Below, in pieces: positions 1 to 64,000 of a DNA stretch of 64,000 nucleotides. Position numbers and translations under genes: made by a program. The DNA is taken from contig NZ_CP042239.1 in assembly GCF_007833215.1 (NCBI RefSeq), forward strand, positions 620,001-684,000, given 5' to 3'. This stretch comes from Sphingomonas suaedae (lineage in GTDB: Bacteria > Pseudomonadota > Alphaproteobacteria > Sphingomonadales > Sphingomonadaceae). Positions within the stretch are counted from its first letter, which is position 1; each line of letters begins with the position of its first letter. The notes beneath the pieces were generated by a model that made no database searches, had not been told where the DNA came from, and saw nothing but the letters and a program-made list of their open reading frames with translations.

Positions 1-697
1 TCACGTTGTAGCGGAGGAGCACCAGCCCGCCGTCCTTGCCCGCCGCCGGGTCGTGCGCATATTCGGTAACCGAGCAATTCGCGACATCGCCTTGCTTGTC
101 GATTGCCAGGATTTCGGCCTCGCTCAAATTCTCGAGGATATAGCGCAGGCAAAGCACCACCACCTGATGGCCGACGATCATGACGTTGCGGCCAGCATAG
201 TGGAGCGAAACGGTATCCAACAGCGCGCGCAATCGAAAGATGACGTCGCACCAGCTCTCGCCGCCCGGTGGTCGGTGATAGAATTTCCCGAGCAGGCGAC
301 GGAACTCGGCCTGTTGCGGCTCCTGGGCATGGATACCGGCTACGGTGAGACCGTCGAGGATGCCGAACTCCTTTTCGCGCAATCGCTCGTCGGCGCAGAT
401 CGCCTCGTCCGCAGCAGCGCCGCCGGCATCGCGAAAGAGCCGCGCCGTCTCCCTTGCGCGCAGATAGGGGCTGGAGAGAATGACGTCCGGCCGGCCCTCG
501 CCGGGCTGCGCCGCGAACCAGCGTCCCAGCGCTCGCGCCTGATCCTCGCCCAGCCCCGAAAGCGGCACGTCGACGTCCCGCGTATCGAGCGGGATACGGT
601 GCAGGCCGTCGGCCATGGCCACGTCGCGGGCGACATTGCCCGCGCTCTGGCCATGGCGAACCAGCCACAGGCGCGCCGGCCAGCGGTCCAGGCTCAT
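1..697 (-). CDS. Histidine phosphatase family protein (phosphoglycerate-mutase-like), 3' end cut by window edge
   Basis: Reading leftward from an ATG at 697, the protein begins MSLDRWPARLWLVRHGQSAG. The RHG triad with the phosphorylatable histidine lies at about residues 14-16, as in the histidine phosphatase (PGAM/SixA-like) superfamily. Further in are a PYLRARETA segment (second catalytic Arg region) and VMIVGHQVVV, which supplies the second catalytic His. The frame is open to base 1, so the C-terminus is missing after about 232 codons. A cytosolic phosphomonoesterase is expected, but the substrate cannot be told (alpha-ribazole, phosphoglycerate and others are possible). The start is the first in-frame ATG before the RHG motif. 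Confidence 0.85.
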   Translation of the reverse strand, partial: MSLDRWPARLWLVRHGQSAGNVARDVAMADGLHRIPLDTRDVDVPLSGLGEDQARALGRWFAAQPGEGRPDVILSSPYLRARETARLFRDAGGAAADEAICADERLREKEFGILDGLTVAGIHAQEPQQAEFRRLLGKFYHRPPGGESWCDVIFRLRALLDTVSLHYAGRNVMIVGHQVVVLCLRYILENLSEAEILAIDKQGDVANCSVTEYAHDPAAGKDGGLVLLRYNV

Positions 698-731
698 CCC
701 TCGATCGTCCGGCGCGTCGTTCGCAGGGCGC

Positions 732-1772
732 TCACGCCTGATCGGCCCTGTTCGAGGGTCTGTCGCCATTGCGTTGGCCGCGATCGAGCGTGTCGCTCGG
801 ACTGCGCGCGTCGCCCTCTTGCTGATGCTCGGTCGTTATGTTCGGCCTCGGTTGAGTCTCGGTCCGGCTATTGGGCGCCAGGTCCTTTTCACCGGGCTCT
901 GCGGACAGATTGGGGCGGGGCTGGGTGTCTGTGTGCGAGGAATCCATGATCGCTCTCCGAGTGCGCGGAACGTCGCCTACAACGCGCGGACGCGGGGAAC
1001 GATGCGCGGACTTCGGGCGTCCGACATAGCCTGCGCGCTCGCCCTCACGCTGCCCCAGCATCGAGACGAGCGAAAGCGCATTCGCGATGGCCGCGCCTGC
1101 AGCCGTGTTGTCAAATATACACCAGCTTTGTCGTCCGGCAGCGCTGGCCTGTGATATCTGGCGCGCATAGCAGTCGATCGCTTCGCTCGTGTAGGACGAA
1201 CGGTACATGTCGGGCGAGCCATGGAGACGCCAATATTCCAGTTCAGGCCAGCCGCCTGGTCGCGCCGCGACGGCGCTCAGGGCCGGCTCGGCGGCCGCGC
1301 GTGCGACGCGCAATTCTGCGAGCAGCCTATCGGCGCTTTCCACGAACCAGCTTCGATGGCGGGGCTCGCAGACGATTCTCCCATCGGTTGCTGTGTGGAG
1401 CTTCTCGAAAAATCGGGCTGCGACGGACGTATCGAAAGCAAGACTGGGGGGCAGTTGGACCAGCAGCAGTTCCAACTTTTTCCCCAGTGGTCGAATTTCT
1501 TCGGCAAATAGCGAAATCAGGGCGTCCGGCTCGATCAACTTTGCCTGGTGCGTGATCGTCTTGGGGACTTTTACCGCGAAGCGAAACCGCGCAGGCACGC
1601 ACTCCGCCCATTTGGCCCAGGTGGACGATCGGTGCGTGCGGTGGAAGGATGAATTGATCTCAACCCCCTCGAAGACCTTGGAATAACGTTCGAGCGCGGT
1701 GCCTTCCGAAGGGAACCGCTCCGCATCAGCTCGCGCTATGCTCCACCCCGCTGTACCTACCACCGTTCTCAT
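732..1772 (-). CDS. DUF72 domain-containing protein with fused basic/Pro-rich tail
   Basis: Residues about 1-250 match the DUF72 (YecE-like) family: N-terminal VVGTAGWSI, the EINSSFHR block, FRFAVKVPKTITH and a late WCIFDNTAAGAAIANA block. The family is TIM-barrel-like and of unknown function. DUF72 proteins usually end soon after the FDNT block, but here about 95 more residues follow, low in complexity, with a repeated TQPRPN motif. Inside this tail an ATG at 947 has GGAGAG about 5 bases upstream and could start a separate 71-aa protein (732-947). Either the DUF72 stop has been lost or two genes are fused or nested. The domain call is firm; the tail is not explained. Confidence 0.8.
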   Translation of the reverse strand: MRTVVGTAGWSIARADAERFPSEGTALERYSKVFEGVEINSSFHRTHRSSTWAKWAECVPARFRFAVKVPKTITHQAKLIEPDALISLFAEEIRPLGKKLELLLVQLPPSLAFDTSVAARFFEKLHTATDGRIVCEPRHRSWFVESADRLLAELRVARAAAEPALSAVAARPGGWPELEYWRLHGSPDMYRSSYTSEAIDCYARQISQASAAGRQSWCIFDNTAAGAAIANALSLVSMLGQREGERAGYVGRPKSAHRSPRPRVVGDVPRTRRAIMDSSHTDTQPRPNLSAEPGEKDLAPNSRTETQPRPNITTEHQQEGDARSPSDTLDRGQRNGDRPSNRADQA

Positions 1773-2240
1773 CCAGATTCGTCCTATAGGGTCGCAGGAT
1801 GCTACAAGAATCCGTGGATTGAGGTGCTCCAGGTCCCCGCTTATAGGCGCACTTAGTCAGGTGCTGAGCGCGCATGGGAGTCCCTGGGAATTCCCCTACG
1901 CAGACGATAATGGCCGGGCGTGCTGGCGGAAATCGACTGCAGCTAGGTGAGGTCACCCAGTCGCAGCGTCTTGCGATCCGACCCGCAGTGGTAATCATCT
2001 TGGCACGGTCGCGGCTGCTCCGTGCGCGATCGAGCCCTCTTCAGCGAAGATCCGAAAAGCGCACACCGTCCCGCTTCCTCGTTTCAGCGCTGAGCTGATC
2101 CTGCGAAGTCATCCCCGTGGAGGGACGCGGGGCGCAACATGCGCATTGGGGTTTGGCGGGGCGTTTTGTGCTCGCCGATGCCGCCCGGCGTTCATGCCGG
2201 TTCATCAGCCTATTCCCGTCTTCTTGTGTCGAGCATTCCC
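1773..2240. other. Intergenic stretch, no supported gene
   Basis: About 470 bases between the DUF72 gene and the DUF3606 gene. Several short open frames exist on both strands, but none has family-like sequence together with a convincing ribosome site. The promoter of the leftward DUF72 gene should lie at its left end. Nothing else is recognised. Confidence 0.5.
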
Positions 2241-2417
2241 TTACCCTTTCAGATATGCGCGCACCTTGTCGGCGGAGCTGCCCACAGCACCGACCGCGTC
2301 CTGGAGGCGTTCCTTCGAAACCCCAAGCGCCTCTGTCCAGTAACGGACCTCATGTTCCTCACCCATCGCGATGCGGTCGCGATCAGGCGAACCGACGTTA
2401 TTCTTGTCGTCAGCCAT
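2241..2417 (-). CDS. DUF3606 domain-containing small protein
   Basis: A 58-aa protein starting MADDKNNVGSPDRDR with the family pattern EVRYWTEALGVS, an AVGAVG segment and a C-terminal KVRAYLKG. DUF3606 proteins are short, soluble and common in alpha- and betaproteobacteria; their role is unknown. The frame is open further upstream, but the ATG at 2417 is preceded by a clear GAGGAG sequence and matches the usual length, so it was chosen over a longer 146-aa reading. The gene stands alone, transcribed leftward. Confidence 0.8.
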   Translation of the reverse strand: MADDKNNVGSPDRDRIAMGEEHEVRYWTEALGVSKERLQDAVGAVGSSADKVRAYLKG

Positions 2418-3176
2418 TTGCTTCTCCTCACTCCCTGCGTGAATCCTCCTCCCGGCCAAAAGTTCAATCCGACTCATATGGAACGCGACTCGGCGCTGAT
2501 GAGCCCACTGCGAATGGGCCAGCTTCTCTTCCCAACAAACAGCGGACTTGCTCGCTATGCCGCTCGAAGTCGCAACAGGAGAGACGGTGATTGACTGGCG
2601 AAAAGCGCTCAGCGCTGTGCAGCAACATTCGCCCGGGTCACATCCGCGCTGCAATTGGTCAATGCGGTCGCGCACCTGCAAAAGAACTGTGCGTCATCGA
2701 GCCTGCCGTCGAAATCGTCCGGCACACTCAAACCCTAGCCTCGGAAAACAGCGGGAGATTATCATGGACATCGCACTCACGACCCTCGTCGAGTGCATCG
2801 CCCGCGTCCAGGCGGCGTACCAGCTGAGCAGGAACGGCGAGGGAAATATGGTCTCGGCGGGTGAAGCCGTTGCTCATCTATGGCCAGATTACATCACAAC
2901 GGCCCTGGGCCGTTCTCCGCACGATTTGGGAGCCCAGCGACTGAATGGTCGAAGTCGGCGATGTCGCAGTGTGGGAGCGCATGGTGCCGGCTGCTCTGGA
3001 AGAATGTCCGAGCATCTAAGCAAGCGTGTCTGCGTTGCTCGGCTATTAGCCATGGCTTTCCGCCTTGACAGCCGCCGAGTTGTTTCGCTTTCATGCCGAC
3101 GCGGGGAACCGGGGGAAAGGAGAAGGCGAGCAGCCGATCCGAATATTATTCCCGGCGCGCCCAGCAGGAGCGAACA
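2418..3176. other. Intergenic/decayed stretch
   Basis: No intact gene is recognised in these 760 bases. On the + strand a reading from ATG 2764 (MDIALTTLVECIARVQ) looks protein-like for about 60 codons and then becomes basic and unconvincing. A short reading from 2945 in another frame (MVEVGDVAVWERMVPAALEE) also looks protein-like. They could be pieces of one decayed small gene, but no family is recognised. Confidence 0.3.
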
Positions 3177-3293
3177 ATGGCGCAGAATGCGAAGGACACG
3201 CCCGCTCGCTGGTCGCATCTGACGCTCGCCGAGCAATATGAACGCATTGCGAACGGCGAACTGATTGGGACGGGAATCGTCCAGCGCGGATAG
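3177..3293 (+). CDS. Hypothetical 38-aa protein
   Basis: A short frame, MAQNAKDTPARWSHLTLAEQ and on, ending in a TAG at 3291. It is preceded by CAGGAG six bases before the ATG, a good ribosome site. The composition (acidic/basic mix, TLAEQYERIANGEL) reads like a real small soluble protein and not like noise. No family is recognised and no partner gene is adjacent. Confidence 0.45.
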   Translation: MAQNAKDTPARWSHLTLAEQYERIANGELIGTGIVQRG

Positions 3294-3721
3294 CAGAAAG
3301 GCCCAGGGTCCTGACGGTGCCTTGCTGACATGCCCTCACCCTTGCTTGATGGTGGGCGAGTACAGCCTACTCCACTCGATCGATGCCTCCCTCGCGTCGC
3401 GGCGAAAGCGGATTAAAGCGCTCCGACAACTACGCCGTCCGTTGCGACTACGTCCGGAACACCGGGCTAGCCAACGGCTCGCCCCACCCCTGACTCGGGT
3501 CAACCCGTTAACCAAATTCCCGATGAGTCCGTCCCGTCATTTACCCGTTAGCGCTGCGGGTTCGAGGGAGAGCGCAATGCCATCGTTAGTGAAGGTTGCC
3601 CGAATGTTGAATCACGGCGCGCCGCACGCCTTCAATAGCGTTCCGCACCGCTGTCGGCCAAACGATGAATTGCGCGCGGTGTCCGCCAAGTCCGTCCCAA
3701 CCCAAGACGTTCCGCAACCGG
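3294..3721. other. Intergenic stretch, nothing recognised
   Basis: About 430 bases between the 38-aa frame and the 3' end of the leftward pseudogene. Open frames here are antisense shadows with no family-like content. No repeats, tRNA or strong promoter were seen. Confidence 0.4.
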
Positions 3722-4225
3722 TCAGTTGAACCCGAAGCTCCCGGTTCGTTCGGCCCTGGCGCCAAGGCGAATAGGCGCGGTCATGGCTGGTCGGATACGC
3801 GATTTGAGGAAGTTGACGGCCCAACTCCGGGTGCCGCTCCTGGCCAGGCAACGCAGCGTAGACAGCTCCCCTTTGGTCTGGAAGATTTCGCAGGTTCCGG
3901 TTGCCGCGACCCGGCGGCCGTTTCGGACCCGCACGCGGCTTACTATCATTCGGTGGTCGGGCATCTCGCCGGCAAACTGAATCATCGAGCCCTAGCCTCT
4001 CCTGCTGAAATCGAGTGTCGCATGTTCCCTATCTCGCCGGATCGAGACGGTATCGCACAGTACCAGGGCTGTTTCGTGCCGATATCGTGCTAGGCGTTCG
4101 GGATATTCGCATCGGCCATTGATGACCGTTGCCGCCGCGAGTTCCTGAGCGTGGACCGCGGAGGAGCGGGCGGTTTCGCAGATCAAGGTCGCTACTACCG
4201 CCAGGGCTAATCTTATCGGCACCAT
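3722..4225 (-). pseudogene. Small exported protein interrupted by an in-frame amber codon
   Basis: Two adjoining frames in the same phase make one protein. Residues 1-77 start MVPIRLALAVVATLICETAR (signal peptide, probable cut after VHAQ) and continue through INGRCEYPERLARY and HATLDFSRRG. A TAG at 3992-3994 follows, and the reading resumes at once as GSMIQFAGEMPDHRMIVSRV to a stop at 3722. The joined length (about 167 codons) and continuous beta-rich character indicate one periplasmic protein broken by a nonsense mutation; TAG differs from the Trp codon TGG by one base. A downstream ATG at 3985 could give only the C-terminal half without a signal peptide. Function unknown. Confidence 0.65.
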
Positions 4226-4390
4226 GGCGGGACCATTACTCTATTTCAGGCCACGCGCCGACCTTCCGCGGGTCCAGGTCTAGCTGTTGCGACAGGACGG
4301 CGAACTGTGCGCTGTCACTGCTTGATGGACTGACGCGATTCGCGAGCCGGACCGTCGGATGGGCGTTTCCGACCCGAAACTATCTCCCCG

Positions 4391-6619
4391 TCATTCCCAC
4401 CCCAGTAACAAGCGCCCGCTCGCAGGTACGATATAGTCGATGCGATCGGCTTTCGAATGCCGCGGCCGCAGCACATCGCCGCCTGCGGTTCGTACCGTCA
4501 CAGATGGGAGCGCCGCGCGCCCATTGCGGACGAGTGACAGCATCGCGGTGCAATTCTCGCCGCCATCGAGGCTGATACTCAGCGCGCGGCTGTTGGTGCG
4601 CTCGTGCGACAGGATGAAATGATCGCAGAACAGGCGGAAGGGCGCGTCATCGACGATGTGAAAGCTGCGCGTAGCGAAAACCAGGGCCGCGCCCGCGCCA
4701 TAGATCTCCTGTCCGACCTGGCCCGCTGGCTCGCCGCCCACATAGAGATCCTCGAGGGGGAAGGACAGGTCGCAGTCGATATGCCCATTGCGGATATCGT
4801 CGGCGAGCATCTGCTTAGGCAGCGCGTCGGGATAATAGAACCAGGCGCGGTCGAGCGCATATTTGCAATATTCGCTGATCAGCATCCGCGCTGCTGGCTC
4901 GAGCTCGGGGCCGCTGTCGCGCAGATAGTATTCGAACGCCGCAAAGCTGTCGAAGCATTCGTAGATCGCCATGTACGGTGCGTCCTGCAAGCAGGTGACG
5001 CCGAGGAAGTTGCGGTAGTAGCGGGCATTGTCGATCTCGGATTCCCAGATCGCGCTGTTGTGGAAGAAGCTGGCCAGATAGACATAGCTTTGCAGTCGGT
5101 AGCGTTCGACATTGGTGATGCGCCACAGCCGCATGCACGCCGCCGCGCCCCAGGCGGTAAGGTTGGCCTGGTAATTGAGGCTAAAGCGCATGCCCCGGGC
5201 GGCGTCGATCGCCGCCTGGGCCTCGTGGAGAAAGCGCTCCTCGCGACTAAGCTCATAGGCCTGAAGCATTACCCAGGCATACATACCGCCGACATCGGTC
5301 TGGCCCTGGCCGTCGGCGCCGGCGACATCGGTGATCACGCTGAAATCGGTGACCTTGTACTGGATCGGCCATTTGTAGTTGAAATGATGCGCGGCCTTGA
5401 TGCCGAAATCGATCGAGCGCTCGAACAGACTGCGCGCGGTCTGGTTGCCGGCGATCGCCAGTCGGCCGAGATTCATCAGCGGATGATAGAGATACCAGCT
5501 GTCGACCGCGTTCTTGTCCTTGTCGTCGCCGACATTGGGGAGATAGCGCCGCATCGACTTGAGCTTGGGATCGTAGAATTTCCCAAGCCCCGCCTCGAAC
5601 TCGGCGAGCAGCGGAATATCGGTGCCGCTCCAGCGTGCATAATCGTGCATCGGCGCGATCAATGCCATCTGGACCATCGAGTCGGGATATTCGCTGGCGG
5701 TATAGGGATGCGCGTAGCGATGCCCATAATGCTTGATCGTCGCCTTGGGCGAGTTCGCGAGGTCTGCGAGGGTGCGCTGCGAGCGTTCGGCCCAGTCGCG
5801 AAACTCAACCGGCGGCAGATCGAGCGTGGTGTAGACCGCGCCGAGCATCTGCACGAAGCGACGCGCCGAATCGCTCTCCTCGGTTGCGGCGGAATCGCGG
5901 AAGACCAGGATCGCGTCGGACACCGTCACCGGCTTTCCGGCCGGGAGCGGATCGATCGGCGGAGTGCCGCTTTGCGGTGGGGTCGGCGGCAGATAGCCGA
6001 GCTCGGGCCATTCGCCGCCCACCGCGCCGTCAGGTTTGGTTCCGGTGGCGCGGTAATAGTCGTTCATCGCTGTGAGGTTCTGGAAGTAGAGCACGCTGCC
6101 AAAGCCGGGCTCGTCGATATGGAAATAGAGCAGCCCTGAATTGACTCCGCGCTGCCCCGCCTCGACCACCCCGACCGCGCCGGCGGGATCGTCGTGGGCG
6201 TCCAGCGGGTAAAGATCGCGCGGCAGATAGGGCACCAGCAGCGGCACGGCGGGAATGAGCGCGATCGTGGTGCGCAGCCGCTGCAGGTCCATCCTGTCGG
6301 TGCGGATCACCACAACATGCTCGCCGATTGCGCTGACCACCGACAGGCGCAGCGTCTCGCCCGCCTTGGGACGCCGGATCGCCACCTTGTCGATCCCGCC
6401 GGGCGCGAAGGCCAACCGCAAGGCGAGGCCGCCCAAGCCCGGCCTGCGCAGGATCGCCCAGAGCGAATCGCGGCCCTCGCAGACCTCCCCGGTGAGATCG
6501 CCAAAGGTGAAGCTGGCATGCGTGACCAGGGTCTTGCCGGCAAGTTGGGCGCGCAGCGCCAGCGTCAGCGGGCTCACCCCGGCGAGATCGGGATTGTCGA
6601 GTTCCAGCGTCGCGGCCAT
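4391..6619 (-). CDS. Uncharacterised 742-aa protein, probable (alpha/alpha)-barrel carbohydrate-active enzyme
   Basis: A long soluble protein with no signal peptide. Residues about 1-250 look like a beta-rich domain. Residues about 300-640 are helical, aromatic and Trp-rich (HYGHRYAHPYTASEYPDSM, GMYAWVMLQAYELS, LDRAWFYYPDA), as in the alpha/alpha toroids of glycosidases and lyases. A beta-type C-terminal segment follows. Its place 106 bases downstream of a GH130 gene on the same strand supports a glycan role. The ATG at 6619 has AAGGGA upstream. No CAZy family could be assigned from sequence alone; it may be an uncharacterised glycosidase or an accessory protein. Confidence 0.7.
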   Translation of the reverse strand: MAATLELDNPDLAGVSPLTLALRAQLAGKTLVTHASFTFGDLTGEVCEGRDSLWAILRRPGLGGLALRLAFAPGGIDKVAIRRPKAGETLRLSVVSAIGEHVVVIRTDRMDLQRLRTTIALIPAVPLLVPYLPRDLYPLDAHDDPAGAVGVVEAGQRGVNSGLLYFHIDEPGFGSVLYFQNLTAMNDYYRATGTKPDGAVGGEWPELGYLPPTPPQSGTPPIDPLPAGKPVTVSDAILVFRDSAATEESDSARRFVQMLGAVYTTLDLPPVEFRDWAERSQRTLADLANSPKATIKHYGHRYAHPYTASEYPDSMVQMALIAPMHDYARWSGTDIPLLAEFEAGLGKFYDPKLKSMRRYLPNVGDDKDKNAVDSWYLYHPLMNLGRLAIAGNQTARSLFERSIDFGIKAAHHFNYKWPIQYKVTDFSVITDVAGADGQGQTDVGGMYAWVMLQAYELSREERFLHEAQAAIDAARGMRFSLNYQANLTAWGAAACMRLWRITNVERYRLQSYVYLASFFHNSAIWESEIDNARYYRNFLGVTCLQDAPYMAIYECFDSFAAFEYYLRDSGPELEPAARMLISEYCKYALDRAWFYYPDALPKQMLADDIRNGHIDCDLSFPLEDLYVGGEPAGQVGQEIYGAGAALVFATRSFHIVDDAPFRLFCDHFILSHERTNSRALSISLDGGENCTAMLSLVRNGRAALPSVTVRTAGGDVLRPRHSKADRIDYIVPASGRLLLGWE

Positions 6620-6725
6620 CGGCGATTTCCCTTAGGTGCAGGCAAGCGGAACTCTCGCTCATCGTAAGGGTTCCGGGCGTTTCGAGTAGGATTGTCATGG
6701 GCTGGCACATTTCTCGCCGAGCCTT

Positions 6726-7862
6726 TCAGGCGTGGAATACCCCCTTTGGAATATGGGTGATGCGACACGCCAGATCGCCCTCGCCCGAGGCGACGATATA
6801 ATGGTCGCCGCCATTGGCGATGCCGGTGGTGAACACCACGTCGCGGATATACATCTGATGTTCGATCGGCTGGGTCAGCGCCGGATTGGCCTCGAGCAAC
6901 GGCGCGTGGTTGGTGGCGAGCACCGTGCTCGGATCGTCCCGGTCGAGGATCGACCAATAGGTGCGATAGATGCCAACAATCTCCTTAGGCTCGACGCCGT
7001 GCCACAGGCTGAGCCAGCCCTGCTCGGTCAGCATCGGCGGCGTCCCGCCGCCCATCCGCGCCGTCGCCACGGTGCCGGCGTGCGGGCGGATGCCAGGCTT
7101 GCGATAGGGTTTCCAGAAATAGCCGTCGGGTGAGAGCGCGAGGTTGATCGAGGGTCCGGCGCGCCATTCGCTGCCCGGCGGATAGGCGAAATAGAGATCG
7201 CCGAGCGGGCGGGTCTGCGCCCAATATTGCCCGCGGATCAGCCCTTCGAAGATCAGCATGTCCTTGTTCTGGTGATCGAGGACGATGTCCTCGAAGGTCC
7301 AGTCAAGGCCGTCGGGCGAGCTGTAGAGCGTCGTCGAATGGCGCTCGGGGCTGACCGAGCAGGTGGTCATCAGATAGCGATCGCCAACCTTGCTGATGCG
7401 CGCGTCCTCGACCCCATAGCATTGGAAGCTGTCCTGCGGCGCAATCGCGCGATCGTAATGGATCGCGACCACCTCGAGCCCGTCGGGTGTTAGTTCGACC
7501 GGCAGCAGCCAGGACAAGGAAGTCAGCGCCATGATCTTCCAGCCGCCGCCCCGCAGCATGAATTTGCGCGGATCGGCGGTGTCGGCATAGTCGAGCGGCC
7601 AGGCGTCGAGCACGTAGCGGCCCTTGGTATCGCCCTCGACTGCTTCCCAGCGGATCGAATGGACATTCCCGTCCTTGACCGGGTGGCGCAGCGCTTCGGC
7701 GACACGCACCATCATCAGCAGATTGCCGCTGGCGAGCCGGGTCAGCCCGGGATTGAAGGCGCCCAGCACATAGGTCTCGACGTTCAGATGCCCGGCGAGC
7801 GGCGAGCGCGACAGGTCGATATCGTCGGGAACGAGGACGAGCTTGTCGACAGCATAGTTCAT
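6726..7862 (-). CDS. GH130-family beta-mannoside phosphorylase/glycosidase-like protein
   Basis: A 378-aa five-bladed beta-propeller-type protein. It shows FNPGLTRLASGNLLMMVRVAE near the N-terminus, the hallmark GVEDARI (usually GxEDPRI, with the catalytic Asp) at about residue 150, a HAGTVATARMGGGTPP ligand loop, and LSLWHGVE. GH130 enzymes phosphorolyse or hydrolyse beta-mannosides in the cytoplasm. Whether this one uses phosphate depends on residues that cannot be judged by eye. The start overlaps the stop of the upstream SDR gene by four bases (ATGA), so the two are translationally coupled. Confidence 0.8.
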   Translation of the reverse strand: MNYAVDKLVLVPDDIDLSRSPLAGHLNVETYVLGAFNPGLTRLASGNLLMMVRVAEALRHPVKDGNVHSIRWEAVEGDTKGRYVLDAWPLDYADTADPRKFMLRGGGWKIMALTSLSWLLPVELTPDGLEVVAIHYDRAIAPQDSFQCYGVEDARISKVGDRYLMTTCSVSPERHSTTLYSSPDGLDWTFEDIVLDHQNKDMLIFEGLIRGQYWAQTRPLGDLYFAYPPGSEWRAGPSINLALSPDGYFWKPYRKPGIRPHAGTVATARMGGGTPPMLTEQGWLSLWHGVEPKEIVGIYRTYWSILDRDDPSTVLATNHAPLLEANPALTQPIEHQMYIRDVVFTTGIANGGDHYIVASGEGDLACRITHIPKGVFHA

Positions 7863-8617
7863 TCGGCTGGTTGCGCGCGCGGGACGATGGTGAGCTGCTG
7901 GATCACTGCGCGGCTCGGCTGGGTGAGCAGATAGTGTACCCCCACCGCGATGTCCTCGGCGCGCAGCATCGTCTCGTCGTGGATCATCTCGCGCTGTTTG
8001 TCGGCCGGGATGTCGGGATATTGGAAATCCGCGCCGGTCTTGCCCGGTTCTACCAGCGACACCTTGATGCCCTGGGGCCCGAGTTCCTTGCGCAACGCCT
8101 CGGCGAAGCCAGCGATGCCAGCCTTGATCCCGGCATAGACCGTCGATCCTGGCCCGAGGATGTGCGCGCTCATTGAGCCGATCAGGACGATGTCACCCTT
8201 GTCGCGAAGCAGTTCCTGCGCGGCATGGGCGGTGAGCAGATAGGCGGTGAAGTCGGCAGCGACGGCGTAGACCAGTTCATCCTTGCCCATTTCGGTGAGG
8301 CCGCTGGCCGGGACTGCGGCGTTGGCAATGACGATGTCGGCTGCGCCGAAATAGGCGTTGCCCGCCGCGAAGAAGCGCGCGACGCCGTCGTCCTCGGCGA
8401 GGTCGAGCGCGATGCCGTTACCCTTTCCGACCTCACGGATGCGCGCCAGCGCGTCGTCGAGATGCTCGGGCGTTCGCCCGCAGATGAAGACATCTACGCC
8501 TTCGCTGGCCAGCAGCGCCGCGGTCGCCCGTCCGATCCCGGTCGTGCCACCGGTGATCAAGGCGCGCCGACCGGCGAGCGGCACAACATCGGTATGGGCG
8601 TCACTCGCATTGACCAT
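7859..8617 (-). CDS. SDR-family NAD(P)-dependent oxidoreductase
   Basis: A classical short-chain dehydrogenase of 252 aa. It has TGGTTGIG for cofactor binding near residue 20, NAAVP in place of NNAG, and a catalytic Ser in IGSMSAH with YAGIK (YxxxK). An Arg in the CGRTPE position suggests NADP preference. The ATG at 8617, with AAAGG upstream, was preferred to a longer reading from 8737, whose first 40 residues are not SDR-like. It leads a leftward operon with the GH130 and 742-aa genes and probably acts on a sugar or sugar acid released by them. Confidence 0.85.
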   Translation of the reverse strand: MVNASDAHTDVVPLAGRRALITGGTTGIGRATAALLASEGVDVFICGRTPEHLDDALARIREVGKGNGIALDLAEDDGVARFFAAGNAYFGAADIVIANAAVPASGLTEMGKDELVYAVAADFTAYLLTAHAAQELLRDKGDIVLIGSMSAHILGPGSTVYAGIKAGIAGFAEALRKELGPQGIKVSLVEPGKTGADFQYPDIPADKQREMIHDETMLRAEDIAVGVHYLLTQPSRAVIQQLTIVPRAQPAE

Positions 8618-8998
8618 TGGGCTTGCCTTTCGTGTTGGGTCTCGACGCGACGCGCATCGATCGCGTGCCGGTCCAACACGCCGGTCATTGGGAAGTTTCG
8701 AAACCGTCTGGCATTTCAGTGAGAATGTTTCCGGCACGGCTGGGGCTGGCTTGAAGCCTTACCCCGCACGACGGGATCGACGGTAGCCGGGGCGATTGTC
8801 TCATCCGTACAGGTCCGCCTCACAACGCCCCTCGCAGGCCCATCACTTCCCAAAGTTGCGGTGACGCTGGTGACACACGAGCTCCGGGCTGCTTCCAGCA
8901 CGCGTAGCCAAGCGGCATCGCGCCATCGTCAACCGGCGCGCGCGTGCTCCTGCGGTAGAGCGTGCAGCCTCAGACCCGTCACGGCGGCTTCCCTGTCC
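8618..8998. other. Intergenic region upstream of the SDR-GH130 operon
   Basis: These 380 bases carry no gene. They must hold the promoter of the leftward SDR operon and the end of the esterase transcript. No obvious terminator stem with a T-run or operator repeat was found. Confidence 0.4.
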
Positions 8999-10084
8999 TT
9001 ATCGCACCAGTCCGGCGGCACGCAGCGCATCTTCGATAACCTTCGTAACGCCGGAAGGCGCCGGCTCCGCCAATTTCTCAGCGCCGCGATCGGCCTGTAG
9101 CGGTGCGCGACGCGAACGCGGTTCGGCGTCCAGCAGCTTCCAAAACGTCGCCAGGCGGCGCGTCGATGAGATGCCGACCTCGAGCATGTGCGGGCCGCTT
9201 TGTCCGCAGGGCGTATCGCCTCGCGTTGCCAGCGGCGTGCCATGCCCCATACCCGGAACGCGATATTCCTCGATCACCACGCGCCCGTTCGCGTCTTGCC
9301 ACACGCGGTGAGGGACTCCATCGATGATGTCGGAATGGTCCGGGTTCGCGGCCACGCCATGCATCGCCTGCCATTGCTTGAGGATGGCGTCGGCATTGGC
9401 AATTCCGACGACATGATCCGATGTGCCATGCCAGATCGAGACGGTCGGCCACGGTCCACCATGCGGAGAGGCCTTTGCGATCGCGGCTGCGAGCAGCGCG
9501 TCGCCGGGACTGCCGCTGCCCCGCATGCGATCAAGCGCCTGCGACACGCTGGCGGCCGAGCCAAATGGTAGGCCCGCGATGATCGCGCCGCCGGCGAACA
9601 GTTCCGGATAGGTTGCGAGCATGACCGATGTCATTGCGCCGCCAGCCGACAGACCGTTGACGAAGACTCGTGATCGATCGATGCCGTGGCGCGTCGCCAT
9701 CGCGTCGATCATCTGGGCAATCGACAGCGGCTCACCCGCCCCGCGCCGAATGTGCGCAGGCTCGTACCAGTTGAAGCACAGGTTGAAGTTGTTGGTACGC
9801 CGCTGCTCGGGAAAGAGCAAAGCGAAGCCTTGCTCCTCGGCGAGCTGGGACCAGCCCGAACCAATGTCGTAATCGACAGCGTTTTGAGTGCAGCCGTGCA
9901 TGACGACGACCAGAGGCGCGCCTTGCCGCACGGTTGGCGGAACATAATAATGGGCGCCCAGTGCCCCGGGATTGGAGCCGAAGTCCCGAAGTTCGCGCAG
10001 CCGGCCCGACGCGCGCACCCGGTCAGGGCGGGGCGCCTCGCGGAGCTTCGCCAGGCGGGCGATCGTGCTGGAAATGGATCTCAT
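8999..10084 (-). CDS. PHB depolymerase-family esterase
   Basis: A 361-aa alpha/beta hydrolase of the LpqC/PHB-depolymerase type. It has VVMHGCTQNAVDYD (oxyanion region), the nucleophile elbow GLSAGGAM, GTSDHVV with the acid, and GMGHGTP with the catalytic His. Family members cleave poly(hydroxyalkanoate), feruloyl or other esters. The N-terminus MRSISSTIARLAKLREAPRP lacks a clean signal peptide, so an intracellular or non-classical location is possible. The ATG at 10084 with GGGAG upstream was chosen over an in-frame start 39 bases further up. Confidence 0.85.
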   Translation of the reverse strand: MRSISSTIARLAKLREAPRPDRVRASGRLRELRDFGSNPGALGAHYYVPPTVRQGAPLVVVMHGCTQNAVDYDIGSGWSQLAEEQGFALLFPEQRRTNNFNLCFNWYEPAHIRRGAGEPLSIAQMIDAMATRHGIDRSRVFVNGLSAGGAMTSVMLATYPELFAGGAIIAGLPFGSAASVSQALDRMRGSGSPGDALLAAAIAKASPHGGPWPTVSIWHGTSDHVVGIANADAILKQWQAMHGVAANPDHSDIIDGVPHRVWQDANGRVVIEEYRVPGMGHGTPLATRGDTPCGQSGPHMLEVGISSTRRLATFWKLLDAEPRSRRAPLQADRGAEKLAEPAPSGVTKVIEDALRAAGLVR

Positions 10085-10243
10085 GGAAAACTCCCTCGGC
10101 CGAGGGACCGAAGGGCCGAGCATCGATAGAACGTACCGTTCACGGGCAAGTTGCTGCGACGCAGCATTTATTCCGGGCTGGCGTGCATTACTGCAATGAA
10201 CATGTGGGCGGGTCCGGGGTTGGACCGAGGAGGAGACACGATC

Positions 10244-10486
10244 ATGCCGATTTCCAAGACTTCAGCCATTGAGCGCGTCGCGCGCGTCCTAGCGGCGGAT
10301 CGCGCCAGCGCCAACGCGCATGGCGATCAGCATTCGGCTGGCTCCGACGTGGATGCGGCCTGGCCCGAATATCGCGATCAGGCGCTGGCGGTGCTGAAGA
10401 CGCTACGCGAGCCGGATGCGACAATGGCGGCCGCAGGCGATGCGGATGTCTGGGAAAAGATGGCACTCGCCGCAATCGGCGAATGA
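10244..10486 (+). CDS. Hypothetical 80-aa protein
   Basis: Starts MPISKTSAIERVARVLAADR behind a strong GGAGGAG ribosome site and ends AALAIGE-like (KMALAAIGE). It is soluble and helical, with an Ala-rich VDAAWPEYRDQALAVLKTL core that suggests a compact helical protein. No named family is recognised. It is followed at once by a second small gene, so the two are probably co-transcribed. Confidence 0.65.
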   Translation: MPISKTSAIERVARVLAADRASANAHGDQHSAGSDVDAAWPEYRDQALAVLKTLREPDATMAAAGDADVWEKMALAAIGE

Positions 10487-10503
10487 AGTTCATGGAGGAC
10501 GCG

Positions 10504-10707
10504 ATGACGAAGAAGAAACCGGTGCAGGCGGACGGCAAGGGCACCTCGGTCGCAAGCGATGGCGTCACCATTCCCGCCAGCGAGGGGGAGAGCGGAGGTG
10601 GTGCTTATCCAAACCCGCATACCGGCAAAAAGCCTAAGGGCTTCGACGGCGGCCAGAGCGACAAGGCGTATCGCGGGCCGGACAATCCGAATGCCACTAC
10701 CAAATAG
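10504..10707 (+). CDS. Hypothetical 67-aa Gly/Lys-rich protein
   Basis: Starts MTKKKPVQADGKGTSVASDG after GGAGG with five-base spacing, 17 bases beyond the stop of the upstream gene. It is rich in Gly, Lys, Asn and Pro (YPNPHTGKKPKG, GPDNPNATTK) and looks disordered. Such short hydrophilic proteins are often stress-related, but nothing here proves it. An alternative in-frame start at 10483 overlaps the previous stop and has a weaker ribosome site. Confidence 0.6.
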   Translation: MTKKKPVQADGKGTSVASDGVTIPASEGESGGGAYPNPHTGKKPKGFDGGQSDKAYRGPDNPNATTK

Positions 10708-10881
10708 CCGCAGCGGGTCCGGTCGGACGCGAGATTGATTGCTTGGCATGGAAGAGGAGCGATATTTGCCAGCATCTTGAGGCGGCGTGGCGCGTCGTAA
10801 CTCTCACGCCGACGGATCATCGCCCCCGATAGCGGAACTTCGTGGACTACGAGCGCGTCCCCAAATGGTGTTCGTGAAGAA

Positions 10882-11829
10882 CTAAAGCACGCGCGGGTAG
10901 AATTTTCGCTCATCATACTGCGTCGCGCACCAGTTACGGACGTAATCGAGTCCTTCGGCTAGGCGCTGCGCCGCAACGGCGCTATCCATCTCAAGCTGCA
11001 GGCGTTCTTCGGGTGCAGGGCTTTCAGGCAACCGAATGATCGACACCGTTTTGCCTGATCGGGCCACCGAATGGGTTACGAGCGATGGCAGGATGGCGAC
11101 GAATGGCTTGCCGTCGCTTGTACCTCTCAACGCGCCCCGGGCACACATCCCACCTTCGAATTTCTGGAATCGCACGACACGCCAGTTCTCGGCAAATTCC
11201 TCCCGCCCAAGCCGCCGCGAGTTGAAGGCCGCCGAGACCAGATGCCGCTGCAACGTCGCAACGGCGACCCGATGTGCCTGCAAAAGGTCGGTCACGGGGC
11301 CGGGGCCGTCGTCGCAAGCCACCCGCAGCCGCTCGAACACCGCTGCAGCCGCAGTTGCGGCTTCAACGCGCGGGAAGGAAAAGGTCACGCGATAGGCATT
11401 AAGGGGGGTTGTCAGCACCACGGTCCGGGCCTCGGCCTGGACCGACGTGACTCCCCGCCAGTCGATCCACGCGTCCTGTGGGTTGGCAGATCGTGCAAAT
11501 ACCGCCGCCGGGGCAAATGGCACTTCCCCTTCGTCGCTCAATGCGATTTTCGGCGTGCGGCGCGGCGACATGACCGTGCGACAGGCATGCCGGGGAGCAG
11601 GATCGCGATACCAATAGAGGCGGGGGTAGTGGTTCGAATAGCACAGCTCGCTCTGCGGGTTGCAACGCAGAGGCTTGGCTTCGATTGCGACGGTGAGAGG
11701 GCGACCCGACATTGTCGAATCGACTGCGCTGCGCGCCGCCTTCATTTCGTCACTCGCCGCAGAGACCCCTTCCGCGGAAAATGCCAGTAGCATCGCGCAG
11801 CCGGCCAATAGACTCCATCTCGCGCCCAT
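10882..11829 (-). CDS. Exported hypothetical protein
   Basis: A 315-aa protein with a clear signal peptide, MGARWSLLAGCAMLLAFSAE, cut probably near VSAAS. The mature part has several Cys residues (RCNPQSELCYSN, RHACRT, RVACDD, GGMCARG, RNWCATQ) that could pair in the periplasm. No recognised domain. It stands alone, divergent from the PilZ gene at 12003, and the 170 bases between them must contain both promoters. Confidence 0.7.
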   Translation of the reverse strand: MGARWSLLAGCAMLLAFSAEGVSAASDEMKAARSAVDSTMSGRPLTVAIEAKPLRCNPQSELCYSNHYPRLYWYRDPAPRHACRTVMSPRRTPKIALSDEGEVPFAPAAVFARSANPQDAWIDWRGVTSVQAEARTVVLTTPLNAYRVTFSFPRVEAATAAAAVFERLRVACDDGPGPVTDLLQAHRVAVATLQRHLVSAAFNSRRLGREEFAENWRVVRFQKFEGGMCARGALRGTSDGKPFVAILPSLVTHSVARSGKTVSIIRLPESPAPEERLQLEMDSAVAAQRLAEGLDYVRNWCATQYDERKFYPRVL

Positions 11830-12002
11830 AAGCCCCCTCCCCGCTATTCGAGCGCAAGATTAGGCAAAGTCGGAACTTCAAAGCAAGTGAGTGACACCTG
11901 CTCACTGCGGCGGCCGATATTCATAGTTCGCAATATGTTAGGCACTTTTCCTGCGGAACCCCTGCTCGACTGGAACGTCGAAGCTCGCAGCGGGAGCTTG
12001 AG

Positions 12003-12293
12003 ATGCCAACATCAGTCATGAACGTTCGCCCTCAGGCGCGCCGCAAGATTTTCCAGCTGGGCGAGCTTTGTCTCGGCGATCGATCATTGCGCGTACATCT
12101 CCTCGACGTATCGGAAGGAGGGGCGCGGCTGCACTGTCCAACTGTGTTAAGCGTTGGAACCGCCGTCACACTGCGCTGGCAACAGGAGAACTGGCGGGCG
12201 GTGGTCGTCTGGGCGGGATCCAATAAATGTGGTGTTCGCTTCATCGCGCCATTGGCACATTCGTCCATTGAGGCACTGACCGCACCGCTTTAG
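12003..12293 (+). CDS. PilZ domain protein (c-di-GMP-binding type)
   Basis: A 96-aa single-domain protein. It has an N-terminal RPQARRKIFQ (basic segment in the RxxxR position), DVSEGGARLHC (the [D/N]xSxxG motif at about residues 38-48), and a C-terminal GVRFIAPLAHSSIEAL strand-helix. PilZ proteins change partner activity when c-di-GMP binds; single-domain sphingomonad forms are common. A second, frameshifted relative lies at 19068. The spacing of the basic motif is not the textbook RxxxR, so ligand binding is likely but unproven. Confidence 0.8.
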   Translation: MPTSVMNVRPQARRKIFQLGELCLGDRSLRVHLLDVSEGGARLHCPTVLSVGTAVTLRWQQENWRAVVVWAGSNKCGVRFIAPLAHSSIEALTAPL

Positions 12294-12554
12294 CCCATGG
12301 ATAGCCGATGGCGCTCCGACCGCATTCGACCGCCGCTTCCCGGCGCAGCCGCACCGCGAAGGCGGGATGCGACGTCCGCCGCGTGTGCAACGACATGCGC
12401 GGGCGGATAGGAAGTTGTTGCAGGGATCTGGGAGCCAATTCGCGGCCAAGAACGACGTTCCAGCTGATCGCCGATCAATATGTCGAGGCGGTCCAGCGAG
12501 AAACTAAATCCCGGTGACGACCGATAAGGCTGGCACAAGCTGCGGCCTCGATCC

Positions 12555-12827
12555 TCACTTTCGTTTCCGGCCGGACGTCATGAGGTCGGGCTTGGGCGGC
12601 GGCTTCCACCCTGGTGGAGGAACCGGACGCTGTCGGCTCGTGCCAAGCCCCATGGCACCCGGCTGCTGGCGAACCAGACCCGACGTGTCGGCCTGCGCGA
12701 CCTCTGCAGCACTCGCTCCGCCTCGCATCAGATTGATGCGGTCACGAATGCGCCGCGCCTCCTCGAAATCGAGAGCGCTTGCCGCAGCGTCCATCGAACG
12801 CTGGAGATCCTCGATTGTGTCAGTCAT
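12555..12827 (-). CDS. UvrB/UvrC motif-containing small protein
   Basis: A 90-aa protein whose first 35 residues (MTDTIEDLQRSMDAAASALD, FEEARRIRDRINLM) form the helical hairpin of the UVR motif, the segment through which UvrB and UvrC bind each other and which also occurs in McsA and Clp proteins. The rest is Pro/Gly-rich and basic (PVPPPGWKPPPKPD, SGRKRK), probably disordered. It is a free-standing adaptor-like protein of unknown partner. Confidence 0.75.
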   Translation of the reverse strand: MTDTIEDLQRSMDAAASALDFEEARRIRDRINLMRGGASAAEVAQADTSGLVRQQPGAMGLGTSRQRPVPPPGWKPPPKPDLMTSGRKRK

Positions 12828-12863
12828 TACCGCTCAACGCTCGTTTGGGGAATTTTCGCAGTC

Positions 12864-13019
12864 ATGGTCATGAACGGGACGCGCGATAATTTTCTTGTGG
12901 TCCTATCAATCCTGGTAGCCGTCTTCGCGTCGTTTACTGCGCTCAGTTTGGCGAGTCGCAACGGGCGAGAACCGCGATCGGGCGCACGATCAGGCTCCGC
13001 ACCGCTTTGTCGATCGTAG
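12864..13019 (+). pseudogene. MHYT-domain N-terminal remnant
   Basis: A 51-codon frame starting MVMNGTRDNFLVVLSILVAV and continuing FASFTALSLASR. This is the first transmembrane helix and following turn of MHYT sensor proteins, which normally continue with six more helices and often GGDEF/EAL domains. After SLASR the frame becomes Arg/Ser-rich and stops at 13017, where a gene-length continuation would be expected. No further MHYT helix was found downstream. It is interpreted as a truncated remnant; a functional one-helix peptide is less likely. Confidence 0.5.
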
Positions 13020-13132
13020 GACGTATGAGCGGGCGCCCGTCTCCGCTCAGATTGCTAACGACTCGCAACTGGAAGCGCTTGGGAACGAAGGCTTTGCGCT
13101 CCGGGTTCTGCTCTCGAACAGGGAGACACGTC

Positions 13133-13642
13133 ATGGCCGAAACCAAACCGGACGCAATCGCACTTCTCAAGGCCGACCACCTCAAGGTCGAGGATTTGTT
13201 CAAGCGCTTTGAAAGTGCCAGCGGCTCGGCCAGGAAGCAGAAGATCGCGCTGGAGATCTGCATGGAGCTCACCGTCCACGCCAAGATCGAGGAAGAAATC
13301 TTCTATCCGGCGTGTGAGGGCAAGATCGAGGAAGACCTGCTCAAGGAAGCTTATGTCGAGCATGACGGCGCCAAGATCCTGATCGCCGAGATCGAAGCCG
13401 GTGCCCCAAGCGGCGAGTTCTATGACGCCAAGGTGAAGGTGCTCTCCGAGCAAATCGAGCACCATGTCAAGGAAGAGGAAAAGCGAATGGAGGGCATGTT
13501 TGCCCAAGCGCGCAAGGCCGGCCTCGACATGGATGCGCTCGGGGAGCAGCTCGCCGCGCGCAAGGAAGAGCTGCTTGCGCAATACGAGGCGTCGGGTCTG
13601 CCCAAGCCCGAACTCTCGACGCTTACGAACACCACGGTCTGA
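13133..13642 (+). CDS. Hemerythrin domain-containing protein
   Basis: A 169-aa four-helix protein with the metal-ligand pattern of HHE/hemerythrin domains: LLKADHLKVEDLF, LTVHAKIEEEIFYPA, VEHDGAKILIAEIE and IEHHVKEEEKRM. The family binds a di-iron centre and handles oxygen, NO or iron stress in the cytoplasm. The start at 13133 follows GGGAG; the open frame upstream is not conserved-looking. It lies 134 bases ahead of a PAS/GAF histidine kinase on the same strand, so a link in redox or oxygen sensing is possible. Confidence 0.9.
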   Translation: MAETKPDAIALLKADHLKVEDLFKRFESASGSARKQKIALEICMELTVHAKIEEEIFYPACEGKIEEDLLKEAYVEHDGAKILIAEIEAGAPSGEFYDAKVKVLSEQIEHHVKEEEKRMEGMFAQARKAGLDMDALGEQLAARKEELLAQYEASGLPKPELSTLTNTTV

Positions 13643-13776
13643 TTGATTCGCCAGCTGGCGAGCGCTGGTATCAGGTCGCGTGCGGCTGGAACGTCGCCGG
13701 ACGCTGCCGGTTATCGCTGCTCCGACACAGCCAAGCATGGGAGGGGGCTATTACAGTCGATTTCGCACGCGACGTT

Positions 13777-16200
13777 TTGGAGAACATGTCCGAAGCGTTT
13801 TTCCTCCTGGATCGCGAGTACCGGCTGCTGGACGTCAACAGGGCAGCGCTGGCCCTGGACGGTCGACCAAAGGAGGCTCTGATCGGTCGAACGCTATGGG
13901 AGCTTACACCTGGCCTGGACCGAACTGAACTCGGGGCGCAGTTCCTACAGGTGATGGAAAACCGTCGGCCGGTGACGGCGGTGCATCACCAGACATGGGA
14001 AGCGGGACATAGCGCTTGGCTCGAATCCCGAATCGTTCCGGTGCAGGCCGGCGTGGCGGCATTCTATCGAGACGTGACCGCCGAACTGTTGGCCCAGACG
14101 AAATTGCGCGAGACCAGTCAGCGGCTCGATGCCATTCTCGGAAACACAAAGATGGCTGTGTTCCTGATGGATCGTCAGCAGCAGTGCGTCTATGCAAACG
14201 CTGCTGCCGAAAAACTGACCGGATATTCTTTCGAGCAGATGCAAGGGCGGCCACTTCACGACGTCGTCCATCATACGCGACCCGATGGATCCCACTATCC
14301 GCTTGAAGAGTGCCCGATCGATCGGGCCTTTCCGGAGCGTGCGCAAACCGAAGGCGAAGAACTCTTCGTTGCCCCCGATGGTAGCTTCTACCCTGTCGCG
14401 TTTACGGCCAGCCCATTGCTGGACGAGCAGGGCGTGCCGGTCGGCACGGTCATCGAAGCTCGGAATGTCGAGCAGGAAAGGGCGGAGCAGGCACGGTTCG
14501 AGGTCCTCAACCGGACGGGTCAAACGCTCGCCGCCGAGCTTGATCTGGAGCGCATCGTCCAGACCGTGACGGAGGCAGGTGTCCAGCTGACCGGTGCCAA
14601 ATTTGGCTCGTTCTTCTACAATGTGGCCAACGAAGCCGGCGAAAGTTTTCTGCTCTATTCCTTGTCTGGCGCGGAACGAGCCGACTTCGACGGCTTTGGA
14701 CACCCCCGGGCAACCGAGGTCTTCGCGCCCACCTTCAAAGGTGAAGGTGTGGTTCGCTCCCACGACATAACTCAGGATCCACGCTACGGCAGAAATGCGC
14801 CGCACCATGGAATGCCGCAAGGGCATCTCCCCGTGCGCAGTTACCTTGCCGTCCCTGTAACATCCCGTTCTGGGGAGGTGATCGGTGGCCTCTTCTTCGG
14901 GCACCCGGATTCTGGCGTGTTTGGTGAGGAGTCGGAGCGGCTGCTTCTCGGACTCGCTGGCCAGGCGGCGATCGCGATCGATAATGCCCGCCTCTTCGAA
15001 GCCGCCCGGCGCGCCCAGCATGATCTGCAGAAGCGAGTGGCCGAGCGAACGCGAGAGCTGGAGATCGCCAACGACGCGCTTCGCCAAAGCCAGAAAATGG
15101 AGGCGATCGGTCAGCTGACCGGCGGCATAGCTCACGACTTTAACAACTTGTTGACGGTGATCCGCGGCTCGGCGGACGTTCTCAGGCGCAACGGCCTAAG
15201 CGACGAGAAGAAGCGTCGTTACATCGATGCGATTTCGCAGACCGCAGATCGAGCGACCCGCCTCACGGGGCAATTGCTGGCTTTCGCACGTCGTCAGGCA
15301 CTTCGCCCCGAGGTCTTCGATGCCGAGCAGCGCATCACGGCCATCGCCGAGATGCTAAGGAGCGTGCTGGGCTCAAGGATAACCCTAACGATCCACGGCG
15401 AGTGCCCGGACTGTTTCCTGGAAGCGGATATTGCGCAGTTTGAGACGGCGCTCGTAAACATGGCGATCAACGCCCGGGACGCGATGGACGGCGAGGGTGA
15501 GCTTACGATCACAATCCGGCGGCTGACAGAGGACGACCCCGCCTTCATCTGCGTTGAGGTGGCGGACACCGGGCACGGAATAGAGCCCGACATGATCGAC
15601 CGGATCTTCGAACCATTCTTCACGACCAAGGACGTCGGCAAAGGCACCGGACTGGGCCTCAGTCAAGTCTATGGATTCATCAAACAATCCGGTGGTGAAA
15701 TCAAGGTGGAGAGTCGGGTCGGCGACGGAACCAAGTTCCAGCTACTACTACCAGCGCACGATGAAGGGCCTCGCGACGCGACCGAGCGCTGCAGCGTGGA
15801 GCCGGTACGGACGGGCGGTCGGATATTAGTGGTCGAAGACAATGCGGACGTGCGAAGCTTCGCCCTCGCGCTTCTGCACGACCTCGGCTTTCAGGCTGAA
15901 CTCGCTGAAAATGCCAGTGCCGCCCTCCAGAAGCTCTCGGCTGATCCCGCGTTCGACGTCATCTTCAGCGACGTCGTGATGCCCGGAATGAGCGGAATTG
16001 AGTTCGGCAAGCTCGTCAGGGAGCGGTTCCCAAGCATACCGGTCGTTCTTACCAGCGGATATAGCCATGTCTTGGTCGAGGAGGGTCGGCACGGGTTCCC
16101 CCTGCTGCAAAAGCCATATGCGGCCGACGACCTTGCCCGAGCCTTGCAGGAGGCGCAGGCCTCACGCAATGGTCAGCCGAGGGGTAACGCCAGCGAATAA
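13777..16200 (+). CDS. PAS-PAS-GAF hybrid histidine kinase with C-terminal receiver
   Basis: An 807-aa soluble kinase. It begins with a PAS domain (about 1-105, [20 protein letters not shown]), then a second PAS (about 115-230) and a GAF domain (about 255-410). A coiled segment leads to HisKA with [11 protein letters not shown], phospho-acceptor His about 453. HATPase_c follows (NARDAM, DTGHGI, GTGLGL), then a receiver domain with Asp about 732 in FSDVVMPG. No membrane helices, so it senses cytoplasmic cues. The start is uncertain: TTG at 13777 gives the full PAS, ATG at 13786 is close behind, and the frame is open upstream. Confidence 0.9.
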
Positions 16201-16219
16201 ATTCGACTTGCTTGTGACG

Positions 16220-18166
16220 TCACGCCTCTTCCGGCGCGCCGATCAGCTGATTGATGCCGGCGGCCAGCGTTTCAAGCTTGTATGGCTTGCGCAATATCGG
16301 AAACTTGCGCTCATTGATGGGAATGAACTGTTTGCTGCTGTAGCCGCTGGCGAGCAGAACGGGGAGTTCGGCGTGGGACAGCCTGATCTGAGTGGCCAGC
16401 TCAAGCCCGCTCCTGCCGGGCATGACGATGTCTGAAAACACGAGGTCGAACTCACGCTCTTGGAGCACCAGCAGCGCGTCCTGCCCATCCGATGCCTCGA
16501 CCACCTTGCAACCGAGATCCTCAAGCAGCTGGCGCGCAAAGTAGCGAACATGTTCGCTGTCTTCCACCAGAAGGACCCTTAGCCCTGGCGGCAGCCCGGC
16601 GTGACGCGCAGACGCTCGGTCGACCTGCCGCTGCTTGTGGGTTCGCGGCAACCACAGCTCCACCAGCGTGCCCTTGCCGACTTCCGATTCAATACGAGCC
16701 GATCCGCCCGACTGCACAGCATAGCCATGAATTTGCGAGAGGCCCAGGCCTGTGCCTTTCCCCGTCGGCTTTGTGGTGAAGAAGGGCTCGAACACGCGCT
16801 GGAGCGTCTCGGGTGGAATACCTTCGCCGGTATCCCGAATCGACAATAGAACACCATCGCCCTGTTCTCGCGTCGAATTAGCAGTGGAGATCGTGATCCG
16901 CCCGCCGTTTGGCATAGCATCGCGAGCATTTACGACCGCGTTCAGCAAAGCTGCCTCAAGCCCGGCAGGATCGATCTCAACCGGCCATAATCCCGGAGCT
17001 AAATCAAACTTAAGGCCGTAGAGGCTCCCAAGCGTCCGTTGCAGCATCTCTCCCACGGCATCGAGTCGGACGCTCAAGTCGATAACTTCAGGCTCGAGCG
17101 GCTGTCGGCGGGCGAACGCGAGTAGCTGCGAGGTTAGGCTCGTCGCCCGCTCGGAAGTTTCCAGCATGATGCTCAGATAGCGGTTGCGCTTCTCGAGCGG
17201 CAGATCCGGTTGCCTTAACAGGAAGTCCGCCGAGCCGCGCATCACTGTCATCAGATTGTTAAAGTCGTGCGCGATGCCACCCGCCAGCTCGCCGAGGGCC
17301 TGGAGCTTCTGAGACTGAAGCAGTGCCTCCTGGGTATGACGCAGCTCCTGCTCCGCTTGCTTCCTCTCGGTTATGTCGCGCGTGATCTTCGCAAAGCCGA
17401 CGTGCTCGCCGACTTGATTGAAAATTGGGTCAATCACGACGTGGGCCCAGAATAGCGAGCCATTCTTGCGGACCCGCTGAGCCTCTGCCTCGAATTTGCC
17501 GTCGCGCAGCGAACTTTCGAGCGCGACGGTTGGCATGTCGCGGGCGCGATCTTCCTCGGTGTAAAAGAGGGAGAAGTGCTGCCCGAGCACCTCTTGTTCC
17601 TCATAGCCCTTGATCGCTTGCGCGCCCGAGTTCCAGCTCGTGATCTGGCCGCGCGGGTCGAGCATGTAGATGGCGTAGTCGCGCACCCCCTCGACGAGCA
17701 TCTTGAGTTGAAGCGCACTTTCATAGGTGGCCTGCTCGAGGCGCCGCTTCTCGGTGATGTCGCGCGTGATCTTCGCAAAGCCCTTGAGCGAACCATCGTC
17801 ACCGTAAATCGCGTCTAGAATGGCGTGCGCCCAAAAACGGCTGCCATCCTTCCTGACCCGCCACCCTTCGGCTTCAAATCGCCCTTCGTGCGCGGCTGCG
17901 TTCAGGGCACGAGCGGGCACGCCCGCCGCTTGATCCTCCGGTGAGAAAAACCGGGAGAAGTGCTCACCGATGATCTCGTCGGCCGAATACCCCTTGAAGC
18001 GTTCGGCACCCGTATTCCAGGTCACGATTCGACCCTCGGCATTGAGCATGTAAAGCGCATAATCCGTCACAGCATCGACGAGCAGCTGGAACACCTCGGC
18101 TGGAGGCTGCTTGTACCTATCGGCAGTGGTCAAGGCTCGATCCTGTACTAGCCCCCCGGCCCGCAA
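16220..18166 (-). CDS. PAS-PAS hybrid histidine kinase with C-terminal receiver
   Basis: A 648-aa soluble kinase convergent with the previous one. It has two similar PAS/PAC units (about 20-140 and 150-270), each ending GFAKITRDIT, then HisKA with [11 protein letters not shown] (His about 300). HATPase_c (NARDAM, DTGEGI, GTGLGL) and a receiver (VLLVEDSEHVR, FSDIVMPG) follow. The close PAS copies suggest internal duplication. The called start is TTG at 18166; another TTG lies 33 bases on. A 20-bp palindrome sits immediately upstream, and the next gene on the strand is a LOV-HTH regulator, so light-dependent control is plausible. Confidence 0.9.
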   Translation of the reverse strand: MRAGGLVQDRALTTADRYKQPPAEVFQLLVDAVTDYALYMLNAEGRIVTWNTGAERFKGYSADEIIGEHFSRFFSPEDQAAGVPARALNAAAHEGRFEAEGWRVRKDGSRFWAHAILDAIYGDDGSLKGFAKITRDITEKRRLEQATYESALQLKMLVEGVRDYAIYMLDPRGQITSWNSGAQAIKGYEEQEVLGQHFSLFYTEEDRARDMPTVALESSLRDGKFEAEAQRVRKNGSLFWAHVVIDPIFNQVGEHVGFAKITRDITERKQAEQELRHTQEALLQSQKLQALGELAGGIAHDFNNLMTVMRGSADFLLRQPDLPLEKRNRYLSIMLETSERATSLTSQLLAFARRQPLEPEVIDLSVRLDAVGEMLQRTLGSLYGLKFDLAPGLWPVEIDPAGLEAALLNAVVNARDAMPNGGRITISTANSTREQGDGVLLSIRDTGEGIPPETLQRVFEPFFTTKPTGKGTGLGLSQIHGYAVQSGGSARIESEVGKGTLVELWLPRTHKQRQVDRASARHAGLPPGLRVLLVEDSEHVRYFARQLLEDLGCKVVEASDGQDALLVLQEREFDLVFSDIVMPGRSGLELATQIRLSHAELPVLLASGYSSKQFIPINERKFPILRKPYKLETLAAGINQLIGAPEEA

Positions 18167-18186
18167 CTATGGACTAAAGTCCATAG
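18167..18186. promoter_or_regulatory. 20-bp palindrome, candidate LuxR/NarL-type operator
   Basis: The sequence is ctatggactaaagtccatag: 9-bp arms that are exact reverse complements around a 2-bp centre. The inner part has the 7-2-7 spacing used by NarL/FixJ-type HTH dimers. It lies directly before the hybrid kinase start and 61 bases downstream of the LOV-HTH stop codon. Binding by that regulator is an inference. Confidence 0.45.
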
Positions 18187-18247
18187 TGCGCCACACTCTT
18201 CGTGCAACAGGAATCGCGCTTCGTGCGAAAGGCTATAACGCGCCCAA

Positions 18248-18871
18248 TTAAAATCCGGCTTCGATTGCGAGCCTCATGGCTTCAGCGGCGCTGGATACGT
18301 TCAAGCGCTTCACCAATGCGCCGCGATGCATTTTGATCGTCTTCTCGGTCACTCCGAGCTGCTCCCCGATCTGTCGGTTGCGTAATCCGCGTGCCATCAG
18401 GCGTAGAACGGCCTGCTGCTGTTTGGTAAGCTGATCGATTCGAGCCGCAGCCGATAAGCGGAGCTTCGCGCCCTCGCCAGGAGTGACCTCCATCTGGCTG
18501 CCGACGAAATATGCTAGTCCGCCTTCATTATCGAAAACCGGCGCGACCATGACGGCGTTCAGAAACTGGCTGCCGTCTTTCCGGTAGTTGATGAGCTCGG
18601 TTACGAGCGGTGAGGCCGTTGCGACAGCTTGGCGAAGCGCAGCAGACTGCGAAGGTTCAGTGTCAGGCCCGGCAAGAATGCGGCAGTTGCGACCAATCAG
18701 TTCGCTTTCCGAATAGCCGGTGAGCATCTCGAACTGCCGGTTAGCCGCGATGATCGGATTGTCATCGATCCTTGGATTGGTGACGATCGAGGCGATCGGC
18801 GACAGCCGAATGGAACCAATGAGCTCCCGTTCGTCGCTCTTGCGACTGCCCAAACTGGTCTGAGTGAACAT
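18248..18871 (-). CDS. LOV-HTH blue-light-responsive transcription factor (EL222-like)
   Basis: A 207-aa protein. Residues about 20-130 form a LOV-type PAS domain: GRNCRILAGPDTEP carries the photoactive Cys at 63, NYRKDGSQFLN supplies Asn 95 and Asn 105, and FVGSQMEVT supplies the flavin-switch Gln 126. A short linker leads to a LuxR/NarL HTH at about 145-205 (LTKQQQAVLRLMARGLRNRQ, GVTEKTIKMHR). The order and length match EL222-type regulators, in which blue light forms a Cys-flavin adduct that frees the HTH to dimerise on DNA. It lies upstream of the PAS hybrid kinase on the same strand, a probable target. Confidence 0.88.
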   Translation of the reverse strand: MFTQTSLGSRKSDERELIGSIRLSPIASIVTNPRIDDNPIIAANRQFEMLTGYSESELIGRNCRILAGPDTEPSQSAALRQAVATASPLVTELINYRKDGSQFLNAVMVAPVFDNEGGLAYFVGSQMEVTPGEGAKLRLSAAARIDQLTKQQQAVLRLMARGLRNRQIGEQLGVTEKTIKMHRGALVKRLNVSSAAEAMRLAIEAGF

Positions 18872-19067
18872 CCCAGCGCTGCTACCGTAAAGTGGCCGGG
18901 GACAGCAAACCTCATTTAGGGGGCTCTTCGCAGCGAATCCTGGGTTGGTTCTGCCGCTCTCACTTTGCTCTGCGGTATCCTGTTCCCAATTGGCTCGCAG
19001 GCGAGGCTGCGTGTTGGCAATTGGACGGCCGTCGAGCGCTCAGGCGACCTGCTGCTTGCCCGTAATC

Positions 19068-19626
19068 ATGCTTAGCAAGCCGTTAAGTTTCAATCCGCGG
19101 AACTTCAGGGCCAGCCACCGATTCAGGATCGGCACACTGGGGCTTCTTAGGACCGTCGGATCACCAGCAAAGCGGCGACATCCGCGCATCAAAATCTTTA
19201 GGCCGGTGAAGGTCGCAGTGGGGGCGAAGATAAGCCGCGCCCACGCATTTAACATGTCGAACGGAGGCGCGCTGCTGCACTGCGAAGCTTTGCCGCACGC
19301 GTCCGGCCTTATTCGCCTGATTTTTTGATGGATCGGAACGCATAGCGCGCGTTGCTTGGACAAAAGGCCACCGTTTGGGCGTCCAGTTCACGGTTCCGTT
19401 AAACGATACTCAGCTTGAAGCAATCATCTCAAACGATGCGCCGCTGGGGGCCTTCGACAAGGCGCCGAACCGCTTCCACCCATCCGACACCATAGCCCGA
19501 GGTGTTACCGCGAAAGCCAACGATCGGCCTTGCCGCGCTCCGAATCAGCACCGGAAATTCGGTAACGGGTCTTTCATTTGCCAGGCGCAGACGCTCCGAG
19601 TTCTGAGACGAGGCGGTCACTTGTAG
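19068..19626 (+). pseudogene. PilZ domain protein with a +1 frameshift at a T-run
   Basis: From ATG 19068 the protein reads MLSKPLSFNPRNFRASHRFR, then KRRHPRIKIFRPVKV and NMSNGGALLHCE (PilZ motifs), and stops at TGA 19326. In the +1 frame the PilZ domain resumes without a gap (DGSERIARVAWTKGHRLGVQ) and runs to 19626. The switch is at six T bases (19321-19326) followed by GA. It is a clear relative of the PilZ protein at 12003. The TTT-TGA arrangement would allow slippage like a recoding site, but a simple indel or a sequencing error in the homopolymer is more likely. Confidence 0.6.
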
Positions 19627-19880
19627 CGTCGCTATGTCGGATTCAGGCCCCTGCGATGTCGTAACCGGACAGTCAGCTGACGGCCCATGAGCGGCCCGTC
19701 TGCTATCGCCAGAACCAGCCAGTCGGCAAAGCGCCCCAACTGCGGTCATTTAGCCGGATGGCTGATGATCCCGAAAGCTGCCGTCGGCTGGGGCGGCGGT
19801 AGCCGGCAGCTAATGGGTGGTCTGCAGCCCGTCCGCTTGTCGCCCTCGCGAGCTTGAGGCAGACGGGCCGATCAGACCCC

Positions 19881-20705
19881 CTACGGGCGCGAGATCGCGT
19901 TGAGGATCGCCTGTTCGACTGGAGAATAGTCCCCGTCGTGCCGACACAGAGAGATGGGCTCGCGCGGCAACAGGGGCGGTTGAGCCATGAACCGCGGCGC
20001 TGTTCCACGATGCCGTTGGGCGGCGTGCACCAGAAAAGGATGGCACAAATACACCGTGCCGGCCTTGCCCAGAGCTAATGCCTCCGGCCGGTGCGCCGAG
20101 CCGGCAAATCCGTCAGCGGCAAGCTCGCGAAGCGTCAGGCCAACCTCGCCTGCCGGGGCGAGTTGCCTTGCGATGTCGGCATGCGAGCCGACACGAATGC
20201 GGGTTGGTGCATCATCGATGCCGACATCCGAAAATAGGAACAGCATCAGCAAGGCTCGTCCCTTGCTGCTGACATTGGCGCGCCACTCCATGAACTCTGG
20301 GTGCTCGTAGCCGAAACTCACATCGATATGCCAACCATCGTCGCCGCTCGCTTCTTCGGCGGGGAAGCGTACTGGAAAGGTTCCAAGCCTATCGCGCGGA
20401 TACCAGCGGCCAGCACCAACAAGCTGATCGAATGCCTCGCACAGCATCGGCGTATTTGCTGCTTCCTGAAATGGGGCTTGGCTGAATTGGTCCAGGCGCA
20501 CGACCGGCCGGGTCCATGATGCACGATCATCGGGGTCGCAGCCCGTGGCTTCCCACAGGATGGCGCGGGCCTGCTCCGCGACATGCTCGCTAAAGGCCCC
20601 ATCGATACGGACGAAGCCGTCGCGCACGAACGAGGCGATCTCATCTGCGCTGAGCGCAGGATCTGATTGGTTTCGCATAAAGTCTCTCAAAAAGGCGTGG
20701 GTCAT
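19881..20705 (-). CDS. Phytanoyl-CoA dioxygenase-family protein
   Basis: A 274-aa Fe(II)/2-oxoglutarate oxygenase of the PhyH family. WHIDVSFGYE gives the HxD metal ligands, VYLCHPFLVHAA gives the distal His, and a downstream APRFMAQPPLL carries the Arg expected to hold 2-oxoglutarate. Bacterial PhyH proteins hydroxylate diverse small molecules; the substrate is not deducible. ATG 20678 (MRNQSD), with GAGAG upstream, is an equally good start. The gene stands alone, leftward. Confidence 0.82.
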   Translation of the reverse strand: MTHAFLRDFMRNQSDPALSADEIASFVRDGFVRIDGAFSEHVAEQARAILWEATGCDPDDRASWTRPVVRLDQFSQAPFQEAANTPMLCEAFDQLVGAGRWYPRDRLGTFPVRFPAEEASGDDGWHIDVSFGYEHPEFMEWRANVSSKGRALLMLFLFSDVGIDDAPTRIRVGSHADIARQLAPAGEVGLTLRELAADGFAGSAHRPEALALGKAGTVYLCHPFLVHAAQRHRGTAPRFMAQPPLLPREPISLCRHDGDYSPVEQAILNAISRP

Positions 20706-21014
20706 CGGGCGGCAAACCCGCCGAGTGAGCCGAAACCGGCCCGCTTAGATCAGCGGGAAGGCGGACGCGCGATTGAGAGCGATGAACTTCATGCGACCAC
20801 CATAATGCGTAGCGCGGTTGCTGCAACCTGAACGATCACTCCTACGAAGTCGCGGCATTAGATTGAACGGCGGAGACTCGGTCGGAAGCGGCCGGACGGC
20901 TACGCGCCCTATTCTCGGCCATTCAGCGCGACATCGGCGCCTCCTGAAAGCGGACCTCCGTTGCGCTACGTGCGACCGTGCAATAAATTCAGTAATTTGA
21001 ATGAGCTTGACCGG
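20706..21014. other. Intergenic region at the left side of the defence cassette
   Basis: About 310 bases with no supported gene. This is the place where the island inserted at tRNA-Glu could end, but no copy of the tRNA 3' segment was seen here. No terminator with a T-run was recognised. Confidence 0.35.
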
Positions 21015-22691
21015 CTAAGCGGTAGCGACGAACGCCTCGCCGAATAGTGTCTTTATATTCGCCGCCGCACCCTCCGTTGGGGCGAGGTTGACCACCGCCA
21101 GGTTTACCCGCGCTCGTGAGCAGCAAACGTAGAAAAGGTTCTGCGTCCGCTTCAGCCGGGACTCGCTGTTGTCCACACCCGACAACAGCTTGCCGAACGA
21201 GTACTGATTCCAATTGGCGCCGGGGTCGTCCAGGATGACGATTACGTTTTCAAACTCATCCCCCTTGACGCCATGCTTAGTGGAGTAGGGCAGATTCTCC
21301 TCGAATACCGCACGATAGTTTGAGACTTCAGGATAGGGGATTTCTACAAGCTTTGCGAGAAACACGAGGAAGCGCGCTTCCGAGGAATCCGCCTCCTCGG
21401 GCGGCGGCGGTGGGTTGAGCGCCGTTTCCAAATCGTCTGGCAGCGGGATCACTTCCTTGGCTTTGCGAAGAACTTCCCCGATCGTTGCACCAGTATCGAC
21501 GAGCGCCGCAAGCTCGTTAAGGACTGCGCTGACGCGCGCCTTCTCTTGGCTCCCGGATAAGGACGTGTTCTTCGTACCGATCAGTGAGATGGCTTTACCG
21601 ACCTTGCCGTCTCGCCAAGTGCCCATCAGCGGCTCAAGCTGATCGAGGAAAAATGCCGCGATAGTATCCTCACCCGACTGAAACCGCTCACGGGCAAAGC
21701 CGCCGCGCTCGTTGTAGGCGGTCCATAGAGCCTCATAGCGTGCCTTCCGAGCAATTAGTCGGTGAGTTAGGAAAAGGAACTTGGTTTCGCCTGTCAGGTC
21801 CAGCCCGAACTTTTCTCTGATGGCCTGCACGGCGCTTGCCGTTACGTCCACGTCTGCTGCAGCAACTGACATATCGACGTAAACCGCCGCGCCTCGGACG
21901 TTTTCACCGGCGGGGACTTGCTGGATATCCGTGCGCATTCGGTTGAGCACCGCGATCACCGCCTCGGAGCAGCGGTAATTCTCTTCTTTTTTGATCGTCT
22001 CCAGCCCGGCCTCGTAGGCGGCTGGCATTTCACCAATCACATCGGGGTAGATGCTCTGCATCTTGTCTCCGAAGAAGCCGATGACAGGCGGTGTCGCGGC
22101 CTTGGCGACGTGGTTCATGAGTATCTCGACCACGCGGGGATGCGTGTCTTGGTACTCGTCCACGAAAATGAATGGGTAGCGCGCTGCGACGAGCTTCGAC
22201 ATCATTGGATAGGTTCGGAAGATAACGTGAGCCAGCTCGATCAAGTCGTCATGAAAGATGCGGCCTTCGAGGAAATTTGCGCCTCGGTCCGAATACGAAA
22301 TCTCGCAAACGGTCTTCAGCGCCTCCTCCAACTCCACCGCATCCTGCTTGCGGCGACTAGTAGCTTTAAGTTCATCATTGAGGGTGATGAGGCCGGCTTT
22401 TAGTTCTCGCTGAAACCCTTTGATCTCCCGCCAGAGAAAATCGTGAATGGTCGAAACCTCAAAGATCACGTCGTTCTCGGTTCGCTCGATTATCTCTTCT
22501 TTTGCGACATTAGTGTAGGTTATGCAGGCGACTCGCTGAGCGTTTTGAATGAGCTTCGCCCGCGGCGAGCCCCGAATGTGGCCGAGCGCGCGAATCAACG
22601 ACGAAGTCTTTCCCGAGCCGGCGGCTGCGTCGAGCAAGAAGCTAGTTCCGTTTTGAAGGCACTCCAGAATCTTTGCGTCGGCCTCCGTCAT
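21015..22691 (-). CDS. UvrD/Rep-like superfamily 1 helicase (GajB-like)
   Basis: A 558-aa SF1 helicase: Walker A AAAGSGKTSS (GSGKT at 25-29), motif II FIFVDEYQDTHP, a Q/motif III-like GFFGDKMQSI, motif V TKHGVKGDEFENVIV and motif VI NLFYVCCSRAR. It is shorter than housekeeping UvrD, as is typical of Gabija GajB. Its ATG overlaps the stop of the OLD-type nuclease gene by four bases (ATGA), so the two are coupled. In Gabija, GajB senses or processes DNA ends and works with the GajA nuclease to stop phage. Assignment as Gabija rests on gene pairing and motifs. Confidence 0.82.
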   Translation of the reverse strand: MTEADAKILECLQNGTSFLLDAAAGSGKTSSLIRALGHIRGSPRAKLIQNAQRVACITYTNVAKEEIIERTENDVIFEVSTIHDFLWREIKGFQRELKAGLITLNDELKATSRRKQDAVELEEALKTVCEISYSDRGANFLEGRIFHDDLIELAHVIFRTYPMMSKLVAARYPFIFVDEYQDTHPRVVEILMNHVAKAATPPVIGFFGDKMQSIYPDVIGEMPAAYEAGLETIKKEENYRCSEAVIAVLNRMRTDIQQVPAGENVRGAAVYVDMSVAAADVDVTASAVQAIREKFGLDLTGETKFLFLTHRLIARKARYEALWTAYNERGGFARERFQSGEDTIAAFFLDQLEPLMGTWRDGKVGKAISLIGTKNTSLSGSQEKARVSAVLNELAALVDTGATIGEVLRKAKEVIPLPDDLETALNPPPPPEEADSSEARFLVFLAKLVEIPYPEVSNYRAVFEENLPYSTKHGVKGDEFENVIVILDDPGANWNQYSFGKLLSGVDNSESRLKRTQNLFYVCCSRARVNLAVVNLAPTEGAAANIKTLFGEAFVATA

Positions 22692-24688
22692 GAGCCGATG
22701 CCTTCTTTTGCGAGCCATTCAAGCCCATCGCGAATGTACTTAGGTGCTTTCCAGCCGGGCTTGCCGATCAGGTCGAGCGCGAAATCCACCTTGCCGAGCT
22801 TTGAAGCAAGATCCCACGCTCCTGCGGCAATGCCGTTGGTCGTGGCCTTTGCGATCGCGGGGCCGGTCGCGGGAAGCTGTGCATGATTGGCGGTCAGCCA
22901 ATCGGCGTTCGCATAAACAAACGCCTCCTCAAAGGAGCGCCCGCAATTGCCGCCTTCCGCTACCTGAAACGCGACGCGGATGCGTCCGTGGATCTTGGCC
23001 GCATCATCGCAAGCGAGCAAATCCGCTATTTGTTCTTTGGCGGGAAGCCATGTCTTCAGGCATGCGTTGCTGGTGCGCTTGTTGGCCCCATCGCCCACCG
23101 GGCATTTCTCCCCGGCCGCGTCCACGGAATCCATATCGGTGATGACGAGCGTCGGCACGCCAAGGAAGTCAATGATCGGCTTGAACTTGTGCGCGTATGC
23201 GCCCCCTACTTCGGAAATGCTGATGTACTGGCTCGCGAAACCCGTGCATCCCTCCGCGTTCGCGCATTCCTCGATCATGGCGGGGATAAGCAGCCGCTCC
23301 ACCTGCCCCTCCACAAACACTGCCTTGTCTGCGAAAAATAGGTCGCAATGGGTGAGCTTGATGTAGCGCCGCAAGAAGTCCAGCACGCCCGGCGTGGGAA
23401 CGGTCAGCTTTGACAGGTCACGAATGGACACGTCGCGCCCGCTCCGACGGAAGTAGCGAACAGGATCGAACCCGGAATTGGCGATGATGTGCGACGAATG
23501 GGTCGATAGGATCACCTGCGCGACCACGCCTTCGGCCACTTCGAGACTCTTCGAGATTTCGTTGATGAACACATACTGCATTTGAGGATGCAGGTGTGCC
23601 TCGGGCTCCTCCACCACAATGACGTGCACGCGCGGCCGATCAACCGCTGACGCTTCGACGGCCGCGAGAAATGACTCAAGTTGGAGCACCATGAAAATCA
23701 GGTTCTTGTAGCCAAGGCCGTTGTATTTCTCTGGCAGGATCAGCTCTTCCACTGGGCCTTCGGCCGTCTTGTGCTCACTAGCGTAATAGACGCGCGTATG
23801 ATCCTGATAAATTGCCTGAGAGCTGAACTCGGCGCGGATGCGCAGGTCAGGCGTGGTCTGCCCTGGCGGGTAGCCGTAGCCCTTCAACCGTTTGTTCAGG
23901 CGCTCGAAGGCTCCTTCGTAAACCTTGGTGAGCCCGGTCGCGCTATCTCTGAGCGCATCTTCGACCGCATTGAATCCCTCGGCGTCGCCGACCTTGTAGT
24001 AGCGGGTGTAATGATCGTGCAGCAGACGCGAGAGTTTTGCAGCCTGCCGGGATTCATCATCATCGACATGCCGCTGCGCTGGGATGATATCGATGCGGAG
24101 AAGCCGCTTCAGAACGCCCCCATCTTTCAGCGCTTCGGCTTCGTCGCCCTTTTCCGAGACCCTGTAGAATGTCCGTCCGAAGTAGTCCCTGTAACGATCG
24201 TTCAGGAAGTCGCAGAGCGTATCGTCCTTGCGGTGACGTGCTTCGAAGTCGGCGAGCAACGCCTTGGCGTTCTCAAGCCCGTACTCGATGCGGACCCGGA
24301 CCCGGTTGCTGCTCGGATCAAGGCTCATCAGCAGGTCAGTAGCGACGACCAGATCAGCCACGTCCTCGCCGTAGCTGAAAAAGAGGTCGAGCCTCATTCG
24401 AGGAGCGAAGCGCCGCAGTACCTCAATTTTCTGCTCGGTCTCGGCGAGCTTCGAGAGACGTGCTTCTATTGATTTGAAAACCTTCAATCGGGTTTGCGAA
24501 AGGTCATGCAGCGAGATGCGTTTGGTGTCAGTGTCCGATCCTGCGAACAATCGCAAAGCATCCATGACGGAGGTCTTGCCGCTGTTGTTCGGCCCGACGA
24601 GCACAGTTGTCGGAAGGTCAGCGGTCAAATCCAACGAGACACGGCGAAGAAGTCGGAAGTTTCTGATGTAGATTGAATCCAAGCGCAT
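22688..24688 (-). CDS. OLD-family ATPase/TOPRIM nuclease (GajA-like, class 2 OLD)
   Basis: A 666-aa protein. The N-terminal ABC-type ATPase begins RLDSIYIRNFRLLRRVSL and has Walker A GPNNSGKT (32-39), a signature-like NGLGYKN (323-329), Walker B VIVVEEPE (357-363) and the H-loop STHSS (395-399). The C-terminal TOPRIM nuclease has VFVEGQVERLL (Glu 460) and VITDMDSVD (Asp 518/520). OLD nucleases paired with a UvrD-like helicase are class 2 OLD, the arrangement of Gabija. At 666 aa it is somewhat longer than typical GajA. It is first of two coupled leftward genes beside an integrase. Confidence 0.83.
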   Translation of the reverse strand: MRLDSIYIRNFRLLRRVSLDLTADLPTTVLVGPNNSGKTSVMDALRLFAGSDTDTKRISLHDLSQTRLKVFKSIEARLSKLAETEQKIEVLRRFAPRMRLDLFFSYGEDVADLVVATDLLMSLDPSSNRVRVRIEYGLENAKALLADFEARHRKDDTLCDFLNDRYRDYFGRTFYRVSEKGDEAEALKDGGVLKRLLRIDIIPAQRHVDDDESRQAAKLSRLLHDHYTRYYKVGDAEGFNAVEDALRDSATGLTKVYEGAFERLNKRLKGYGYPPGQTTPDLRIRAEFSSQAIYQDHTRVYYASEHKTAEGPVEELILPEKYNGLGYKNLIFMVLQLESFLAAVEASAVDRPRVHVIVVEEPEAHLHPQMQYVFINEISKSLEVAEGVVAQVILSTHSSHIIANSGFDPVRYFRRSGRDVSIRDLSKLTVPTPGVLDFLRRYIKLTHCDLFFADKAVFVEGQVERLLIPAMIEECANAEGCTGFASQYISISEVGGAYAHKFKPIIDFLGVPTLVITDMDSVDAAGEKCPVGDGANKRTSNACLKTWLPAKEQIADLLACDDAAKIHGRIRVAFQVAEGGNCGRSFEEAFVYANADWLTANHAQLPATGPAIAKATTNGIAAGAWDLASKLGKVDFALDLIGKPGWKAPKYIRDGLEWLAKEGIGS

Positions 24689-24889
24689 GAACCGAGCCTA
24701 TCCAAAGCATCCCACACTGTGAAGCGGAAGGTTTAGCGGGAAGGCGCGGCCCGCCACATCGAGAATTTATTTCCGCAACTCTATTGCCCATTTGTTGCAG
24801 CGTGGGCGTGGCCAACGTCCGATTTCGACCTTCCACGAATGCGAAGCCGACCTTCGGCAGCCGGCCCAGTTCCAGCCGCCATTAACCGC

Positions 24890-26122
24890 TCATTGTGCCC
24901 CTTCGGCCTTCCCAAATTTACCCTTGAGCACGGTCGCGCCGTCGCGCAGGAAATCGAGGTGGTCTGACCAGTGCTGCATCATGCGCACGCGTTCGCCCCA
25001 ATACTCGCCGCGGGTGTAGGCGCGGCGAACCGCGTTGTTGTCGCAGTGGGCGAGCTGTCGCTCGATCGCGTCAGCGTGCCACAGGCCCATTTCATTGAGT
25101 AGGGTTGCCGCCATCGCCCGGAACCCGTGCCCGGTCATCTGGTCTTGAGCATAGCCCATCCGGCGCAGGGCGGCGTTGATCGTGTTCTCCGACATGGGTC
25201 GATCGACCGAGGTACGTGAGGGAAACAGAAAGCCGCTGTAGTCCTCTTCGTGCTCGATCGAGCGGAGGATCGCGAGTGACTGGCGGGAAAGGGGGACGCT
25301 ATGAGCGCGCCGCATCTTCGTCTTGTGCGCCGGATGGTCCAGATCGGCCTTGTCGAGGTCGATATCCGCCCATTCGGCGAAGCGCAGTTCACCGGGGCGG
25401 ACAAAGACGTGCGGCAGCAGCCGTAAAGCTGCGTGGACGTTGGCACTGTCCGTAAACGCTTCGATCGAACGCAGCAGCGCGCCAGCCTCTCGGGGCGTCG
25501 TGATGGCGGCGCGATGGACTGGCTTCGGCACGATCAGAGCGCCGCGCAGGTCACTTGCGACATCCCGGTCGGCTCGCGCCGTCGCAATGGCGTACCGAAA
25601 CACCTGTGAACAGGTGCTGCGAAGGCGCTTGGCGGTCTCGTAGCGGCCTTTGCCTTCCATCTTGCGGAGCATCAGCAAAAGCTCCTGCGCGGAGATCGAG
25701 GCGATGGGGCGCTTGCCGATCGACGCGTTGATGAAGCCGAGCAGCCAGCGTAGCTTCTTCATCGTGACGGGTGAACGCCCTTCCTTTTCGACCTTGGAGA
25801 GCCACTCGTCGGCCACAGCCTGAAAGCTGTTCGAGGCCGCTACTGCCGCTGCGATCCGATCGAGCTTGATTCGCTCGGCTGGATCATCGCCACGCGCGAG
25901 AACCTTGCGCGCCGCGTCGCGTTCCGCACGCGCCTCGGCGAGCCCTGTCTCGGGCCATACGCCGAAAGCGAGGGTCTTCTGCTTTCCCAGATGACGGTAG
26001 TTCATTCGCCAGTAGCGACCGCCTGCAGGCGTCACCAGCAGGTATAGCCCGTCGCTATCGCTCAGCTTGTACGCCTTGTCGCGACTCTTGGCCGTTTTGA
26101 TCGCCACAACCGACAACGCCAT
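24890..26122 (-). CDS. Tyrosine-type site-specific integrase (P4 family)
   Basis: A 410-aa integrase. It has an N-terminal DUF4102-type arm-binding domain (YKLSDSDGLYLLVTPAGGRYW, GVWPETGLAEARAERD), a central SAM-like core-binding domain (about 95-180) and a catalytic domain. The catalytic segments are FVRPGELRFAEW (Arg), MTGHGFRAMAATLL (HxxR-type) and QLAHCDNNAVRRAY (late His region and probable Tyr nucleophile). It is transcribed away from the adjacent tRNA-Glu, 163 bases from it, the usual layout for an element inserted at a tRNA 3' end. It probably mobilised the nuclease/helicase cassette that follows it. Confidence 0.9.
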   Translation of the reverse strand: MALSVVAIKTAKSRDKAYKLSDSDGLYLLVTPAGGRYWRMNYRHLGKQKTLAFGVWPETGLAEARAERDAARKVLARGDDPAERIKLDRIAAAVAASNSFQAVADEWLSKVEKEGRSPVTMKKLRWLLGFINASIGKRPIASISAQELLLMLRKMEGKGRYETAKRLRSTCSQVFRYAIATARADRDVASDLRGALIVPKPVHRAAITTPREAGALLRSIEAFTDSANVHAALRLLPHVFVRPGELRFAEWADIDLDKADLDHPAHKTKMRRAHSVPLSRQSLAILRSIEHEEDYSGFLFPSRTSVDRPMSENTINAALRRMGYAQDQMTGHGFRAMAATLLNEMGLWHADAIERQLAHCDNNAVRRAYTRGEYWGERVRMMQHWSDHLDFLRDGATVLKGKFGKAEGAQ

Positions 26123-26155
26123 GATGGTATCTCCATCGAAGCGACCGGCGTCGTG

Positions 26156-26185
26156 CCATCAGATATACCATCAGATTGTTGGTAT
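26156..26185. repeat. Direct and inverted repeats upstream of int
   Basis: The 9-mer CCATCAGAT occurs twice (26156-26164 and 26168-26176), 12 bases apart. It overlaps an inverted pair ATACCA/TGGTAT (26165-26170 and 26180-26185). The position, 34 bases before the integrase start, suits an arm-type integrase or excisionase binding site or an operator of int. This is inferred from placement only. Confidence 0.4.
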
Positions 26186-26285
26186 GGAGTGGCCTTCCAC
26201 CGATCCGACTGGGATGGTTATACCACAAAAAACCGCAGAAAACAGCCGTTTAAGGCACGTTCTGGGATGCCTTGGGAAGGCAGCC

Positions 26286-26360
26286 TGGTGACCCCTACGA
26301 GAATCGAACTCGTGTTTTCGCCGTGAGAGGGCGACGTCCTGACCGCTAGACGAAGGGGCC
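26286..26360 (-). tRNA. tRNA-Glu (anticodon CTC), CCA encoded
   Basis: The minus strand folds as a cloverleaf: acceptor arm GGCCCCT with AGGGGTC, an anticodon stem TCGCC/GGCGA around the loop CTCTCAC giving anticodon CTC, and a T arm with GTTCGATTC. Discriminator A and an encoded CCA end at 26286. The body closely resembles bacterial tRNA-Glu. An integrase gene lies directly downstream of its 3' end, which is a frequent insertion target. Confidence 0.95.
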
Positions 26361-26471
26361 GTATGAGCGGAAGCGGCGCCTTTATCGGGGGGCGGGCGGG
26401 GCGTCAAGCGTCGGGGCGAAAACATCATGGCGGGGTGGCGTTTGGCGGAATGCGTGCCTATTTGCGCTCGC

Positions 26472-27008
26472 ATGGCGCGTTCGACCCGATCAATGGACTG
26501 GGGCTTCCCCCGCTGGCGCGCCTATGGCGCCGAGCGCGAGGCGGTGAAGGTGCGCCTGTGCGACCGCCATGGCTGCGACGCGCCGGGCGATCGCCCTGCG
26601 CCCAAATCGCCCAACAGCCCCGAACGCTGGTATTTTTGTGAGACCCATGCCGGGGAATATAACCGCAACTGGAACTATTTTGAGGGGCTGACGGCCGAGG
26701 AAGCCGCCGAGCGCGAGGCGCAGGAGCGGCGCGATGCGGGCGATTTTTCGGAAAGCCGCCACAATGAATGGGCCGGACCCGGCGATGGCAGCCGTTCGCG
26801 CGACGAGATGCGCGCGCTCGACGTGCTGAAGCTCGATCCCGATGCGGAGTTCGAAGCGGTACGCGCGGCCTGGCGCCGCCTCGCCAAGGAAAATCACCCC
26901 GATGTCTGCCCGGGCGATGCCGAAGCGGCGAAGCGATTCCAGGCGATCCAGACCTCTTACGAGGTATTGCGCGCAGCCGAGGAGCGGCGCCAGTGGCGGC
27001 CCGACTGA
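26472..27008 (+). CDS. J domain-containing protein (DnaJ-like)
   Basis: A 178-aa protein. The N-terminal half has a conserved-looking Cys/His-bearing region (VRLCDRHGCDAPGDRPAPKS, RWYFCETHAGEYN) that may bind metal. The C-terminal 65 residues form a J domain with DVLKLDPDAEFEAVRAAWRR and the diagnostic HPD in AKENHPDVCPGD, which stimulates DnaK ATPase. This arrangement is common in sphingomonads beside core genes. The ATG at 26472 was preferred over one 45 bases earlier because the family-like sequence starts near there. Confidence 0.85.
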   Translation: MARSTRSMDWGFPRWRAYGAEREAVKVRLCDRHGCDAPGDRPAPKSPNSPERWYFCETHAGEYNRNWNYFEGLTAEEAAEREAQERRDAGDFSESRHNEWAGPGDGSRSRDEMRALDVLKLDPDAEFEAVRAAWRRLAKENHPDVCPGDAEAAKRFQAIQTSYEVLRAAEERRQWRPD

Positions 27009-27018
27009 CCCGGCGCGG

Positions 27019-27318
27019 ATGAAATCGCGCGTCCGCTCCAACTGGTCCAGCGCGGTGCTGGTCTGCGCAAAATGCTCGAAAAAGCTCGACGGCGGATTTG
27101 GGCCAAAGGGCAGGCAATCGCTCGGCAAGGCGCTGCGCAAGCATCTCCATCTCAAAAAGGGGCGCAAGGCCATGGCGGGGATCGTCGATGTCAAATGCCT
27201 GGGCGTCTGTCCGCGTGGTGCCGTGACCGTGGTGAATGGCGCCGCGAGCCGCGAATGGCTGCTGGTTCCGGCGGGCGCCGATCTGGATGCGGTCGCGGCG
27301 GAATTGGAGCTCGATTGA
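27019..27318 (+). CDS. (2Fe-2S) ferredoxin domain-containing protein
   Basis: A 99-aa thioredoxin-fold ferredoxin. VCAKCSKKL near residue 17 and CLGVCPRGAVTVV near residue 68 provide the four cluster cysteines in the C-x2-C / C-x3-C pattern of this family. It probably carries electrons in the cytoplasm; the partner is unknown. The gene starts 10 bases after the J-domain gene and ends 46 bases before the sigma factor gene, all on the same strand. Confidence 0.85.
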   Translation: MKSRVRSNWSSAVLVCAKCSKKLDGGFGPKGRQSLGKALRKHLHLKKGRKAMAGIVDVKCLGVCPRGAVTVVNGAASREWLLVPAGADLDAVAAELELD

Positions 27319-27364
27319 GCGCCGGGTGCTTGTGCGGTTGCGCCGGTCCTATAGACTGGCGCGC

Positions 27365-27937
27365 GTGACGCCGTCCGACCCTTCAGCCCTGGCCGCCCGC
27401 CACCGATTGGTGGAAGCGCTGGCCGCCGTTGCGCGGGGGGACCGGGACGCCCTCGCGGAGGTCTATGCCCTGACGTCGGCGAAGCTGTTCGGCATCTGCA
27501 TCCGTATCTGTGGGGAGCGCGAAGAGGCGGAGGACGTGTTGCAGGAAGTCTATGTTAAGGTCTGGCAACGGGCAGGGCGTTTCGATCCCGCGCGTGCCAG
27601 TCCGATCACATGGCTCGCCGCGATTGCGCGAAACGCCGCGATCGATCGTGTCCGGGCGCGTCCGCTGCGTCCCGTAGAGTCGATCGACGCGGCGGCACAG
27701 GTGGCCGACGCACGCCCGGCAGCGGACCACGAAATCGAGGACGCGCAGGAGCGCGCGCGGATGCGCGACTGCCTTGCCCGGCTGGAGGACAAGGTCAGCG
27801 GGGCGATCAGGTCCGCCTTTTTCGGTGGCCTTACCTATCCACAGCTCGCCGAGCGCGAGCGTGTGCCGCTTGGCACGATGAAAACGTGGATCCGACGCGG
27901 GCTCCTTCAGTTGCGGGCGTGCCTTGGCGATGGATGA
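27365..27937 (+). CDS. ECF-type RNA polymerase sigma factor
   Basis: A 190-aa sigma-70-family factor. Region 2 is KLFGICIRICGEREEAEDVL with QEVYVKVW and PITWLAAIARNAAIDRVR. Region 4 is GGLTYPQLAERERVPLGTMK with TWIRRGLLQLR. Its sequence style and the RskA-like gene next to it match the SigK/SigR-type ECF group. The start taken is GTG 27365; a GTG 39 bases upstream is also possible. The 3' end overlaps the anti-sigma gene by 14 bases, so sigma and anti-sigma are made together. Confidence 0.88.
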   Translation: MTPSDPSALAARHRLVEALAAVARGDRDALAEVYALTSAKLFGICIRICGEREEAEDVLQEVYVKVWQRAGRFDPARASPITWLAAIARNAAIDRVRARPLRPVESIDAAAQVADARPAADHEIEDAQERARMRDCLARLEDKVSGAIRSAFFGGLTYPQLAERERVPLGTMKTWIRRGLLQLRACLGDG

Positions 27938-28670
27938 CCCCGTGCCCCCACCCGGCGACCGTGAACTGCTGGCCGCGGAACTGGCGCTCGGCGTGCTCGA
28001 CGGCGATGCGCTTGCCGCTGCCCGGCGGCGCCTGCTGAGCGACCCCGCCTTCGCGGAGGAGGTCGAGGCGTGGCATGAACGTCTTGCCGCCATCGCGCTC
28101 GACGCGCCGGACGAGGCGGCTCCCGATGGCATGTGGAAGCGGATCGAGGCCGCGATCGACGCGCGCGAGCATCCTGCCGCTGTTGCCGATCTCGTGCCTC
28201 TCAGCCGACTGCGCCGCTGGCAGGCGGGAGCAGTCGCTGCGGCTGGAATTGCCGCCGCGCTGGCGGTTCTGCTCGCGCTTCCGCGTCCCGCCGTTGGTCC
28301 GGTGTCTCCACCCGGGCCGGCGCAGGTCGCGGCGCAACCCGCGATCGTGGCCGAGCTGCGCGGCGAGGGGGAGGGGCCGGTGATCTTCGCGCGCTACGAT
28401 CCCGCAAGTGCAGGGCTGCGGCTGGTCGCGCACGACATGGGCGAAAGCGATCTTGCGCCCGAATTGTGGGTCATTCCCGACGATGGCGTGCCGCGCTCGC
28501 TTGGGTTGATTGCGTCGGCGGGTGATACACGGCTTACGGTCGCCCAAGGCCATCGCGCGATGATGAAAGATGGCGCGACGCTCGCGATCACGATGGAGCC
28601 GCGCGCCACCGCGCCGCACGCCGCGCCGAGCGGGCCGCCGGTCGCATCCGGAAAAATTTTCGGCATCTGA
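27924..28670 (+). CDS. Anti-sigma factor (RskA/anti-sigma-K type)
   Basis: A 248-aa membrane protein. Its N-terminal cytoplasmic sigma-binding domain (about 10-90) is LLAAELALGVLDGDALAAAR with WHERLAAIALD. One transmembrane helix lies near residues 95-115 (AGAVAAAGIAAALAVLLALP). The periplasmic RskA-type domain has ELWVIPDDGVPRSLGLI and an AITMEP end. It holds the ECF factor inactive until an envelope signal. The fasciclin gene just downstream is a likely member of the same regulon. Confidence 0.85.
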   Translation: MAMDDPVPPPGDRELLAAELALGVLDGDALAAARRRLLSDPAFAEEVEAWHERLAAIALDAPDEAAPDGMWKRIEAAIDAREHPAAVADLVPLSRLRRWQAGAVAAAGIAAALAVLLALPRPAVGPVSPPGPAQVAAQPAIVAELRGEGEGPVIFARYDPASAGLRLVAHDMGESDLAPELWVIPDDGVPRSLGLIASAGDTRLTVAQGHRAMMKDGATLAITMEPRATAPHAAPSGPPVASGKIFGI

Positions 28671-28759
28671 CATCCGCGGCGCATCCCGCGCCGTATCTCC
28701 TGCGCAACCCGGATCGGATGCACCGATCGGGCAATGCTTCGAAAAGCAGGAGGACAAGA

Positions 28760-29320
28760 ATGAACTTCCGTACCCCGCATTTCGCCCTGGCGTTAGCCGG
28801 CGCTGCCCTGGCGGTGACCGGCACCGTTGCGGTCGCAGGCCAGAACCCGATGGTCGGTGGCGCAGCGATGTATCCGAGCAAGGATATCGTTGATAATGCC
28901 GTGAATTCGAAGGATCACACCACGCTGGTCGCCGCAGTCAAGGCCGCCGGGCTTGTCGATACGCTCAAGTCGCCGGGTCCGTTCACCGTCTTTGCGCCGA
29001 CCAACGCCGCCTTTGCCAAGCTCCCGGCCGGCACGGTCGACACGCTGCTCAAGCCCGAGAATAAGGGGACGCTGACTGCGGTCCTCACCTATCACGTCGT
29101 CCCGGGCACGATGACGGCCACCCAGATCGCGACCCAGGCCAAGGCCAATGGCGGCAAGCTGATGCTCAAAACCGTGCAGGGCGAGCAAATTACTCTGTCC
29201 AAGCGTGGCTCCGGCTGGATCGTCACCGACGCGAAGGGCGGCACGTCCAACATCACCATCGCCGATGTCATGCAGAAGAACGGCGTGATCCATGTCGTCG
29301 ACACGGTCCTGATGCCCTGA
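28760..29320 (+). CDS. Fasciclin domain-containing exported protein
   Basis: A 186-aa protein with a signal peptide (MNFRTPHFALALAGAALAVT, cut near AVAG) and one FAS1 domain: HTTLVAAVKAAGLVDTL, the H1 box GPFTVFAPTNAAFAKLP, LTYHVVPG (YH motif) and the H2 box NGVIHVVDTVLMP. FAS1 proteins mediate adhesion at the cell surface. The start has GGAGGACAAGA before it. The link to ECF sigma and anti-sigma upstream is common in proteobacteria and suggests envelope-stress control. Confidence 0.9.
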   Translation: MNFRTPHFALALAGAALAVTGTVAVAGQNPMVGGAAMYPSKDIVDNAVNSKDHTTLVAAVKAAGLVDTLKSPGPFTVFAPTNAAFAKLPAGTVDTLLKPENKGTLTAVLTYHVVPGTMTATQIATQAKANGGKLMLKTVQGEQITLSKRGSGWIVTDAKGGTSNITIADVMQKNGVIHVVDTVLMP

Positions 29321-29327
29321 GGCCCCT

Positions 29328-29438
29328 CCGCGCGAAGCGACCCGGTCTTCGCGCGGCACCTGCCGAGCCGTCTCCCCTTTTCGACTGTCGGCAGGTAAAG
29401 CCGCCCGCCCGGCCATGTTGCGTTTCAGGCCGGGCGGG
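29328..29438 (+). terminator. Stem-loops downstream of the fasciclin gene
   Basis: Two strong hairpins follow the stop: CCGCGCGAAG/CTTCGCGCGG (29328-29356, 10-bp stem) and CCCGCCCGGCC/GGCCGGGCGGG (29404-29438, 11-bp stem, 13-base loop). A weaker CCTGCCGA/TCGGCAGG stem lies between them. T-runs are short, so intrinsic termination may be weak or bidirectional; the next gene (sufE) converges on this spot. Confidence 0.5.
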
Positions 29439-29551
29439 TTCGGTTCAGCCAGCGTTTCGAGGTTGGCGACTGCGAGCTGATCGTCGGGGGGCGGCGGCAG
29501 TGACGGGAAGCCCGCGCCAGATTGCGCGATACATCTGCCCGCGTTCCGTGC

Positions 29552-29959
29552 TTAGGCCGCGTAGCGCTCTGCCGTCGCGCGGATCAGCGCGATCATGTTG
29601 GGGATGCCTTGCGTCCGGTTCGAGCTGAGCTGGTTGCGAAGGTCGAACGGTGCCAGCGCGGATTCGATGTCGGTGGCGAGGATATCGGCGGCGGAGCGAT
29701 CCTGAACCGTCAGCAGGACGAGCGCGATGATGCCCTTGGTGATCGCGGCATTGCTGTCCGCCAGGAAATGCAGCGTCCCGTCGTCGCGCGCGGTCGGATA
29801 GACCCACACCGCCGCCGAACAGCCGCGCACCAAAGTCGCATCGGTCTTCAGCGCGTCCGGCATCGGCTCCAGCGCCTTGCCCAGATCGATCAGCAGCCGA
29901 TAGCGGTCGTCGGCGTCGAGAAACGCATAGTCTTCGGTGAGGTCGGAAAGGGTGTCCAT
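29552..29959 (-). CDS. SufE family protein (cysteine desulfurase sulfur acceptor)
   Basis: A 135-aa protein of normal SufE length. It begins MDTLSDLTEDYAFLDADDRY, has the sulfur-accepting Cys in LVRGCSAAVWV (about residue 47), and ends with a GIPNMIALIRATAERYA helix. SufE takes persulfide sulfur from SufS for Fe-S cluster assembly in the cytoplasm. It stands alone here, away from a suf operon, as is usual in sphingomonads. The ATG at 29959 was chosen because the upstream frame is not conserved-looking. Confidence 0.85.
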   Translation of the reverse strand: MDTLSDLTEDYAFLDADDRYRLLIDLGKALEPMPDALKTDATLVRGCSAAVWVYPTARDDGTLHFLADSNAAITKGIIALVLLTVQDRSAADILATDIESALAPFDLRNQLSSNRTQGIPNMIALIRATAERYAA

Positions 29960-30056
29960 GCGCGGCCCTCTAGCGGGGTCGGGCGCCCGCGTCACCCGGC
30001 TTGCGCGAACTGGTTGCGGTGCGGCAGAATGCCTGCAAACCGCACGAGGAGCTTCG

Positions 30057-30938
30057 ATGCCATTCTTTACCAGCCTTCGCGCCGCGTTCCTCGCCCTCTC
30101 TTTTGCCATGACGGGCGGTACGTCGGTGGCCGGACTTCGCGCCGAGGCCCCCACCGTGCAGACGCAGCGCGATATCGTCTATGCCACACGCCCGACCGGC
30201 CCGCTCCATCTCGACCTGCATCGGCCGGCGACGGCCAAGGGGGGCCGCGCGCCGGTGCTGATCGTCCTGCATGGCGGTGCATGGGCGCGGGGGGAGCGGC
30301 CAAAGGGCTGGACGGGCCACCGCCGCTTTGTCGAGGCCGGATTTGCGGTGGTCAGCGTGCAGTATCGGCTCTCTGGCGTGGCCAAGGCGCCCGCTGCGGT
30401 TGAGGACGTGCGCTGTGCGATGGCCTGGATCGCGCGGGTTGCGGAGCGCGAGGGGCTGGATGCGCGCCGCATTGTTCTTATGGGGACGTCGGCGGGCGCG
30501 CACCTGGCCCTGATGGCTGGATTCGCACGACCTGCCGACGGCCTTGATATCTGCGGGCCAGGTCCGCGCGCCGCTGCGATCATCGACCTTTACGGCCCAA
30601 GCGACTTGCGCGCGCAGTCTCTTGGCACATGGAGCAGCCCGTCGATCGGCAAATGGGTGGGGGAGGGGCCTCAGGGTGCCGCGATGGCCGCGCGCATGTC
30701 GCCGATCACGCTCGTCCGGGAGGGCCAGCCCCCGACCTTCATCGTTCATGGCGATGCCGATCCGGTAGTTCCGCTCGCAGCCTCGACCATGCTGAAGGCA
30801 GCGCTCGACCGCGCCGGGGTTCCCTCGGAACTGCATGTGGTTCCCGGCGGGGGGCATGGGAAATTCGATCCCGCCGTTCAGGACCGGTTGCTTGCCGATG
30901 CGGTCGCCTTTCTGCGGCGCCACCGGGTCATCGGCTGA
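30057..30938 (+). CDS. Exported alpha/beta hydrolase (esterase/lipase-like)
   Basis: A 293-aa protein with signal peptide MPFFTSLRAAFLALSFAMTG. It shows the HGGAW oxyanion motif, the nucleophile elbow GTSAGAHLALM, an acid in FIVHGDADPVVP and a catalytic His in PGGGHGKFD. This order is that of carboxylesterase/BD-FAE-like hydrolases. Ribosome site AGGAG lies seven bases before the ATG. It is a probable periplasmic or secreted esterase of unknown substrate. Confidence 0.85.
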   Translation: MPFFTSLRAAFLALSFAMTGGTSVAGLRAEAPTVQTQRDIVYATRPTGPLHLDLHRPATAKGGRAPVLIVLHGGAWARGERPKGWTGHRRFVEAGFAVVSVQYRLSGVAKAPAAVEDVRCAMAWIARVAEREGLDARRIVLMGTSAGAHLALMAGFARPADGLDICGPGPRAAAIIDLYGPSDLRAQSLGTWSSPSIGKWVGEGPQGAAMAARMSPITLVREGQPPTFIVHGDADPVVPLAASTMLKAALDRAGVPSELHVVPGGGHGKFDPAVQDRLLADAVAFLRRHRVIG

Positions 30939-31028
30939 GCTTGCGAAGGGTGGGAGCGGCGTCTGCAGCTGCCGCTCCCGGTTACGCGCTGGCTGGTCCT
31001 CCCAAACCGGGGCCGACGCGCAAACGGT

Positions 31029-31274
31029 TTAGAGATCCACGCCGGCGGCGATCGCCTCGAGCTTGCGGATCCGTTCCTTGAGGTCGGCGATCTCGATCCG
31101 TGCGCCCGCATTGGTGGGGGCGGCATGGCTAGTTTCGCTCTGGTGGGTCAGGCTCAGCTCCTGGCGCTTGAGCGAGAGCCAGCCGCGCCATCCGGCAAGG
31201 CCCGCAGCGGTGATCATGCCGATTCCGGCGAGCATCGCGGTCGCCATGACTAGGTAGAAATTGGGGTCGCTCAT
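31029..31274 (-). CDS. Small membrane/coiled-coil protein of the psp locus (1)
   Basis: An 81-aa protein with one N-terminal membrane helix (FYLVMATAMLAGIGMITAAG), a basic turn and a C-terminal helix ADLKERIRKLEAIAAG. The tail resembles the end of PspB, and the same layout recurs in the genes that follow at 31304-32697. It is last in a leftward series that begins with pspA. ATG 31274 has GGAGGAGG just upstream. Confidence 0.65.
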   Translation of the reverse strand: MSDPNFYLVMATAMLAGIGMITAAGLAGWRGWLSLKRQELSLTHQSETSHAAPTNAGARIEIADLKERIRKLEAIAAGVDL

Positions 31275-31303
31275 CACATCCTCCTCCGGCGCCGTGCCAG
31301 GGT

Positions 31304-31570
31304 TCAGTTGCGGTCATCGCGCAGCTTTTCGATCTCGCGATCGAGGCTCACGCTCGAATGATTGTCGGTAATCACGCGCTCCAGAACGGCGATGCGGTCC
31401 TTGAGCGTGCGCACCTCTTCCTGCAGGCGACGGGCTTCGGCGCTGGCGGCGGGGTCGTGCGCGACATAATCGCCGCTTTGCCCATCGCGCCGGATTCCCA
31501 TCTTGGCTCTGACGATCTGGCCGATCGTCACGACCAGGACGATCCCGACCACCATTTCCGCCCAACCCAT
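31304..31570 (-). CDS. PspB-like membrane/coiled-coil protein (2)
   Basis: An 88-aa protein: membrane helix GWAEMVVGIVLVVTIGQIV, a cytoplasmic linker, then a coiled coil with LKDRIAVLERVITDN and LDREIEKLRDD. The motif LxxRhxxhERhhTD is shared with true PspB (33111) and with the neighbours at 31776, 32069 and 32407. This suggests a tandem family expansion. It probably sits in the inner membrane and contacts PspA or PspC. Confidence 0.7.
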   Translation of the reverse strand: MGWAEMVVGIVLVVTIGQIVRAKMGIRRDGQSGDYVAHDPAASAEARRLQEEVRTLKDRIAVLERVITDNHSSVSLDREIEKLRDDRN

Positions 31571-31620
31571 CACCTGTCTCCTGTCATTCCGTCTCGTACG
31601 AAGGCTAAGCCGCCCGTCGC

Positions 31621-31749
31621 TTATTCGGCCGTCTGGGCCGCTTCGCGGGCCTGGCGCTCGGCGCGGCGGACGGGGCGGTCGCGCATTTCGGTCATCGTGA
31701 CGCCGATTGCGCCGATCACGCCCAGCACCGCGAAAAATCCGATCAACAT
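31621..31749 (-). CDS. 42-aa single-pass membrane protein in the psp locus
   Basis: A very short gene: MLIGFFAVLGVIGAIGVTMT forms one membrane helix and a basic/Ala tail ends AAQTAE. The ATG at 31749 follows GGGAG with good spacing and it lies between two PspB-like genes in the same direction. No family is recognised; the position suggests it belongs to the psp response. Confidence 0.55.
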   Translation of the reverse strand: MLIGFFAVLGVIGAIGVTMTEMRDRPVRRAERQAREAAQTAE

Positions 31750-31775
31750 TGCAGTCACTCCCTCACAAATTCGGT

Positions 31776-32057
31776 TCAGTTCACCGGCCGGTCGTCGCGC
31801 AGCCGTTCGATTTCGTCGGCCAGATCGGCACCTTTGTCGGTGGCGATCCGCTCCAGTACCCGCACCCTCTGCTCCAGCCGCTCGGTATGCGCCGCATATT
31901 GGGCGGCCTTTTCGGCGGTCTGGTTGTTGAGTGCCTCGGCCATCTTCTCCTTGTGCTTCAGCCAGCGGCGGAACATGTCCGCACCGATCCCCAGGATCAC
32001 GGGGAGGCCGACCACGATGAAGAAAAAGCCGAGTACCACGCTGCCTTTTTCGCCCAT
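31776..32057 (-). CDS. PspB-like membrane/coiled-coil protein (3)
   Basis: A 93-aa protein with membrane helix VVLGFFFIVVGLPVILGIGA, a basic MFRRWLKHKEK turn and a coiled coil carrying LEQRVRVLERIATD and LADEIERLRDD. It shares the repeated C-terminal motif with the other psp-locus genes. It lies 11 bases from the next gene upstream, so they are one transcript. Confidence 0.7.
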   Translation of the reverse strand: MGEKGSVVLGFFFIVVGLPVILGIGADMFRRWLKHKEKMAEALNNQTAEKAAQYAAHTERLEQRVRVLERIATDKGADLADEIERLRDDRPVN

Positions 32058-32068
32058 CGGTCAGCCCC

Positions 32069-32389
32069 TCAGTTCTTCGTGATCCGCAGCGATTCGATCT
32101 CGCGATCGAGCGCCACGCTGCTGTCGGTCACGATCCGCTCGACATTGGCGAGGCGATCCTTGACCGAACCGAGCTCGGCGCGCAGCTGCGCATTCTCCTG
32201 GCTGAGCAGCTTGATCCGCTCGATCAGTTCCTCATTCTTCTGCGGATAGACCGCCTGGCCCCAAGCGCCGTCGAGCGGATAGCCGTTCTTGATGCGGAGC
32301 CAGGTGGTGAACATCCAGCCGATCATCCCGGCCACGCCGACAATCGCGATCGTCGGGGCCAGCGCGCTGAAGAATTGCAGCTTTTCCAT
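32069..32389 (-). CDS. PspB-like membrane/coiled-coil protein (4)
   Basis: A 106-aa protein: helix ALAPTIAIVGVAGMIGWMFT, then TWLRIKNGYPLDGAWG, and a long coiled coil ending VKDRLANVERIVTDSS and LDREIESLR. The IKNGYPL segment recurs as AKHGYPI in the next gene (32407), showing that these two are closer relatives. Inner-membrane location is expected; function unknown. Confidence 0.7.
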   Translation of the reverse strand: MEKLQFFSALAPTIAIVGVAGMIGWMFTTWLRIKNGYPLDGAWGQAVYPQKNEELIERIKLLSQENAQLRAELGSVKDRLANVERIVTDSSVALDREIESLRITKN

Positions 32390-32406
32390 GTCTCTCGTTC
32401 CTCGTC

Positions 32407-32697
32407 TCAGCGCAGGCTGTCGATTTCGCGGGCGGTCCGCTCGGCGGGATCGGTGGCGATGCGTTCCAGCACCGCGATCCGCTCCTCGAGCCGACTGATC
32501 TGGCCGTTCAGCCGCTCATTCTCGTTGGTCAGCAACTCGATCTTGCGTTCGGCCTGGGGATCTTCCTTGCCGGTCATCCCCATCCATTCATTCTCGATCG
32601 GATATCCGTGCTTGGCGCGGATCCAGGTCGATGCGAGCCATCCGAAGGTCGAGATCGCGATGATCGCGATGACGAAGCCCGGTCCACCCCAGTTCAT
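32407..32697 (-). CDS. PspB-like membrane/coiled-coil protein (5)
   Basis: A 96-aa protein: helix GFVIAIIAISTFGWLASTW, then IRAKHGYPIENEW, then a coiled coil with LEERIAVLERIATDPAE and AREIDSLR. It follows pspC by 34 bases in the leftward transcript and is paralogous to the gene at 32069. Confidence 0.7.
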   Translation of the reverse strand: MNWGGPGFVIAIIAISTFGWLASTWIRAKHGYPIENEWMGMTGKEDPQAERKIELLTNENERLNGQISRLEERIAVLERIATDPAERTAREIDSLR

Positions 32698-32731
32698 GTC
32701 GTGTCTCCCTGTTCAGTCGATCGGCGCGCGC

Positions 32732-33109
32732 TCAGCGCAGGCGCTCGATCTCGTCGGCGAGCTGCGTGTTGCGGCTCGTGTAGAAGGTTTCGATGTCGGC
32801 CATGCGGCGGTCGATCTCGCGCAGCTTGGAGCGGACTTCCTGGGTCGAGCGGCGCGGATTGGCCCGCACGCCCTGCCAGAATTTCGCGTCTTCATCGCTC
32901 CCATAGAGGCCGATCGGCTTCTGCGAGGTGACCATTGCGAGGCCGATATAGACGAAGAACATCAGCGGGAAGGTCGCGAAGAAGAGGACCAGGAACCCGA
33001 GCCGGATCCAGAGCGGATCGACGCCGGTATATTCGCCCAGGCCCTCGCAGACGCCGAGCCATTTGCCCTTGACCTTGTCACGGTAGAGTTGCGTGCGGCT
33101 GACGGACAT
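32732..33109 (-). CDS. pspC: Phage-shock protein C-type membrane protein
   Basis: A 125-aa protein. Residues 5-60 are the PspC domain: YRDKVKGKWLGVCEGLGEYT, GVDPLWIRLGFLVLFF and a second hydrophobic stretch VYIGLAMV. A soluble tail ends REIDRRMADIETFYTSRN and LADEIERLR, matching the tail motif of the PspB-like genes. PspC with PspB senses inner-membrane stress and recruits PspA. The ATG at 33109 is one base after the pspB stop. Confidence 0.88.
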   Translation of the reverse strand: MSVSRTQLYRDKVKGKWLGVCEGLGEYTGVDPLWIRLGFLVLFFATFPLMFFVYIGLAMVTSQKPIGLYGSDEDAKFWQGVRANPRRSTQEVRSKLREIDRRMADIETFYTSRNTQLADEIERLR

Positions 33110-33110
33110 C

Positions 33111-33392
33111 TCAGTTCCTCCGTTCGCGTTCATAATCGGTGAGTTCGCGCAGCGGCGGCAGTTCCGGGCCACGCAGGCGGAATTCGGGATTGTCGGCAGC
33201 GATGATCCGCTCGATGGTCTGGAGGCGATCCTCAAGCCGGCGTGCGGTGTAGTGCAGCTCGTCGAGAAGATTCTCGTCCTCGCCGGTGAGCGACTTCGCC
33301 TGCTTCCACTTCGTTACATAGTGGAGGATTACCCAGGGCATACCGATGAAGAGCATACCGACGATGACGATGGGCAGGAAAACGTCTTCCAT
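33111..33392 (-). CDS. pspB: Phage-shock protein B
   Basis: A 93-aa protein in the canonical place between pspA and pspC. It has one membrane helix (LPIVIVGMLFIGMPWVILHY), a basic VTKWKQAK and a coiled coil with LLDELHYTARRLEDRLQTIE and RIIAADNPEFR. In the Psp system PspB works with PspC as membrane sensor and effector. It lies four bases from the pspA stop. Confidence 0.88.
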   Translation of the reverse strand: MEDVFLPIVIVGMLFIGMPWVILHYVTKWKQAKSLTGEDENLLDELHYTARRLEDRLQTIERIIAADNPEFRLRGPELPPLRELTDYERERRN

Positions 33393-33396
33393 CGCG

Positions 33397-34065
33397 TCAG
33401 CCCTCCTTGTTCAGGCGCGCCTTGAGCGCGGCCAGCTCGGCATCGACCTTTTCGGCCGACTGAAGTTCGGAGATTTCCTCTTCCAGCGTCTTTTTCGGCG
33501 CACCAAGGCTCAGCGCGTCGGCGCGACCCTCGGCGAAATCGACGCGGCGCTCGAGCAGGTCGAAGCGGCTGAACGCCTCATTGACCTTTGAGCCATGGGT
33601 CATCTCGCGCAGCCGGACGCGGTTATTCGCGCTTTCCAGCCGGGTCATGATCGCGTTCTGGCGAGTGCGGGCATCGCGCAGCTTGGTCTGGAGCTTGGAG
33701 ATGTCCTCTTCCGACGCACGCAGCGCATCGTCGAGCACCGCGATCTCCGCCGACAGCTGGTCGCACATGTCGTATGCCTTCTGGCGCTCGACCAGTGCGG
33801 CCTTGGCCAGGTCCTCGCGGTTCTTGCTCAGCGCCAGCTCGGCCTTTTCGGTCCAGCTCGCCTGAAGATTTTCCAGCTTCGCGATGTGGCGGCGCATTTC
33901 CTTCTGGTCGGCGATGGTGCGGGCCGCGCTGGCGCGGACTTCGACCAGGGTCTCCTCCATTTCGAGGATGATCATGCGGATCATCTTCGCCGGGTCTTCC
34001 GCCTTGTCGAGAAGGTCGGTGACGTTGGCGGCGATGATATCGCGGGTGCGAGAGAAAATGCCCAT
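33397..34065 (-). CDS. pspA: Phage-shock protein A (PspA/IM30 family)
   Basis: A 222-aa coiled-coil protein starting MGIFSRTRDIIAANVTDLLD, with the family signature AEDPAKMIRMIILEMEETLV and ASAARTIADQKE, and long heptad helices throughout. PspA assembles on stressed inner membrane and, in E. coli, inhibits the activator PspF. The ATG at 34065 is preferred over 34074 because PspA proteins begin MGIF. First of the conserved pspABC set. Confidence 0.93.
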   Translation of the reverse strand: MGIFSRTRDIIAANVTDLLDKAEDPAKMIRMIILEMEETLVEVRASAARTIADQKEMRRHIAKLENLQASWTEKAELALSKNREDLAKAALVERQKAYDMCDQLSAEIAVLDDALRASEEDISKLQTKLRDARTRQNAIMTRLESANNRVRLREMTHGSKVNEAFSRFDLLERRVDFAEGRADALSLGAPKKTLEEEISELQSAEKVDAELAALKARLNKEG

Positions 34066-34131
34066 CTCAAACATGCTCCTTGAAACTCGTGCCGCCGGGC
34101 GGGCTAGGGGGTACCCGCCCGGCGGGATCGC

Positions 34132-34275
34132 TTACGCGATGGCGCGGACGGTAACCACGTCCTGCGTCGCGGTGGCGGCGGGGCCGACTACGCTGGCGAG
34201 GCAGGTGGTGCTCACCACCAGCGTGCAGGCGATTGCTGCCAGCGTGGTGCGAAAGCTGTTGGTGACCTTGTACAT
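34132..34275 (-). CDS. 47-aa exported peptide, first gene behind the sigma-54 promoter
   Basis: Starts MYKVTNSFRTTLAAIACTLV and continues VSTTCLASVVGPAATATQDV. A signal peptide plus a short mature part of about 20 residues. AGGGACGG lies before the ATG. It is the first gene downstream of the -24/-12 promoter at 34334-34350 and precedes pspA by 66 bases. No family is recognised. Confidence 0.6.
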   Translation of the reverse strand: MYKVTNSFRTTLAAIACTLVVSTTCLASVVGPAATATQDVVTVRAIA

Positions 34276-34333
34276 GGTTTCCGTCCCTTGATTCTCGTTT
34301 GGATCGCCGCCCTTCACGGCTTGTCGAGGATAT

Positions 34334-34350
34334 TGCAGGGAGCGTGCCAA
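34334..34350 (-). promoter_or_regulatory. Sigma-54 (-24/-12) promoter of the psp operon
   Basis: On the minus strand the sequence reads TTGGCACGCTCCCTGCA: TGGCAC at 34344-34349 and CTGCA at 34334-34338. The GG and GC dinucleotides are exactly ten bases apart, as sigma-54 promoters require. It points leftward to the 47-aa gene and pspABC and sits opposite a divergent pspF. Confidence 0.75.
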
Positions 34351-34412
34351 ACTCGAAAAACGACGTATTTCCGAGGATTTCCCGGCATTTTGCGTCGCTC
34401 GCTGAAACTGGG

Positions 34413-34425
34413 CACTTGCCAAGTG
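34413..34425. promoter_or_regulatory. 13-bp palindrome, candidate PspF enhancer site
   Basis: CACTTGCCAAGTG is a perfect 6-1-6 inverted repeat. It lies about 65 bases upstream of the -24 element of the psp promoter and 28 bases before the pspF start. A bacterial enhancer-binding protein would need this position both to activate the operon and to repress its own gene. Confidence 0.55.
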
Positions 34426-34452
34426 TTGGGGAAATATACCAAGAGTTCGCAC

Positions 34453-35487
34453 ATGGAGCGGACTACCCATGTCGTCGGCCAGTCGGGGGCGTTTCTCGAC
34501 GCGCTCGAGCACGCGTCGCGTGCCGCTGCGCTCGATCGCCCGGTGCTGGTGATCGGCGAGCGGGGGACCGGCAAGGAACTGGTGGCAGAACGCCTCCACC
34601 GCCTGTCGCCGCGCTGGGATCAGCCGCTGGTCATCATGAACTGCGCTGCATTGCCCGAGACGCTGATCGAAGCGGAATTGTTCGGCCACGAGGCGGGATC
34701 CTTCACCGGCGCGACCAAGGGCCGTCCGGGTCGGTTCGAGGAAGCGGATGGCGGAACCCTCTTCCTCGACGAACTCGGCACGCTCAGCATGGCGGCGCAG
34801 GACCGATTGCTGCGCGCGGTCGAATATGGCGAAATCACCCGCATCGGCGCGTCGCGTCCGATGCGCGTCGATGTCCGCATCGTCGCAGCGACCAACGAGC
34901 ATCTTCCCGATCGCGTCGCACAGGGGACGTTCCGCGCCGACCTGCTCGACCGCCTGTCGTTCGAGGTGGTGACGCTGCCCCCGCTGCGCGCGCGCGCCGG
35001 GGACATCCTCGTCCTCGCCGAATTTTTCGGGCGGCGCATGTCATCCGAGTTGGGACGCGACTGGGAGGGGTTCGGACCAACCGCGCTCGACGCGCTCACC
35101 GATCACGACTGGCCCGGCAATGTCCGCGAGTTGCGCAACGTGGTCGAACGCGCGGTCTATCGCTGGGACCGCTCGGGACCGGTGGATGCGATCCAGATCG
35201 ATCCCTTCGCCTCGCCCTACCGCCCGCGGCCGATGCCGCATGGCATCCCTGGCAACGCCGCTCCGGTCCAACTGACCACCGAGGAGCCCGGTCCGCTGCC
35301 CCAGCGCGAGGATGATCTGTCGGGCGACTTCAAGAGCCGCGTCAATCGCTTCGAACGCGAACTGCTCAGCCGCGCGCTCGCCGACAATCGCTACAACCAG
35401 CGTGCCACGGCAGAGGCGCTGGGCCTCAGCTACGACCAGCTCCGCCACGCGCTCAAACGGCACGAACTGCTCAACGCCGGCGGCTGA
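34453..35487 (+). CDS. pspF: PspF-type sigma-54 activator
   Basis: A 344-aa enhancer-binding protein with no N-terminal sensory domain, as in PspF. The AAA+ core has Walker A GERGTGKE, the sigma-54 contact loop GSFTGA (usually GAFTGA), Walker B GGTLFLDELG and an arginine-finger region FRADLLDRL. The C-terminal Fis-type HTH is NQRATAEALGLSYDQLRHAL. The ATG at 34453 precedes the MERTTHVVGQSGAF start typical of PspF. It is divergent from pspABC, whose promoter it should drive. The Ala-to-Ser change in the loop is uncommon. Confidence 0.9.
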   Translation: MERTTHVVGQSGAFLDALEHASRAAALDRPVLVIGERGTGKELVAERLHRLSPRWDQPLVIMNCAALPETLIEAELFGHEAGSFTGATKGRPGRFEEADGGTLFLDELGTLSMAAQDRLLRAVEYGEITRIGASRPMRVDVRIVAATNEHLPDRVAQGTFRADLLDRLSFEVVTLPPLRARAGDILVLAEFFGRRMSSELGRDWEGFGPTALDALTDHDWPGNVRELRNVVERAVYRWDRSGPVDAIQIDPFASPYRPRPMPHGIPGNAAPVQLTTEEPGPLPQREDDLSGDFKSRVNRFERELLSRALADNRYNQRATAEALGLSYDQLRHALKRHELLNAGG

Positions 35488-35595
35488 TCGCACGTTTCGA
35501 TCGCGTCACAAGAAAAATTCGTGCGGCAAAGCTCGGCGTCATGCGTTAGTCGGGCGTGAAACCGAAACAATCGCCAGAAAACGGAGGGTATTCCC

Positions 35596-36213
35596 ATGGC
35601 TTTCGAACTTCCAACGCTCCCCTATGCAAAGGACGCGCTCGCCCCGACGATCTCCGCCGAGACGCTCGATTTCCACTATGGCAAGCATCACAAGGCCTAT
35701 GTCGACAAAACCAACGGCTTCGTTGCGGACAAGGGGCTTGAGGGCAAGTCGCTGGTCGAGGTGATCCGCCATGCCAAGGAAACCGGCGACAAGGGCCTGT
35801 TCAACAACGCGGCGCAGATCTGGAATCACAGCTTCTACTGGTTCGGCCTGACGCCGGACGCCAAGGAGCCGACCGGCAAGCTGGCCGAGATGATCGAAAA
35901 GAGCTTCGGGTCCAAGGAAGAGCTGGTGAAGAAGCTGATCGCCGAGGCGACCGGCCATTTCTCCAACGGCTGGGGCTGGCTGGTGCTCGACGGCGACGCG
36001 ATCAAGGTGACCTCGCTCCACGACGCCGACACGCCCGTCGTCTATGATTACAAGCCGCTGCTGACGATCGACGTTTGGGAACACGCCTATTACATCGATT
36101 ACCGCAATGCGCGCCCGGGCTATCTGGAAGCGATCACCAAGATCATCGACTGGGATTTCGTCGCCGCTAACCTCGACGGCGAAGGCGTCAGCCGCGCCGA
36201 TCAGGCGGGCTGA
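35596..36213 (+). CDS. sodB: Superoxide dismutase [Fe/Mn]
   Basis: A 205-aa SOD of standard length. Metal ligands are His in ETLDFHYGKHHKAY, His in IWNHSFYWFGL, and Asp and His in LLTIDVWEHAYYIDYR. It begins MAFELPTLPYAKDAL, close to alphaproteobacterial SodB. It detoxifies superoxide in the cytoplasm. GGAGGG lies eight bases before the ATG. Iron is the more likely metal, judged from relatives, but cambialistic use cannot be excluded. Confidence 0.93.
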   Translation: MAFELPTLPYAKDALAPTISAETLDFHYGKHHKAYVDKTNGFVADKGLEGKSLVEVIRHAKETGDKGLFNNAAQIWNHSFYWFGLTPDAKEPTGKLAEMIEKSFGSKEELVKKLIAEATGHFSNGWGWLVLDGDAIKVTSLHDADTPVVYDYKPLLTIDVWEHAYYIDYRNARPGYLEAITKIIDWDFVAANLDGEGVSRADQAG

Positions 36214-36285
36214 TCCAGCGGATCATAGATTGCCGAAGCGGGCCGGGGGAAACTCCGGCCCGTTTTGATTTTGAGAAAGCCTGTG

Positions 36286-36751
36286 TCGCACAAAGACACA
36301 AAGGCACGAAGATGTCAGGGATTTGGGCGGAAGTAGTTGTTCGCCAGCCGACGCACGCCTTGTTTGAAGGTGGGAGCACCGAAATTCATCAGAAGGCCGA
36401 GCGGAAGATTCAGCAGGCGCAAATAGGTGATGACCTGCTTCGCGTGGACCGGGGCATGCGCTTCGGTCGATTTAAGCTCGATCAGCAGACAATTCTCGAC
36501 GAGCAAATCCGCGCGAAATCCCTCCGCAAGCGCGATGCCCTTGTATCGTATCGGAATCGCCTTTTGGCGCTCAACGAATAGCCCGCGCTCACGCAATGCC
36601 TCGAAGAGGCAAACTTCATACACGCTCTCGAGCAAACCAGGACCCAGCTCCTCATGGAGCCGAAAGCCGCAATCGACGGCGATTGTAGCAATGTGTTCCA
36701 GAGCTTCGCTCACTCGCCTTTCACTCTTCGTGGCTTCGTGTCTTTGTGCGA
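36286..36751. mobile_element. Inverted-repeat-bounded unit carrying the GxxExxY gene
   Basis: A 26-base sequence at 36286-36311 (TCGCACAAAGACAC and on) recurs inverted at 36726-36751 with two mismatches. A further GATTTTGA/TCAAAATC pair lies outside (36267-36274 and 36753-36760), set off by extra bases on the left. The 466-base unit contains only the GxxExxY gene and sits between sodB and yciB. No target duplication was found. This could be a non-autonomous mobile unit. Confidence 0.5.
36315..36713 (-). CDS. GxxExxY family protein (PD-(D/E)xK-like)
   Basis: A 132-aa protein with the naming motif GPGLLESVYEVCL (GxxExxY), then PIRYKGIALAEGFRADLLVE with LLIELKSTE (the D...ExK pattern of PD-(D/E)xK nucleases), and a C-terminal HAKQVITYLRLLNLPLGLLM with NFG. 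Family members are widespread, often multi-copy, and of unproven function; nuclease activity is suggested by the fold. It is framed by the inverted repeats described above. ATG at 36713. Confidence 0.88.
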   Translation of the reverse strand: MSEALEHIATIAVDCGFRLHEELGPGLLESVYEVCLFEALRERGLFVERQKAIPIRYKGIALAEGFRADLLVENCLLIELKSTEAHAPVHAKQVITYLRLLNLPLGLLMNFGAPTFKQGVRRLANNYFRPNP

Positions 36752-36761
36752 GTCAAAATCG

Positions 36762-37391
36762 TCATTGCTCCGGCGGCAGCGCCTTGTCGACGATTTCGCC
36801 ATCGGTCTTGAGACCATGGCGCAGCAGCAGCGGCACATTGCCGATCGCGAACAGCAGCGTGAGCGGCACCACGCCCCATAGCTTGAACGCGACCCAGAAA
36901 TCCCAGCTCTGGGTGCGCCAGACGAGCTCGTTCAGCACCGCCATCACGACGAAGAATACCGCCCAGTTAATCGTCAGCAGCCGCCATCCGCGCGCGGTCA
37001 GCCCGGGATAGGCGCTTTCGAGCAGCGTCTGGAGCAACGGCTTATTGGCGATCAGGCCATAGATCAGGACAATCGCGAACATCGAATAGACGATCGTCGG
37101 CTTCACCTTGATGAAGGTGTCGTTGTGGAACCACAGGGTCAGCCCGCCGAACACCAGCACCAGCACGCCGGAAATCCACAGCATCGGCGAGATGTGTTTC
37201 GTCTTCCAAAGCGACAGCCCCATGGCGAGGAAGATTGCCACCATGAACGCCGCAGTCGCCGCCAGCATCCGGGCGAGCTGCGGCCCGCCCATGAAGCTGT
37301 TGACCGCAAAAAACACCGCCAGCGGACCGAAATCGATCAGCATACGCAGGCCGGGGGAGGGGGCGGGTTTTGTCGTCGGGGATTCGGTCAT
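36762..37391 (-). CDS. yciB: YciB/septation protein A family inner-membrane protein
   Basis: A 209-aa protein with five or six membrane helices. It shows LRMLIDFGPLAVFFAVNSFM, SPMLWISGVLVLVFGGLTLW, FHNDTFIKVKPTIVY (family hallmark) and LTINWAVFFVVMAVLNELVW. YciB proteins take part in cell division and envelope maintenance. It is third in a leftward series mtaB-ftsY-yciB, 41 bases after ftsY. Confidence 0.9.
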   Translation of the reverse strand: MTESPTTKPAPSPGLRMLIDFGPLAVFFAVNSFMGGPQLARMLAATAAFMVAIFLAMGLSLWKTKHISPMLWISGVLVLVFGGLTLWFHNDTFIKVKPTIVYSMFAIVLIYGLIANKPLLQTLLESAYPGLTARGWRLLTINWAVFFVVMAVLNELVWRTQSWDFWVAFKLWGVVPLTLLFAIGNVPLLLRHGLKTDGEIVDKALPPEQ

Positions 37392-37432
37392 GCACTCACT
37401 CTACAATTCATCGCTGGCTTGTCGAAAGGCGA

Positions 37433-38365
37433 TTAGCCGCGGTTGAACGCCGCCACCCCGGCGATAATCCGTGCGACTTCATTAGGATCGAAGCCGCGCA
37501 GATCGTCGACCTTCTCGCCGACGCCGATCGCGTGGATCGGCAGGCCATATTGCTCGGCCGCAGCGACCAGCACGCCGCCGCGCGCGGTGCCGTCCAGCTT
37601 GGTCATCACCATGCCGGTGACCCCGGCGACCTCCTTGAACACCGCGATCTGGTTGAGCGCATTCTGGCCGGTGGTGGCGTCGAGCACCAGCAACACGTCG
37701 TGTGGCGCCTCCGGATCGATCCGGCCCAGCACGCGACGGATCTTCGCCAGCTCGTCCATCAACTCGCGCTTGTTCTGCAAGCGGCCCGCCGTGTCGACGA
37801 TCAGCAGGTCGATCCCCTCCGCTTCGGCGCGCTTCAATGCCTCATGCGCCAGCCCCGCCGCGTCGCCGCCCTCGGCCCCCGCGACGATCGGCACCCCGAT
37901 CCGTTCGGCCCAGGTGCGCAGCTGGCCGATCGCGGCGGCGCGGAACGTGTCGCCCGCCGCGACCATGACCTTGAGGCCCTGATCCTTCAGGATCGCGGCG
38001 AGCTTGGCGATGGTGGTGGTCTTGCCCGATCCGTTGACGCCGATCACCAACATCACCTGCGGCCTCGCCTTGTCGGTGATCAGCGGCTTGGCGACCTTGG
38101 CCAGCACCTTTTCGATCTCCTCGGCGACGACGAGGCGGATGCCCAATTCCTCCATTCCGCGCTCGACCTGCTCATCGGCCAGCCGCGCCCGGATGCGCGC
38201 CGCCGTGGCGGGGCCCAGGTCGCTGGCGATCAGCGCCTCCTCGATCTCGTCGAGCGTCGCATCGTCGAGCCGCCCGGCACCAAGGCCCGCAAGGTTGCCG
38301 ACAAGCCGGTCCGACGTCTTCTTGAACCCGCCGAGCAGCCGCTCGCGCCAGCTTGGGCCGCTCAT
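37433..38365 (-). CDS. ftsY: Signal recognition particle receptor FtsY
   Basis: A 310-aa SRP GTPase without the long acidic A domain of E. coli, as in many alphaproteobacteria. The N domain (about 1-95) is followed by the G domain: G1 GVNGSGKTTTIAKLA, the insertion motif DTFRAAAIGQL, G3 DTAGRLQNK, G4 TKLDGTARGG and the closing GVGEKVDDLRGFD. It docks ribosome-SRP complexes at the membrane. Its ATG overlaps the mtaB stop by four bases. The partner gene ffh is at 42322. Confidence 0.96.
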   Translation of the reverse strand: MSGPSWRERLLGGFKKTSDRLVGNLAGLGAGRLDDATLDEIEEALIASDLGPATAARIRARLADEQVERGMEELGIRLVVAEEIEKVLAKVAKPLITDKARPQVMLVIGVNGSGKTTTIAKLAAILKDQGLKVMVAAGDTFRAAAIGQLRTWAERIGVPIVAGAEGGDAAGLAHEALKRAEAEGIDLLIVDTAGRLQNKRELMDELAKIRRVLGRIDPEAPHDVLLVLDATTGQNALNQIAVFKEVAGVTGMVMTKLDGTARGGVLVAAAEQYGLPIHAIGVGEKVDDLRGFDPNEVARIIAGVAAFNRG

Positions 38366-39678
38366 GTGCGCTCTCCGATCAATCTGCCGTTCTCAACCCC
38401 GGTTATTTTCAAGGTCACGATCGTCCCAATCTCCATTTGCCCTGAGCTTGTCGAAGGGGCTTGCATGTCATTGCGGTCTGGGAGGCGCTTCGACAAGCTC
38501 GGCGCAAACGGGGAGGGGGCTATTCGAACCTCCGCGAAATTCTCCGCATGGCCGCGGTCGCCGGGCCGTTCGACCAGCACCTGCCGGGTCGTCCCGACCA
38601 GCCCGCACAGCCACGCCGCCCGCCGCGCCGCTGCGCGATCGCGCAACGCCGCCGCACGCGCCTTTGCGACGCCCGGTGCCACCTGCGGCATCCGAGCGGC
38701 CGGGGTGCCCTCGCGCGGGCTGTAGGGAAAGATATGCGCATGGACGATGTCGCAATCGTCGATCAGCGCAAGCGTGTTGGCAGCCATCGCCTCATCTTCG
38801 GTCGGAAACCCGGCAATCAGGTCAGCGCCGATCGCGATCTCCGGCCGCGCCGCCTTGAGTCGTTCGACCAGCGCCACCGACTGCGCGCGGCTGTGCCGCC
38901 GCTTCATCCGTTTGAGGATCATGTCGTCCCCCGCCTGAAGCGACAGATGAACATGCGGCAGTAGCCGGTTTTCCTGGACCAGCAGCGCGAACAGCCGGTC
39001 GTCGATCTCGATTCCGTCGAGCGACGACAGCCGCAGGCGCTCGACGCCGGTATGCGCCAACACCCGCTCGACCAATTGCCCCAACGTCGGCGCGCCGGGC
39101 AGGTCGGGGCCGTAGCTGGTGAGATCCACCCCGGTCAGTACAATCTCGCGATGTCCCGCATCGACCAGCGCCTGGACCCGATCGACCACGGCGCCCGCCG
39201 GGACCGACCGGCTGTTGCCGCGTCCGAAGGGGATGGCGCAGAAGGTACAGCGATGGTCGCATCCATTCTGCACCTCGACAAAGGCGCGGACATGTGCGGA
39301 AAAGCTGGCAGCCAGATGCGGGGCGGTCTGGCGCACGGCCATGATATCCTGCACCAGCGCCGCGTCGTCGGCGATCCAGGATCGCGGCAGCAATTTTTCG
39401 GCATTGCCGATTACCCGGTCCACTTCGGGCATCGCACCGAACGATGCGGGATCGATCTGTGCCGCACATCCTGTTACCACCAGCTGCGCGCCGGGGCGGG
39501 AGCGGCGCGCGCGGCGGATCGCCTGGCGCGTCTGGCGTACAGCTTCATTGGTCACCGCGCAGCTGTTCACCACGACCACATCGCGGGAGCCAAGCAGCGC
39601 GCGGATCGTTTCGCTTTCGGCAAGGTTAAGCCTGCAGCCCAGGCTGATAACCTCGGGTGCGGCGACGGAGGAAGACAT
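38362..39678 (-). CDS. mtaB: tRNA (t6A37) methylthiotransferase MtaB
   Basis: A 438-aa radical SAM enzyme that adds a methylthio group to t6A37 of tRNA. The UPF0004 domain (about 1-95) has SLGCRLNLAESE, VVVNSCAVTNEAV and VVTGCAAQ with three cluster Cys. The radical SAM motif QNGCDHRCTFCAIP follows, then SSLDGIEIDDRLF. The C-terminal TRAM domain is interrupted in frame by a palindromic repeat (38440-38505) that encodes SPFAPSLSKRL and STSSGQ. The start codon overlaps that of the divergent DUF924 gene (shared CATG), and no strong ribosome site is visible. Confidence 0.9.
   Translation of the reverse strand: MSSSVAAPEVISLGCRLNLAESETIRALLGSRDVVVVNSCAVTNEAVRQTRQAIRRARRSRPGAQLVVTGCAAQIDPASFGAMPEVDRVIGNAEKLLPRSWIADDAALVQDIMAVRQTAPHLAASFSAHVRAFVEVQNGCDHRCTFCAIPFGRGNSRSVPAGAVVDRVQALVDAGHREIVLTGVDLTSYGPDLPGAPTLGQLVERVLAHTGVERLRLSSLDGIEIDDRLFALLVQENRLLPHVHLSLQAGDDMILKRMKRRHSRAQSVALVERLKAARPEIAIGADLIAGFPTEDEAMAANTLALIDDCDIVHAHIFPYSPREGTPAARMPQVAPGVAKARAAALRDRAAARRAAWLCGLVGTTRQVLVERPGDRGHAENFAEVRIAPSPFAPSLSKRLPDRNDMQAPSTSSGQMEIGTIVTLKITGVENGRLIGERT
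38440..38505. repeat. Palindromic repeat inserted in frame in mtaB
   Basis: GAGCTTGTCGAAG at 38444-38456 and its exact inverse CTTCGACAAGCTC at 38488-38500 form a long hairpin. The right arm with its flanks (CCGTTTGCGCCGAGC when inverted) matches 56937-56962 in all but a few bases. It is a dispersed sphingomonad-type REP element lying inside coding sequence without breaking the frame. Confidence 0.75.
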
Positions 39679-40255
39679 GGGTGGCGATCTAGAGACGCAT
39701 GGGGTCGAAGTCCATGGATGCGCGAAGGCGGTGCTGGACTTCTGGTTCGACGAACTGAAGCCCGAACAGCAATTCGCCAAGGACGACGCGCTGGATGCGG
39801 AGATCGAGCGGCGCTTCGGCCATGCCCGGAACGTCGTGCTCGCCAGCGGTGCGGCGGGGTGGCGCGACGATCCGGACAATCTGCTGGCGGCGGTGATCCT
39901 GCTCGATCAGTTCAGCCGCAACATACATCGTGGCTCGCCCCTGGCTTATGCCGCCGATCCGCTCGCGATCGCGCTGACCCTTGAGGCGATCGGCAAGGGA
40001 TGGGATGGCGACATGCCGCCGGAACGCGCCGCATTCCTCTATATGCCGCTCATGCACGCCGAGAATGCCGAGGCGCAGCGGATGAGTCTGGAGAAATTCA
40101 CCGCGCTCGGCCGCCCGGAAAACCTTCGCTTCGCGATGGAACACGCCGTGGTGATCGAGCAGTTCGGCCGCTTCCCCAGCCGCAACGCTGCGCTGGGTCG
40201 CGACTCGACACCAGAGGAGCGCGAGTATCTCAAGCGCCCGGATGCGGGCTGGTAG
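39677..40255 (+). CDS. DUF924 family protein
   Basis: A 192-aa helical protein with the family start AVLDFWFDELKPEQQFAKDD, then LAAVILLDQFSRNIHRG, AFLYMPLMHAENAEAQ and IEQFGRFPSRNAALGR (TPR-like fold). Function unknown. GGAGGAAGAC precedes the ATG at 39677, so this start is well supported even though it overlaps the divergent mtaB start by two bases. Confidence 0.88.
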   Translation: MGGDLETHGVEVHGCAKAVLDFWFDELKPEQQFAKDDALDAEIERRFGHARNVVLASGAAGWRDDPDNLLAAVILLDQFSRNIHRGSPLAYAADPLAIALTLEAIGKGWDGDMPPERAAFLYMPLMHAENAEAQRMSLEKFTALGRPENLRFAMEHAVVIEQFGRFPSRNAALGRDSTPEEREYLKRPDAGW

Positions 40256-40266
40256 GGATTTCTATC

Positions 40267-40433
40267 AATTCCTCCCCTGAGCTTGTCTCAGGGGAGGGGG
40301 ACCGCCGCCGCAGGCGGTGGTGGAGGGGCGGCCGCGCAGACGGCCGTGTACAGCTCGGCAAAATTCCGCCCTCTACGGGGCGGCCCCTCCGTCAGCTGCG
40401 CTGCCACCTCCCCTGCGGGGCAGGGGAGGAATT
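40267..40433. repeat. Intergenic palindromic element (terminal 13-bp inverted repeats)
   Basis: AATTCCTCCCCTG at 40267-40279 is repeated inverted at 40421-40433. Between them are nested stems (CCTGAGCTTGTCTCAGG, ACCGCC/GGCGGT, CGGCCG). The 167-base unit fills the space between two convergent genes and may serve as a bidirectional terminator. It resembles the clustered palindromes found at 43815 and 44446. Confidence 0.7.
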
Positions 40434-40441
40434 GAATAGGG

Positions 40442-42079
40442 TCAGCCCGCGCGACGCTGTTGCTGTACCGGCAGTTCGGTTTCGATGGTCGACGGAGCAG
40501 GAGGCTGGACGAGCAACCGCCGCTCGGCGAGCAGGCGGCGCGCGCTCGCGACCGACAGCGGCTTGCCATAATGCCAGCCCTGCGCCTTGGCGCAGCCCAG
40601 CGCTTTCAACCGCGCTTCGATCGCGGCATCCTCGACCCCCTCGGCGGTGATCGGCAGGTTGAGGCTTTCGCCCAGGCTGACGATGGCGTTGACGATCGCG
40701 GCTGAATCGGCGCTTTCGTTGAGCGAGATGATGAAGCTCTTGTCGATCTTGATCCGGTCGAACGGAAGCGCGCGCAAATGGGCGAGCGAGGAATAGCCGG
40801 TGCCGAAATCGTCGAGCGCCAGCCGCGCACCCTGATTCTTGAGGCTGCCGACGATCGACTGGGCGAGCGAGAGATTGTCGAACAATGCGCTTTCGGTGAT
40901 CTCGATTTCCAGACGGCTCGCGGGGAAGCCGGTCTCGGTCAGCACCTTGATGATCTTTTGCGCCAGCCAGGCGTCGCGCAGCTGGAAGGGCGAGATGTTG
41001 ACCGACAGGGTAAGCGATGGGTCCCAGTCGCGCGCGCTGGTGAACGCCTGTTGCATCAGCGACATCGACATGTCGGCGATCATGCCGGTGTCCTCGGCGA
41101 TCGGGATGAACAGTTCGGGGCTGACGAGGCCGCGTGTCGGGTGTTCCCAGCGCGCCAGCACCTCGAACCCGATGAGCTTGCCGGTCTGCAGGTCGATCTG
41201 CTGTTCGAAATAGGGCACGATCTCGCCGCGCGGGATCGCGGTGCGCAGCCCGCTTTCCAGCTCGTTGCGCGTCTGAAGCTCGCGTTCCATCGAATGATCG
41301 AACCAGGCATAGCGGTTGCGACCGGATTTCTTGGCCGCATACATGGCGATGTCCGCCGACCGCATCAGTGCGTCGATCGACTGGCAGTCGAAGTCCGAAC
41401 GGGCGATTCCGACCGAGCAGCTGACGTGCAGCCGCAGCCCTTCGGCCTCGAACGGCTGTGACATCTGCGCGACCATCTTCTCCGCGATCCGCTCGATCAT
41501 GTCGGGCTGGGTCGGATCGAACAGGAAGGCGCAGGCGAATTCGTCGCCACCCAGCCGCGCCGTGAGCGCGATCGGCGGCATCGCGCTCGCGATCTCGCCC
41601 GCCGCCGCACGCAGCAGCGCGTCGCCGACGGCATGGCCGTGCATGTCGTTGATCGTCTTGAAATGATCGAGGTCGATGATGAGCATCGCCATCGCCTTGC
41701 GCCGCTTCTGCGCGCGCACGAACATCGCCGCGCCCTCTTCGGCAAGGCTGCGGCGGTTGAGAAAGCCGGTCAGCGGATCGCGGCTGGCGAGCATTTGCGC
41801 CCGCTCTTCCGCCGCAGTGCGGATCCGCACCTCATTGCTGAGTCCCCGGTGGCGACGCCAACCGAACAGGATCAGCGCGACGTTGAGCAACAGCGCGATC
41901 ACTAGCGTGCGATCGGCGGGAGCCGCGCCCTCCAGATAGTGGCGGAGCGTCTTGGACAGCACCGAACTGCCGGTTCCGACGAACATCAGAATCGCGGCGA
42001 CACTGATCGCTCCGGTAATCAGATCCGATCCGCGCGCTGCGGACGCGCCGCGGTCGTCGTCTTCCATGTCCAGCGACAT
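40442..42079 (-). CDS. GGDEF-EAL protein (c-di-GMP cyclase/phosphodiesterase)
   Basis: A 545-aa membrane protein with two helices near the N-terminus (SDLITGAISVAAILMFVGTG and LVIALLLNVALILFGW) that leave a short external loop. GGDEF domain: ASRDPLTGFLNRRS, LDHFKTINDMHGHAVGD and an intact RLGGDEF. EAL domain: GFEVLARW (EVL in place of EAL), NISPFQL, LEIEITES, LDDFGTGYSS, IKIDKSFI and TAEGVE, so most catalytic residues are present. It may make or degrade c-di-GMP. ATG 42079 follows GGGGAG; the PilZ protein at 12003 is a possible reader of the signal. Confidence 0.9.
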   Translation of the reverse strand: MSLDMEDDDRGASAARGSDLITGAISVAAILMFVGTGSSVLSKTLRHYLEGAAPADRTLVIALLLNVALILFGWRRHRGLSNEVRIRTAAEERAQMLASRDPLTGFLNRRSLAEEGAAMFVRAQKRRKAMAMLIIDLDHFKTINDMHGHAVGDALLRAAAGEIASAMPPIALTARLGGDEFACAFLFDPTQPDMIERIAEKMVAQMSQPFEAEGLRLHVSCSVGIARSDFDCQSIDALMRSADIAMYAAKKSGRNRYAWFDHSMERELQTRNELESGLRTAIPRGEIVPYFEQQIDLQTGKLIGFEVLARWEHPTRGLVSPELFIPIAEDTGMIADMSMSLMQQAFTSARDWDPSLTLSVNISPFQLRDAWLAQKIIKVLTETGFPASRLEIEITESALFDNLSLAQSIVGSLKNQGARLALDDFGTGYSSLAHLRALPFDRIKIDKSFIISLNESADSAAIVNAIVSLGESLNLPITAEGVEDAAIEARLKALGCAKAQGWHYGKPLSVASARRLLAERRLLVQPPAPSTIETELPVQQQRRAG

Positions 42080-42321
42080 GCCGGATTTGCTCCCCTGTAA
42101 GCTCGAGCGGCAGTTATCCCATGCGGACCGTGTAGAAGGCGTTAAAGCCATAGCCGGGGGTTAAACCCGGGGGGGGTTGCGCTTATCTGCATTCGCGGCT
42201 ATGCCGCTGCCCGACCGTTCCCAGGAACGCGACGACATATGCCTCCGGGCAACGCTGGCTGACGAGGTTTCGTCCGCCGGCGTTTTATGCGTTTCGGGCT
42301 TGAGGACAATGGGAGAAGCAA

Positions 42322-43803
42322 GTGTTTGACAGTCTGAGCGAGCGGCTTGGCGGCGTATTCGACCGTCTGAAGGGCCGTGGCGCACTGACCGAGGCAGATG
42401 TGCGGACCGCGATGCGCGAAGTGCGGATCGCGCTGCTCGAGGCTGACGTCGCGCTTCCGGTCGCGCGCAGCTTCGTCGACGGCGTCACGGAAAAGGCGGT
42501 GGGCCAGCAGGTCCTCCGCTCGATCACCCCGGGGCAGCAGGTCGTCAAGATCGTCAACGACGCGCTGGTCGAGATGCTCGGCCCGGATACCGCCGAACTG
42601 GAGCTCGACGTCACCCCGCCTGCCGTGGTGATGATGGTCGGCCTTCAGGGGTCGGGCAAGACCACCACCACCGCCAAGCTCGCGCGCCTGCTCAAGAAGC
42701 AGGGCAAGAAGGTGATGATGGCGTCGCTCGACGTCAATCGCCCCGCCGCGCAGGAACAGCTCGCCGTGCTCGGCACGCAGACCGAGGTCGCGACCCTCCC
42801 GGTGATCACCGGGCAGCAACCGGTGGATATCGCCCGCCGCGCGCTCCAGGCCGCGAAGCTTCAGGGCTTCGACGTGCTGATGCTCGATACGGCGGGCCGC
42901 CTCCACGTCGACCAGCAGCTGATGGACGAGATGAAGGCGGTTGCCGACATCGCGACCCCGCAGGAAATCCTGCTCGTCGTCGACTCGCTGACCGGCCAGG
43001 ACGCAGTCAACGTCGCGCAGAACTTCTCCGACCAGGTGCCGCTGACCGGCGTGGTGCTGACCCGCATGGACGGCGATGCGCGCGGCGGCGCGGCGCTGTC
43101 GATGCGCGCGGTCACCGGAAAGCCGATCAAGTTCGCGGGCATCGGCGAAAAGCTCGATGCGATCGAGCCCTTCCACCCCTCGCGTGTCGCTGGCCGCATT
43201 CTCGGCATGGGCGACGTGGTGTCGCTGGTCGAAAAGGCTGCGCAGGCGATCGAGCAGGAAGACGCCGAAAAGATGGCGGCGCGGCTCGCCAAGGGTCAGT
43301 TCGACATGAACGACCTGCGCAGCCAGCTCGCGCAAATGCGCAAGATGGGCGGGCTCGGCGCACTCGCGGGCATGATCCCGGGCATGAAGAAGGCGCAGGC
43401 GGCGATGGCCTCCGGCAATGTCGACGAGCGCATCCTGCTCCGCATGGACGCGATGATCACGTCGATGACGCCCAAGGAGCGCGCCAAGCCCGAACTGATC
43501 AACGCCAAGCGCAAGATCCGGATCGCCAAGGGCAGCGGCACCAATGTTCAGGACGTGAACAAGCTGCTCAAGATGCACCAGGAAATGTCCACCGCGATGA
43601 AGCGCATCAAGAAGATGGGTGGGCTCAAGGGGATGCTGGGGATGCTCGGAAAGGGCGGCATGGGCGGTCTCGGCAACGCGCTGGGCGGTCCGCAAATGGG
43701 CGACATGATGGGCAAGCTTGGCGGGCCCGGGGGGCTTCCCGGCCTGCCCGGCGGCGCCGACATCCCGCCCGATCTGGCGAAGTTATTGAACAAGAAGAAG
43801 TAG
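42322..43803 (+). CDS. ffh: Signal recognition particle protein Ffh
   Basis: A 493-aa SRP54 GTPase: N domain (FDSLSERLGGVFDRLKGRGA), G domain with GLQGSGKTTTTAKLA, NRPAAQEQL, DTAGRLHVD and TRMDGDARGG, and a Met-rich M domain (KMGGLKGMLGMLGKGGMGGL). It binds 4.5S RNA and signal sequences. It starts with GTG at 42322 behind GGAGAAGCAA. It is followed by rpsP and rimM, the usual alphaproteobacterial order. Confidence 0.97.
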   Translation: MFDSLSERLGGVFDRLKGRGALTEADVRTAMREVRIALLEADVALPVARSFVDGVTEKAVGQQVLRSITPGQQVVKIVNDALVEMLGPDTAELELDVTPPAVVMMVGLQGSGKTTTTAKLARLLKKQGKKVMMASLDVNRPAAQEQLAVLGTQTEVATLPVITGQQPVDIARRALQAAKLQGFDVLMLDTAGRLHVDQQLMDEMKAVADIATPQEILLVVDSLTGQDAVNVAQNFSDQVPLTGVVLTRMDGDARGGAALSMRAVTGKPIKFAGIGEKLDAIEPFHPSRVAGRILGMGDVVSLVEKAAQAIEQEDAEKMAARLAKGQFDMNDLRSQLAQMRKMGGLGALAGMIPGMKKAQAAMASGNVDERILLRMDAMITSMTPKERAKPELINAKRKIRIAKGSGTNVQDVNKLLKMHQEMSTAMKRIKKMGGLKGMLGMLGKGGMGGLGNALGGPQMGDMMGKLGGPGGLPGLPGGADIPPDLAKLLNKKK

Positions 43804-43814
43804 AACCCCCGACC

Positions 43815-43893
43815 GTCACCCCGGCGAAAGCCGGGGTCTCAAGCGGGAAGGGTCCGACATCCACCAAAAGGCCCCAGCTTTCGCTGGGGTGAC
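43815..43893. repeat. REP-type palindromes between ffh and rpsP
   Basis: Two hairpins, CCCCGGC-GAAA-GCCGGGG (43819-43836) and CCCCAGC-TTTC-GCTGGGG (43872-43889), are flanked by GTCACCCC and GGGGTGAC, so the whole unit is itself an inverted repeat. This is the familiar REP/REPIN form of alphaproteobacteria. It lies in an operon and could act as mRNA stabiliser or attenuator. Confidence 0.75.
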
Positions 43894-43917
43894 GAGTTAG
43901 AAAGAAGGAAGTACACA

Positions 43918-44433
43918 ATGGCTCTTAGCATGCGTCTGTCGCGTGGCGGTTCGAAGAAGCGTCCTTATTATCGTATCGTCATCGCCGATGCGCGTTCGCC
44001 CCGCGACGGCAAGTTCATCGAGAAGATCGGCACCTATAACCCGCTCCTCGCCAAGGATTCGGACGAGCGCATCAAGCTCGACGCCGATCGTGCGAAGCAC
44101 TGGCTGAGCGTCGGTGCGCAGCCGACCGACCGCGTCGCCCGCTTTCTCGACGCCGCCGGCGTCAAGGAGCGCGCCGCGAAGAACAACCCGAACAAGGGCA
44201 AGCCGGGCGAGAAGGCGACCGAGCGCGCCGAGGAGAAGGCCGAGAAGCTGAAGGCTGCTGAGGAAGCTGCCGCCGAGGCGAAGGCCGCCGCTGAAGCCGC
44301 TCCGGCCGAAGAGGCTGCAGCCGAGGAAGCGCAGGCCGAGACGGTCGAAGTCGCCGCAGAGGCAGTCGAGGAAGCGACTCCCGAGGCGGCCGCCGAAGAA
44401 ACCCCCGCCGCCGAAGAAAAGGCCGAGGGCTGA
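43918..44433 (+). CDS. rpsP: 30S ribosomal protein S16 with long acidic C-terminal tail
   Basis: Residues 1-85 are typical S16: [40 protein letters not shown], and NPLLAK with [18 protein letters not shown]. The remaining 85 residues are almost only Ala, Glu, Lys and Pro ([19 protein letters not shown]). Bacterial S16 is usually 80-120 aa, but long Ala/Glu tails are known in sphingomonads and relatives. Transcribed with ffh and rimM. Confidence 0.95.
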
Positions 44434-44445
44434 TCCAGCACCTCA

Positions 44446-44544
44446 CCCTCCCGCGCGCGCGGGAGGGGCAATAGGGGAGGGCATGTCCGCCCGCGATGCC
44501 GCCTGAGACACGCTCTCCTCCGTCCCCTCCCGCACGCGGGAGGG
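44446..44544. repeat. Palindromic repeat overlapping the rimM start
   Basis: Two related hairpins: CCCTCCC-GCGCGCGC-GGGAGGG (44446-44467) and CCCTCCCGC-AC-GCGGGAGGG (44525-44544). The rimM start codon (44496) lies between them, and the second hairpin is translated into the N-terminus of RimM. Confidence 0.65.
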
Positions 44545-45014
44545 AAGATGTCCCCGTCACGCTCGCCGTCATTATCGGCGCGCACGGCGTGACGGGCGAG
44601 GTCCGCCTCAAGGTCTTTGCGGAGAATCTGTCAGCGCATCGCGCGTTCAACAATGGCGCGCTGACACTGAAATCGGTGCGCCCCGGCAATAACGGCGCCA
44701 TCGCCCGTTTCGCCGAAATCCCCGACCGGACAGCTGCGGAGAAACTGCGCGGCACCGAATTATGGGTTCCCCGCAACGCGCTCCCGCCGCTCGCAGAGGG
44801 CGAATATTATCATGCCGACCTGATCGGCCTTGCCGTCGTCTCCGACACGGGCGCCGCGATCGGGACCGTCGTTGCGGTCGAGAATTTCGGTGCGGGCGAT
44901 GTGATCGAGATCGAAAGGCCCGACGGCAAGCGTTTCATGGTCCCGATGCGGCCAGAAGCGGTTCCGGCCTGGGACGATACCACGCTGGCGCTCGCCGAGG
45001 GCTGGATCGACTGA
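44496..45014 (+). CDS. rimM: Ribosome maturation factor RimM
   Basis: A 172-aa protein with VTLAVIIGAHGVTGEVRLKV (RimM N-domain start), ELWVPRNALPPLAEGEYYHA with DLIGLAVV, and the PRC-barrel C-domain ending FMVPMRPEAVPAWDDTTLAL. RimM helps 16S processing and 30S assembly. Its first 18 residues (MPPETRSPPSPPARGRED) come from a palindromic repeat and are not RimM-like. No other ATG, GTG or TTG is in frame before the conserved part, so this is the only ordinary start. Confidence 0.9.
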   Translation: MPPETRSPPSPPARGREDVPVTLAVIIGAHGVTGEVRLKVFAENLSAHRAFNNGALTLKSVRPGNNGAIARFAEIPDRTAAEKLRGTELWVPRNALPPLAEGEYYHADLIGLAVVSDTGAAIGTVVAVENFGAGDVIEIERPDGKRFMVPMRPEAVPAWDDTTLALAEGWID

Positions 45015-45136
45015 TCCGCGCGTCTGCCGGCTTTCAGGATCACGCGACGAAGATTGAGACCGCATCTTCACCTATGGTTCTGATGCGAGCTTGGCGCTGC
45101 TGCCGCCCACTTGACGCTATGTGATCCGCGAGATTA

Positions 45137-45165
45137 TTGACTATTCGTTAGATTTGTCATGTCTT
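45137..45165 (+). promoter_or_regulatory. Possible promoter of the RiPP precursor gene
   Basis: TTGACT (45137-45142) is followed after 17 bases by TGTCTT (45160-45165), a weak -35/-10 pair in the AT-richer stretch before the 52-aa gene. The contrast with the GC-rich surroundings is the main support. The start codon is 32 bases further on. Confidence 0.35.
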
Positions 45166-45196
45166 TGCTTTGTCAAAGCGATCCGGGAGTGTTCCG

Positions 45197-45355
45197 ATGA
45201 ACGATTCGATGCCCAAGGCTCAGCCGCTCGCCCCCTCTGGCGAGAAACTGCCATGGACCGACCCGGAAATCGCCGAAGCGTCGATCGTCGATTATACGCG
45301 GGGCGGCGCTAGCGGCCCCACCAATATCGAGGATGCGTCTTACAGCCTGTCCTGA
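45197..45355 (+). CDS. Putative lasso-type RiPP precursor peptide
   Basis: A 52-aa peptide: leader MNDSMPKAQPLAPSGEKLPW, then TDPEIAEASIVDYTR, then GGASGPTNIEDASYSLS. A WxxPxI-type recognition segment and a Thr shortly before a Gly fit lasso leaders (Thr at -2, Gly as residue 1). If Gly36 starts the core, the acidic ring acceptors are Glu10/Asp11; if Gly37 does, Glu9/Asp10. The latter is within the usual 7-9 ring range and resembles rubrivinodin-type cores. It ends in Ser, as in paeninodin, whose C-terminal Ser is phosphorylated by an HprK-like kinase. CCGGGAG precedes the ATG. The product is inferred. Confidence 0.65.
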   Translation: MNDSMPKAQPLAPSGEKLPWTDPEIAEASIVDYTRGGASGPTNIEDASYSLS

Positions 45356-45419
45356 ACCGCGTTTCCGCTGCGGCGCGCCGAAAGCGCGTCCGACGGCGGT
45401 AGGGCGATATCCTTGATTC

Positions 45420-45439
45420 GCCCCCCGCCATTAGGGGGC
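45420..45439 (+). terminator. Hairpin between precursor and cyclase genes
   Basis: GCCCCC (45420-45425) and GGGGGC (45434-45439) pair around an 8-base loop in the 138-base gap after the precursor stop. There is no T-run, so it may act as a partial terminator or mRNA-stabilising stem, giving more precursor than enzyme message as in many RiPP operons. Confidence 0.4.
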
Positions 45440-45493
45440 TGCCATTAGTGAATCGGCTCGCTACGGCGTTGGCCACGGCGCCGATGTTAGGGC

Positions 45494-47170
45494 GTGCCCG
45501 CACAATCTTTGAGCGGCATTGGCATTATGCAGGTCTCCGCTCATCATGGAATTGCGGTCGCCGCGCGGCTCGATGCGCTTGGCACACCCGATGGGCTGTC
45601 GGGGATGGATGTCGATCGACTGGACAGCGGCGGCGGTACGATCCGTATCGTAGGTACGATCCGGCTGATGGCGCGGGAAGAGCTTGCGGAAAAGCTCGGC
45701 CTTGATCGACGCGCGAAGCCCGATGATTTCACCCTGGTCTGTGCGGCGTGGCGACGATGGGGCATAGACTGCCCGTACCACCTGACCGGCGACTTCTCCT
45801 TCCTGATTTGGGACTCGCATCAGCGGATGCTGTTCGGCGCGCGCGATCCGATCGGTATCAAACCCCTGTTCTACGATCATTTCGGCAGCAGCCTGGTCGT
45901 CTCGGATAGCCTTGAAGGACTGCTGGCAAGGCATCCCGCGCTGCCCGGCATCGATCCGGTCGCGGCAAGCGCATGGCTGTCGCGACCGTTCGACGCTGCG
46001 CGCTGTCCGTCGCTGCGCCAGCGGGTGGCGCTGCTGCCCCCGGCCCATCGGCTGGTCGCGGATGCGAGCGGATGTACGATCACCCGCTACGCCAGTCTCG
46101 ATGACGCGCCGGACGTGCGCTTCCGGCGGCGCAGCGATTATGACGAGGCGTTGCGAGCGCAACTCGCCATCGCCGTGGCGGATGCCGTGGGCGCCGACGA
46201 TCGGATCGGCGTGCATCTTTCGGGCGGCCTCGATTCCTCCGCGATCGCCGTGCTGGCGGGGCGGATGGACTCGCCGGTGCAGCGGCCACTCGCCTATTGC
46301 TGGCAACCGACAGCGTCACCGGGCGCGGTCGAGGGGGACGATCAGCGGCTGATTCGGATGCTCGCCGAACAGGAGAAACTGTCCCTCGCCGCGGTGCCGC
46401 TTCGGGTGGCGGACGTACTCGCCCAGGTGGCGATCGATCCGGTAGACCGCTCCCTGACATCGACCCTGTTGCACGAAAGCGCGGTGCAGCGCTTGGCCGG
46501 GGCAGGGGGGGTGACGGCCCTGCTGTCCGGCTGGGGCGGCGACCAGGGCCTCAGCTATCGCGGGCATGGCCGACCGGGTCCGATCGATCGCTTGCGCCGT
46601 CGGCTGAGGCGGCGCCCCCTCCATGTCGCGCGCCGGGGCGAGACGCGTGACTATCTTGCCCCGGGTCTGGTCAAGCCCGAAGCGGAGGGGCGATCGCCGG
46701 GCGGGCAGTGGCCCTCCGCGCGGGCGGAGCAGATCGCCATGCTGACGAATCCGGGGCTGGGGGAACGCATGGCATCCTGGCACTGGGCGGGGCGCAGATA
46801 CGGGATCGACTATCGCTACCCGCTGCTCGATATTCGGCTCATCCGTCTCCTTCTGGGGCTTCCCCCCGACCTGTTCCGACCCGGGCCGCACGGCCGCGAT
46901 CTGGCGCGCCGGGTGCTGGCGCCGATGCTGCCTCGGGCGATCGTCAGCTATACCGACAAGACCGATCCGACGCGCATGGCGGCGAATCAGCCGACGATCG
47001 TCTCCGCGCTCCAGCGGTTGCTCCCGCGACTCGATACCGCCGACCCCGAGCGGGCGACGTTCGTCGATCGCGCGCGCCTGGCTGCGGATATCGACCGATT
47101 GATCCAGTCCGGCGAAGGCCCTACGGGATTGATTCTGCGTACCATCGCGTTCTTGAAGCTGAAGGACTGA
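45494..47170 (+). CDS. Asparagine synthetase-like protein, probable lasso macrolactam synthetase (C protein)
   Basis: A 558-aa homologue of AsnB. The N-terminal glutaminase-like domain lacks the catalytic Cys2 (no MCG start), as in lasso C proteins. The ATP-pyrophosphatase domain has the PP-loop SGGLDSSAIAVLAG (from residue 243) and GWGGDQGLSYRG. The C-terminus has YRYPLLDIRLIRLLLGLPPD. In lasso synthesis this enzyme adenylates the Asp/Glu side chain and closes the ring onto the core N-terminus. Start uncertain: GTG 45494 or ATG 45527. The N-terminus seems short, and an open +2 frame from 45448 could hold lost N-terminal sequence. Confidence 0.8.
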   Translation: MPAQSLSGIGIMQVSAHHGIAVAARLDALGTPDGLSGMDVDRLDSGGGTIRIVGTIRLMAREELAEKLGLDRRAKPDDFTLVCAAWRRWGIDCPYHLTGDFSFLIWDSHQRMLFGARDPIGIKPLFYDHFGSSLVVSDSLEGLLARHPALPGIDPVAASAWLSRPFDAARCPSLRQRVALLPPAHRLVADASGCTITRYASLDDAPDVRFRRRSDYDEALRAQLAIAVADAVGADDRIGVHLSGGLDSSAIAVLAGRMDSPVQRPLAYCWQPTASPGAVEGDDQRLIRMLAEQEKLSLAAVPLRVADVLAQVAIDPVDRSLTSTLLHESAVQRLAGAGGVTALLSGWGGDQGLSYRGHGRPGPIDRLRRRLRRRPLHVARRGETRDYLAPGLVKPEAEGRSPGGQWPSARAEQIAMLTNPGLGERMASWHWAGRRYGIDYRYPLLDIRLIRLLLGLPPDLFRPGPHGRDLARRVLAPMLPRAIVSYTDKTDPTRMAANQPTIVSALQRLLPRLDTADPERATFVDRARLAADIDRLIQSGEGPTGLILRTIAFLKLKD

Positions 47171-47175
47171 AGCCC

Positions 47176-47760
47176 ATGGCGCGGGTAACCAAGCCGGATA
47201 GCTATCTCCCGATTTGCGAGGTGGATGTCGCGGCACTGCGCGAGCGTCTGCTTGCCGTCGGGGAGGCAGCATGGGATGCCGAGGATGCGCGCAAGGAAAA
47301 CCGCTTTTCCTGCTTCCACCATACGCGCCACATCATCGCGCGGTTCATCCCGTCGAACCGGGACCCAATGGCATTTTATGCGACCCCGTTCTGGACGGTG
47401 TGGCAGCCGCTGCTCCAGCCCATTCTCGACCGGGTCGCGTCCCACTACAGGCTGGCCGAGCCGGAGTTTCCCAAGGTCATGTTTGCGCGGCTCGCGGCCA
47501 AGGCGGGGATCGACCGACACGTCGATGGCGCCGGTTCCAATCTGCTGACGCACAAGATCCATGTGCCGCTGGTCACGAGCGAGCAAGTGTGGTTCGAAGT
47601 GGGCGATGCGCGCTTTCAGCTGCACTGCGGCCAAGCCTATGAGCTCAACAATGTGAAGCCCCATGCCGTGCGCAACGACGGCGACACGGATCGAATTCAC
47701 CTGATCTTCGAGCTGTTCGACCGGTCATTGCATAGTGCGTCGGCAGAGGTTGCGCATTGA
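47176..47760 (+). CDS. Aspartyl/asparaginyl beta-hydroxylase-type oxygenase
   Basis: A 194-aa Fe(II)/2-oxoglutarate enzyme. Metal-binding His and Asp lie in GIDRHVDGAGSN, a HKIHVPLVTSEQVWFEVG strand follows, and the second His is in ELNNVKPHAVRNDG, with DRIHLIFEL at the end. The fold is that of AspH/BOX. Within a RiPP cluster it probably hydroxylates Asp or Asn of the precursor (Asn43 or Asp46 are candidates); an Asp-hydroxylated lasso peptide, canucin, gives precedent. It starts five bases after the cyclase stop. Confidence 0.8.
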   Translation: MARVTKPDSYLPICEVDVAALRERLLAVGEAAWDAEDARKENRFSCFHHTRHIIARFIPSNRDPMAFYATPFWTVWQPLLQPILDRVASHYRLAEPEFPKVMFARLAAKAGIDRHVDGAGSNLLTHKIHVPLVTSEQVWFEVGDARFQLHCGQAYELNNVKPHAVRNDGDTDRIHLIFELFDRSLHSASAEVAH

Positions 47761-48392
47761 TCGTATCGCACGCTCATCGCTTCGTCTTCGTCGCGGTGCC
47801 GAAGACGGGATCGCAATCGGTGCGCGCGGCGCTCCGCCCGGTGCTCGGCCCGCACGACTGGGAGCAGTGCGGACTGTTCGAACAGAGGCGCTTCCCCGTC
47901 GCCGCGCTCGCCGCGCTGGGCACCGGACACCTGACCTGCGCCGAGCTTCAACCCTATCTGTTGCCCGAGATGTGGCGCGCCTACCGGCGCTTTGCATTCG
48001 TGCGCGATCCCGTCGATCGGTTCCGCTCGCTGGTCCGCTTCTGGTTTCCTCCCGAGGGACCGTCGGCGACGCTGGACGACTGCAAGCGCATCCTGACGGA
48101 CCCGGACAGCCGCGCACGGCGGCTGGTGCGTCCGCAGTCCGATTTCCTGCGCGACGCGGACGGCGCGCTGGTCGTCGACTTGATCGGCCGCCACGACAGG
48201 ATGGACAGCGATTTCTCGCATATCGTAACGGCGCTCGGGCTCCCGCCGCTTGCGCTGCCGCTCCGCAACGCCTCGCGTCCGGACGCGCTTGTGCCCGAAT
48301 TCGACGATGAGTTGCGCGCGATGATCGCGGATGTTTATCGCGAAGACTTTCTGCTCGCCCCGTTGACGCCGCGCGCGGCGGACGCCGCATGA
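47757..48392 (+). CDS. Sulfotransferase family 2-type protein
   Basis: A 211-aa protein. The PAPS 5'-phosphosulfate loop is FVAVPKTGSQSVRAALR, and the 3'-phosphate region is YRRFAFVRDPVDRFRSLVRF. This is the layout of family-2 (carbohydrate/HNK-1-like) sulfotransferases. It starts with TTG overlapping the previous stop (TTGA) and ends overlapping the kinase gene (ATGA), so it is tightly coupled in the operon. Likely substrates are a hydroxyl on the RiPP product (Tyr49, Ser or a hydroxylated residue). Confidence 0.82.
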   Translation: MIVSHAHRFVFVAVPKTGSQSVRAALRPVLGPHDWEQCGLFEQRRFPVAALAALGTGHLTCAELQPYLLPEMWRAYRRFAFVRDPVDRFRSLVRFWFPPEGPSATLDDCKRILTDPDSRARRLVRPQSDFLRDADGALVVDLIGRHDRMDSDFSHIVTALGLPPLALPLRNASRPDALVPEFDDELRAMIADVYREDFLLAPLTPRAADAA

Positions 48393-49285
48393 CCTGTCAG
48401 CACTTGTTCGGCATGGCGATCCGCTCGCCCTTTCCGTTCGATGCCCCCGCTGCGCCGCACGATGTCGCACCGGACGTGGAGATCGACCTCGCCCCGGTGC
48501 CGGACGGGCTGGTCGGGGGAAGGCGATACAATCCGCTCAACTGGGTGGCCCCCGGCCAGTTGCTTCTGACGCAGCCGGGGATTGCGCGCTATCTGGTCAG
48601 CGAAGGCCGCCATATCGGCGTCGCTCCATATCCGGGCGCGGAGCAGGCGGCACTGGCGCTTTATACCGCCGTGTCGCCGCTTGCCGGGATTCTGCACCAG
48701 CGGGGGAAGATCGTGCTGCACGCATCCGGCGTGCTGACGCGCAAGGGGGTATTGTTGTTCACCGCGCCGAGCGGAGTGGGCAAGTCGACCCTGGCCGCGG
48801 TCCTCGCCGCGCGCGGTCATGCGCTCGTGACCGACGATATGGCCGTAGTCGATCCGGAGGCGGGACGCTGGCGGGTCTTCCCCGGCCCGGCGCGGCTCAA
48901 ATTATGGCCGGATTCGCTCGACGCGCTCGACGTCGATGCGGCGCCGCTCCAGCCGATCCGGGACGGCATCGCCAAGCGATTTCTGCCGATGGCCGTGCCG
49001 GGGCATTCCGGAGTGCCGCTGGCCGGGGTCGTCGGGCTCGATATCCATGGCGCGCAGGCGGGCATCACGGTGGAGCCGCTGCCGCGCGAAAAGGCCGTCG
49101 CGCTGTTGATGCACAACACGTTCCGACGGCGGATGCAGGCAGCGGCCGGCGGGGTCGAGAACAATCTCGCCCGGCTGGCGCCGCTGGCGGGCGAGGTGCC
49201 CTGCTTTGCGGCGCGACGGAGCGCTCGCACCTTCGAACTGGCGGCGCTGGCCGACGCGGTCGAGGCAATTGTCGATCGTCTGTGA
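48389..49285 (+). CDS. HPr kinase-like protein (HprK C-terminal type)
   Basis: A 298-aa protein. The HprK-like kinase core has HASGVLTRKGVLLFTAPSGV with GKSTLAAVLAARG (P-loop about residues 126-134), LVTDDMAVVD (Walker B-like DD) and a late PLPREKAVALLMHNTFRRRM segment. Such kinases occur in lasso clusters; in the paeninodin pathway one phosphorylates the C-terminal Ser of the precursor. The precursor here also ends in Ser, so the same reaction is proposed. Overlaps its upstream neighbour by four bases. Confidence 0.82.
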   Translation: MTCQHLFGMAIRSPFPFDAPAAPHDVAPDVEIDLAPVPDGLVGGRRYNPLNWVAPGQLLLTQPGIARYLVSEGRHIGVAPYPGAEQAALALYTAVSPLAGILHQRGKIVLHASGVLTRKGVLLFTAPSGVGKSTLAAVLAARGHALVTDDMAVVDPEAGRWRVFPGPARLKLWPDSLDALDVDAAPLQPIRDGIAKRFLPMAVPGHSGVPLAGVVGLDIHGAQAGITVEPLPREKAVALLMHNTFRRRMQAAAGGVENNLARLAPLAGEVPCFAARRSARTFELAALADAVEAIVDRL

Positions 49286-49288
49286 CAC

Positions 49289-50104
49289 ATGATCTATTGG
49301 CTCGCCTCCTATCCGCGTTCGGGCAACACCTGGTGCCGCGCGGTGCTGAGCAATCTGATGCTTCCCGCCGCCGGAGAATCGGCCGATATCCGCCGACTGG
49401 CGGCGCCGCCGACCGCGATCAGCCGCGATGCCTTCGACACCGAATTCGACTGCAGTTCTTCCGAAATGACGATCGATGAGGTCGATCGGCTTCGCCCTGA
49501 CCTGTATCTGCGGCTCGCTGCGGCGGCGCGCGAGCCGTTGGTGATCAAGCTTCATTGCGCCTATCGGACCGCCAGCGACGGTCGGCCGATATTCCCGCAC
49601 GCAGCAACGGCGGGAGTGGCGCTGATCGTGCGCAATCCGCTGGATGTCGCGCTGTCGCTTGCGCCGTTCCTCAGCATGACGCTCGATGAGGCGATCGACT
49701 GGATGGAACGCGAGGATGCCGAGCTCAGCCGTCAGCATATCGGCAGCACCCCCGCTCTGCCCCAGCGGATCGGATCGTGGAGCGGCCATATCGCGAGCTG
49801 GCTGGATGCCAGCAGGATGCGGCTGCATCTTGTGCGCTATGAGGATCTCCAGGCCGATCCTGTCGCGGCATTCGGCGCGCTGGCGAACTTTCTGGGCCTC
49901 GATGCCGGCCCCGACCGAATCCGCGACGCCGTGGAACGAAGCAGGTTCGACCATCTCCAGGCCCAGGAATTGCGGCATTCGGGGGACGCACGCTACTTCC
50001 GTCGAGGACAGGTCGGCGAATGGCGCGATGCGCTTTCGGCAGAGCGGCGCGAACGCCTGATCGCGGCGCATGGGCCGATGATGCGGCGGCTTGGCTATGG
50101 CTGA
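49289..50104 (+). CDS. Sulfotransferase domain protein
   Basis: A 271-aa family-1-like sulfotransferase: PAPS loop IYWLASYPRSGNTWCRAVL, 3'-phosphate site VALIVRNPLDVALSLAPF, LHLVRYEDLQADPVAAFGAL and a closing RRGQVGEWRDALSAERR (the GxxGxxK/W-type region). It is the second of three sulfotransferases in the cluster and starts four bases after the kinase stop. A tyrosine or hydroxyl group on the RiPP product is the proposed acceptor. Confidence 0.87.
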   Translation: MIYWLASYPRSGNTWCRAVLSNLMLPAAGESADIRRLAAPPTAISRDAFDTEFDCSSSEMTIDEVDRLRPDLYLRLAAAAREPLVIKLHCAYRTASDGRPIFPHAATAGVALIVRNPLDVALSLAPFLSMTLDEAIDWMEREDAELSRQHIGSTPALPQRIGSWSGHIASWLDASRMRLHLVRYEDLQADPVAAFGALANFLGLDAGPDRIRDAVERSRFDHLQAQELRHSGDARYFRRGQVGEWRDALSAERRERLIAAHGPMMRRLGYG

Positions 50105-50168
50105 ACCTCGACGGGCCGAAGAATTGGGCTATGATATCGGAAGTTGATTTCTTGCAGGACCCGTCCCG

Positions 50169-50465
50169 ATGACAGCGATTGCCCCGAACGCCTCGACCCG
50201 CTTGCGGCGATCGCCAACGGCGATGAGCAGCGAACTGCCCGACGGCTTCGTTATCATGGACATTGAGAGCGGCCATTATTTCTCGCTCAACGAGACAGGC
50301 TCGGCGATTTGGGGGGCACTAGAAAATCCGGTGACCGAGGGAGAGATCGTCGACAGGCTGTGCGAGCGCTTCGACATCCCGGCTGATACGTGTCGCGCCA
50401 AGGTCGCGGACTTCCTTGATCGCCTGGGGCGGTTTCGGATCGTCGAGATCGCGCCGGCCGACTAA
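50169..50465 (+). CDS. PqqD family protein (RiPP recognition element, B1-like)
   Basis: A 98-aa winged-helix protein: LPDGFVIMDIESGHYFSLNE, TGSAIWGALENPVTEGEIVD and a C-terminal ADFLDRLGRFRIVEI strand. This is the RRE fold that binds RiPP leader peptides and presents them to modifying enzymes; in lasso clusters it is the B1 protein. It is 20 bases upstream of the radical SAM gene, so it may serve that enzyme, the cyclase or both. Confidence 0.88.
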   Translation: MTAIAPNASTRLRRSPTAMSSELPDGFVIMDIESGHYFSLNETGSAIWGALENPVTEGEIVDRLCERFDIPADTCRAKVADFLDRLGRFRIVEIAPAD

Positions 50466-50485
50466 GCACAAGGGGGAGCCGGATC

Positions 50486-52453
50486 ATGGACGAGCAAGCG
50501 CCGATCGACGTCCTACTCGTCAACATGCCCTTCTCGCCCACGGAACTGCCCTCCACGGGGCTTTCGTTGCTGGCCCAGTGTCTGCGCGAGGCGGGCTTTC
50601 GAGCCAAGGTCGATTATCCCAACCTTCGCCTGGAGCAGGCGATCGGCGAGTCCGCCTATGCGCGTCTGTCGCGCGGTTGGTTCGCCCATATTCTGGTCGG
50701 CGAATGGGTGTTCTCCCGCCTGCTCGCGCCGGTTGGCTCGGCCGAGATTTTTGCCGACATGATCCGCCGCCGCTTTGCCGACCAGATCTGGGCAGGGCGG
50801 CAGCCGGAACTGGTGGAGCGTGTCATAGACCGGCTTCCGGAGGTCGAGGCCGCCGCCGCCGAGCTGATCGACGCGCTGGTGGCAAAGGTCGGCGCGTTAC
50901 GGCCACGGGTCGTGGGGTTCAGCAGCTGCTTTCACCAGCATGTCGCGTCGCTGGCGGCCGCGCGACGCGTAAAGGAGGCATTTCCCGAAACCCTTGTCGT
51001 GCTTGGCGGCAGCAACTGCAACGGCACGATGGGTCTCGAAACCTTCCGCCATTTCCCGTTCCTCGACGCGGTGGTGTCCGGCCCGGGCGAGATTGCGCTT
51101 CTTGAACTGGTGCGGCACCATCTGAGCGGCACTGCGATGCCCGACATGCCGGGCGTCTATCTGCGTGGACCCCGCCGTTCGACACACGAAGAGCTGGTCG
51201 ATTTGACCGAGAGCGTCGCGCCCGAGCCGCTGCTCGACGGCCTGCCGCTTGTCGATTACGACGATTATTTCGATGCCTTCCCGACTGACGGCAGCCGGCG
51301 AGTGAAGCTTCCGATCGAAACGTCGCGGGGATGCTGGTGGGGACAAAAGCATCACTGCGTCTTCTGTTCGGAAAATGCGGACAGCATCAAATATCGCGTC
51401 AAGTCGTCCGATCGGGTGATCGACGAGTTTCGCTGGCTTACGGAACGCTATCCGGGCTGCGCCATCCAGGCGACGGATGAGATACTCGATCCGCGTCATA
51501 TCCCGACGGTGATGCCTGAGCTTGCGAAGCTACCGGACAAGCCCAGCATCTACTTCTCGATCAAGGCGAATATTCGCAAGGATGAGCTGAAAACGCTGGT
51601 CGGCGCCGGGACCGACAGCCTGCAGGCGGGGATCGAAAGCCTGGACGACGACGTCCTGCGCGGAATGCGCAAGGGCGTGACCGCGATCCGCAATGTCCAG
51701 CTGCTCAAATGGTGCCGCGAGCTGGGCATTTCGATGCAGTGGAGCATCCTCTACGGCTTTCCGTTCGAGCGGCCCCAATCCTATACGGACATGGCTGCGC
51801 TGCTGCCGCTGCTCACCCATCTTGAACCGACCAAGCTGATCGAGGTGAAGTTGCAGCGATACAGTCCGCTGTTCCGGGAGGCCGCTCGGTTCGGGATTTC
51901 CGACATACGGCCGGATGAGAGCTACGGACATATCTATGCTCTGTCCGACGCTGTGCTGAGCGATCTTGCTTATTGGTTCTCCTACCGCTGTGAGCGGCCG
52001 GTCGCATTGCATGACTATGTCGCGCCGTTGCAGGAGGCAGCGGCGCAGTGGCGGCAAGCTGCAGGCGAAGCCTTTCTGTTCTTCACCGACGATGGCGAGC
52101 ATCTGGCGATCTGCGACACGCGCCGTGTTGCATCGTGCGACTTCCATCTGCTCGAAGGACCCGCGCGCGAGATCTATCGCGCCTGCGACGCCGCACAACC
52201 GGCCCATGCGGTGTGCAAGCAGATTGCCGAGAGCTTCCCCGACGTCGATGCCGCGCGCGTCCAGGAAATTCTCGACGGGCTTGTAGCGCACCGGCTCGTC
52301 ATGGAATCCGGCGGTCTCTATCTCGCATTGGCGATCGAGCTATCGACGCGCAGCCTGCCGCCCATGCCGGTAATGGCGCGGTTCGTCGGCGCGCGCGATG
52401 CGGCACTGCGCGAGCGGCAGCCGCGGCGAATGAGCGTGGCGGCGGCGGCCTGA
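50486..52453 (+). CDS. RiPP maturation radical SAM C-methyltransferase (B12-binding type)
   Basis: A 655-aa enzyme. The N-terminal cobalamin-binding Rossmann domain (about 1-230) has VLLVNMPFSPTELPSTGLSL and VVGFSSCFHQHVASLAAARR with LVVLGGSNCNG. The radical SAM core has TSRGCWWGQKHHCVFC, the Cys-x7-Cys-x2-Cys arrangement of the RiPP maturase 1 family (Cys 283, 291, 294), and AGIESLDDDVLRGMRKG. The C-terminal wing ends LEGPAREIYRACDAAQ. It would methylate unactivated carbons of the precursor. GGGGGAG precedes the ATG. Confidence 0.88.
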   Translation: MDEQAPIDVLLVNMPFSPTELPSTGLSLLAQCLREAGFRAKVDYPNLRLEQAIGESAYARLSRGWFAHILVGEWVFSRLLAPVGSAEIFADMIRRRFADQIWAGRQPELVERVIDRLPEVEAAAAELIDALVAKVGALRPRVVGFSSCFHQHVASLAAARRVKEAFPETLVVLGGSNCNGTMGLETFRHFPFLDAVVSGPGEIALLELVRHHLSGTAMPDMPGVYLRGPRRSTHEELVDLTESVAPEPLLDGLPLVDYDDYFDAFPTDGSRRVKLPIETSRGCWWGQKHHCVFCSENADSIKYRVKSSDRVIDEFRWLTERYPGCAIQATDEILDPRHIPTVMPELAKLPDKPSIYFSIKANIRKDELKTLVGAGTDSLQAGIESLDDDVLRGMRKGVTAIRNVQLLKWCRELGISMQWSILYGFPFERPQSYTDMAALLPLLTHLEPTKLIEVKLQRYSPLFREAARFGISDIRPDESYGHIYALSDAVLSDLAYWFSYRCERPVALHDYVAPLQEAAAQWRQAAGEAFLFFTDDGEHLAICDTRRVASCDFHLLEGPAREIYRACDAAQPAHAVCKQIAESFPDVDAARVQEILDGLVAHRLVMESGGLYLALAIELSTRSLPPMPVMARFVGARDAALRERQPRRMSVAAAA

Positions 52454-52463
52454 CCGGCGCGAT

Positions 52464-52763
52464 TCAGCCGAAGACCGCCTCATAGGCGAAATTGCCGTCG
52501 GGAAGCCGGTCGATCGGGACGAGGAAGATTTCGAGCATCCCCAGCGCGTCATTTTCCAGCCGATAGCTGTGCTGCCCCAGCAGCACGTCGCGGCTCTCGC
52601 CCGCGAACGTCAGCAGAAACCCCTGGCGCATCCCGGACGGCGGCACCGTTGCAGCCACGCGGGCGGCGGTTAAGGTCAGTGCCTCGGCGTGGCCCGGATA
52701 AGCCATGCGGAACGGCTGCCCGATCAACGGCTCGAAATCTTCCAGGGTCAATCCGTCGTTCAA
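52464..52763 (-). CDS. DUF6916 family protein
   Basis: A 99-aa protein read against the cluster direction. It has LTLEDFEPLIGQPFRMAYPG, FLLTFAGESRDVLLGQHSYR and the family end GMLEIFLVPIDRLPDG with FAYEAVFG. Proteins of this type usually sit beside tail-collar proteins, as here. The best start is TTG 52763 (LNDGLTLEDF) with GGAAGG upstream. Function unknown; it may be a chaperone or structural partner of the collar proteins. Confidence 0.75.
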   Translation of the reverse strand: MNDGLTLEDFEPLIGQPFRMAYPGHAEALTLTAARVAATVPPSGMRQGFLLTFAGESRDVLLGQHSYRLENDALGMLEIFLVPIDRLPDGNFAYEAVFG

Positions 52764-52820
52764 GAGACCCTTCCTTCCCGCTTCGGGCGTCGCTAGGCTA
52801 TACCATACGACCCGACAAAT

Positions 52821-53606
52821 ATGTCCCGGAGGACCGGGGTGCAATCGCTTCTTTCCGGGCGGACCGCCGCCGAAATCAGGACCGATCCCTTTCCCCATCT
52901 TGTCGCGGCGGACTGCCTGGCGCCGGATGATTATGCGGCGCTGTGCGCGCATTTTCCGGCGGTTTCCCGCATCACCTGGAGCGGATCAGGGCCGTCGATG
53001 CGCAGCAACCGGCGCTTTGCCATGCCTGCGACGGCGCTGCTTGCCGGAGCTGACATCGCTCCGTGCTGGAAGGCATTCGCGGCACGGCACAGCGGGCCTG
53101 AATTCTTTTCGGAGGTCGCGGCCTTTTTCGACGGTTATTGGCCGGACGCGATGCTGCGCGCTCTGGGAGGGACGCTTGCAGGCCACAGCATGGGGCCGCT
53201 CGACCTCAGCGCGCCGGGGGCGTTCAAGATTCACCTCGACGCCCGCATCGAGATCAACACCCCGGTCCTGACAACGCCGTCGGTGGTGCGCGGTCCCCAT
53301 CTGGACACGCCCAACCGGCTATATTCCTGCCTGTTCTACCTGCGCCACCCGGACGATGATTCGTTTGGCGGCGAGCTTCTGCTCTATCGCTGGCGGGCGA
53401 GTGCCGAGCGCCGGGTCGATTGTTATGCGCTGGATGAAGCGGAGGTGGAGGTGGCGGCGGTCATTCCCTACCGTGCCAACCAGATGGTGATATTTCCCCA
53501 GACAATCGACTCGGTGCATGGCGTCGGGCTGCGGCATCCGACGCCGCATGTCCGCCGCTATGTGTTCGTTACGGCCGAACTGGCCGATCCCTGGCTGGAG
53601 GCGTGA
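52821..53606 (+). CDS. 2OG-Fe(II) oxygenase family protein
   Basis: A 261-aa protein. The double-stranded beta-helix has RGPHLDTPNRLYSCLFYLRH (HxD metal ligands), FGGELLLYRW, and IFPQTIDSVHGVG with the distal His, followed by VRRYVFVTAEL (2OG-binding Arg region). It probably hydroxylates a protein or peptide side chain. It overlaps the next sulfotransferase gene by four bases (GTGA), suggesting hydroxylation followed by sulfation. Confidence 0.82.
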   Translation: MSRRTGVQSLLSGRTAAEIRTDPFPHLVAADCLAPDDYAALCAHFPAVSRITWSGSGPSMRSNRRFAMPATALLAGADIAPCWKAFAARHSGPEFFSEVAAFFDGYWPDAMLRALGGTLAGHSMGPLDLSAPGAFKIHLDARIEINTPVLTTPSVVRGPHLDTPNRLYSCLFYLRHPDDDSFGGELLLYRWRASAERRVDCYALDEAEVEVAAVIPYRANQMVIFPQTIDSVHGVGLRHPTPHVRRYVFVTAELADPWLEA

Positions 53607-54262
53607 GAAGGATGCGTTTGCTGGTCCACGGAATGCAATCGAGCGGGGCGACGGCGTTCACCCTGATGCTGGCGCAGCGACCCGATTGCCTGGCGCTGGT
53701 CGATGTGCCCAACAATTTCGCGGCACCGCGGGTCGCCACGTCCCGCGATTTCGTGGCCAAGGTGGTGGTCACCACCGCCTATCCGCTGTCGGTCCATGTC
53801 GAGCGCTTTCGCCCGGACCGAGTCGTGCTGTTCCTGCGTGACCCGCGCGACATCTATATGAGCCTCCGCACCAAGCATTATCGCAACCATTCCGGTCTGA
53901 TCGCCGAGAAATTCGCGATCCTCGACGCGTTGTTCGCGTCGCGCGACCGATTTGACGCGGTGATCGAATATGAGGACTTCGTGACACGGCATGAGTCGGT
54001 GCATGTGGCGATGCGTCGTCTCGGCTGGCCGGTCGATGCGCGCTATTACGCGTTTGAGCGACGCCATAAGGAGTTGCTGGCCGCCCTGTGGGAGCATGAG
54101 CCGGCGCTGATGGACGCGATGGATTTTGCCTTCGGCGCCGTTCGCGATGCGCATGTCTCCGAAAGACATCAGAACAAGCCCCGGGATCCGGATGTCGAAG
54201 CAGTGTTGACGAAATGGTGTCCCAGGCTTCTTTCGCATTATTGCACGCGACAGACCGCATAG
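53603..54262 (+). CDS. Sulfotransferase-like protein
   Basis: A 219-aa protein. The PAPS-loop position reads LLVHGMQSSGATAFTLMLAQ, degenerate compared with PRSGTT, and the 3'-phosphate site is clear: RVVLFLRDPRDIYMSLRTKH. VIEYEDFVTRHESVHVAMRR follows. It is the third sulfotransferase of the cluster. Start is GTG 53603 (coupled to the oxygenase stop) or ATG 53612. Catalytic competence is less certain because of the loop change. Confidence 0.72.
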   Translation: MRRMRLLVHGMQSSGATAFTLMLAQRPDCLALVDVPNNFAAPRVATSRDFVAKVVVTTAYPLSVHVERFRPDRVVLFLRDPRDIYMSLRTKHYRNHSGLIAEKFAILDALFASRDRFDAVIEYEDFVTRHESVHVAMRRLGWPVDARYYAFERRHKELLAALWEHEPALMDAMDFAFGAVRDAHVSERHQNKPRDPDVEAVLTKWCPRLLSHYCTRQTA

Positions 54263-54371
54263 TGCCGCCATATCGGTGGCAAACAATAAAAGTCACTTGG
54301 ATTTCTTTGCGACCTGTATAGCATGTGCGAGCGGTAGAAACCTCGTGCTGACAGGAACCGGGGGAGGGACG

Positions 54372-54923
54372 ATGTCGGATCCATTCTTAGGCGAAATCAA
54401 GATGTGGGCGTTTCCGTGGGCGCCAAGCGGCTGGGCCTTCTGTGATGGCGCGAATCTTCCGGTAAACCAGAATCAGGCGCTGTATTCTCTGCTCGGGGTG
54501 ACGTTCGGCGGAACGGCAGGCCAGAATTTCAACCTGCCCGATCTGCGCGGGCGCACGCCCCTGGGCACCGGCGCCGGCGGATCGGTTGGCACCTACAATA
54601 TGGGAAACACGGGCGGCTTGGAGGCGGTGGCGCTCACCGTCGCGACCGTGCCGCCGCACACGCACGAGGTGGTCGGCTACAGCACCGCCGCGACGACACA
54701 GTCTCCGACCGGGAATATGCTCGCGAATGTGAATAGCGCGACGTCCGGAAGCACCACGAATTTTTCCACCTTCCTGCCGGGCGGCAACTGGACCGCGAAC
54801 GCAGTTCTGAATGCGGGCACCATCGATAGCGCCGGGGGCGGTACTCCCCACAACAATATGCAGCCGTTCGGCGTAACGAATTTTACGATCTGCCAATCGG
54901 GAAGCTACCCGCCGCGGAATTGA
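54372..54923 (+). CDS. Phage-tail-collar domain protein (MdpB-like), copy 1
   Basis: A 183-aa protein: DPFLGEIKMWAFPWAPSGWA with FCDGANLPVNQNQALYSLLG and FNLPDLRGRTPLGTG, the microcystin-dependent-protein/tail-collar signature, then VPPHTHEV and a closing HNNMQPFGVTNFTICQSG. Such domains form trimeric fibres in phages and appear in bacterial clusters without other phage genes. GGGAGGGACG precedes the ATG. First of three tandem copies. Confidence 0.88.
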   Translation: MSDPFLGEIKMWAFPWAPSGWAFCDGANLPVNQNQALYSLLGVTFGGTAGQNFNLPDLRGRTPLGTGAGGSVGTYNMGNTGGLEAVALTVATVPPHTHEVVGYSTAATTQSPTGNMLANVNSATSGSTTNFSTFLPGGNWTANAVLNAGTIDSAGGGTPHNNMQPFGVTNFTICQSGSYPPRN

Positions 54924-54995
54924 TGGGCGCCGTATCTTTCTTGTCGGCATAGGTGTGAAGCACGGTTCGGCAATACCCTATCCAGGAGTTTCGAC

Positions 54996-55535
54996 ATGGA
55001 TCCATATGTTGGCGAAATCCGGATGTTTGCGGGCGCCAGAGCGCCCCAGAACTGGCATTTCTGCGATGGAACGGCGCTGTCTATCCAGACCTATCAGACA
55101 CTTTATTCTCTGATCGGTACCACCTACGGCGGCAGCGGTCCGACCTTCAACCTTCCCGATTTTCGAGGCAGGCTTCCAATCGGTCAGGGGCAAGGGAGTG
55201 GGCTTACCAACCGAATGATCGGCCAGTCGGGCGGGGTGTCCACTGTCGCACTGACCGAGGCCAACATCCCGGCGCATAGCCACGCCTTTAACGCCAGCAC
55301 CGCGACGGCGACAACGCCCAGCGTGGCGTCTGGCGTCGGCCTGGCTACACCTACGTCACCCGTCGTGCGCTATGCTCCGCCCGGCGCGACGCCCGCCCCG
55401 ACGCCGGTTTCGCTCGATGATGCTGCGATAACCGCGGCCCCAGGTGGCGGTGAGGCGCATCTTAATGTGATGCCCTATCTGGCCATCAACTATATCATTT
55501 GTGTCGATGGCCTGTATCCGATGCGGCCGAACTGA
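54996..55535 (+). CDS. Phage-tail-collar domain protein, copy 2
   Basis: A 179-aa paralogue: DPYVGEIRMFAGARAPQNWH with FCDGTALSIQTYQTLYSLIG, FNLPDFRGRLPIGQG, IPAHSHAF and HLNVMPYLAINYIICVDG. The variable central part between HSHAF and HLNVMPY differs from copies 1 and 3, as expected of a receptor- or ligand-facing region. It follows copy 1 by 72 bases. Confidence 0.88.
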   Translation: MDPYVGEIRMFAGARAPQNWHFCDGTALSIQTYQTLYSLIGTTYGGSGPTFNLPDFRGRLPIGQGQGSGLTNRMIGQSGGVSTVALTEANIPAHSHAFNASTATATTPSVASGVGLATPTSPVVRYAPPGATPAPTPVSLDDAAITAAPGGGEAHLNVMPYLAINYIICVDGLYPMRPN

Positions 55536-55548
55536 CGGGAGACACCTT

Positions 55549-56109
55549 ATGGACGGCTTTATCGGCGAAATTCGCATGATGCCCTACAATTACACGCCAA
55601 TGGGCTGGCTCCCGTGCCTGGGCCAACAAGTCAACATCTATCAATATCAGGCGCTCTTTGCCGTGGTCGGTAGCATTTACGGCCCATACAACCAGCAGAC
55701 TTTTTACTTGCCGGATCTTCGCGGGCGTACCGCCGTGTGCCAGGGCAATAATCCCGTCGATCTCTTTGATCCACCGCTCGGCAGCAAAGACGGTTCCGTC
55801 GGCGTCACACTGACGACGTCGAACATGTACCCGCACACCCATGGGATGAACGCCGCGACAGTACCCGCCGGCCAGCGCGTTGGAGCGGCGGCGGGCAACT
55901 GGCTCGCCGTCCCGGCGGCGGTGAATTCCAGTTCGGTCGAGATCGGTCGCGCCTTCACCCCGGCTTCGGGCGCGCAGACACCGGTCGCGCTCGCGCCAGC
56001 GACGCTGACGCCCTATCCGGGTACGGGGGGAGCGCATGAGAATCGGCAACCCTATCTCGCGATGCCCTTTTTCATCTGTTACGATGGCTTGTTCCCGACA
56101 CCGAATTAG
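55549..56109 (+). CDS. Phage-tail-collar domain protein, copy 3
   Basis: A 186-aa paralogue: DGFIGEIRMMPYNYTPMGWL with PCLGQQVNIYQYQALFAVVG, FYLPDLRGRTAVCQG, YPHTHGM and HENRQPYLAMPFFICYDG. The ATG at 55549 follows GGGAGACACCTT, 13 bases after copy 2. The three copies share ends and differ in the middle, so they could assemble as a heteromeric fibre or surface protein. Confidence 0.88.
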   Translation: MDGFIGEIRMMPYNYTPMGWLPCLGQQVNIYQYQALFAVVGSIYGPYNQQTFYLPDLRGRTAVCQGNNPVDLFDPPLGSKDGSVGVTLTTSNMYPHTHGMNAATVPAGQRVGAAAGNWLAVPAAVNSSSVEIGRAFTPASGAQTPVALAPATLTPYPGTGGAHENRQPYLAMPFFICYDGLFPTPN

Positions 56110-56130
56110 GGCCAGCCCGCGCGATTCAAC

Positions 56131-56661
56131 ATGCTGCCGCCGTTTTTTCCCGACGTCCCCAAGGGGCTGGCTGCGCGCGGCGTGACTCTGCGAGCGCGGA
56201 CGCTGGACGATGAGGCGTTCCTGCGCGATGTCTATGTCGCCTATCGCTGGGCGGAGTTGGAAGCGATCGGCTGGCCCGAGGCGCAGCGGCTCGCGTTTCT
56301 TCACCAGCAACACCAGCTCCAGGATCTGCATTATCGCACCCATTATGACGGGATGGGATGGGGCATCATCGAAGTGGCGGGCGCTCGCGCAGGCCGCCTC
56401 TATCTTCTGCAGCGTGGCGGGGAGTTGCGCATCATCGACATTGCCCTGATGCCCGAATATCGCGGCATAGGCATCGGCGGAGAGTTGCTGGCTGCGATTC
56501 AGCGCCATGCGACCATTGCCGGCGCTACGCTGGTCAGTATCCATGTCGAGACAAATAATCCGGCGCTGCGACTGTACGAGCGCCTCGGCTTCATCCACGC
56601 CGAACAGCGGGGTATCTACCAGCTTCTCACTTGGAAGCCGGCGTCGGCGCCGGTCGATTGA
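56131..56661 (+). CDS. GNAT family N-acetyltransferase
   Basis: A 176-aa GNAT: VTLRARTLDDEAFLRDVYVA, IIDIALMPEYRGIGIGGELL with the acetyl-CoA loop RGIGIG, and VETNNPALRLYERLGF. It closes the collar-gene run, 21 bases after copy 3. Acetyltransferases of this kind are often found with MdpB-type collar genes; the acceptor is not known. Confidence 0.87.
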   Translation: MLPPFFPDVPKGLAARGVTLRARTLDDEAFLRDVYVAYRWAELEAIGWPEAQRLAFLHQQHQLQDLHYRTHYDGMGWGIIEVAGARAGRLYLLQRGGELRIIDIALMPEYRGIGIGGELLAAIQRHATIAGATLVSIHVETNNPALRLYERLGFIHAEQRGIYQLLTWKPASAPVD

Positions 56662-56936
56662 CTGGTCTACCAAGCGCGGCGCGATCTTGGCTGGCGAACA
56701 TGTCCGCGCGGCCCACGCATTTGCTGCGATCGCTGAAAGGACGGTCTTGGTCCAAGTGACGGGCGTCGTCCGCGCCTTGGGCGCGGCGCTGCCGTTCTGA
56801 CGGCGCCGCATCGCTCGCCTCACATCCATCGCTGCCTTGTCTGGCCACGGGCGAAGGTGATGATGTGTGATCAGGATCTGTCGTTTCTGGGCGTTGCAAG
56901 TCATTAAAGCATTGCGCGTTAACCCGCCTCATTCTT

Positions 56937-56962
56937 CCGTTTGTGCTGAGCTTGTCGAAGCG
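56937..56962. repeat. Dispersed REP-like half element
   Basis: CCGTTTGTGCTGAGC followed by TTGTCGAAGCGC matches, in all but about two positions, one arm of the palindrome inside mtaB (38486-38512 inverted). Only one arm is clear here. Confidence 0.65.
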
Positions 56963-57097
56963 CTGCTCCCGCGCTCGGTGACGACGGGTATTACCCTTCG
57001 ACAATGGCCAGGTGGCATGCTCCCCGGACGTTCCAGCCACAGCCGGGGGGCTTTGGGACTCTGGTCATCACGGTACACGGCTGAAGAGCGATCCAGA

Positions 57098-57155
57098 TTG
57101 TTTATACCAATTATTCCATATGGTATAATTCGGCCTTGATTGGTTTATGCCAATT
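57098..57155 (+). promoter_or_regulatory. Promoter and GntR-type operator of the alginate operon
   Basis: A consensus -10 TATAAT lies at 57124-57129 with TTGTTT/TTTATA upstream as a weak -35. TTATACCA (57102-57109) and TGGTATAA (57121-57128) form an inverted repeat covering the promoter, and ATTGG/CCAAT (57139-57154) forms a second one downstream. TGGT/ACCA half sites are typical of FadR-subfamily GntR regulators of uronate genes. No regulator gene is in the window. Confidence 0.6.
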
Positions 57156-57191
57156 GGTTAGTCCACGTTCCAATAGACAGGAGCGGATGCG

Positions 57192-59369
57192 ATGCGGTTG
57201 TTGGGGGCGCTGATGGGATGCGCGTTGGTGGCGCCCGCTGCTTTTGCCGCGGATCACCTTGTGACGACCCCCGCGGCTTATGCGCAGGCGGTGAAACGGG
57301 CTGCACCGGGCGACCGTATCCTGCTCGCCGACGGGGTGTGGCGTGATTTCCAGATCATTTTCGCTGGCCGCGGCACCGCCGACAAACCGATCACGCTGAC
57401 CGCGCAGACGCCCGGCAAGGTAATTCTTTCCGGTCGGTCGAACCTGCGGATCGGCGGCGCGCATTTGATCGTCTCCAACCTCGTCTTTCGTGATGGCTGG
57501 TCACCGACGAAGGAACTGATTGCGCTGCGCGTCGATTCAAAAACGGTGGCGAACAACACTCGCCTTACAGGTATCGTCGTTGATCGCTTCACCAATCCCG
57601 ATCGCCGCGCGCAGGACATTTGGGTCGCGATCTACGGCACCGACAATCGCGTCGATCACAGCTGGTTCGCGGGCAAGGGTAATGGCGGCGTCACCCTCGC
57701 GGTGATCCGCCCCAAGGGGCAGCCGGGGGAGAATCGCGCACGCATCGACCATAATTTCTTTGGGCCCCGTCCCCCGCTCGGCTCGAATGGCGGCGAGACG
57801 ATTCGCATCGGCACCAGCGACGAATCGCTGAGCGACTCCAAGTCGACCGTCGAGAATAACTGGTTCGAAGGCTGCGATGGTGAGGTCGAGATCGTCTCGG
57901 TCAAATCGGGCGGAAACGTGATCCGCGGCAATATGGTGGTCGAATCGCAGGGCGCGATCGTGCTCCGCCACGGCAATGGCAATCTGGTCGAGCGCAACAT
58001 CTTCCTCGGGCGCGGCAAGCCCTCGACCGGTGGTATCCGCGTGATCAACCGCGATCAGGTGGTGCGGCACAATTATCTTGAGAACGTCACCGGCACGTCG
58101 TTCCTCAGCGCGATCGCGGTCATGAACGGTGTCCCGAACTCGACGGTCAACCGCTATCATCAGGTCGCCAATGCGCTGATCGAGCGCAACACGATCATCG
58201 ACGCCGCGCGTATCACGTTCGGTGCGGGCGCAGATGCCGAACGCAGCGCGCCGCCGGTATCGAGCCGTTTTGCGAATAACCTGATCTACACCGCATCGGG
58301 CAAAAGCATCGTGCGGGTCGATGGCGACGCATCGGGTATCGCCATGACCGGCAACGTACAGTCCGGTCCGCCGCCCAAGGGGCTGGCCGGCTTCGTCCAG
58401 GCCGACATCAAGCTGGTCCGCGCCGCCAACGGCCTGCTCTATCCCGCCGATCCCGCGCTCGCCGCGACCGGTGCGCCGCGCGATCTCGTGATGCTCAAGC
58501 GCGAGGACGCAGGACCGGCGTGGTACCCGAAGGACGCCCCCGCCAGTGTCGGACGCACGCTCGACGTCGCGCCCGGCGCGCTGGCGCAGGCGATTGCCGC
58601 GTCCGGTCCCGGCGACACGATCCGCGTTGCGCCTGGCATCCATCGCGTGACCGTGCCGATTCCGGTCGGTCATAGCCTGACCGTCTCCGGCCCGCGCACG
58701 GCGATCCTCGAAAGCGCGGCGCCGACCCTGTTCCAGCTGACCCCCGGCGGGAGCCTTTACCTCAGCGGCGTCACCCTCTCCGGCGCCGCCTCACCGACTG
58801 CGGGGCGCGCTTCCCTCATTCGCGCGCCGCAGTCGGTGAGCATTTTGAACTATCGCGTCACCCTGAGCGATGTCGCCGTGCGTGACGCCGTCGACGTGAT
58901 CGCGACTACTCCGGACACCTTTGCCGAGGACGTCGCAATCCGCCGCTCGACCTTCGCCAAGGTCTCGGGTGCAGTCGTCGCCGCCGCCGCCGAAACCGGC
59001 AGCAAGGGGCTGTACAGCGCCGAACGCATCACCATCGCCGACAGCGACTTCACCGATGTTGCGACGATCGCCGACGTCGCGCGGCTCGGCACCGATGAAA
59101 GCACCTTCGGTCCGTGGTTCGTCATGACCGGCAACCGCATCATCAACGACGGGGCAGTGCGCCTGTCGGGCGTGCAGAACGTGGCGATCACCGGCAACCG
59201 CTTCGAACGCGCAAAGGCCATCGCCATCGCCAACAGCGTCGGCGCGCCGGTCGTCCGCATCACCGCCAATGTCTTCGCCGCGACGCCCGAGCCGACGATC
59301 ACGCGCCTCTACCCGCAGGGGACGCCGGACATCGTGCTTGCCGACAATCAGATGGAGGCGCTGCGATGA
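57192..59369 (+). CDS. PL6-family alginate lyase
   Basis: A 725-aa exported right-handed beta-helix. Signal peptide MRLLGALMGCALVAPAAFAA. The PL6 catalytic half has IDHNFFGPRPPLGSNGGETI with RIGTS (NGGE calcium-site motif) and WFEGCDGEVEIVSVKSGGN carrying the Lys base, then RHGNGNLVERN with the Arg region. A second beta-helix half (about 430-725) makes this a two-domain PL6 form. It degrades alginate (polyMG or polyG) in the periplasm or at the surface. First gene of the operon; ATG overlap with the next gene. Confidence 0.88.
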   Translation: MRLLGALMGCALVAPAAFAADHLVTTPAAYAQAVKRAAPGDRILLADGVWRDFQIIFAGRGTADKPITLTAQTPGKVILSGRSNLRIGGAHLIVSNLVFRDGWSPTKELIALRVDSKTVANNTRLTGIVVDRFTNPDRRAQDIWVAIYGTDNRVDHSWFAGKGNGGVTLAVIRPKGQPGENRARIDHNFFGPRPPLGSNGGETIRIGTSDESLSDSKSTVENNWFEGCDGEVEIVSVKSGGNVIRGNMVVESQGAIVLRHGNGNLVERNIFLGRGKPSTGGIRVINRDQVVRHNYLENVTGTSFLSAIAVMNGVPNSTVNRYHQVANALIERNTIIDAARITFGAGADAERSAPPVSSRFANNLIYTASGKSIVRVDGDASGIAMTGNVQSGPPPKGLAGFVQADIKLVRAANGLLYPADPALAATGAPRDLVMLKREDAGPAWYPKDAPASVGRTLDVAPGALAQAIAASGPGDTIRVAPGIHRVTVPIPVGHSLTVSGPRTAILESAAPTLFQLTPGGSLYLSGVTLSGAASPTAGRASLIRAPQSVSILNYRVTLSDVAVRDAVDVIATTPDTFAEDVAIRRSTFAKVSGAVVAAAAETGSKGLYSAERITIADSDFTDVATIADVARLGTDESTFGPWFVMTGNRIINDGAVRLSGVQNVAITGNRFERAKAIAIANSVGAPVVRITANVFAATPEPTITRLYPQGTPDIVLADNQMEALR

Positions 59370-61543
59370 TCCGCAGGACCCTCGCCGCGCTGCTGCTTGC
59401 CACTGCGGCCCCCGCTGTTGCCCAGGACGTAGCCACCGCACCGGTCCTCACCAGCCTCGACGCCTATCGCGCCATGGCCGCCGGCGCCGAGACTGCCCCG
59501 CTGTTCGCGCGCGAACTCGCCGCTGCGCGCAAGTCGGTCGATGCCGGTATTCGCGCCGGAATCGACGTGCCGACCCCCAAGGATCGCGGCGGCGGGCCGA
59601 CGCATGAGCGGCACAAGGCGAACTACAAGCTGATCCAGCAGGCGGGCACGCTCTATCGCCTGACCGGCGAGCGCAAATATGCCGACTATGTCCGCGACCT
59701 GCTGCTCGCTTATGCCAAGCTCTATCCCACGCTCGCCAACCACCCCGCCGCGTCGGATCAGGTGCCCGGGCGGCTGTTCTGGCAGAGCCTGAACGACAGC
59801 GTGTGGCTGGTCCATGCGATTCAGGGTTACGACGCCGTCCGCGTCGACCTGACCGCTGCCGAGCGCAAGACGATCGACGAACAGGTCTTCCGCCGCCTGG
59901 CCGCGTTCCTGACCAGCGAGGCGCGGACCTTCGACCGTATCCATAATCATTCGACCTGGGCCAATGCTGGGGTCGGCATGGCCGGCTATGTCCTGCGCGA
60001 TCCAGTGCTGGTCGAACAGGCGCTCAAGGGCAGCGACCGCAGCGGCAAGGTCGGCTTCCTGCGCCAGCTCGACCTGCTCTTCTCCCCCGACGGCTATTAT
60101 GCCGAAGGGCCTTACTACCAACGCTACGCGCTCCAGCCGTTCGTCGTGTTCGCACAGGCGATCCAGGCCAATGAGCCGGGCCGCAAGATCTTCGCCTATC
60201 GCGACGGCATCGTGCTGAAGGCGATCCGCACCGCGATTCAAACCAGCTACGGCGGCTATTTCTTCCCGATCAACGACGCGATGCCGGACAAGAGCCTCAA
60301 GACCGAGGAACTCTATCAGGGCGTCGCCATCGGCTATGCCGCGACCCGTGATCCCGGCCTGCTCGGCATCGCCAAATGGCAGAACAAGGTCGCGCTCTCT
60401 CCGCAAGGCTTCGCGGTCGCGCGCGACATCGCGGCGGGCAAGGCAAAGCCGTTCGCATTCGCTTCCACGCTGCTGCGCGACGGGCCGCAGGGCAAGGACG
60501 GCGCGCTCGCCATCCTCCGCTCCGGCCCGCAGGAACATGCGCAGGTCGTGGTCGCCAAGAACACTGCCCAGGGCATGGGCCATGGCCATTTCGACAAGCT
60601 CAATTGGCTGCTCTACGACAATGGCCAGGCGGTCGTGACCGACTATGGCGCCGCCCGCTTCCTCAATATCGAGGCGAAGGATGGCGGTCGCTACCTCCCC
60701 GAAAATGACAGCTGGGCGAAGCAAACCGTCGCGCACAACACGTTGGTCGTCAACGAAACCAGCCATTTCGACGCCAAGCTCAAGCGCGCCGAAGCCGTCG
60801 CACCGACCCAGCTCGCCTTTGTCGGCGAGGGCCCGCTGCGCTTCAGCATCGGCGAGATGGCCGGCGCCTATCCCGGCGTCACCTTCCGCCGCGCGCTGGT
60901 ACAGGTCGATATGGGCAAGAACGCCCCGCTCGTCCTCGATCTGATGACGGTGAAGAATGCGGGCAAGGCGACCTACGACCTGCCGTTGCATTTCGCCGGT
61001 CACATCATCGACACCGATGTTAAGCTCGCCTCGAACGTCACAACCCGCCCGGTGCTGGGCAAGGCAAACGGCTATCAGCACCTTTGGGTCGATGCGACCG
61101 GCCAGCTTGCAAACGGGCAAGGCCGCGTCACCTGGATCAATCAGGGCCGCTTCTACAGCTATCGCATGGCGACCCCCGGCGCGCAGCTGATCGTCGCCGA
61201 GAGCGGCGCGAACGATCCGCGCTTCAACCTGCGCCGCGAGCCGGTGCTGATCCAGCGGCTGAGCGGGGCAGGGGACGCCGCGTTCCTCAGCCTGCTCGAA
61301 CCGCATGGCCGCTACAACGCCGCGACCGAAACGACGACTGGCAGCCGCAGCGGCGTGGCCGGCCTGACCCTCACTGAAACCACCGGCGCACGCGTCGCGA
61401 CGATCACCCTGACCGGCGGCAAGACGATCCTGATCGCCATCGCCACAGATACGACCGCGGGCAAGGCGCACAGCGTCACCGTGAACGGGCGCAAGCTCGA
61501 CTGGAGCGGCCCGGTCGGCCGCTTCGATGGGACTGCCCAATGA
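59366..61543 (+). CDS. PL17-type oligoalginate lyase (heparinase II/III-like)
   Basis: A 725-aa exported protein. Signal peptide MIRRTLAALLLATAAPAVAQ. The (alpha/alpha) toroid has RIHNHSTWANAGVGMAGYVL (catalytic Asn/His region) and LFSPDGYYAEGPYYQRYALQ (Tyr). The beta-sandwich has GMGHGHFDKLNWLLYDNGQA (heparinase II/III signature). Length and order match exo-acting PL17 lyases that turn oligoalginate into the monomer that rearranges to DEH. It is coupled to the PL6 gene by ATGA overlap. PL15 is an alternative but less likely. Confidence 0.87.
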   Translation: MIRRTLAALLLATAAPAVAQDVATAPVLTSLDAYRAMAAGAETAPLFARELAAARKSVDAGIRAGIDVPTPKDRGGGPTHERHKANYKLIQQAGTLYRLTGERKYADYVRDLLLAYAKLYPTLANHPAASDQVPGRLFWQSLNDSVWLVHAIQGYDAVRVDLTAAERKTIDEQVFRRLAAFLTSEARTFDRIHNHSTWANAGVGMAGYVLRDPVLVEQALKGSDRSGKVGFLRQLDLLFSPDGYYAEGPYYQRYALQPFVVFAQAIQANEPGRKIFAYRDGIVLKAIRTAIQTSYGGYFFPINDAMPDKSLKTEELYQGVAIGYAATRDPGLLGIAKWQNKVALSPQGFAVARDIAAGKAKPFAFASTLLRDGPQGKDGALAILRSGPQEHAQVVVAKNTAQGMGHGHFDKLNWLLYDNGQAVVTDYGAARFLNIEAKDGGRYLPENDSWAKQTVAHNTLVVNETSHFDAKLKRAEAVAPTQLAFVGEGPLRFSIGEMAGAYPGVTFRRALVQVDMGKNAPLVLDLMTVKNAGKATYDLPLHFAGHIIDTDVKLASNVTTRPVLGKANGYQHLWVDATGQLANGQGRVTWINQGRFYSYRMATPGAQLIVAESGANDPRFNLRREPVLIQRLSGAGDAAFLSLLEPHGRYNAATETTTGSRSGVAGLTLTETTGARVATITLTGGKTILIAIATDTTAGKAHSVTVNGRKLDWSGPVGRFDGTAQ

Positions 61544-61576
61544 TGCGTGCGTCACGCTCGCAAAGCGCGCCTTGTT

Positions 61577-61648
61577 CCCCTGCGAAAGCAGGGGTCCAGG
61601 GTCACAAGCTGCGTCGCCCGTGGCCCTGGGCTCCTGCCTGCGCAGGAG
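61577..61648. repeat. REP-type palindromes before the MFS gene
   Basis: CCCCTGC-GAAA-GCAGGGG (61577-61594), CCAGGG/CCCTGG (61596-61629) and CTCCTGC/GCAGGAG (61631-61648) form a hairpin cluster. It has the same GAAA-loop form as the element at 43819. It lies inside the alginate operon and may adjust mRNA levels between lyase and transporter genes. Confidence 0.7.
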
Positions 61649-61676
61649 CACTGGAAGATCAATTGGAGAGGCTGAA

Positions 61677-62954
61677 ATGAAATCCGGGTTCCGCTGGTGG
61701 ATCATCGGCCTGATCGCGATCGCGACGGTCATCAATTACATCGACCGTAACGCGCTAGCGGTGATGTGGCCCGAAGTCGCCAAGGACATCGGCGCCGACA
61801 AGGAAGATTATGCGCTGCTGGTGACCATTTTCATGGTCTTCTACGCGCTCGGCCAATCGATCTTCGGCAAGATTTTCGACGTGGTCGGCACCCGCATGGG
61901 GTTCGCGATTTCGATCGTCGTCTGGTCGATCTCGATTGCCGCGCACAGCCTGGTCCGCTCGATGCTGGTCCTCGGCATATTGCGCGCGACGCTCGGGATC
62001 AGTGAGGCCGGCAACTGGCCCGGCGCGGCCAAGGCCAACGCCACCTGGTTCCCGCGCTCCGAACGCGCCTTCGCGCAGGGGATCTTCAACGCCGGCGCCT
62101 CGCTCGGCGCGATTGTCTCGGCACCGCTGATCGCGATCCTGTTCGGCTTTGTCGGCTGGCGCACCACCTTCGTCATTGTCGGCGTGTTCGGCTTTCTGTG
62201 GCTGCTGCCGTGGATCTGGGTCTATAAATCCGACCCCGACGCCCATCCCTGGCTGAGCAAGGCCGAGCGCGAACATATCCTCGGCGCGAACGAGAAGGAT
62301 GGCGGCACCCGCCCCGCGGGTTACGCCCCCTCAATGGGCCAGCTGCTGCGCCATCGTCAGGCCTGGGCGGTGATGTCGGGCCGCTTCTTCCTCGATCCGA
62401 TCTGGTGGCTGTTCGTCTCGTGGCTGCCAATCTACCTCAACGAAAGCTTCGGCTTCGATGTGAAGCAGATCGGCATGTTCGCCTGGGTGCCGTTCGTCGG
62501 CGCGATGGCGGGGTCGCTGTCGGGCGGCTGGCTGTCGGGCAAGCTGATTCAGCGCGGCTGGAGCACCGACAAGGCGCGCAAGAGCGTGATCGCATTGGGC
62601 TGCATCATCATGCTCCCGGCCCTGTTGCTCACCGCCACCGCCGCGACCCCGCTCTATGCGGTGCTGCTGATCGCCGCGATCCTGTTCGGCTTCCAGGTCG
62701 CGATCAACAATATCCAGACGCTCCCCAGCGACTGGTTCGGCGGCGGCGCGGTCGGCTCGCTCGCCGGGATCAGCGGCACTGCCGCCGTCGCCGGTACGCT
62801 CATCACCACCTGGCTGGTCCCGGCGATGACCAAGGTCAGCTTCGCACCGATCTTCATCCTCGGCGCCGCGCTCGTGCCGCTGTCGCTGATCTGCATCTTC
62901 ATCGGCGGGCGCATCGCGCCCGTCCAACCCGACACTCAAGACCAAGGGGCATAA
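61677..62954 (+). CDS. MFS transporter, hexuronate/DEH-uptake type
   Basis: A 425-aa major facilitator with twelve predicted helices. It shows the ExuT/anion:cation symporter style INYIDRNALAVMWPEVAKDI near the first helix, GISEAGNWPGAAKANATWFP (family hallmark), RFFLDPIWWLFVSWLPIYLN and LPSDWFGGGAVGSLAGISGT. It should import the unsaturated uronate or DEH made by the two lyases across the inner membrane. TTGGAGAGG precedes the ATG at 61677. Confidence 0.9.
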   Translation: MKSGFRWWIIGLIAIATVINYIDRNALAVMWPEVAKDIGADKEDYALLVTIFMVFYALGQSIFGKIFDVVGTRMGFAISIVVWSISIAAHSLVRSMLVLGILRATLGISEAGNWPGAAKANATWFPRSERAFAQGIFNAGASLGAIVSAPLIAILFGFVGWRTTFVIVGVFGFLWLLPWIWVYKSDPDAHPWLSKAEREHILGANEKDGGTRPAGYAPSMGQLLRHRQAWAVMSGRFFLDPIWWLFVSWLPIYLNESFGFDVKQIGMFAWVPFVGAMAGSLSGGWLSGKLIQRGWSTDKARKSVIALGCIIMLPALLLTATAATPLYAVLLIAAILFGFQVAINNIQTLPSDWFGGGAVGSLAGISGTAAVAGTLITTWLVPAMTKVSFAPIFILGAALVPLSLICIFIGGRIAPVQPDTQDQGA

Positions 62955-63707
62955 ATGCGTTTCAAGGACAAGCTCGTCATCGTCACCGGCGGTGGACGCG
63001 ACATCGGTCGCTCGATCTCGCTGCGCTTCGCAGCAGAGGGCGCAAAGGTCGTCATCAATTACCGCAGCGACGAAGCGGCGGCACGGGATACGCTGGCGGC
63101 GGTCGAGGCCGCGGGCGGCACCGCCTTGCTCCACCGCGCCGACGTGACGAAGGCCGATGCGGTCGCCGGCCTGATCGCCGCAGCGGCGCAGTTCGGCGGC
63201 GGCACGATCGACGTGCTCGTCAACTGCGCGGGCGGCATGGTGGCGCGCAAGACGCTCGCCGACATGGACGAGGCGTTCTTCGACACGGTCATGGATCTCA
63301 ATTTCAAGTCCGCCTTCCTCGTCACCAAGGCAGCGCTCCCGCACCTCGCCAAGGGGTCGGCGATCGTCAACCTGTCGTCGCAGGCCGCGCGCGACGGCGG
63401 CGGGCCGGGGGCGAGCATCTACGCCGCGTCAAAGGGCGCACTGACCACGCTCACGCGCAGCTGGGCCAAGGAACTCGGGCCGCAGGGAATCCGCGTCAAC
63501 GCGCTCTGCCCGGGGCTGATCGGCACCAGCTTCCACGACATCTTTTCGAAGCCAGAGGGGCGCGCCGCCGTGGCAGGCAACACCCCGCTGCGCCGCGAAG
63601 GCCATCCGGACGAGGTCGCTGCCGCAGTCGCTTTCCTCGCTTCGGACGACGCCGCGTTCCTGACCGGCCTCAACATGGACATCAATGGCGGGCTGGCCTT
63701 CTCGTGA
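62955..63707 (+). CDS. SDR-family oxidoreductase, probable DEH reductase
   Basis: A 250-aa short-chain dehydrogenase: VTGGGRDIG cofactor loop, NCAGG, NLSSQAARDGGGPGASIYAA with YAASK (catalytic Tyr/Lys), and the family end LTGLNMDINGGLAFS. In alginate loci of Sphingomonas sp. A1 an SDR reduces 4-deoxy-5-hexoseulose uronate to KDG; operon position makes that the best proposal here. NYRSDE after beta-2 fits NADP(H) use. It starts directly after the MFS stop and overlaps the next gene (GTGA). Confidence 0.87.
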   Translation: MRFKDKLVIVTGGGRDIGRSISLRFAAEGAKVVINYRSDEAAARDTLAAVEAAGGTALLHRADVTKADAVAGLIAAAAQFGGGTIDVLVNCAGGMVARKTLADMDEAFFDTVMDLNFKSAFLVTKAALPHLAKGSAIVNLSSQAARDGGGPGASIYAASKGALTTLTRSWAKELGPQGIRVNALCPGLIGTSFHDIFSKPEGRAAVAGNTPLRREGHPDEVAAAVAFLASDDAAFLTGLNMDINGGLAFS

Positions 63708-64000
63708 CGCGTCTGCTCGCCGTCGCCGCCGCGCTCGCGCTGCTTCCCGTCGGTGCGCAGGCGCAGGATCGTCCACGCACCGATGCGGCGCCGCTCCAGC
63801 CGTACAAGATCATTCTGGTCGGCGATTCCACCATGGCTCCGGTCAGCGGCTGGGCAGGGATGTTCTGCGCGCGCCACGTCAAATCCTCGGTCGCCTGCCT
63901 CAATCTGGGGCGCGGCGGCCGCTCGACGCGCAGCTATCGTCAGGAAGGGTCGTGGGACATCGCGATCGCCGAAGCCAGGGTGCCGGGCTATCGCGCCACC
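63704..64000 (+). CDS. Exported SGNH hydrolase/acetylesterase, 3' end outside the window
   Basis: Ninety-nine codons from a GTG start overlapping the SDR stop. Signal peptide VTRLLAVAAALALLPVGAQA is followed by IILVGDSTMAPVSGW with the GDS nucleophile block of SGNH/GDSL hydrolases, then LNLGRGGRSTRSY (block II Gly). The style is that of rhamnogalacturonan acetylesterase-like enzymes. In an alginate operon it may remove O-acetyl groups from bacterial alginate. The Asn and Asp-His blocks lie beyond the right edge. Confidence 0.82.
   Translation, partial: MTRLLAVAAALALLPVGAQAQDRPRTDAAPLQPYKIILVGDSTMAPVSGWAGMFCARHVKSSVACLNLGRGGRSTRSYRQEGSWDIAIAEARVPGYRAT

Follow-up and report, generated by a model that had tools for sequence, protein, structure and literature searches.

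On balance, we read the region between rimM and a chondroitinase-B-family gene as a split and hyper-tailored lasso-type RiPP pathway, in which a second 2OG oxygenase, the sulfotransferase-like protein ST3 and three phage-tail-collar proteins form a second, travelling module. It lies within the 64-kb stretch of Sphingomonas suaedae DNA that was analysed (the window) and combines modules not found together in the relatives examined; the recurrent tie to collar proteins is the newest aspect of the pathway. A preliminary description had proposed a phosphorylated, sulfated and C-methylated lasso-like peptide. Gene content, precursor motifs and recurrence bear out a lasso-type pathway tailored by a kinase, sulfotransferases and a hydroxylase; a lasso product is only putative, with no leader peptidase (B2) in the cluster and, under the usual Thr(−2) rule, no acid at core residues 7–9.

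All ten gene types named there were recovered, the precursor and ST3 by motifs and the others by Pfam and NCBIfam profiles, between rimM on one side (TIGR02273, 116.6 bits, cutoff 66.2) and the PF14592 chondroitinase-B-family gene (Table 1). Each listed gene is an intact open reading frame. The genes are less tightly packed than the "mostly 4-bp overlaps" described: only three of the 13 junctions overlap in this way (aspH/ST1, ST1/hprK and 2OG/ST3), and the rest are gaps of 3–367 bp. Three collar genes and a GNAT gene, absent from that description, lie within the span it covered (45137..56661), and a DUF6916 gene sits on the opposite strand between the radical SAM and 2OG genes. A profile scan found no exporter family among the cluster genes scanned. 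Promoter-like sites numbered 8 (2.2 expected) and terminator-like sites 11 (7.6 expected).

Table 1 Genes of the cluster, with positions in the window and the supporting match.
Feature	Position	Strand	Evidence
Putative precursor peptide, 52 aa	45197..45355	+	Leader W20-T-D-P23, Thr34, putative core GGASGPTNIEDASYSLS
AsnB-type ATP-dependent cyclase, lasso C-like	45527..47170	+	PF00733 82.3 bits
AspH-type 2OG oxygenase, Asp/Asn beta-hydroxylase family	47176..47760	+	PF05118 48.1 bits, alignment
Sulfotransferase ST1, Sulfotransfer_2	47757..48392	+	PF03567 44.3 bits; TTG start assumed
HprK-like peptide kinase	48389..49285	+	PF07475 26.6 bits; HprK_rel_A E 4.9e-13
Sulfotransferase ST2, Sulfotransfer_1	49289..50104	+	PF00685 80.1 bits
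PqqD-type RRE, lasso B1-like	50169..50465	+	PF05402 75 bits
B12-binding radical SAM C-methyltransferase, rSAM_ocin_1	50486..52453	+	TIGR03975 567.4 vs 281.85
DUF6916 protein	52464..52763, ORF extendable to 52952	-	PF21880 83.3 bits
Second 2OG-Fe(II) oxygenase	52821..53606	+	PF13640 29.5 vs cutoff 27
ST3, divergent sulfotransferase-like protein	53603..54262	+	Motifs; Azospirillum homologues
Phage-tail-collar-domain protein 1	54372..54923	+	PF07484 90.1 bits
Phage-tail-collar-domain protein 2	54996..55535	+	PF07484 87.5 bits
Phage-tail-collar-domain protein 3	55549..56109 (ATG at 55549)	+	PF07484 75.8 bits, scanned from 55546
GNAT acetyltransferase	56131..56661	+	PF00583 47.8 bits

The precursor reading frame is beyond chance. 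It has a GGGAG 5′ of its ATG, and the peptide matched no Pfam or NCBIfam family. A stringent motif (W/YxxP, Thr, acid, Tyr, C-terminal Ser) has a single match in the window and gave 23 distinct peptides, counting this one, across 2.32 Mb of fetched loci that partly overlap, all at most about 2.3 kb from an AsnB-type match; shuffled window sequence (1.92 Mb) gave one match. Since the motif was derived from the same peptides, the informative part is only the absence of off-target matches. The family shares WxxP, Thr and the C-terminal acid-Tyr-Ser arrangement, and the leader WTDP and Thr34 of the window precursor sit at family spacing. Its C-terminal residue is Ser52, and Ser ends 34 of the 36 tabulated precursors from kinase- or sulfotransferase-type loci. 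The C-terminal Ser is the residue phosphorylated by PadeK, ThcoK and SyanK, according to the available parts of PMC8498205 and PMC9266682.

At ST2 loci, 27 of 29 precursors have a core Tyr, against none of the four from loci with neither ST1 nor ST2 (Fisher p 3.7e-4), or two of seven if ST1-only loci are pooled as lacking ST2 (p 0.001), both values uncorrected for relatedness. A strict rule, Tyr if and only if a sulfotransferase is present, was discarded, being broken by L123 and L134 (ST2, no Tyr) and by L136 (ST1-type only, no Tyr). The core at the AspH locus L045 has neither Asp nor Asn, which counts against the pathway as read here. In the precursor table, L028 and L135 have two precursors each and the duplicate genomes L024/L045, L025/L061 and L027/L058 were entered once; the precursors of L060, L131, L134, L135, L136 and L138 were chosen by motif, annotation or position only, and no candidate came from L040, L041, L042, L050, L052, L057, L120, L121 or L125. 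The last 22 residues were taken as the core at loci without a placed Thr.

Lasso peptides usually carry their ring Asp or Glu at core position 7, 8 or 9 and a Thr at position −2 of the leader. If Thr34 is assumed to be position −2, the first acid of the window core is the Glu at residue 10, followed by Asp at 11; cleavage one residue later gives Glu at position 9. With the first acid at residue 10 under the usual rule, a lasso ring is not secured for the window product. Among the 33 precursors with a placed Thr, 19 have an acid at core 7–9 under the same rule and 14 do not; Thr was placed automatically, and a later Thr is possible in L048 and L063, moving the acid to 10 and 9, respectively. 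The Thalassobaculum precursor (L134) has an acid-free core.

The cyclase carries an SGGLDSS motif, and its residues 1–60 are free of Cys, that is, without the glutaminase nucleophile. PF00733 was above its cutoff, and the top NCBIfam match, NF033535, was below (179.4 vs 525). The predicted model (pLDDT 81, poor at residues 1–29) is nearest in fold to TsnB9, AsnB and beta-lactam synthetase, and no solved structure named lasso cyclase was among the fold matches listed. The score below the lasso-cyclase cutoff is consistent with an unthreaded product, in which the AsnB-like enzyme would form a larger macrolactam or another amide at the acid held constant before the C-terminal Tyr-Ser. Many precursors likewise keep the distance from acid to C-terminus (acid, 2–3 residues, Tyr, 1–2 residues, Ser), with the core position varying from 9 to 13. 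We consider such a product rather unlikely, given the acids at 7–9 in more than half of the placed precursors, the E9 that later cleavage would give here, and the occurrence of B2 in genomes with related clusters described below.

The RRE matched PF05402 well above the cutoff of 23.4 bits. Its top NCBIfam family, the lasso PqqD chaperone, was under cutoff (60.2 vs 80), and its best PDB sequence matches were TbiB1, the nearest solved structure, and 9x90. For B2, the window had no PF13471 match and only a chance-level tblastn match (E 0.46). An orphan lasso B2 lies elsewhere in the genome (C1:3624.6 kb) and passes NF033537 (70.7 vs 33). L024–L027 had given the impression of a cluster family generally without B2; this was rejected by a PF13471 search, which found B2 in 25 of the 27 genomes with related clusters, although some of these genes may serve other lasso clusters. 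By tblastn, B2 was inside the fetched stretch at 14 of the 27 loci.

No B2 was found at the paralogous loci L028 and L029 either, as would be expected if the cluster were decaying after loss of its leader peptidase or made a linear modified peptide. Linear polyphosphorylated peptides (LPP), described as restricted to Bacillota in the available part of PMC13381572, resemble the window in having an RRE, an HprK-like kinase and a YxxP-type leader motif. The same part describes their clusters as having an SpI-like peptidase and no cyclase, whereas the window has a cyclase and its scanned genes gave no signal-peptidase match. With uninterrupted genes and an orphan B2 in the genome as well, decay or a linear product appears very unlikely.

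The kinase scored under the curated thresholds of its families (Pfam 26.6 vs 33.3; HprK_rel_A 48.8 vs 200), but the His-Lys-Asp-Asp motif can be read in its translation (HASG...GVGKS...TDD); a regular expression for this motif missed the window sequence owing to spacing. ST3 had no Pfam, NCBIfam or PDB sequence match, and its single-sequence fold reached pLDDT 33. As only motifs identify it, GMQSSGATAF (P-loop) and RDPRD (RDPxD), both kept in two Azospirillum homologues, we call it sulfotransferase-like.

The same gene order had been suggested as a search target in other sphingomonads. The core of aspH, hprK, ST2, pqqD and asnB recurs as a gene set, being complete at 20 of 27 RiPP-type loci, which were hand-picked by tblastn matches from 80 named aspH loci (L059, with only aspH on a short contig, was left out). 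The radical SAM enzyme, the second oxygenase and ST3, however, had no match in any of the 80 stretches. Reading frames of unannotated fetched loci were called by our own script trained on the window genes, so these gene lists are approximate. Searches with the cyclase found only its own genome at E 1e-60 (one of 298 family genomes), no relative in a first-pass scan of the named genomes and no plasmid match at 1e-30. The available part of PMC10040529 includes a Pontixanthobacter table listing the same core as a run of gene clusters, there uninterpreted. The preliminary claim that the full set is undescribed agrees with the open-access literature searched, while the core itself is widespread.

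Among known systems, the closest are kinase-tailored lasso clusters of the paeninodin/SyanK type, with an HprK-like kinase, a discrete PqqD RRE, an AsnB-type cyclase, a W/YxxP leader, Thr and a C-terminal Ser; for SyanK, from Sphingobium yanoikuyae (PMC9266682, in part), this likeness is one of description rather than sequence comparison. The window differs in lacking B2 in the cluster and in its additional two to three sulfotransferases, AspH, radical SAM enzyme, second 2OG oxygenase and collars. In the canucin lasso pathway, the C-terminal Asp of the precursor receives its beta-hydroxyl from the Fe/2OG oxygenase CanE (PMC8498205, in part); the window enzyme is of the AspH type (PF05118), and the two were likened by description, not sequence. 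Putative Firmicute lasso clusters have one sulfotransferase gene (Zhu et al. 2016c, as cited in the available part of PMC8498205), compared with three here.

We infer the following route. PqqD would recognise the W20TDP23 leader motif, the kinase would phosphorylate the C-terminal Ser52, and ST2, with or without ST1, would sulfate Tyr49 or a nearby hydroxyl. AspH may hydroxylate one of the residues of the conserved acidic segment (E45/D46), and the B12-radical SAM enzyme may C-methylate an unactivated carbon. The orphan B2 at 3.62 Mb would act in trans to free the core, and the AsnB-like enzyme would link the N-terminus thus exposed to E45. Three collars and the 2OG-ST3 pair would make up the second module, accompanying some such pathways. 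If this is correct, one short macrolactam peptide would bear phosphate, sulfate, hydroxyl and C-methyl groups, a combination that the literature searched did not contain, and the locus would be a source of sulfotransferases that act on peptides, and of a radical SAM methyltransferase, in a lasso-type setting. Recurrent collars and a leader peptidase encoded elsewhere would alter cluster boundaries in genome mining. Because the precursors share a motif and gene content is correlated with it, each modification is testable one by one.

The radical SAM enzyme covers the full TIGR03975 profile (1–606 of 606) at about twice the cutoff and has a CX7CX2C motif. A homologue on the Mesorhizobium plasmid MesoLjLa4 lies in a Nif11-leader/NHLP cluster with an epimerase and an NHLP exporter, unlike the window member with its lasso-type cyclase. 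Together with the lack of matches at aspH loci, this would fit an enzyme that belongs to another RiPP, for example of the NHLP/Nif11 type, and is present here by chance. The gene starts 20 bp past pqqD on the same strand, and a second precursor serving it was rejected after a small-ORF search of the window, in which Nif11 and L018 queries had no match and the leftover small ORFs were not precursor-like; we therefore regard chance presence as improbable. Counting against the main reading, as the Nif11/NHLP setting of the homologue does, none of the other window genes occurred in six family neighbourhoods of relatives. A Paracoccus match to the radical SAM enzyme lies at a place with zero annotated features.

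Homologues of the second 2OG oxygenase were found in two Azospirillum (51%) and on a Pseudomonas luteola plasmid (31%), and those of ST3 in the two Azospirillum (62–66% identity). The 2OG-ST3 pair adjoins collars in both, with lasso-type genes in one, strain TSH100. GNAT adjoins collars in Azospirillum and Pontibrevibacter, and the tblastn matches of DUF6916 in L131, L132 and L137 lie next to collars; a collar/GNAT/DUF6916 module recurs next to several related loci. A general partnership of collars with AspH-type clusters was rejected, with collars within the stretch at only two of the 27 loci. Collars occur somewhere in 24 of the 27 genomes, partly in tandem arrays, a raw count uncorrected for the background rate in sphingomonads.

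The collar, GNAT, DUF6916, 2OG and ST3 genes may instead form a separate system that modifies collar proteins or glycans, adjacent to a lasso-type pathway running from the precursor to the radical SAM gene; we give this somewhat less than an even chance. The operon is split by the opposite-strand DUF6916 gene and the 367-bp gap, and Pontibrevibacter has collars, GNAT and DUF6916 without lasso genes. In A. ramasamyi, 2OG and ST3 occur with GNAT, a single collar and a hypothetical protein of 107 aa, and tblastn gave no lasso-type match in the two stretches covered. An AsnB-type gene was near collars in at least two of 65 collar-bearing plasmid records, a lower bound since the 1e-25 AsnB query found six records and misses cyclases of the L134/L136 type. 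Against separate systems, collars were found to adjoin RiPP-type loci at ten places, and the ST3 gene of TSH100 shares 4 bp with a lasso B2 gene, close to which lie lasso-type genes. A bolder and doubtful extension of the two-module pathway is that collars specifically serve a phospho/sulfo lasso-type RiPP clade, as carriers, receptors or co-substrates, with 2OG-ST3 tailoring the peptide, the collar or both, and the peptide acting at the cell surface jointly with a tail-fibre-like protein. In one Tistrella record, collars and cyclases are far apart, with only the best cyclase place displayed. The start of the A. ramasamyi record has three annotated features.

The TSH100 locus (plasmid p1, NZ_CP039640.1) shares with the window AsnB, HprK, AspH, PqqD, GNAT, three collars, a DUF6916-like protein and 2OG-ST3, here followed in a row by B2, which the window cluster lacks. 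Its candidate precursor has no Tyr and ends in Gly. The window radical SAM enzyme, ST1 and ST2 had no tblastn match there, although the annotation places a radical SAM protein of 340 aa about 2.7 kb past PqqD.

The window spans positions 620001-684000 of a single contig of 4.15 Mb, and the locus within it is bounded by rimM and a PF14592 gene. The reading frames of the locus are intact, and the gene set for a split lasso-type RiPP pathway is real. We read the cluster as a variant of the kinase-tailored lasso clusters; its tailoring genes form an unusual combination, and we infer their chemistry. The preliminary description had the genes mostly joined by 4-bp overlaps, which holds for three of 13 junctions and not for the others. 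ST3, the third sulfotransferase-like gene, had no family match and was labeled by its motifs alone.

Gene arrangement of the cluster in the window
Feature	Strand	Position in the locus
52-aa ORF (precursor)	+	first in locus
AsnB-type enzyme (cyclase)	+	after 52-aa ORF
AspH-type oxygenase	+	after AsnB-type enzyme
ST1 (Sulfotransfer_2)	+	after AspH
HprK-like kinase	+	after ST1
ST2 (Sulfotransfer_1)	+	after HprK-like kinase
PqqD protein (RRE)	+	after ST2
B12-radical SAM enzyme	+	after PqqD
DUF6916 gene	opposite	after B12-radical SAM gene
2OG oxygenase, ST3, three collar-domain proteins, GNAT (in that order)		after DUF6916 gene

Judged from its sequence, the RRE is lasso-like: a lasso PqqD chaperone and TbiB1 come closest among solved structures. 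The best-scoring model for the cyclase is the lasso cyclase, yet the score falls far under the cutoff. The SGGLDSS motif is retained and no Cys occurs within the first 60 residues. The predicted structure is similar to those of TsnB9, AsnB and beta-lactam synthetase. With the conserved leader Thr placed at position −2, 19 of 33 precursors carry an acid at core positions 7–9; in the window's precursor the first acid is then E10, which comes into this range if cleavage occurs one residue later. The pathway would work like a lasso pathway; we do not claim membership, because the ring is putative and the leader peptidase B2 is absent from the cluster.

Three PF13471 genes above cutoff are present elsewhere in this genome. 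Two sit in separate loci (C1:716.7-719.4 kb, L038; C1:2811-2814 kb, L039), apparently canonical lasso clusters in which we recognized by eye a short precursor-like ORF, a fused RRE-B2 lookalike and a cyclase-like ORF, each cluster lying next to ORFs resembling acyl-homoserine-lactone synthase, PhyH oxygenase and a GntR regulator. The third is an orphan B2 that passes NF033537 and adjoins another AspH-type gene (PF05118; L037:7955-8578); the B2 itself comes after a gene resembling, by eye, 5-aminolevulinate synthase. Since this orphan exists and two related loci of the same genome (L028, L029) also lack B2, a peptidase supplied in trans is plausible.

Small ORFs adjoining the cyclases share W/YxxP, a Thr about ten residues on and a C-terminal acid-Tyr-Ser. 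A strict pattern matched once in the window and once in 1.92 Mb of shuffled window. Across loci that overlap in part and total 2.32 Mb, it picked out 23 distinct peptides, every one near a cyclase match. We tabulated 38 precursors, 36 of them from kinase- or sulfotransferase-type loci; 34 of these 36 end in Ser. This fits a kinase that may act there, by analogy to PadeK, ThcoK and SyanK, which have been shown to act on the C-terminal Ser (PMC8498205, PMC9266682); by contrast, the target of BsfK is Ser3 of its precursor (PMC10368454). A core Tyr occurs in 27/29 precursors of ST2 loci, 2/3 of ST1-only loci and 0/4 of loci with neither, which suggests Tyr sulfation. Because the precursor sequences are related, the Fisher tests (3.7e-4; 0.001 when the ST1-only loci join the comparison group) are no more than indicative.

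A scan with an AspH alignment, taking one genome per species, confirmed 132 stretches, and we retained 80 of them. By our own count (tblastn), 27 are RiPP-type loci, and 20 of these combine aspH, hprK, ST2, pqqD and asnB. The 20 come from Sphingopyxis, Sphingorhabdus, Sphingomonas canadensis, Parerythrobacter, Pontixanthobacter, Aurantiacibacter and Citromicrobium, an uncultured Rhodobacteraceae assembly, and metagenome bins named Erythrobacter, Acidobacteria, Pyrinomonadaceae, Anaerolineales and Owenweeksia. A gene-cluster table in PMC10040529 lists for Pontixanthobacter B2, nucleotidyltransferase, sulfotransferase, AspH, a hypothetical protein, sulfotransferase, PqqD, AsnB and glycosyltransferase under near-consecutive numbers, among clusters co-occurring with halotolerance. 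The other 53 stretches comprise two with aspH alone and 51 with an ST1-aspH pair and no match within the stretch to the kinase, RRE, cyclase or any further RiPP gene. This pair is conserved in Lysobacter, Caulobacter, Brevundimonas and others (among L065-L119).

The window's radical SAM enzyme, 2OG oxygenase and ST3 matched none of the 80 stretches at E 1e-4, many of which are short contigs. Relatives of the radical SAM enzyme in a family sample reach at most 38% identity (7/397 genomes match, its own included), and the other window genes are absent from all six 20-kb neighbourhoods; one plasmid relative sits in a Nif11/NHLP cluster. Recruitment to the window's lasso-type pathway is the simpler reading, because the gene starts 20 bp 3′ of pqqD and no second precursor was found in the window.

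Within the order sample, ST3 and the 2OG oxygenase each matched only their own genome (1/276; E 1e-6, 1e-12). Homologues on two Azospirillum plasmids share 62–66% (ST3) and 51% (2OG) identity; a 2OG homologue in Pseudomonas luteola shares 31%. On plasmid p1 of Azospirillum sp. TSH100, 2OG, ST3, B2 and a DUF6916-like gene run in that order; GNAT and three collars come next, on the opposite strand, and after them a 54-aa ORF, cupin, AsnB, HprK, AspH and PqqD. A. oryzae has three collars, GNAT, DUF6916-like, HprK, AsnB, B2 and PqqD without ST3, and A. ramasamyi a collar, a 107-aa hypothetical protein, GNAT, 2OG and ST3. Collars also adjoin RiPP-type loci in L029, L122-L124, L138 (S. canadensis) and the bins L041 (with aspH, hprK) and L064 (with pqqD, aspH, ST1), ten in total counting the window and two Azospirillum loci. 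The window's genome has five collar genes at three places, two of which are kinase/sulfotransferase clusters. We regard this apparent association with collars as the most novel feature of the locus. Against it, collars also occur without lasso-type genes, we saw a collar near an AsnB-type gene in only 2/65 collar-bearing plasmid records, and 25/27 AspH-type loci have no collar in the stretch.

Sphingopyxis sp. HIX (L139) carries twelve collar-domain genes within 20 kb, many with a signal-peptide-like start by eye. At C1:498000-510000 (L030), an AsnB-like and HprK-like pair without a PqqD match precedes ORFs resembling membrane-fusion and ABC proteins of type I secretion; this may be a further RiPP locus of the kinase type. 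The S. canadensis stretch holds a cyclase, precursor-like ORF, collar with a signal-peptide-like start, kinase, ST2, PqqD, B2 and an ORF that by eye resembles an ABC exporter; it is a compact relative that may encode its own exporter.
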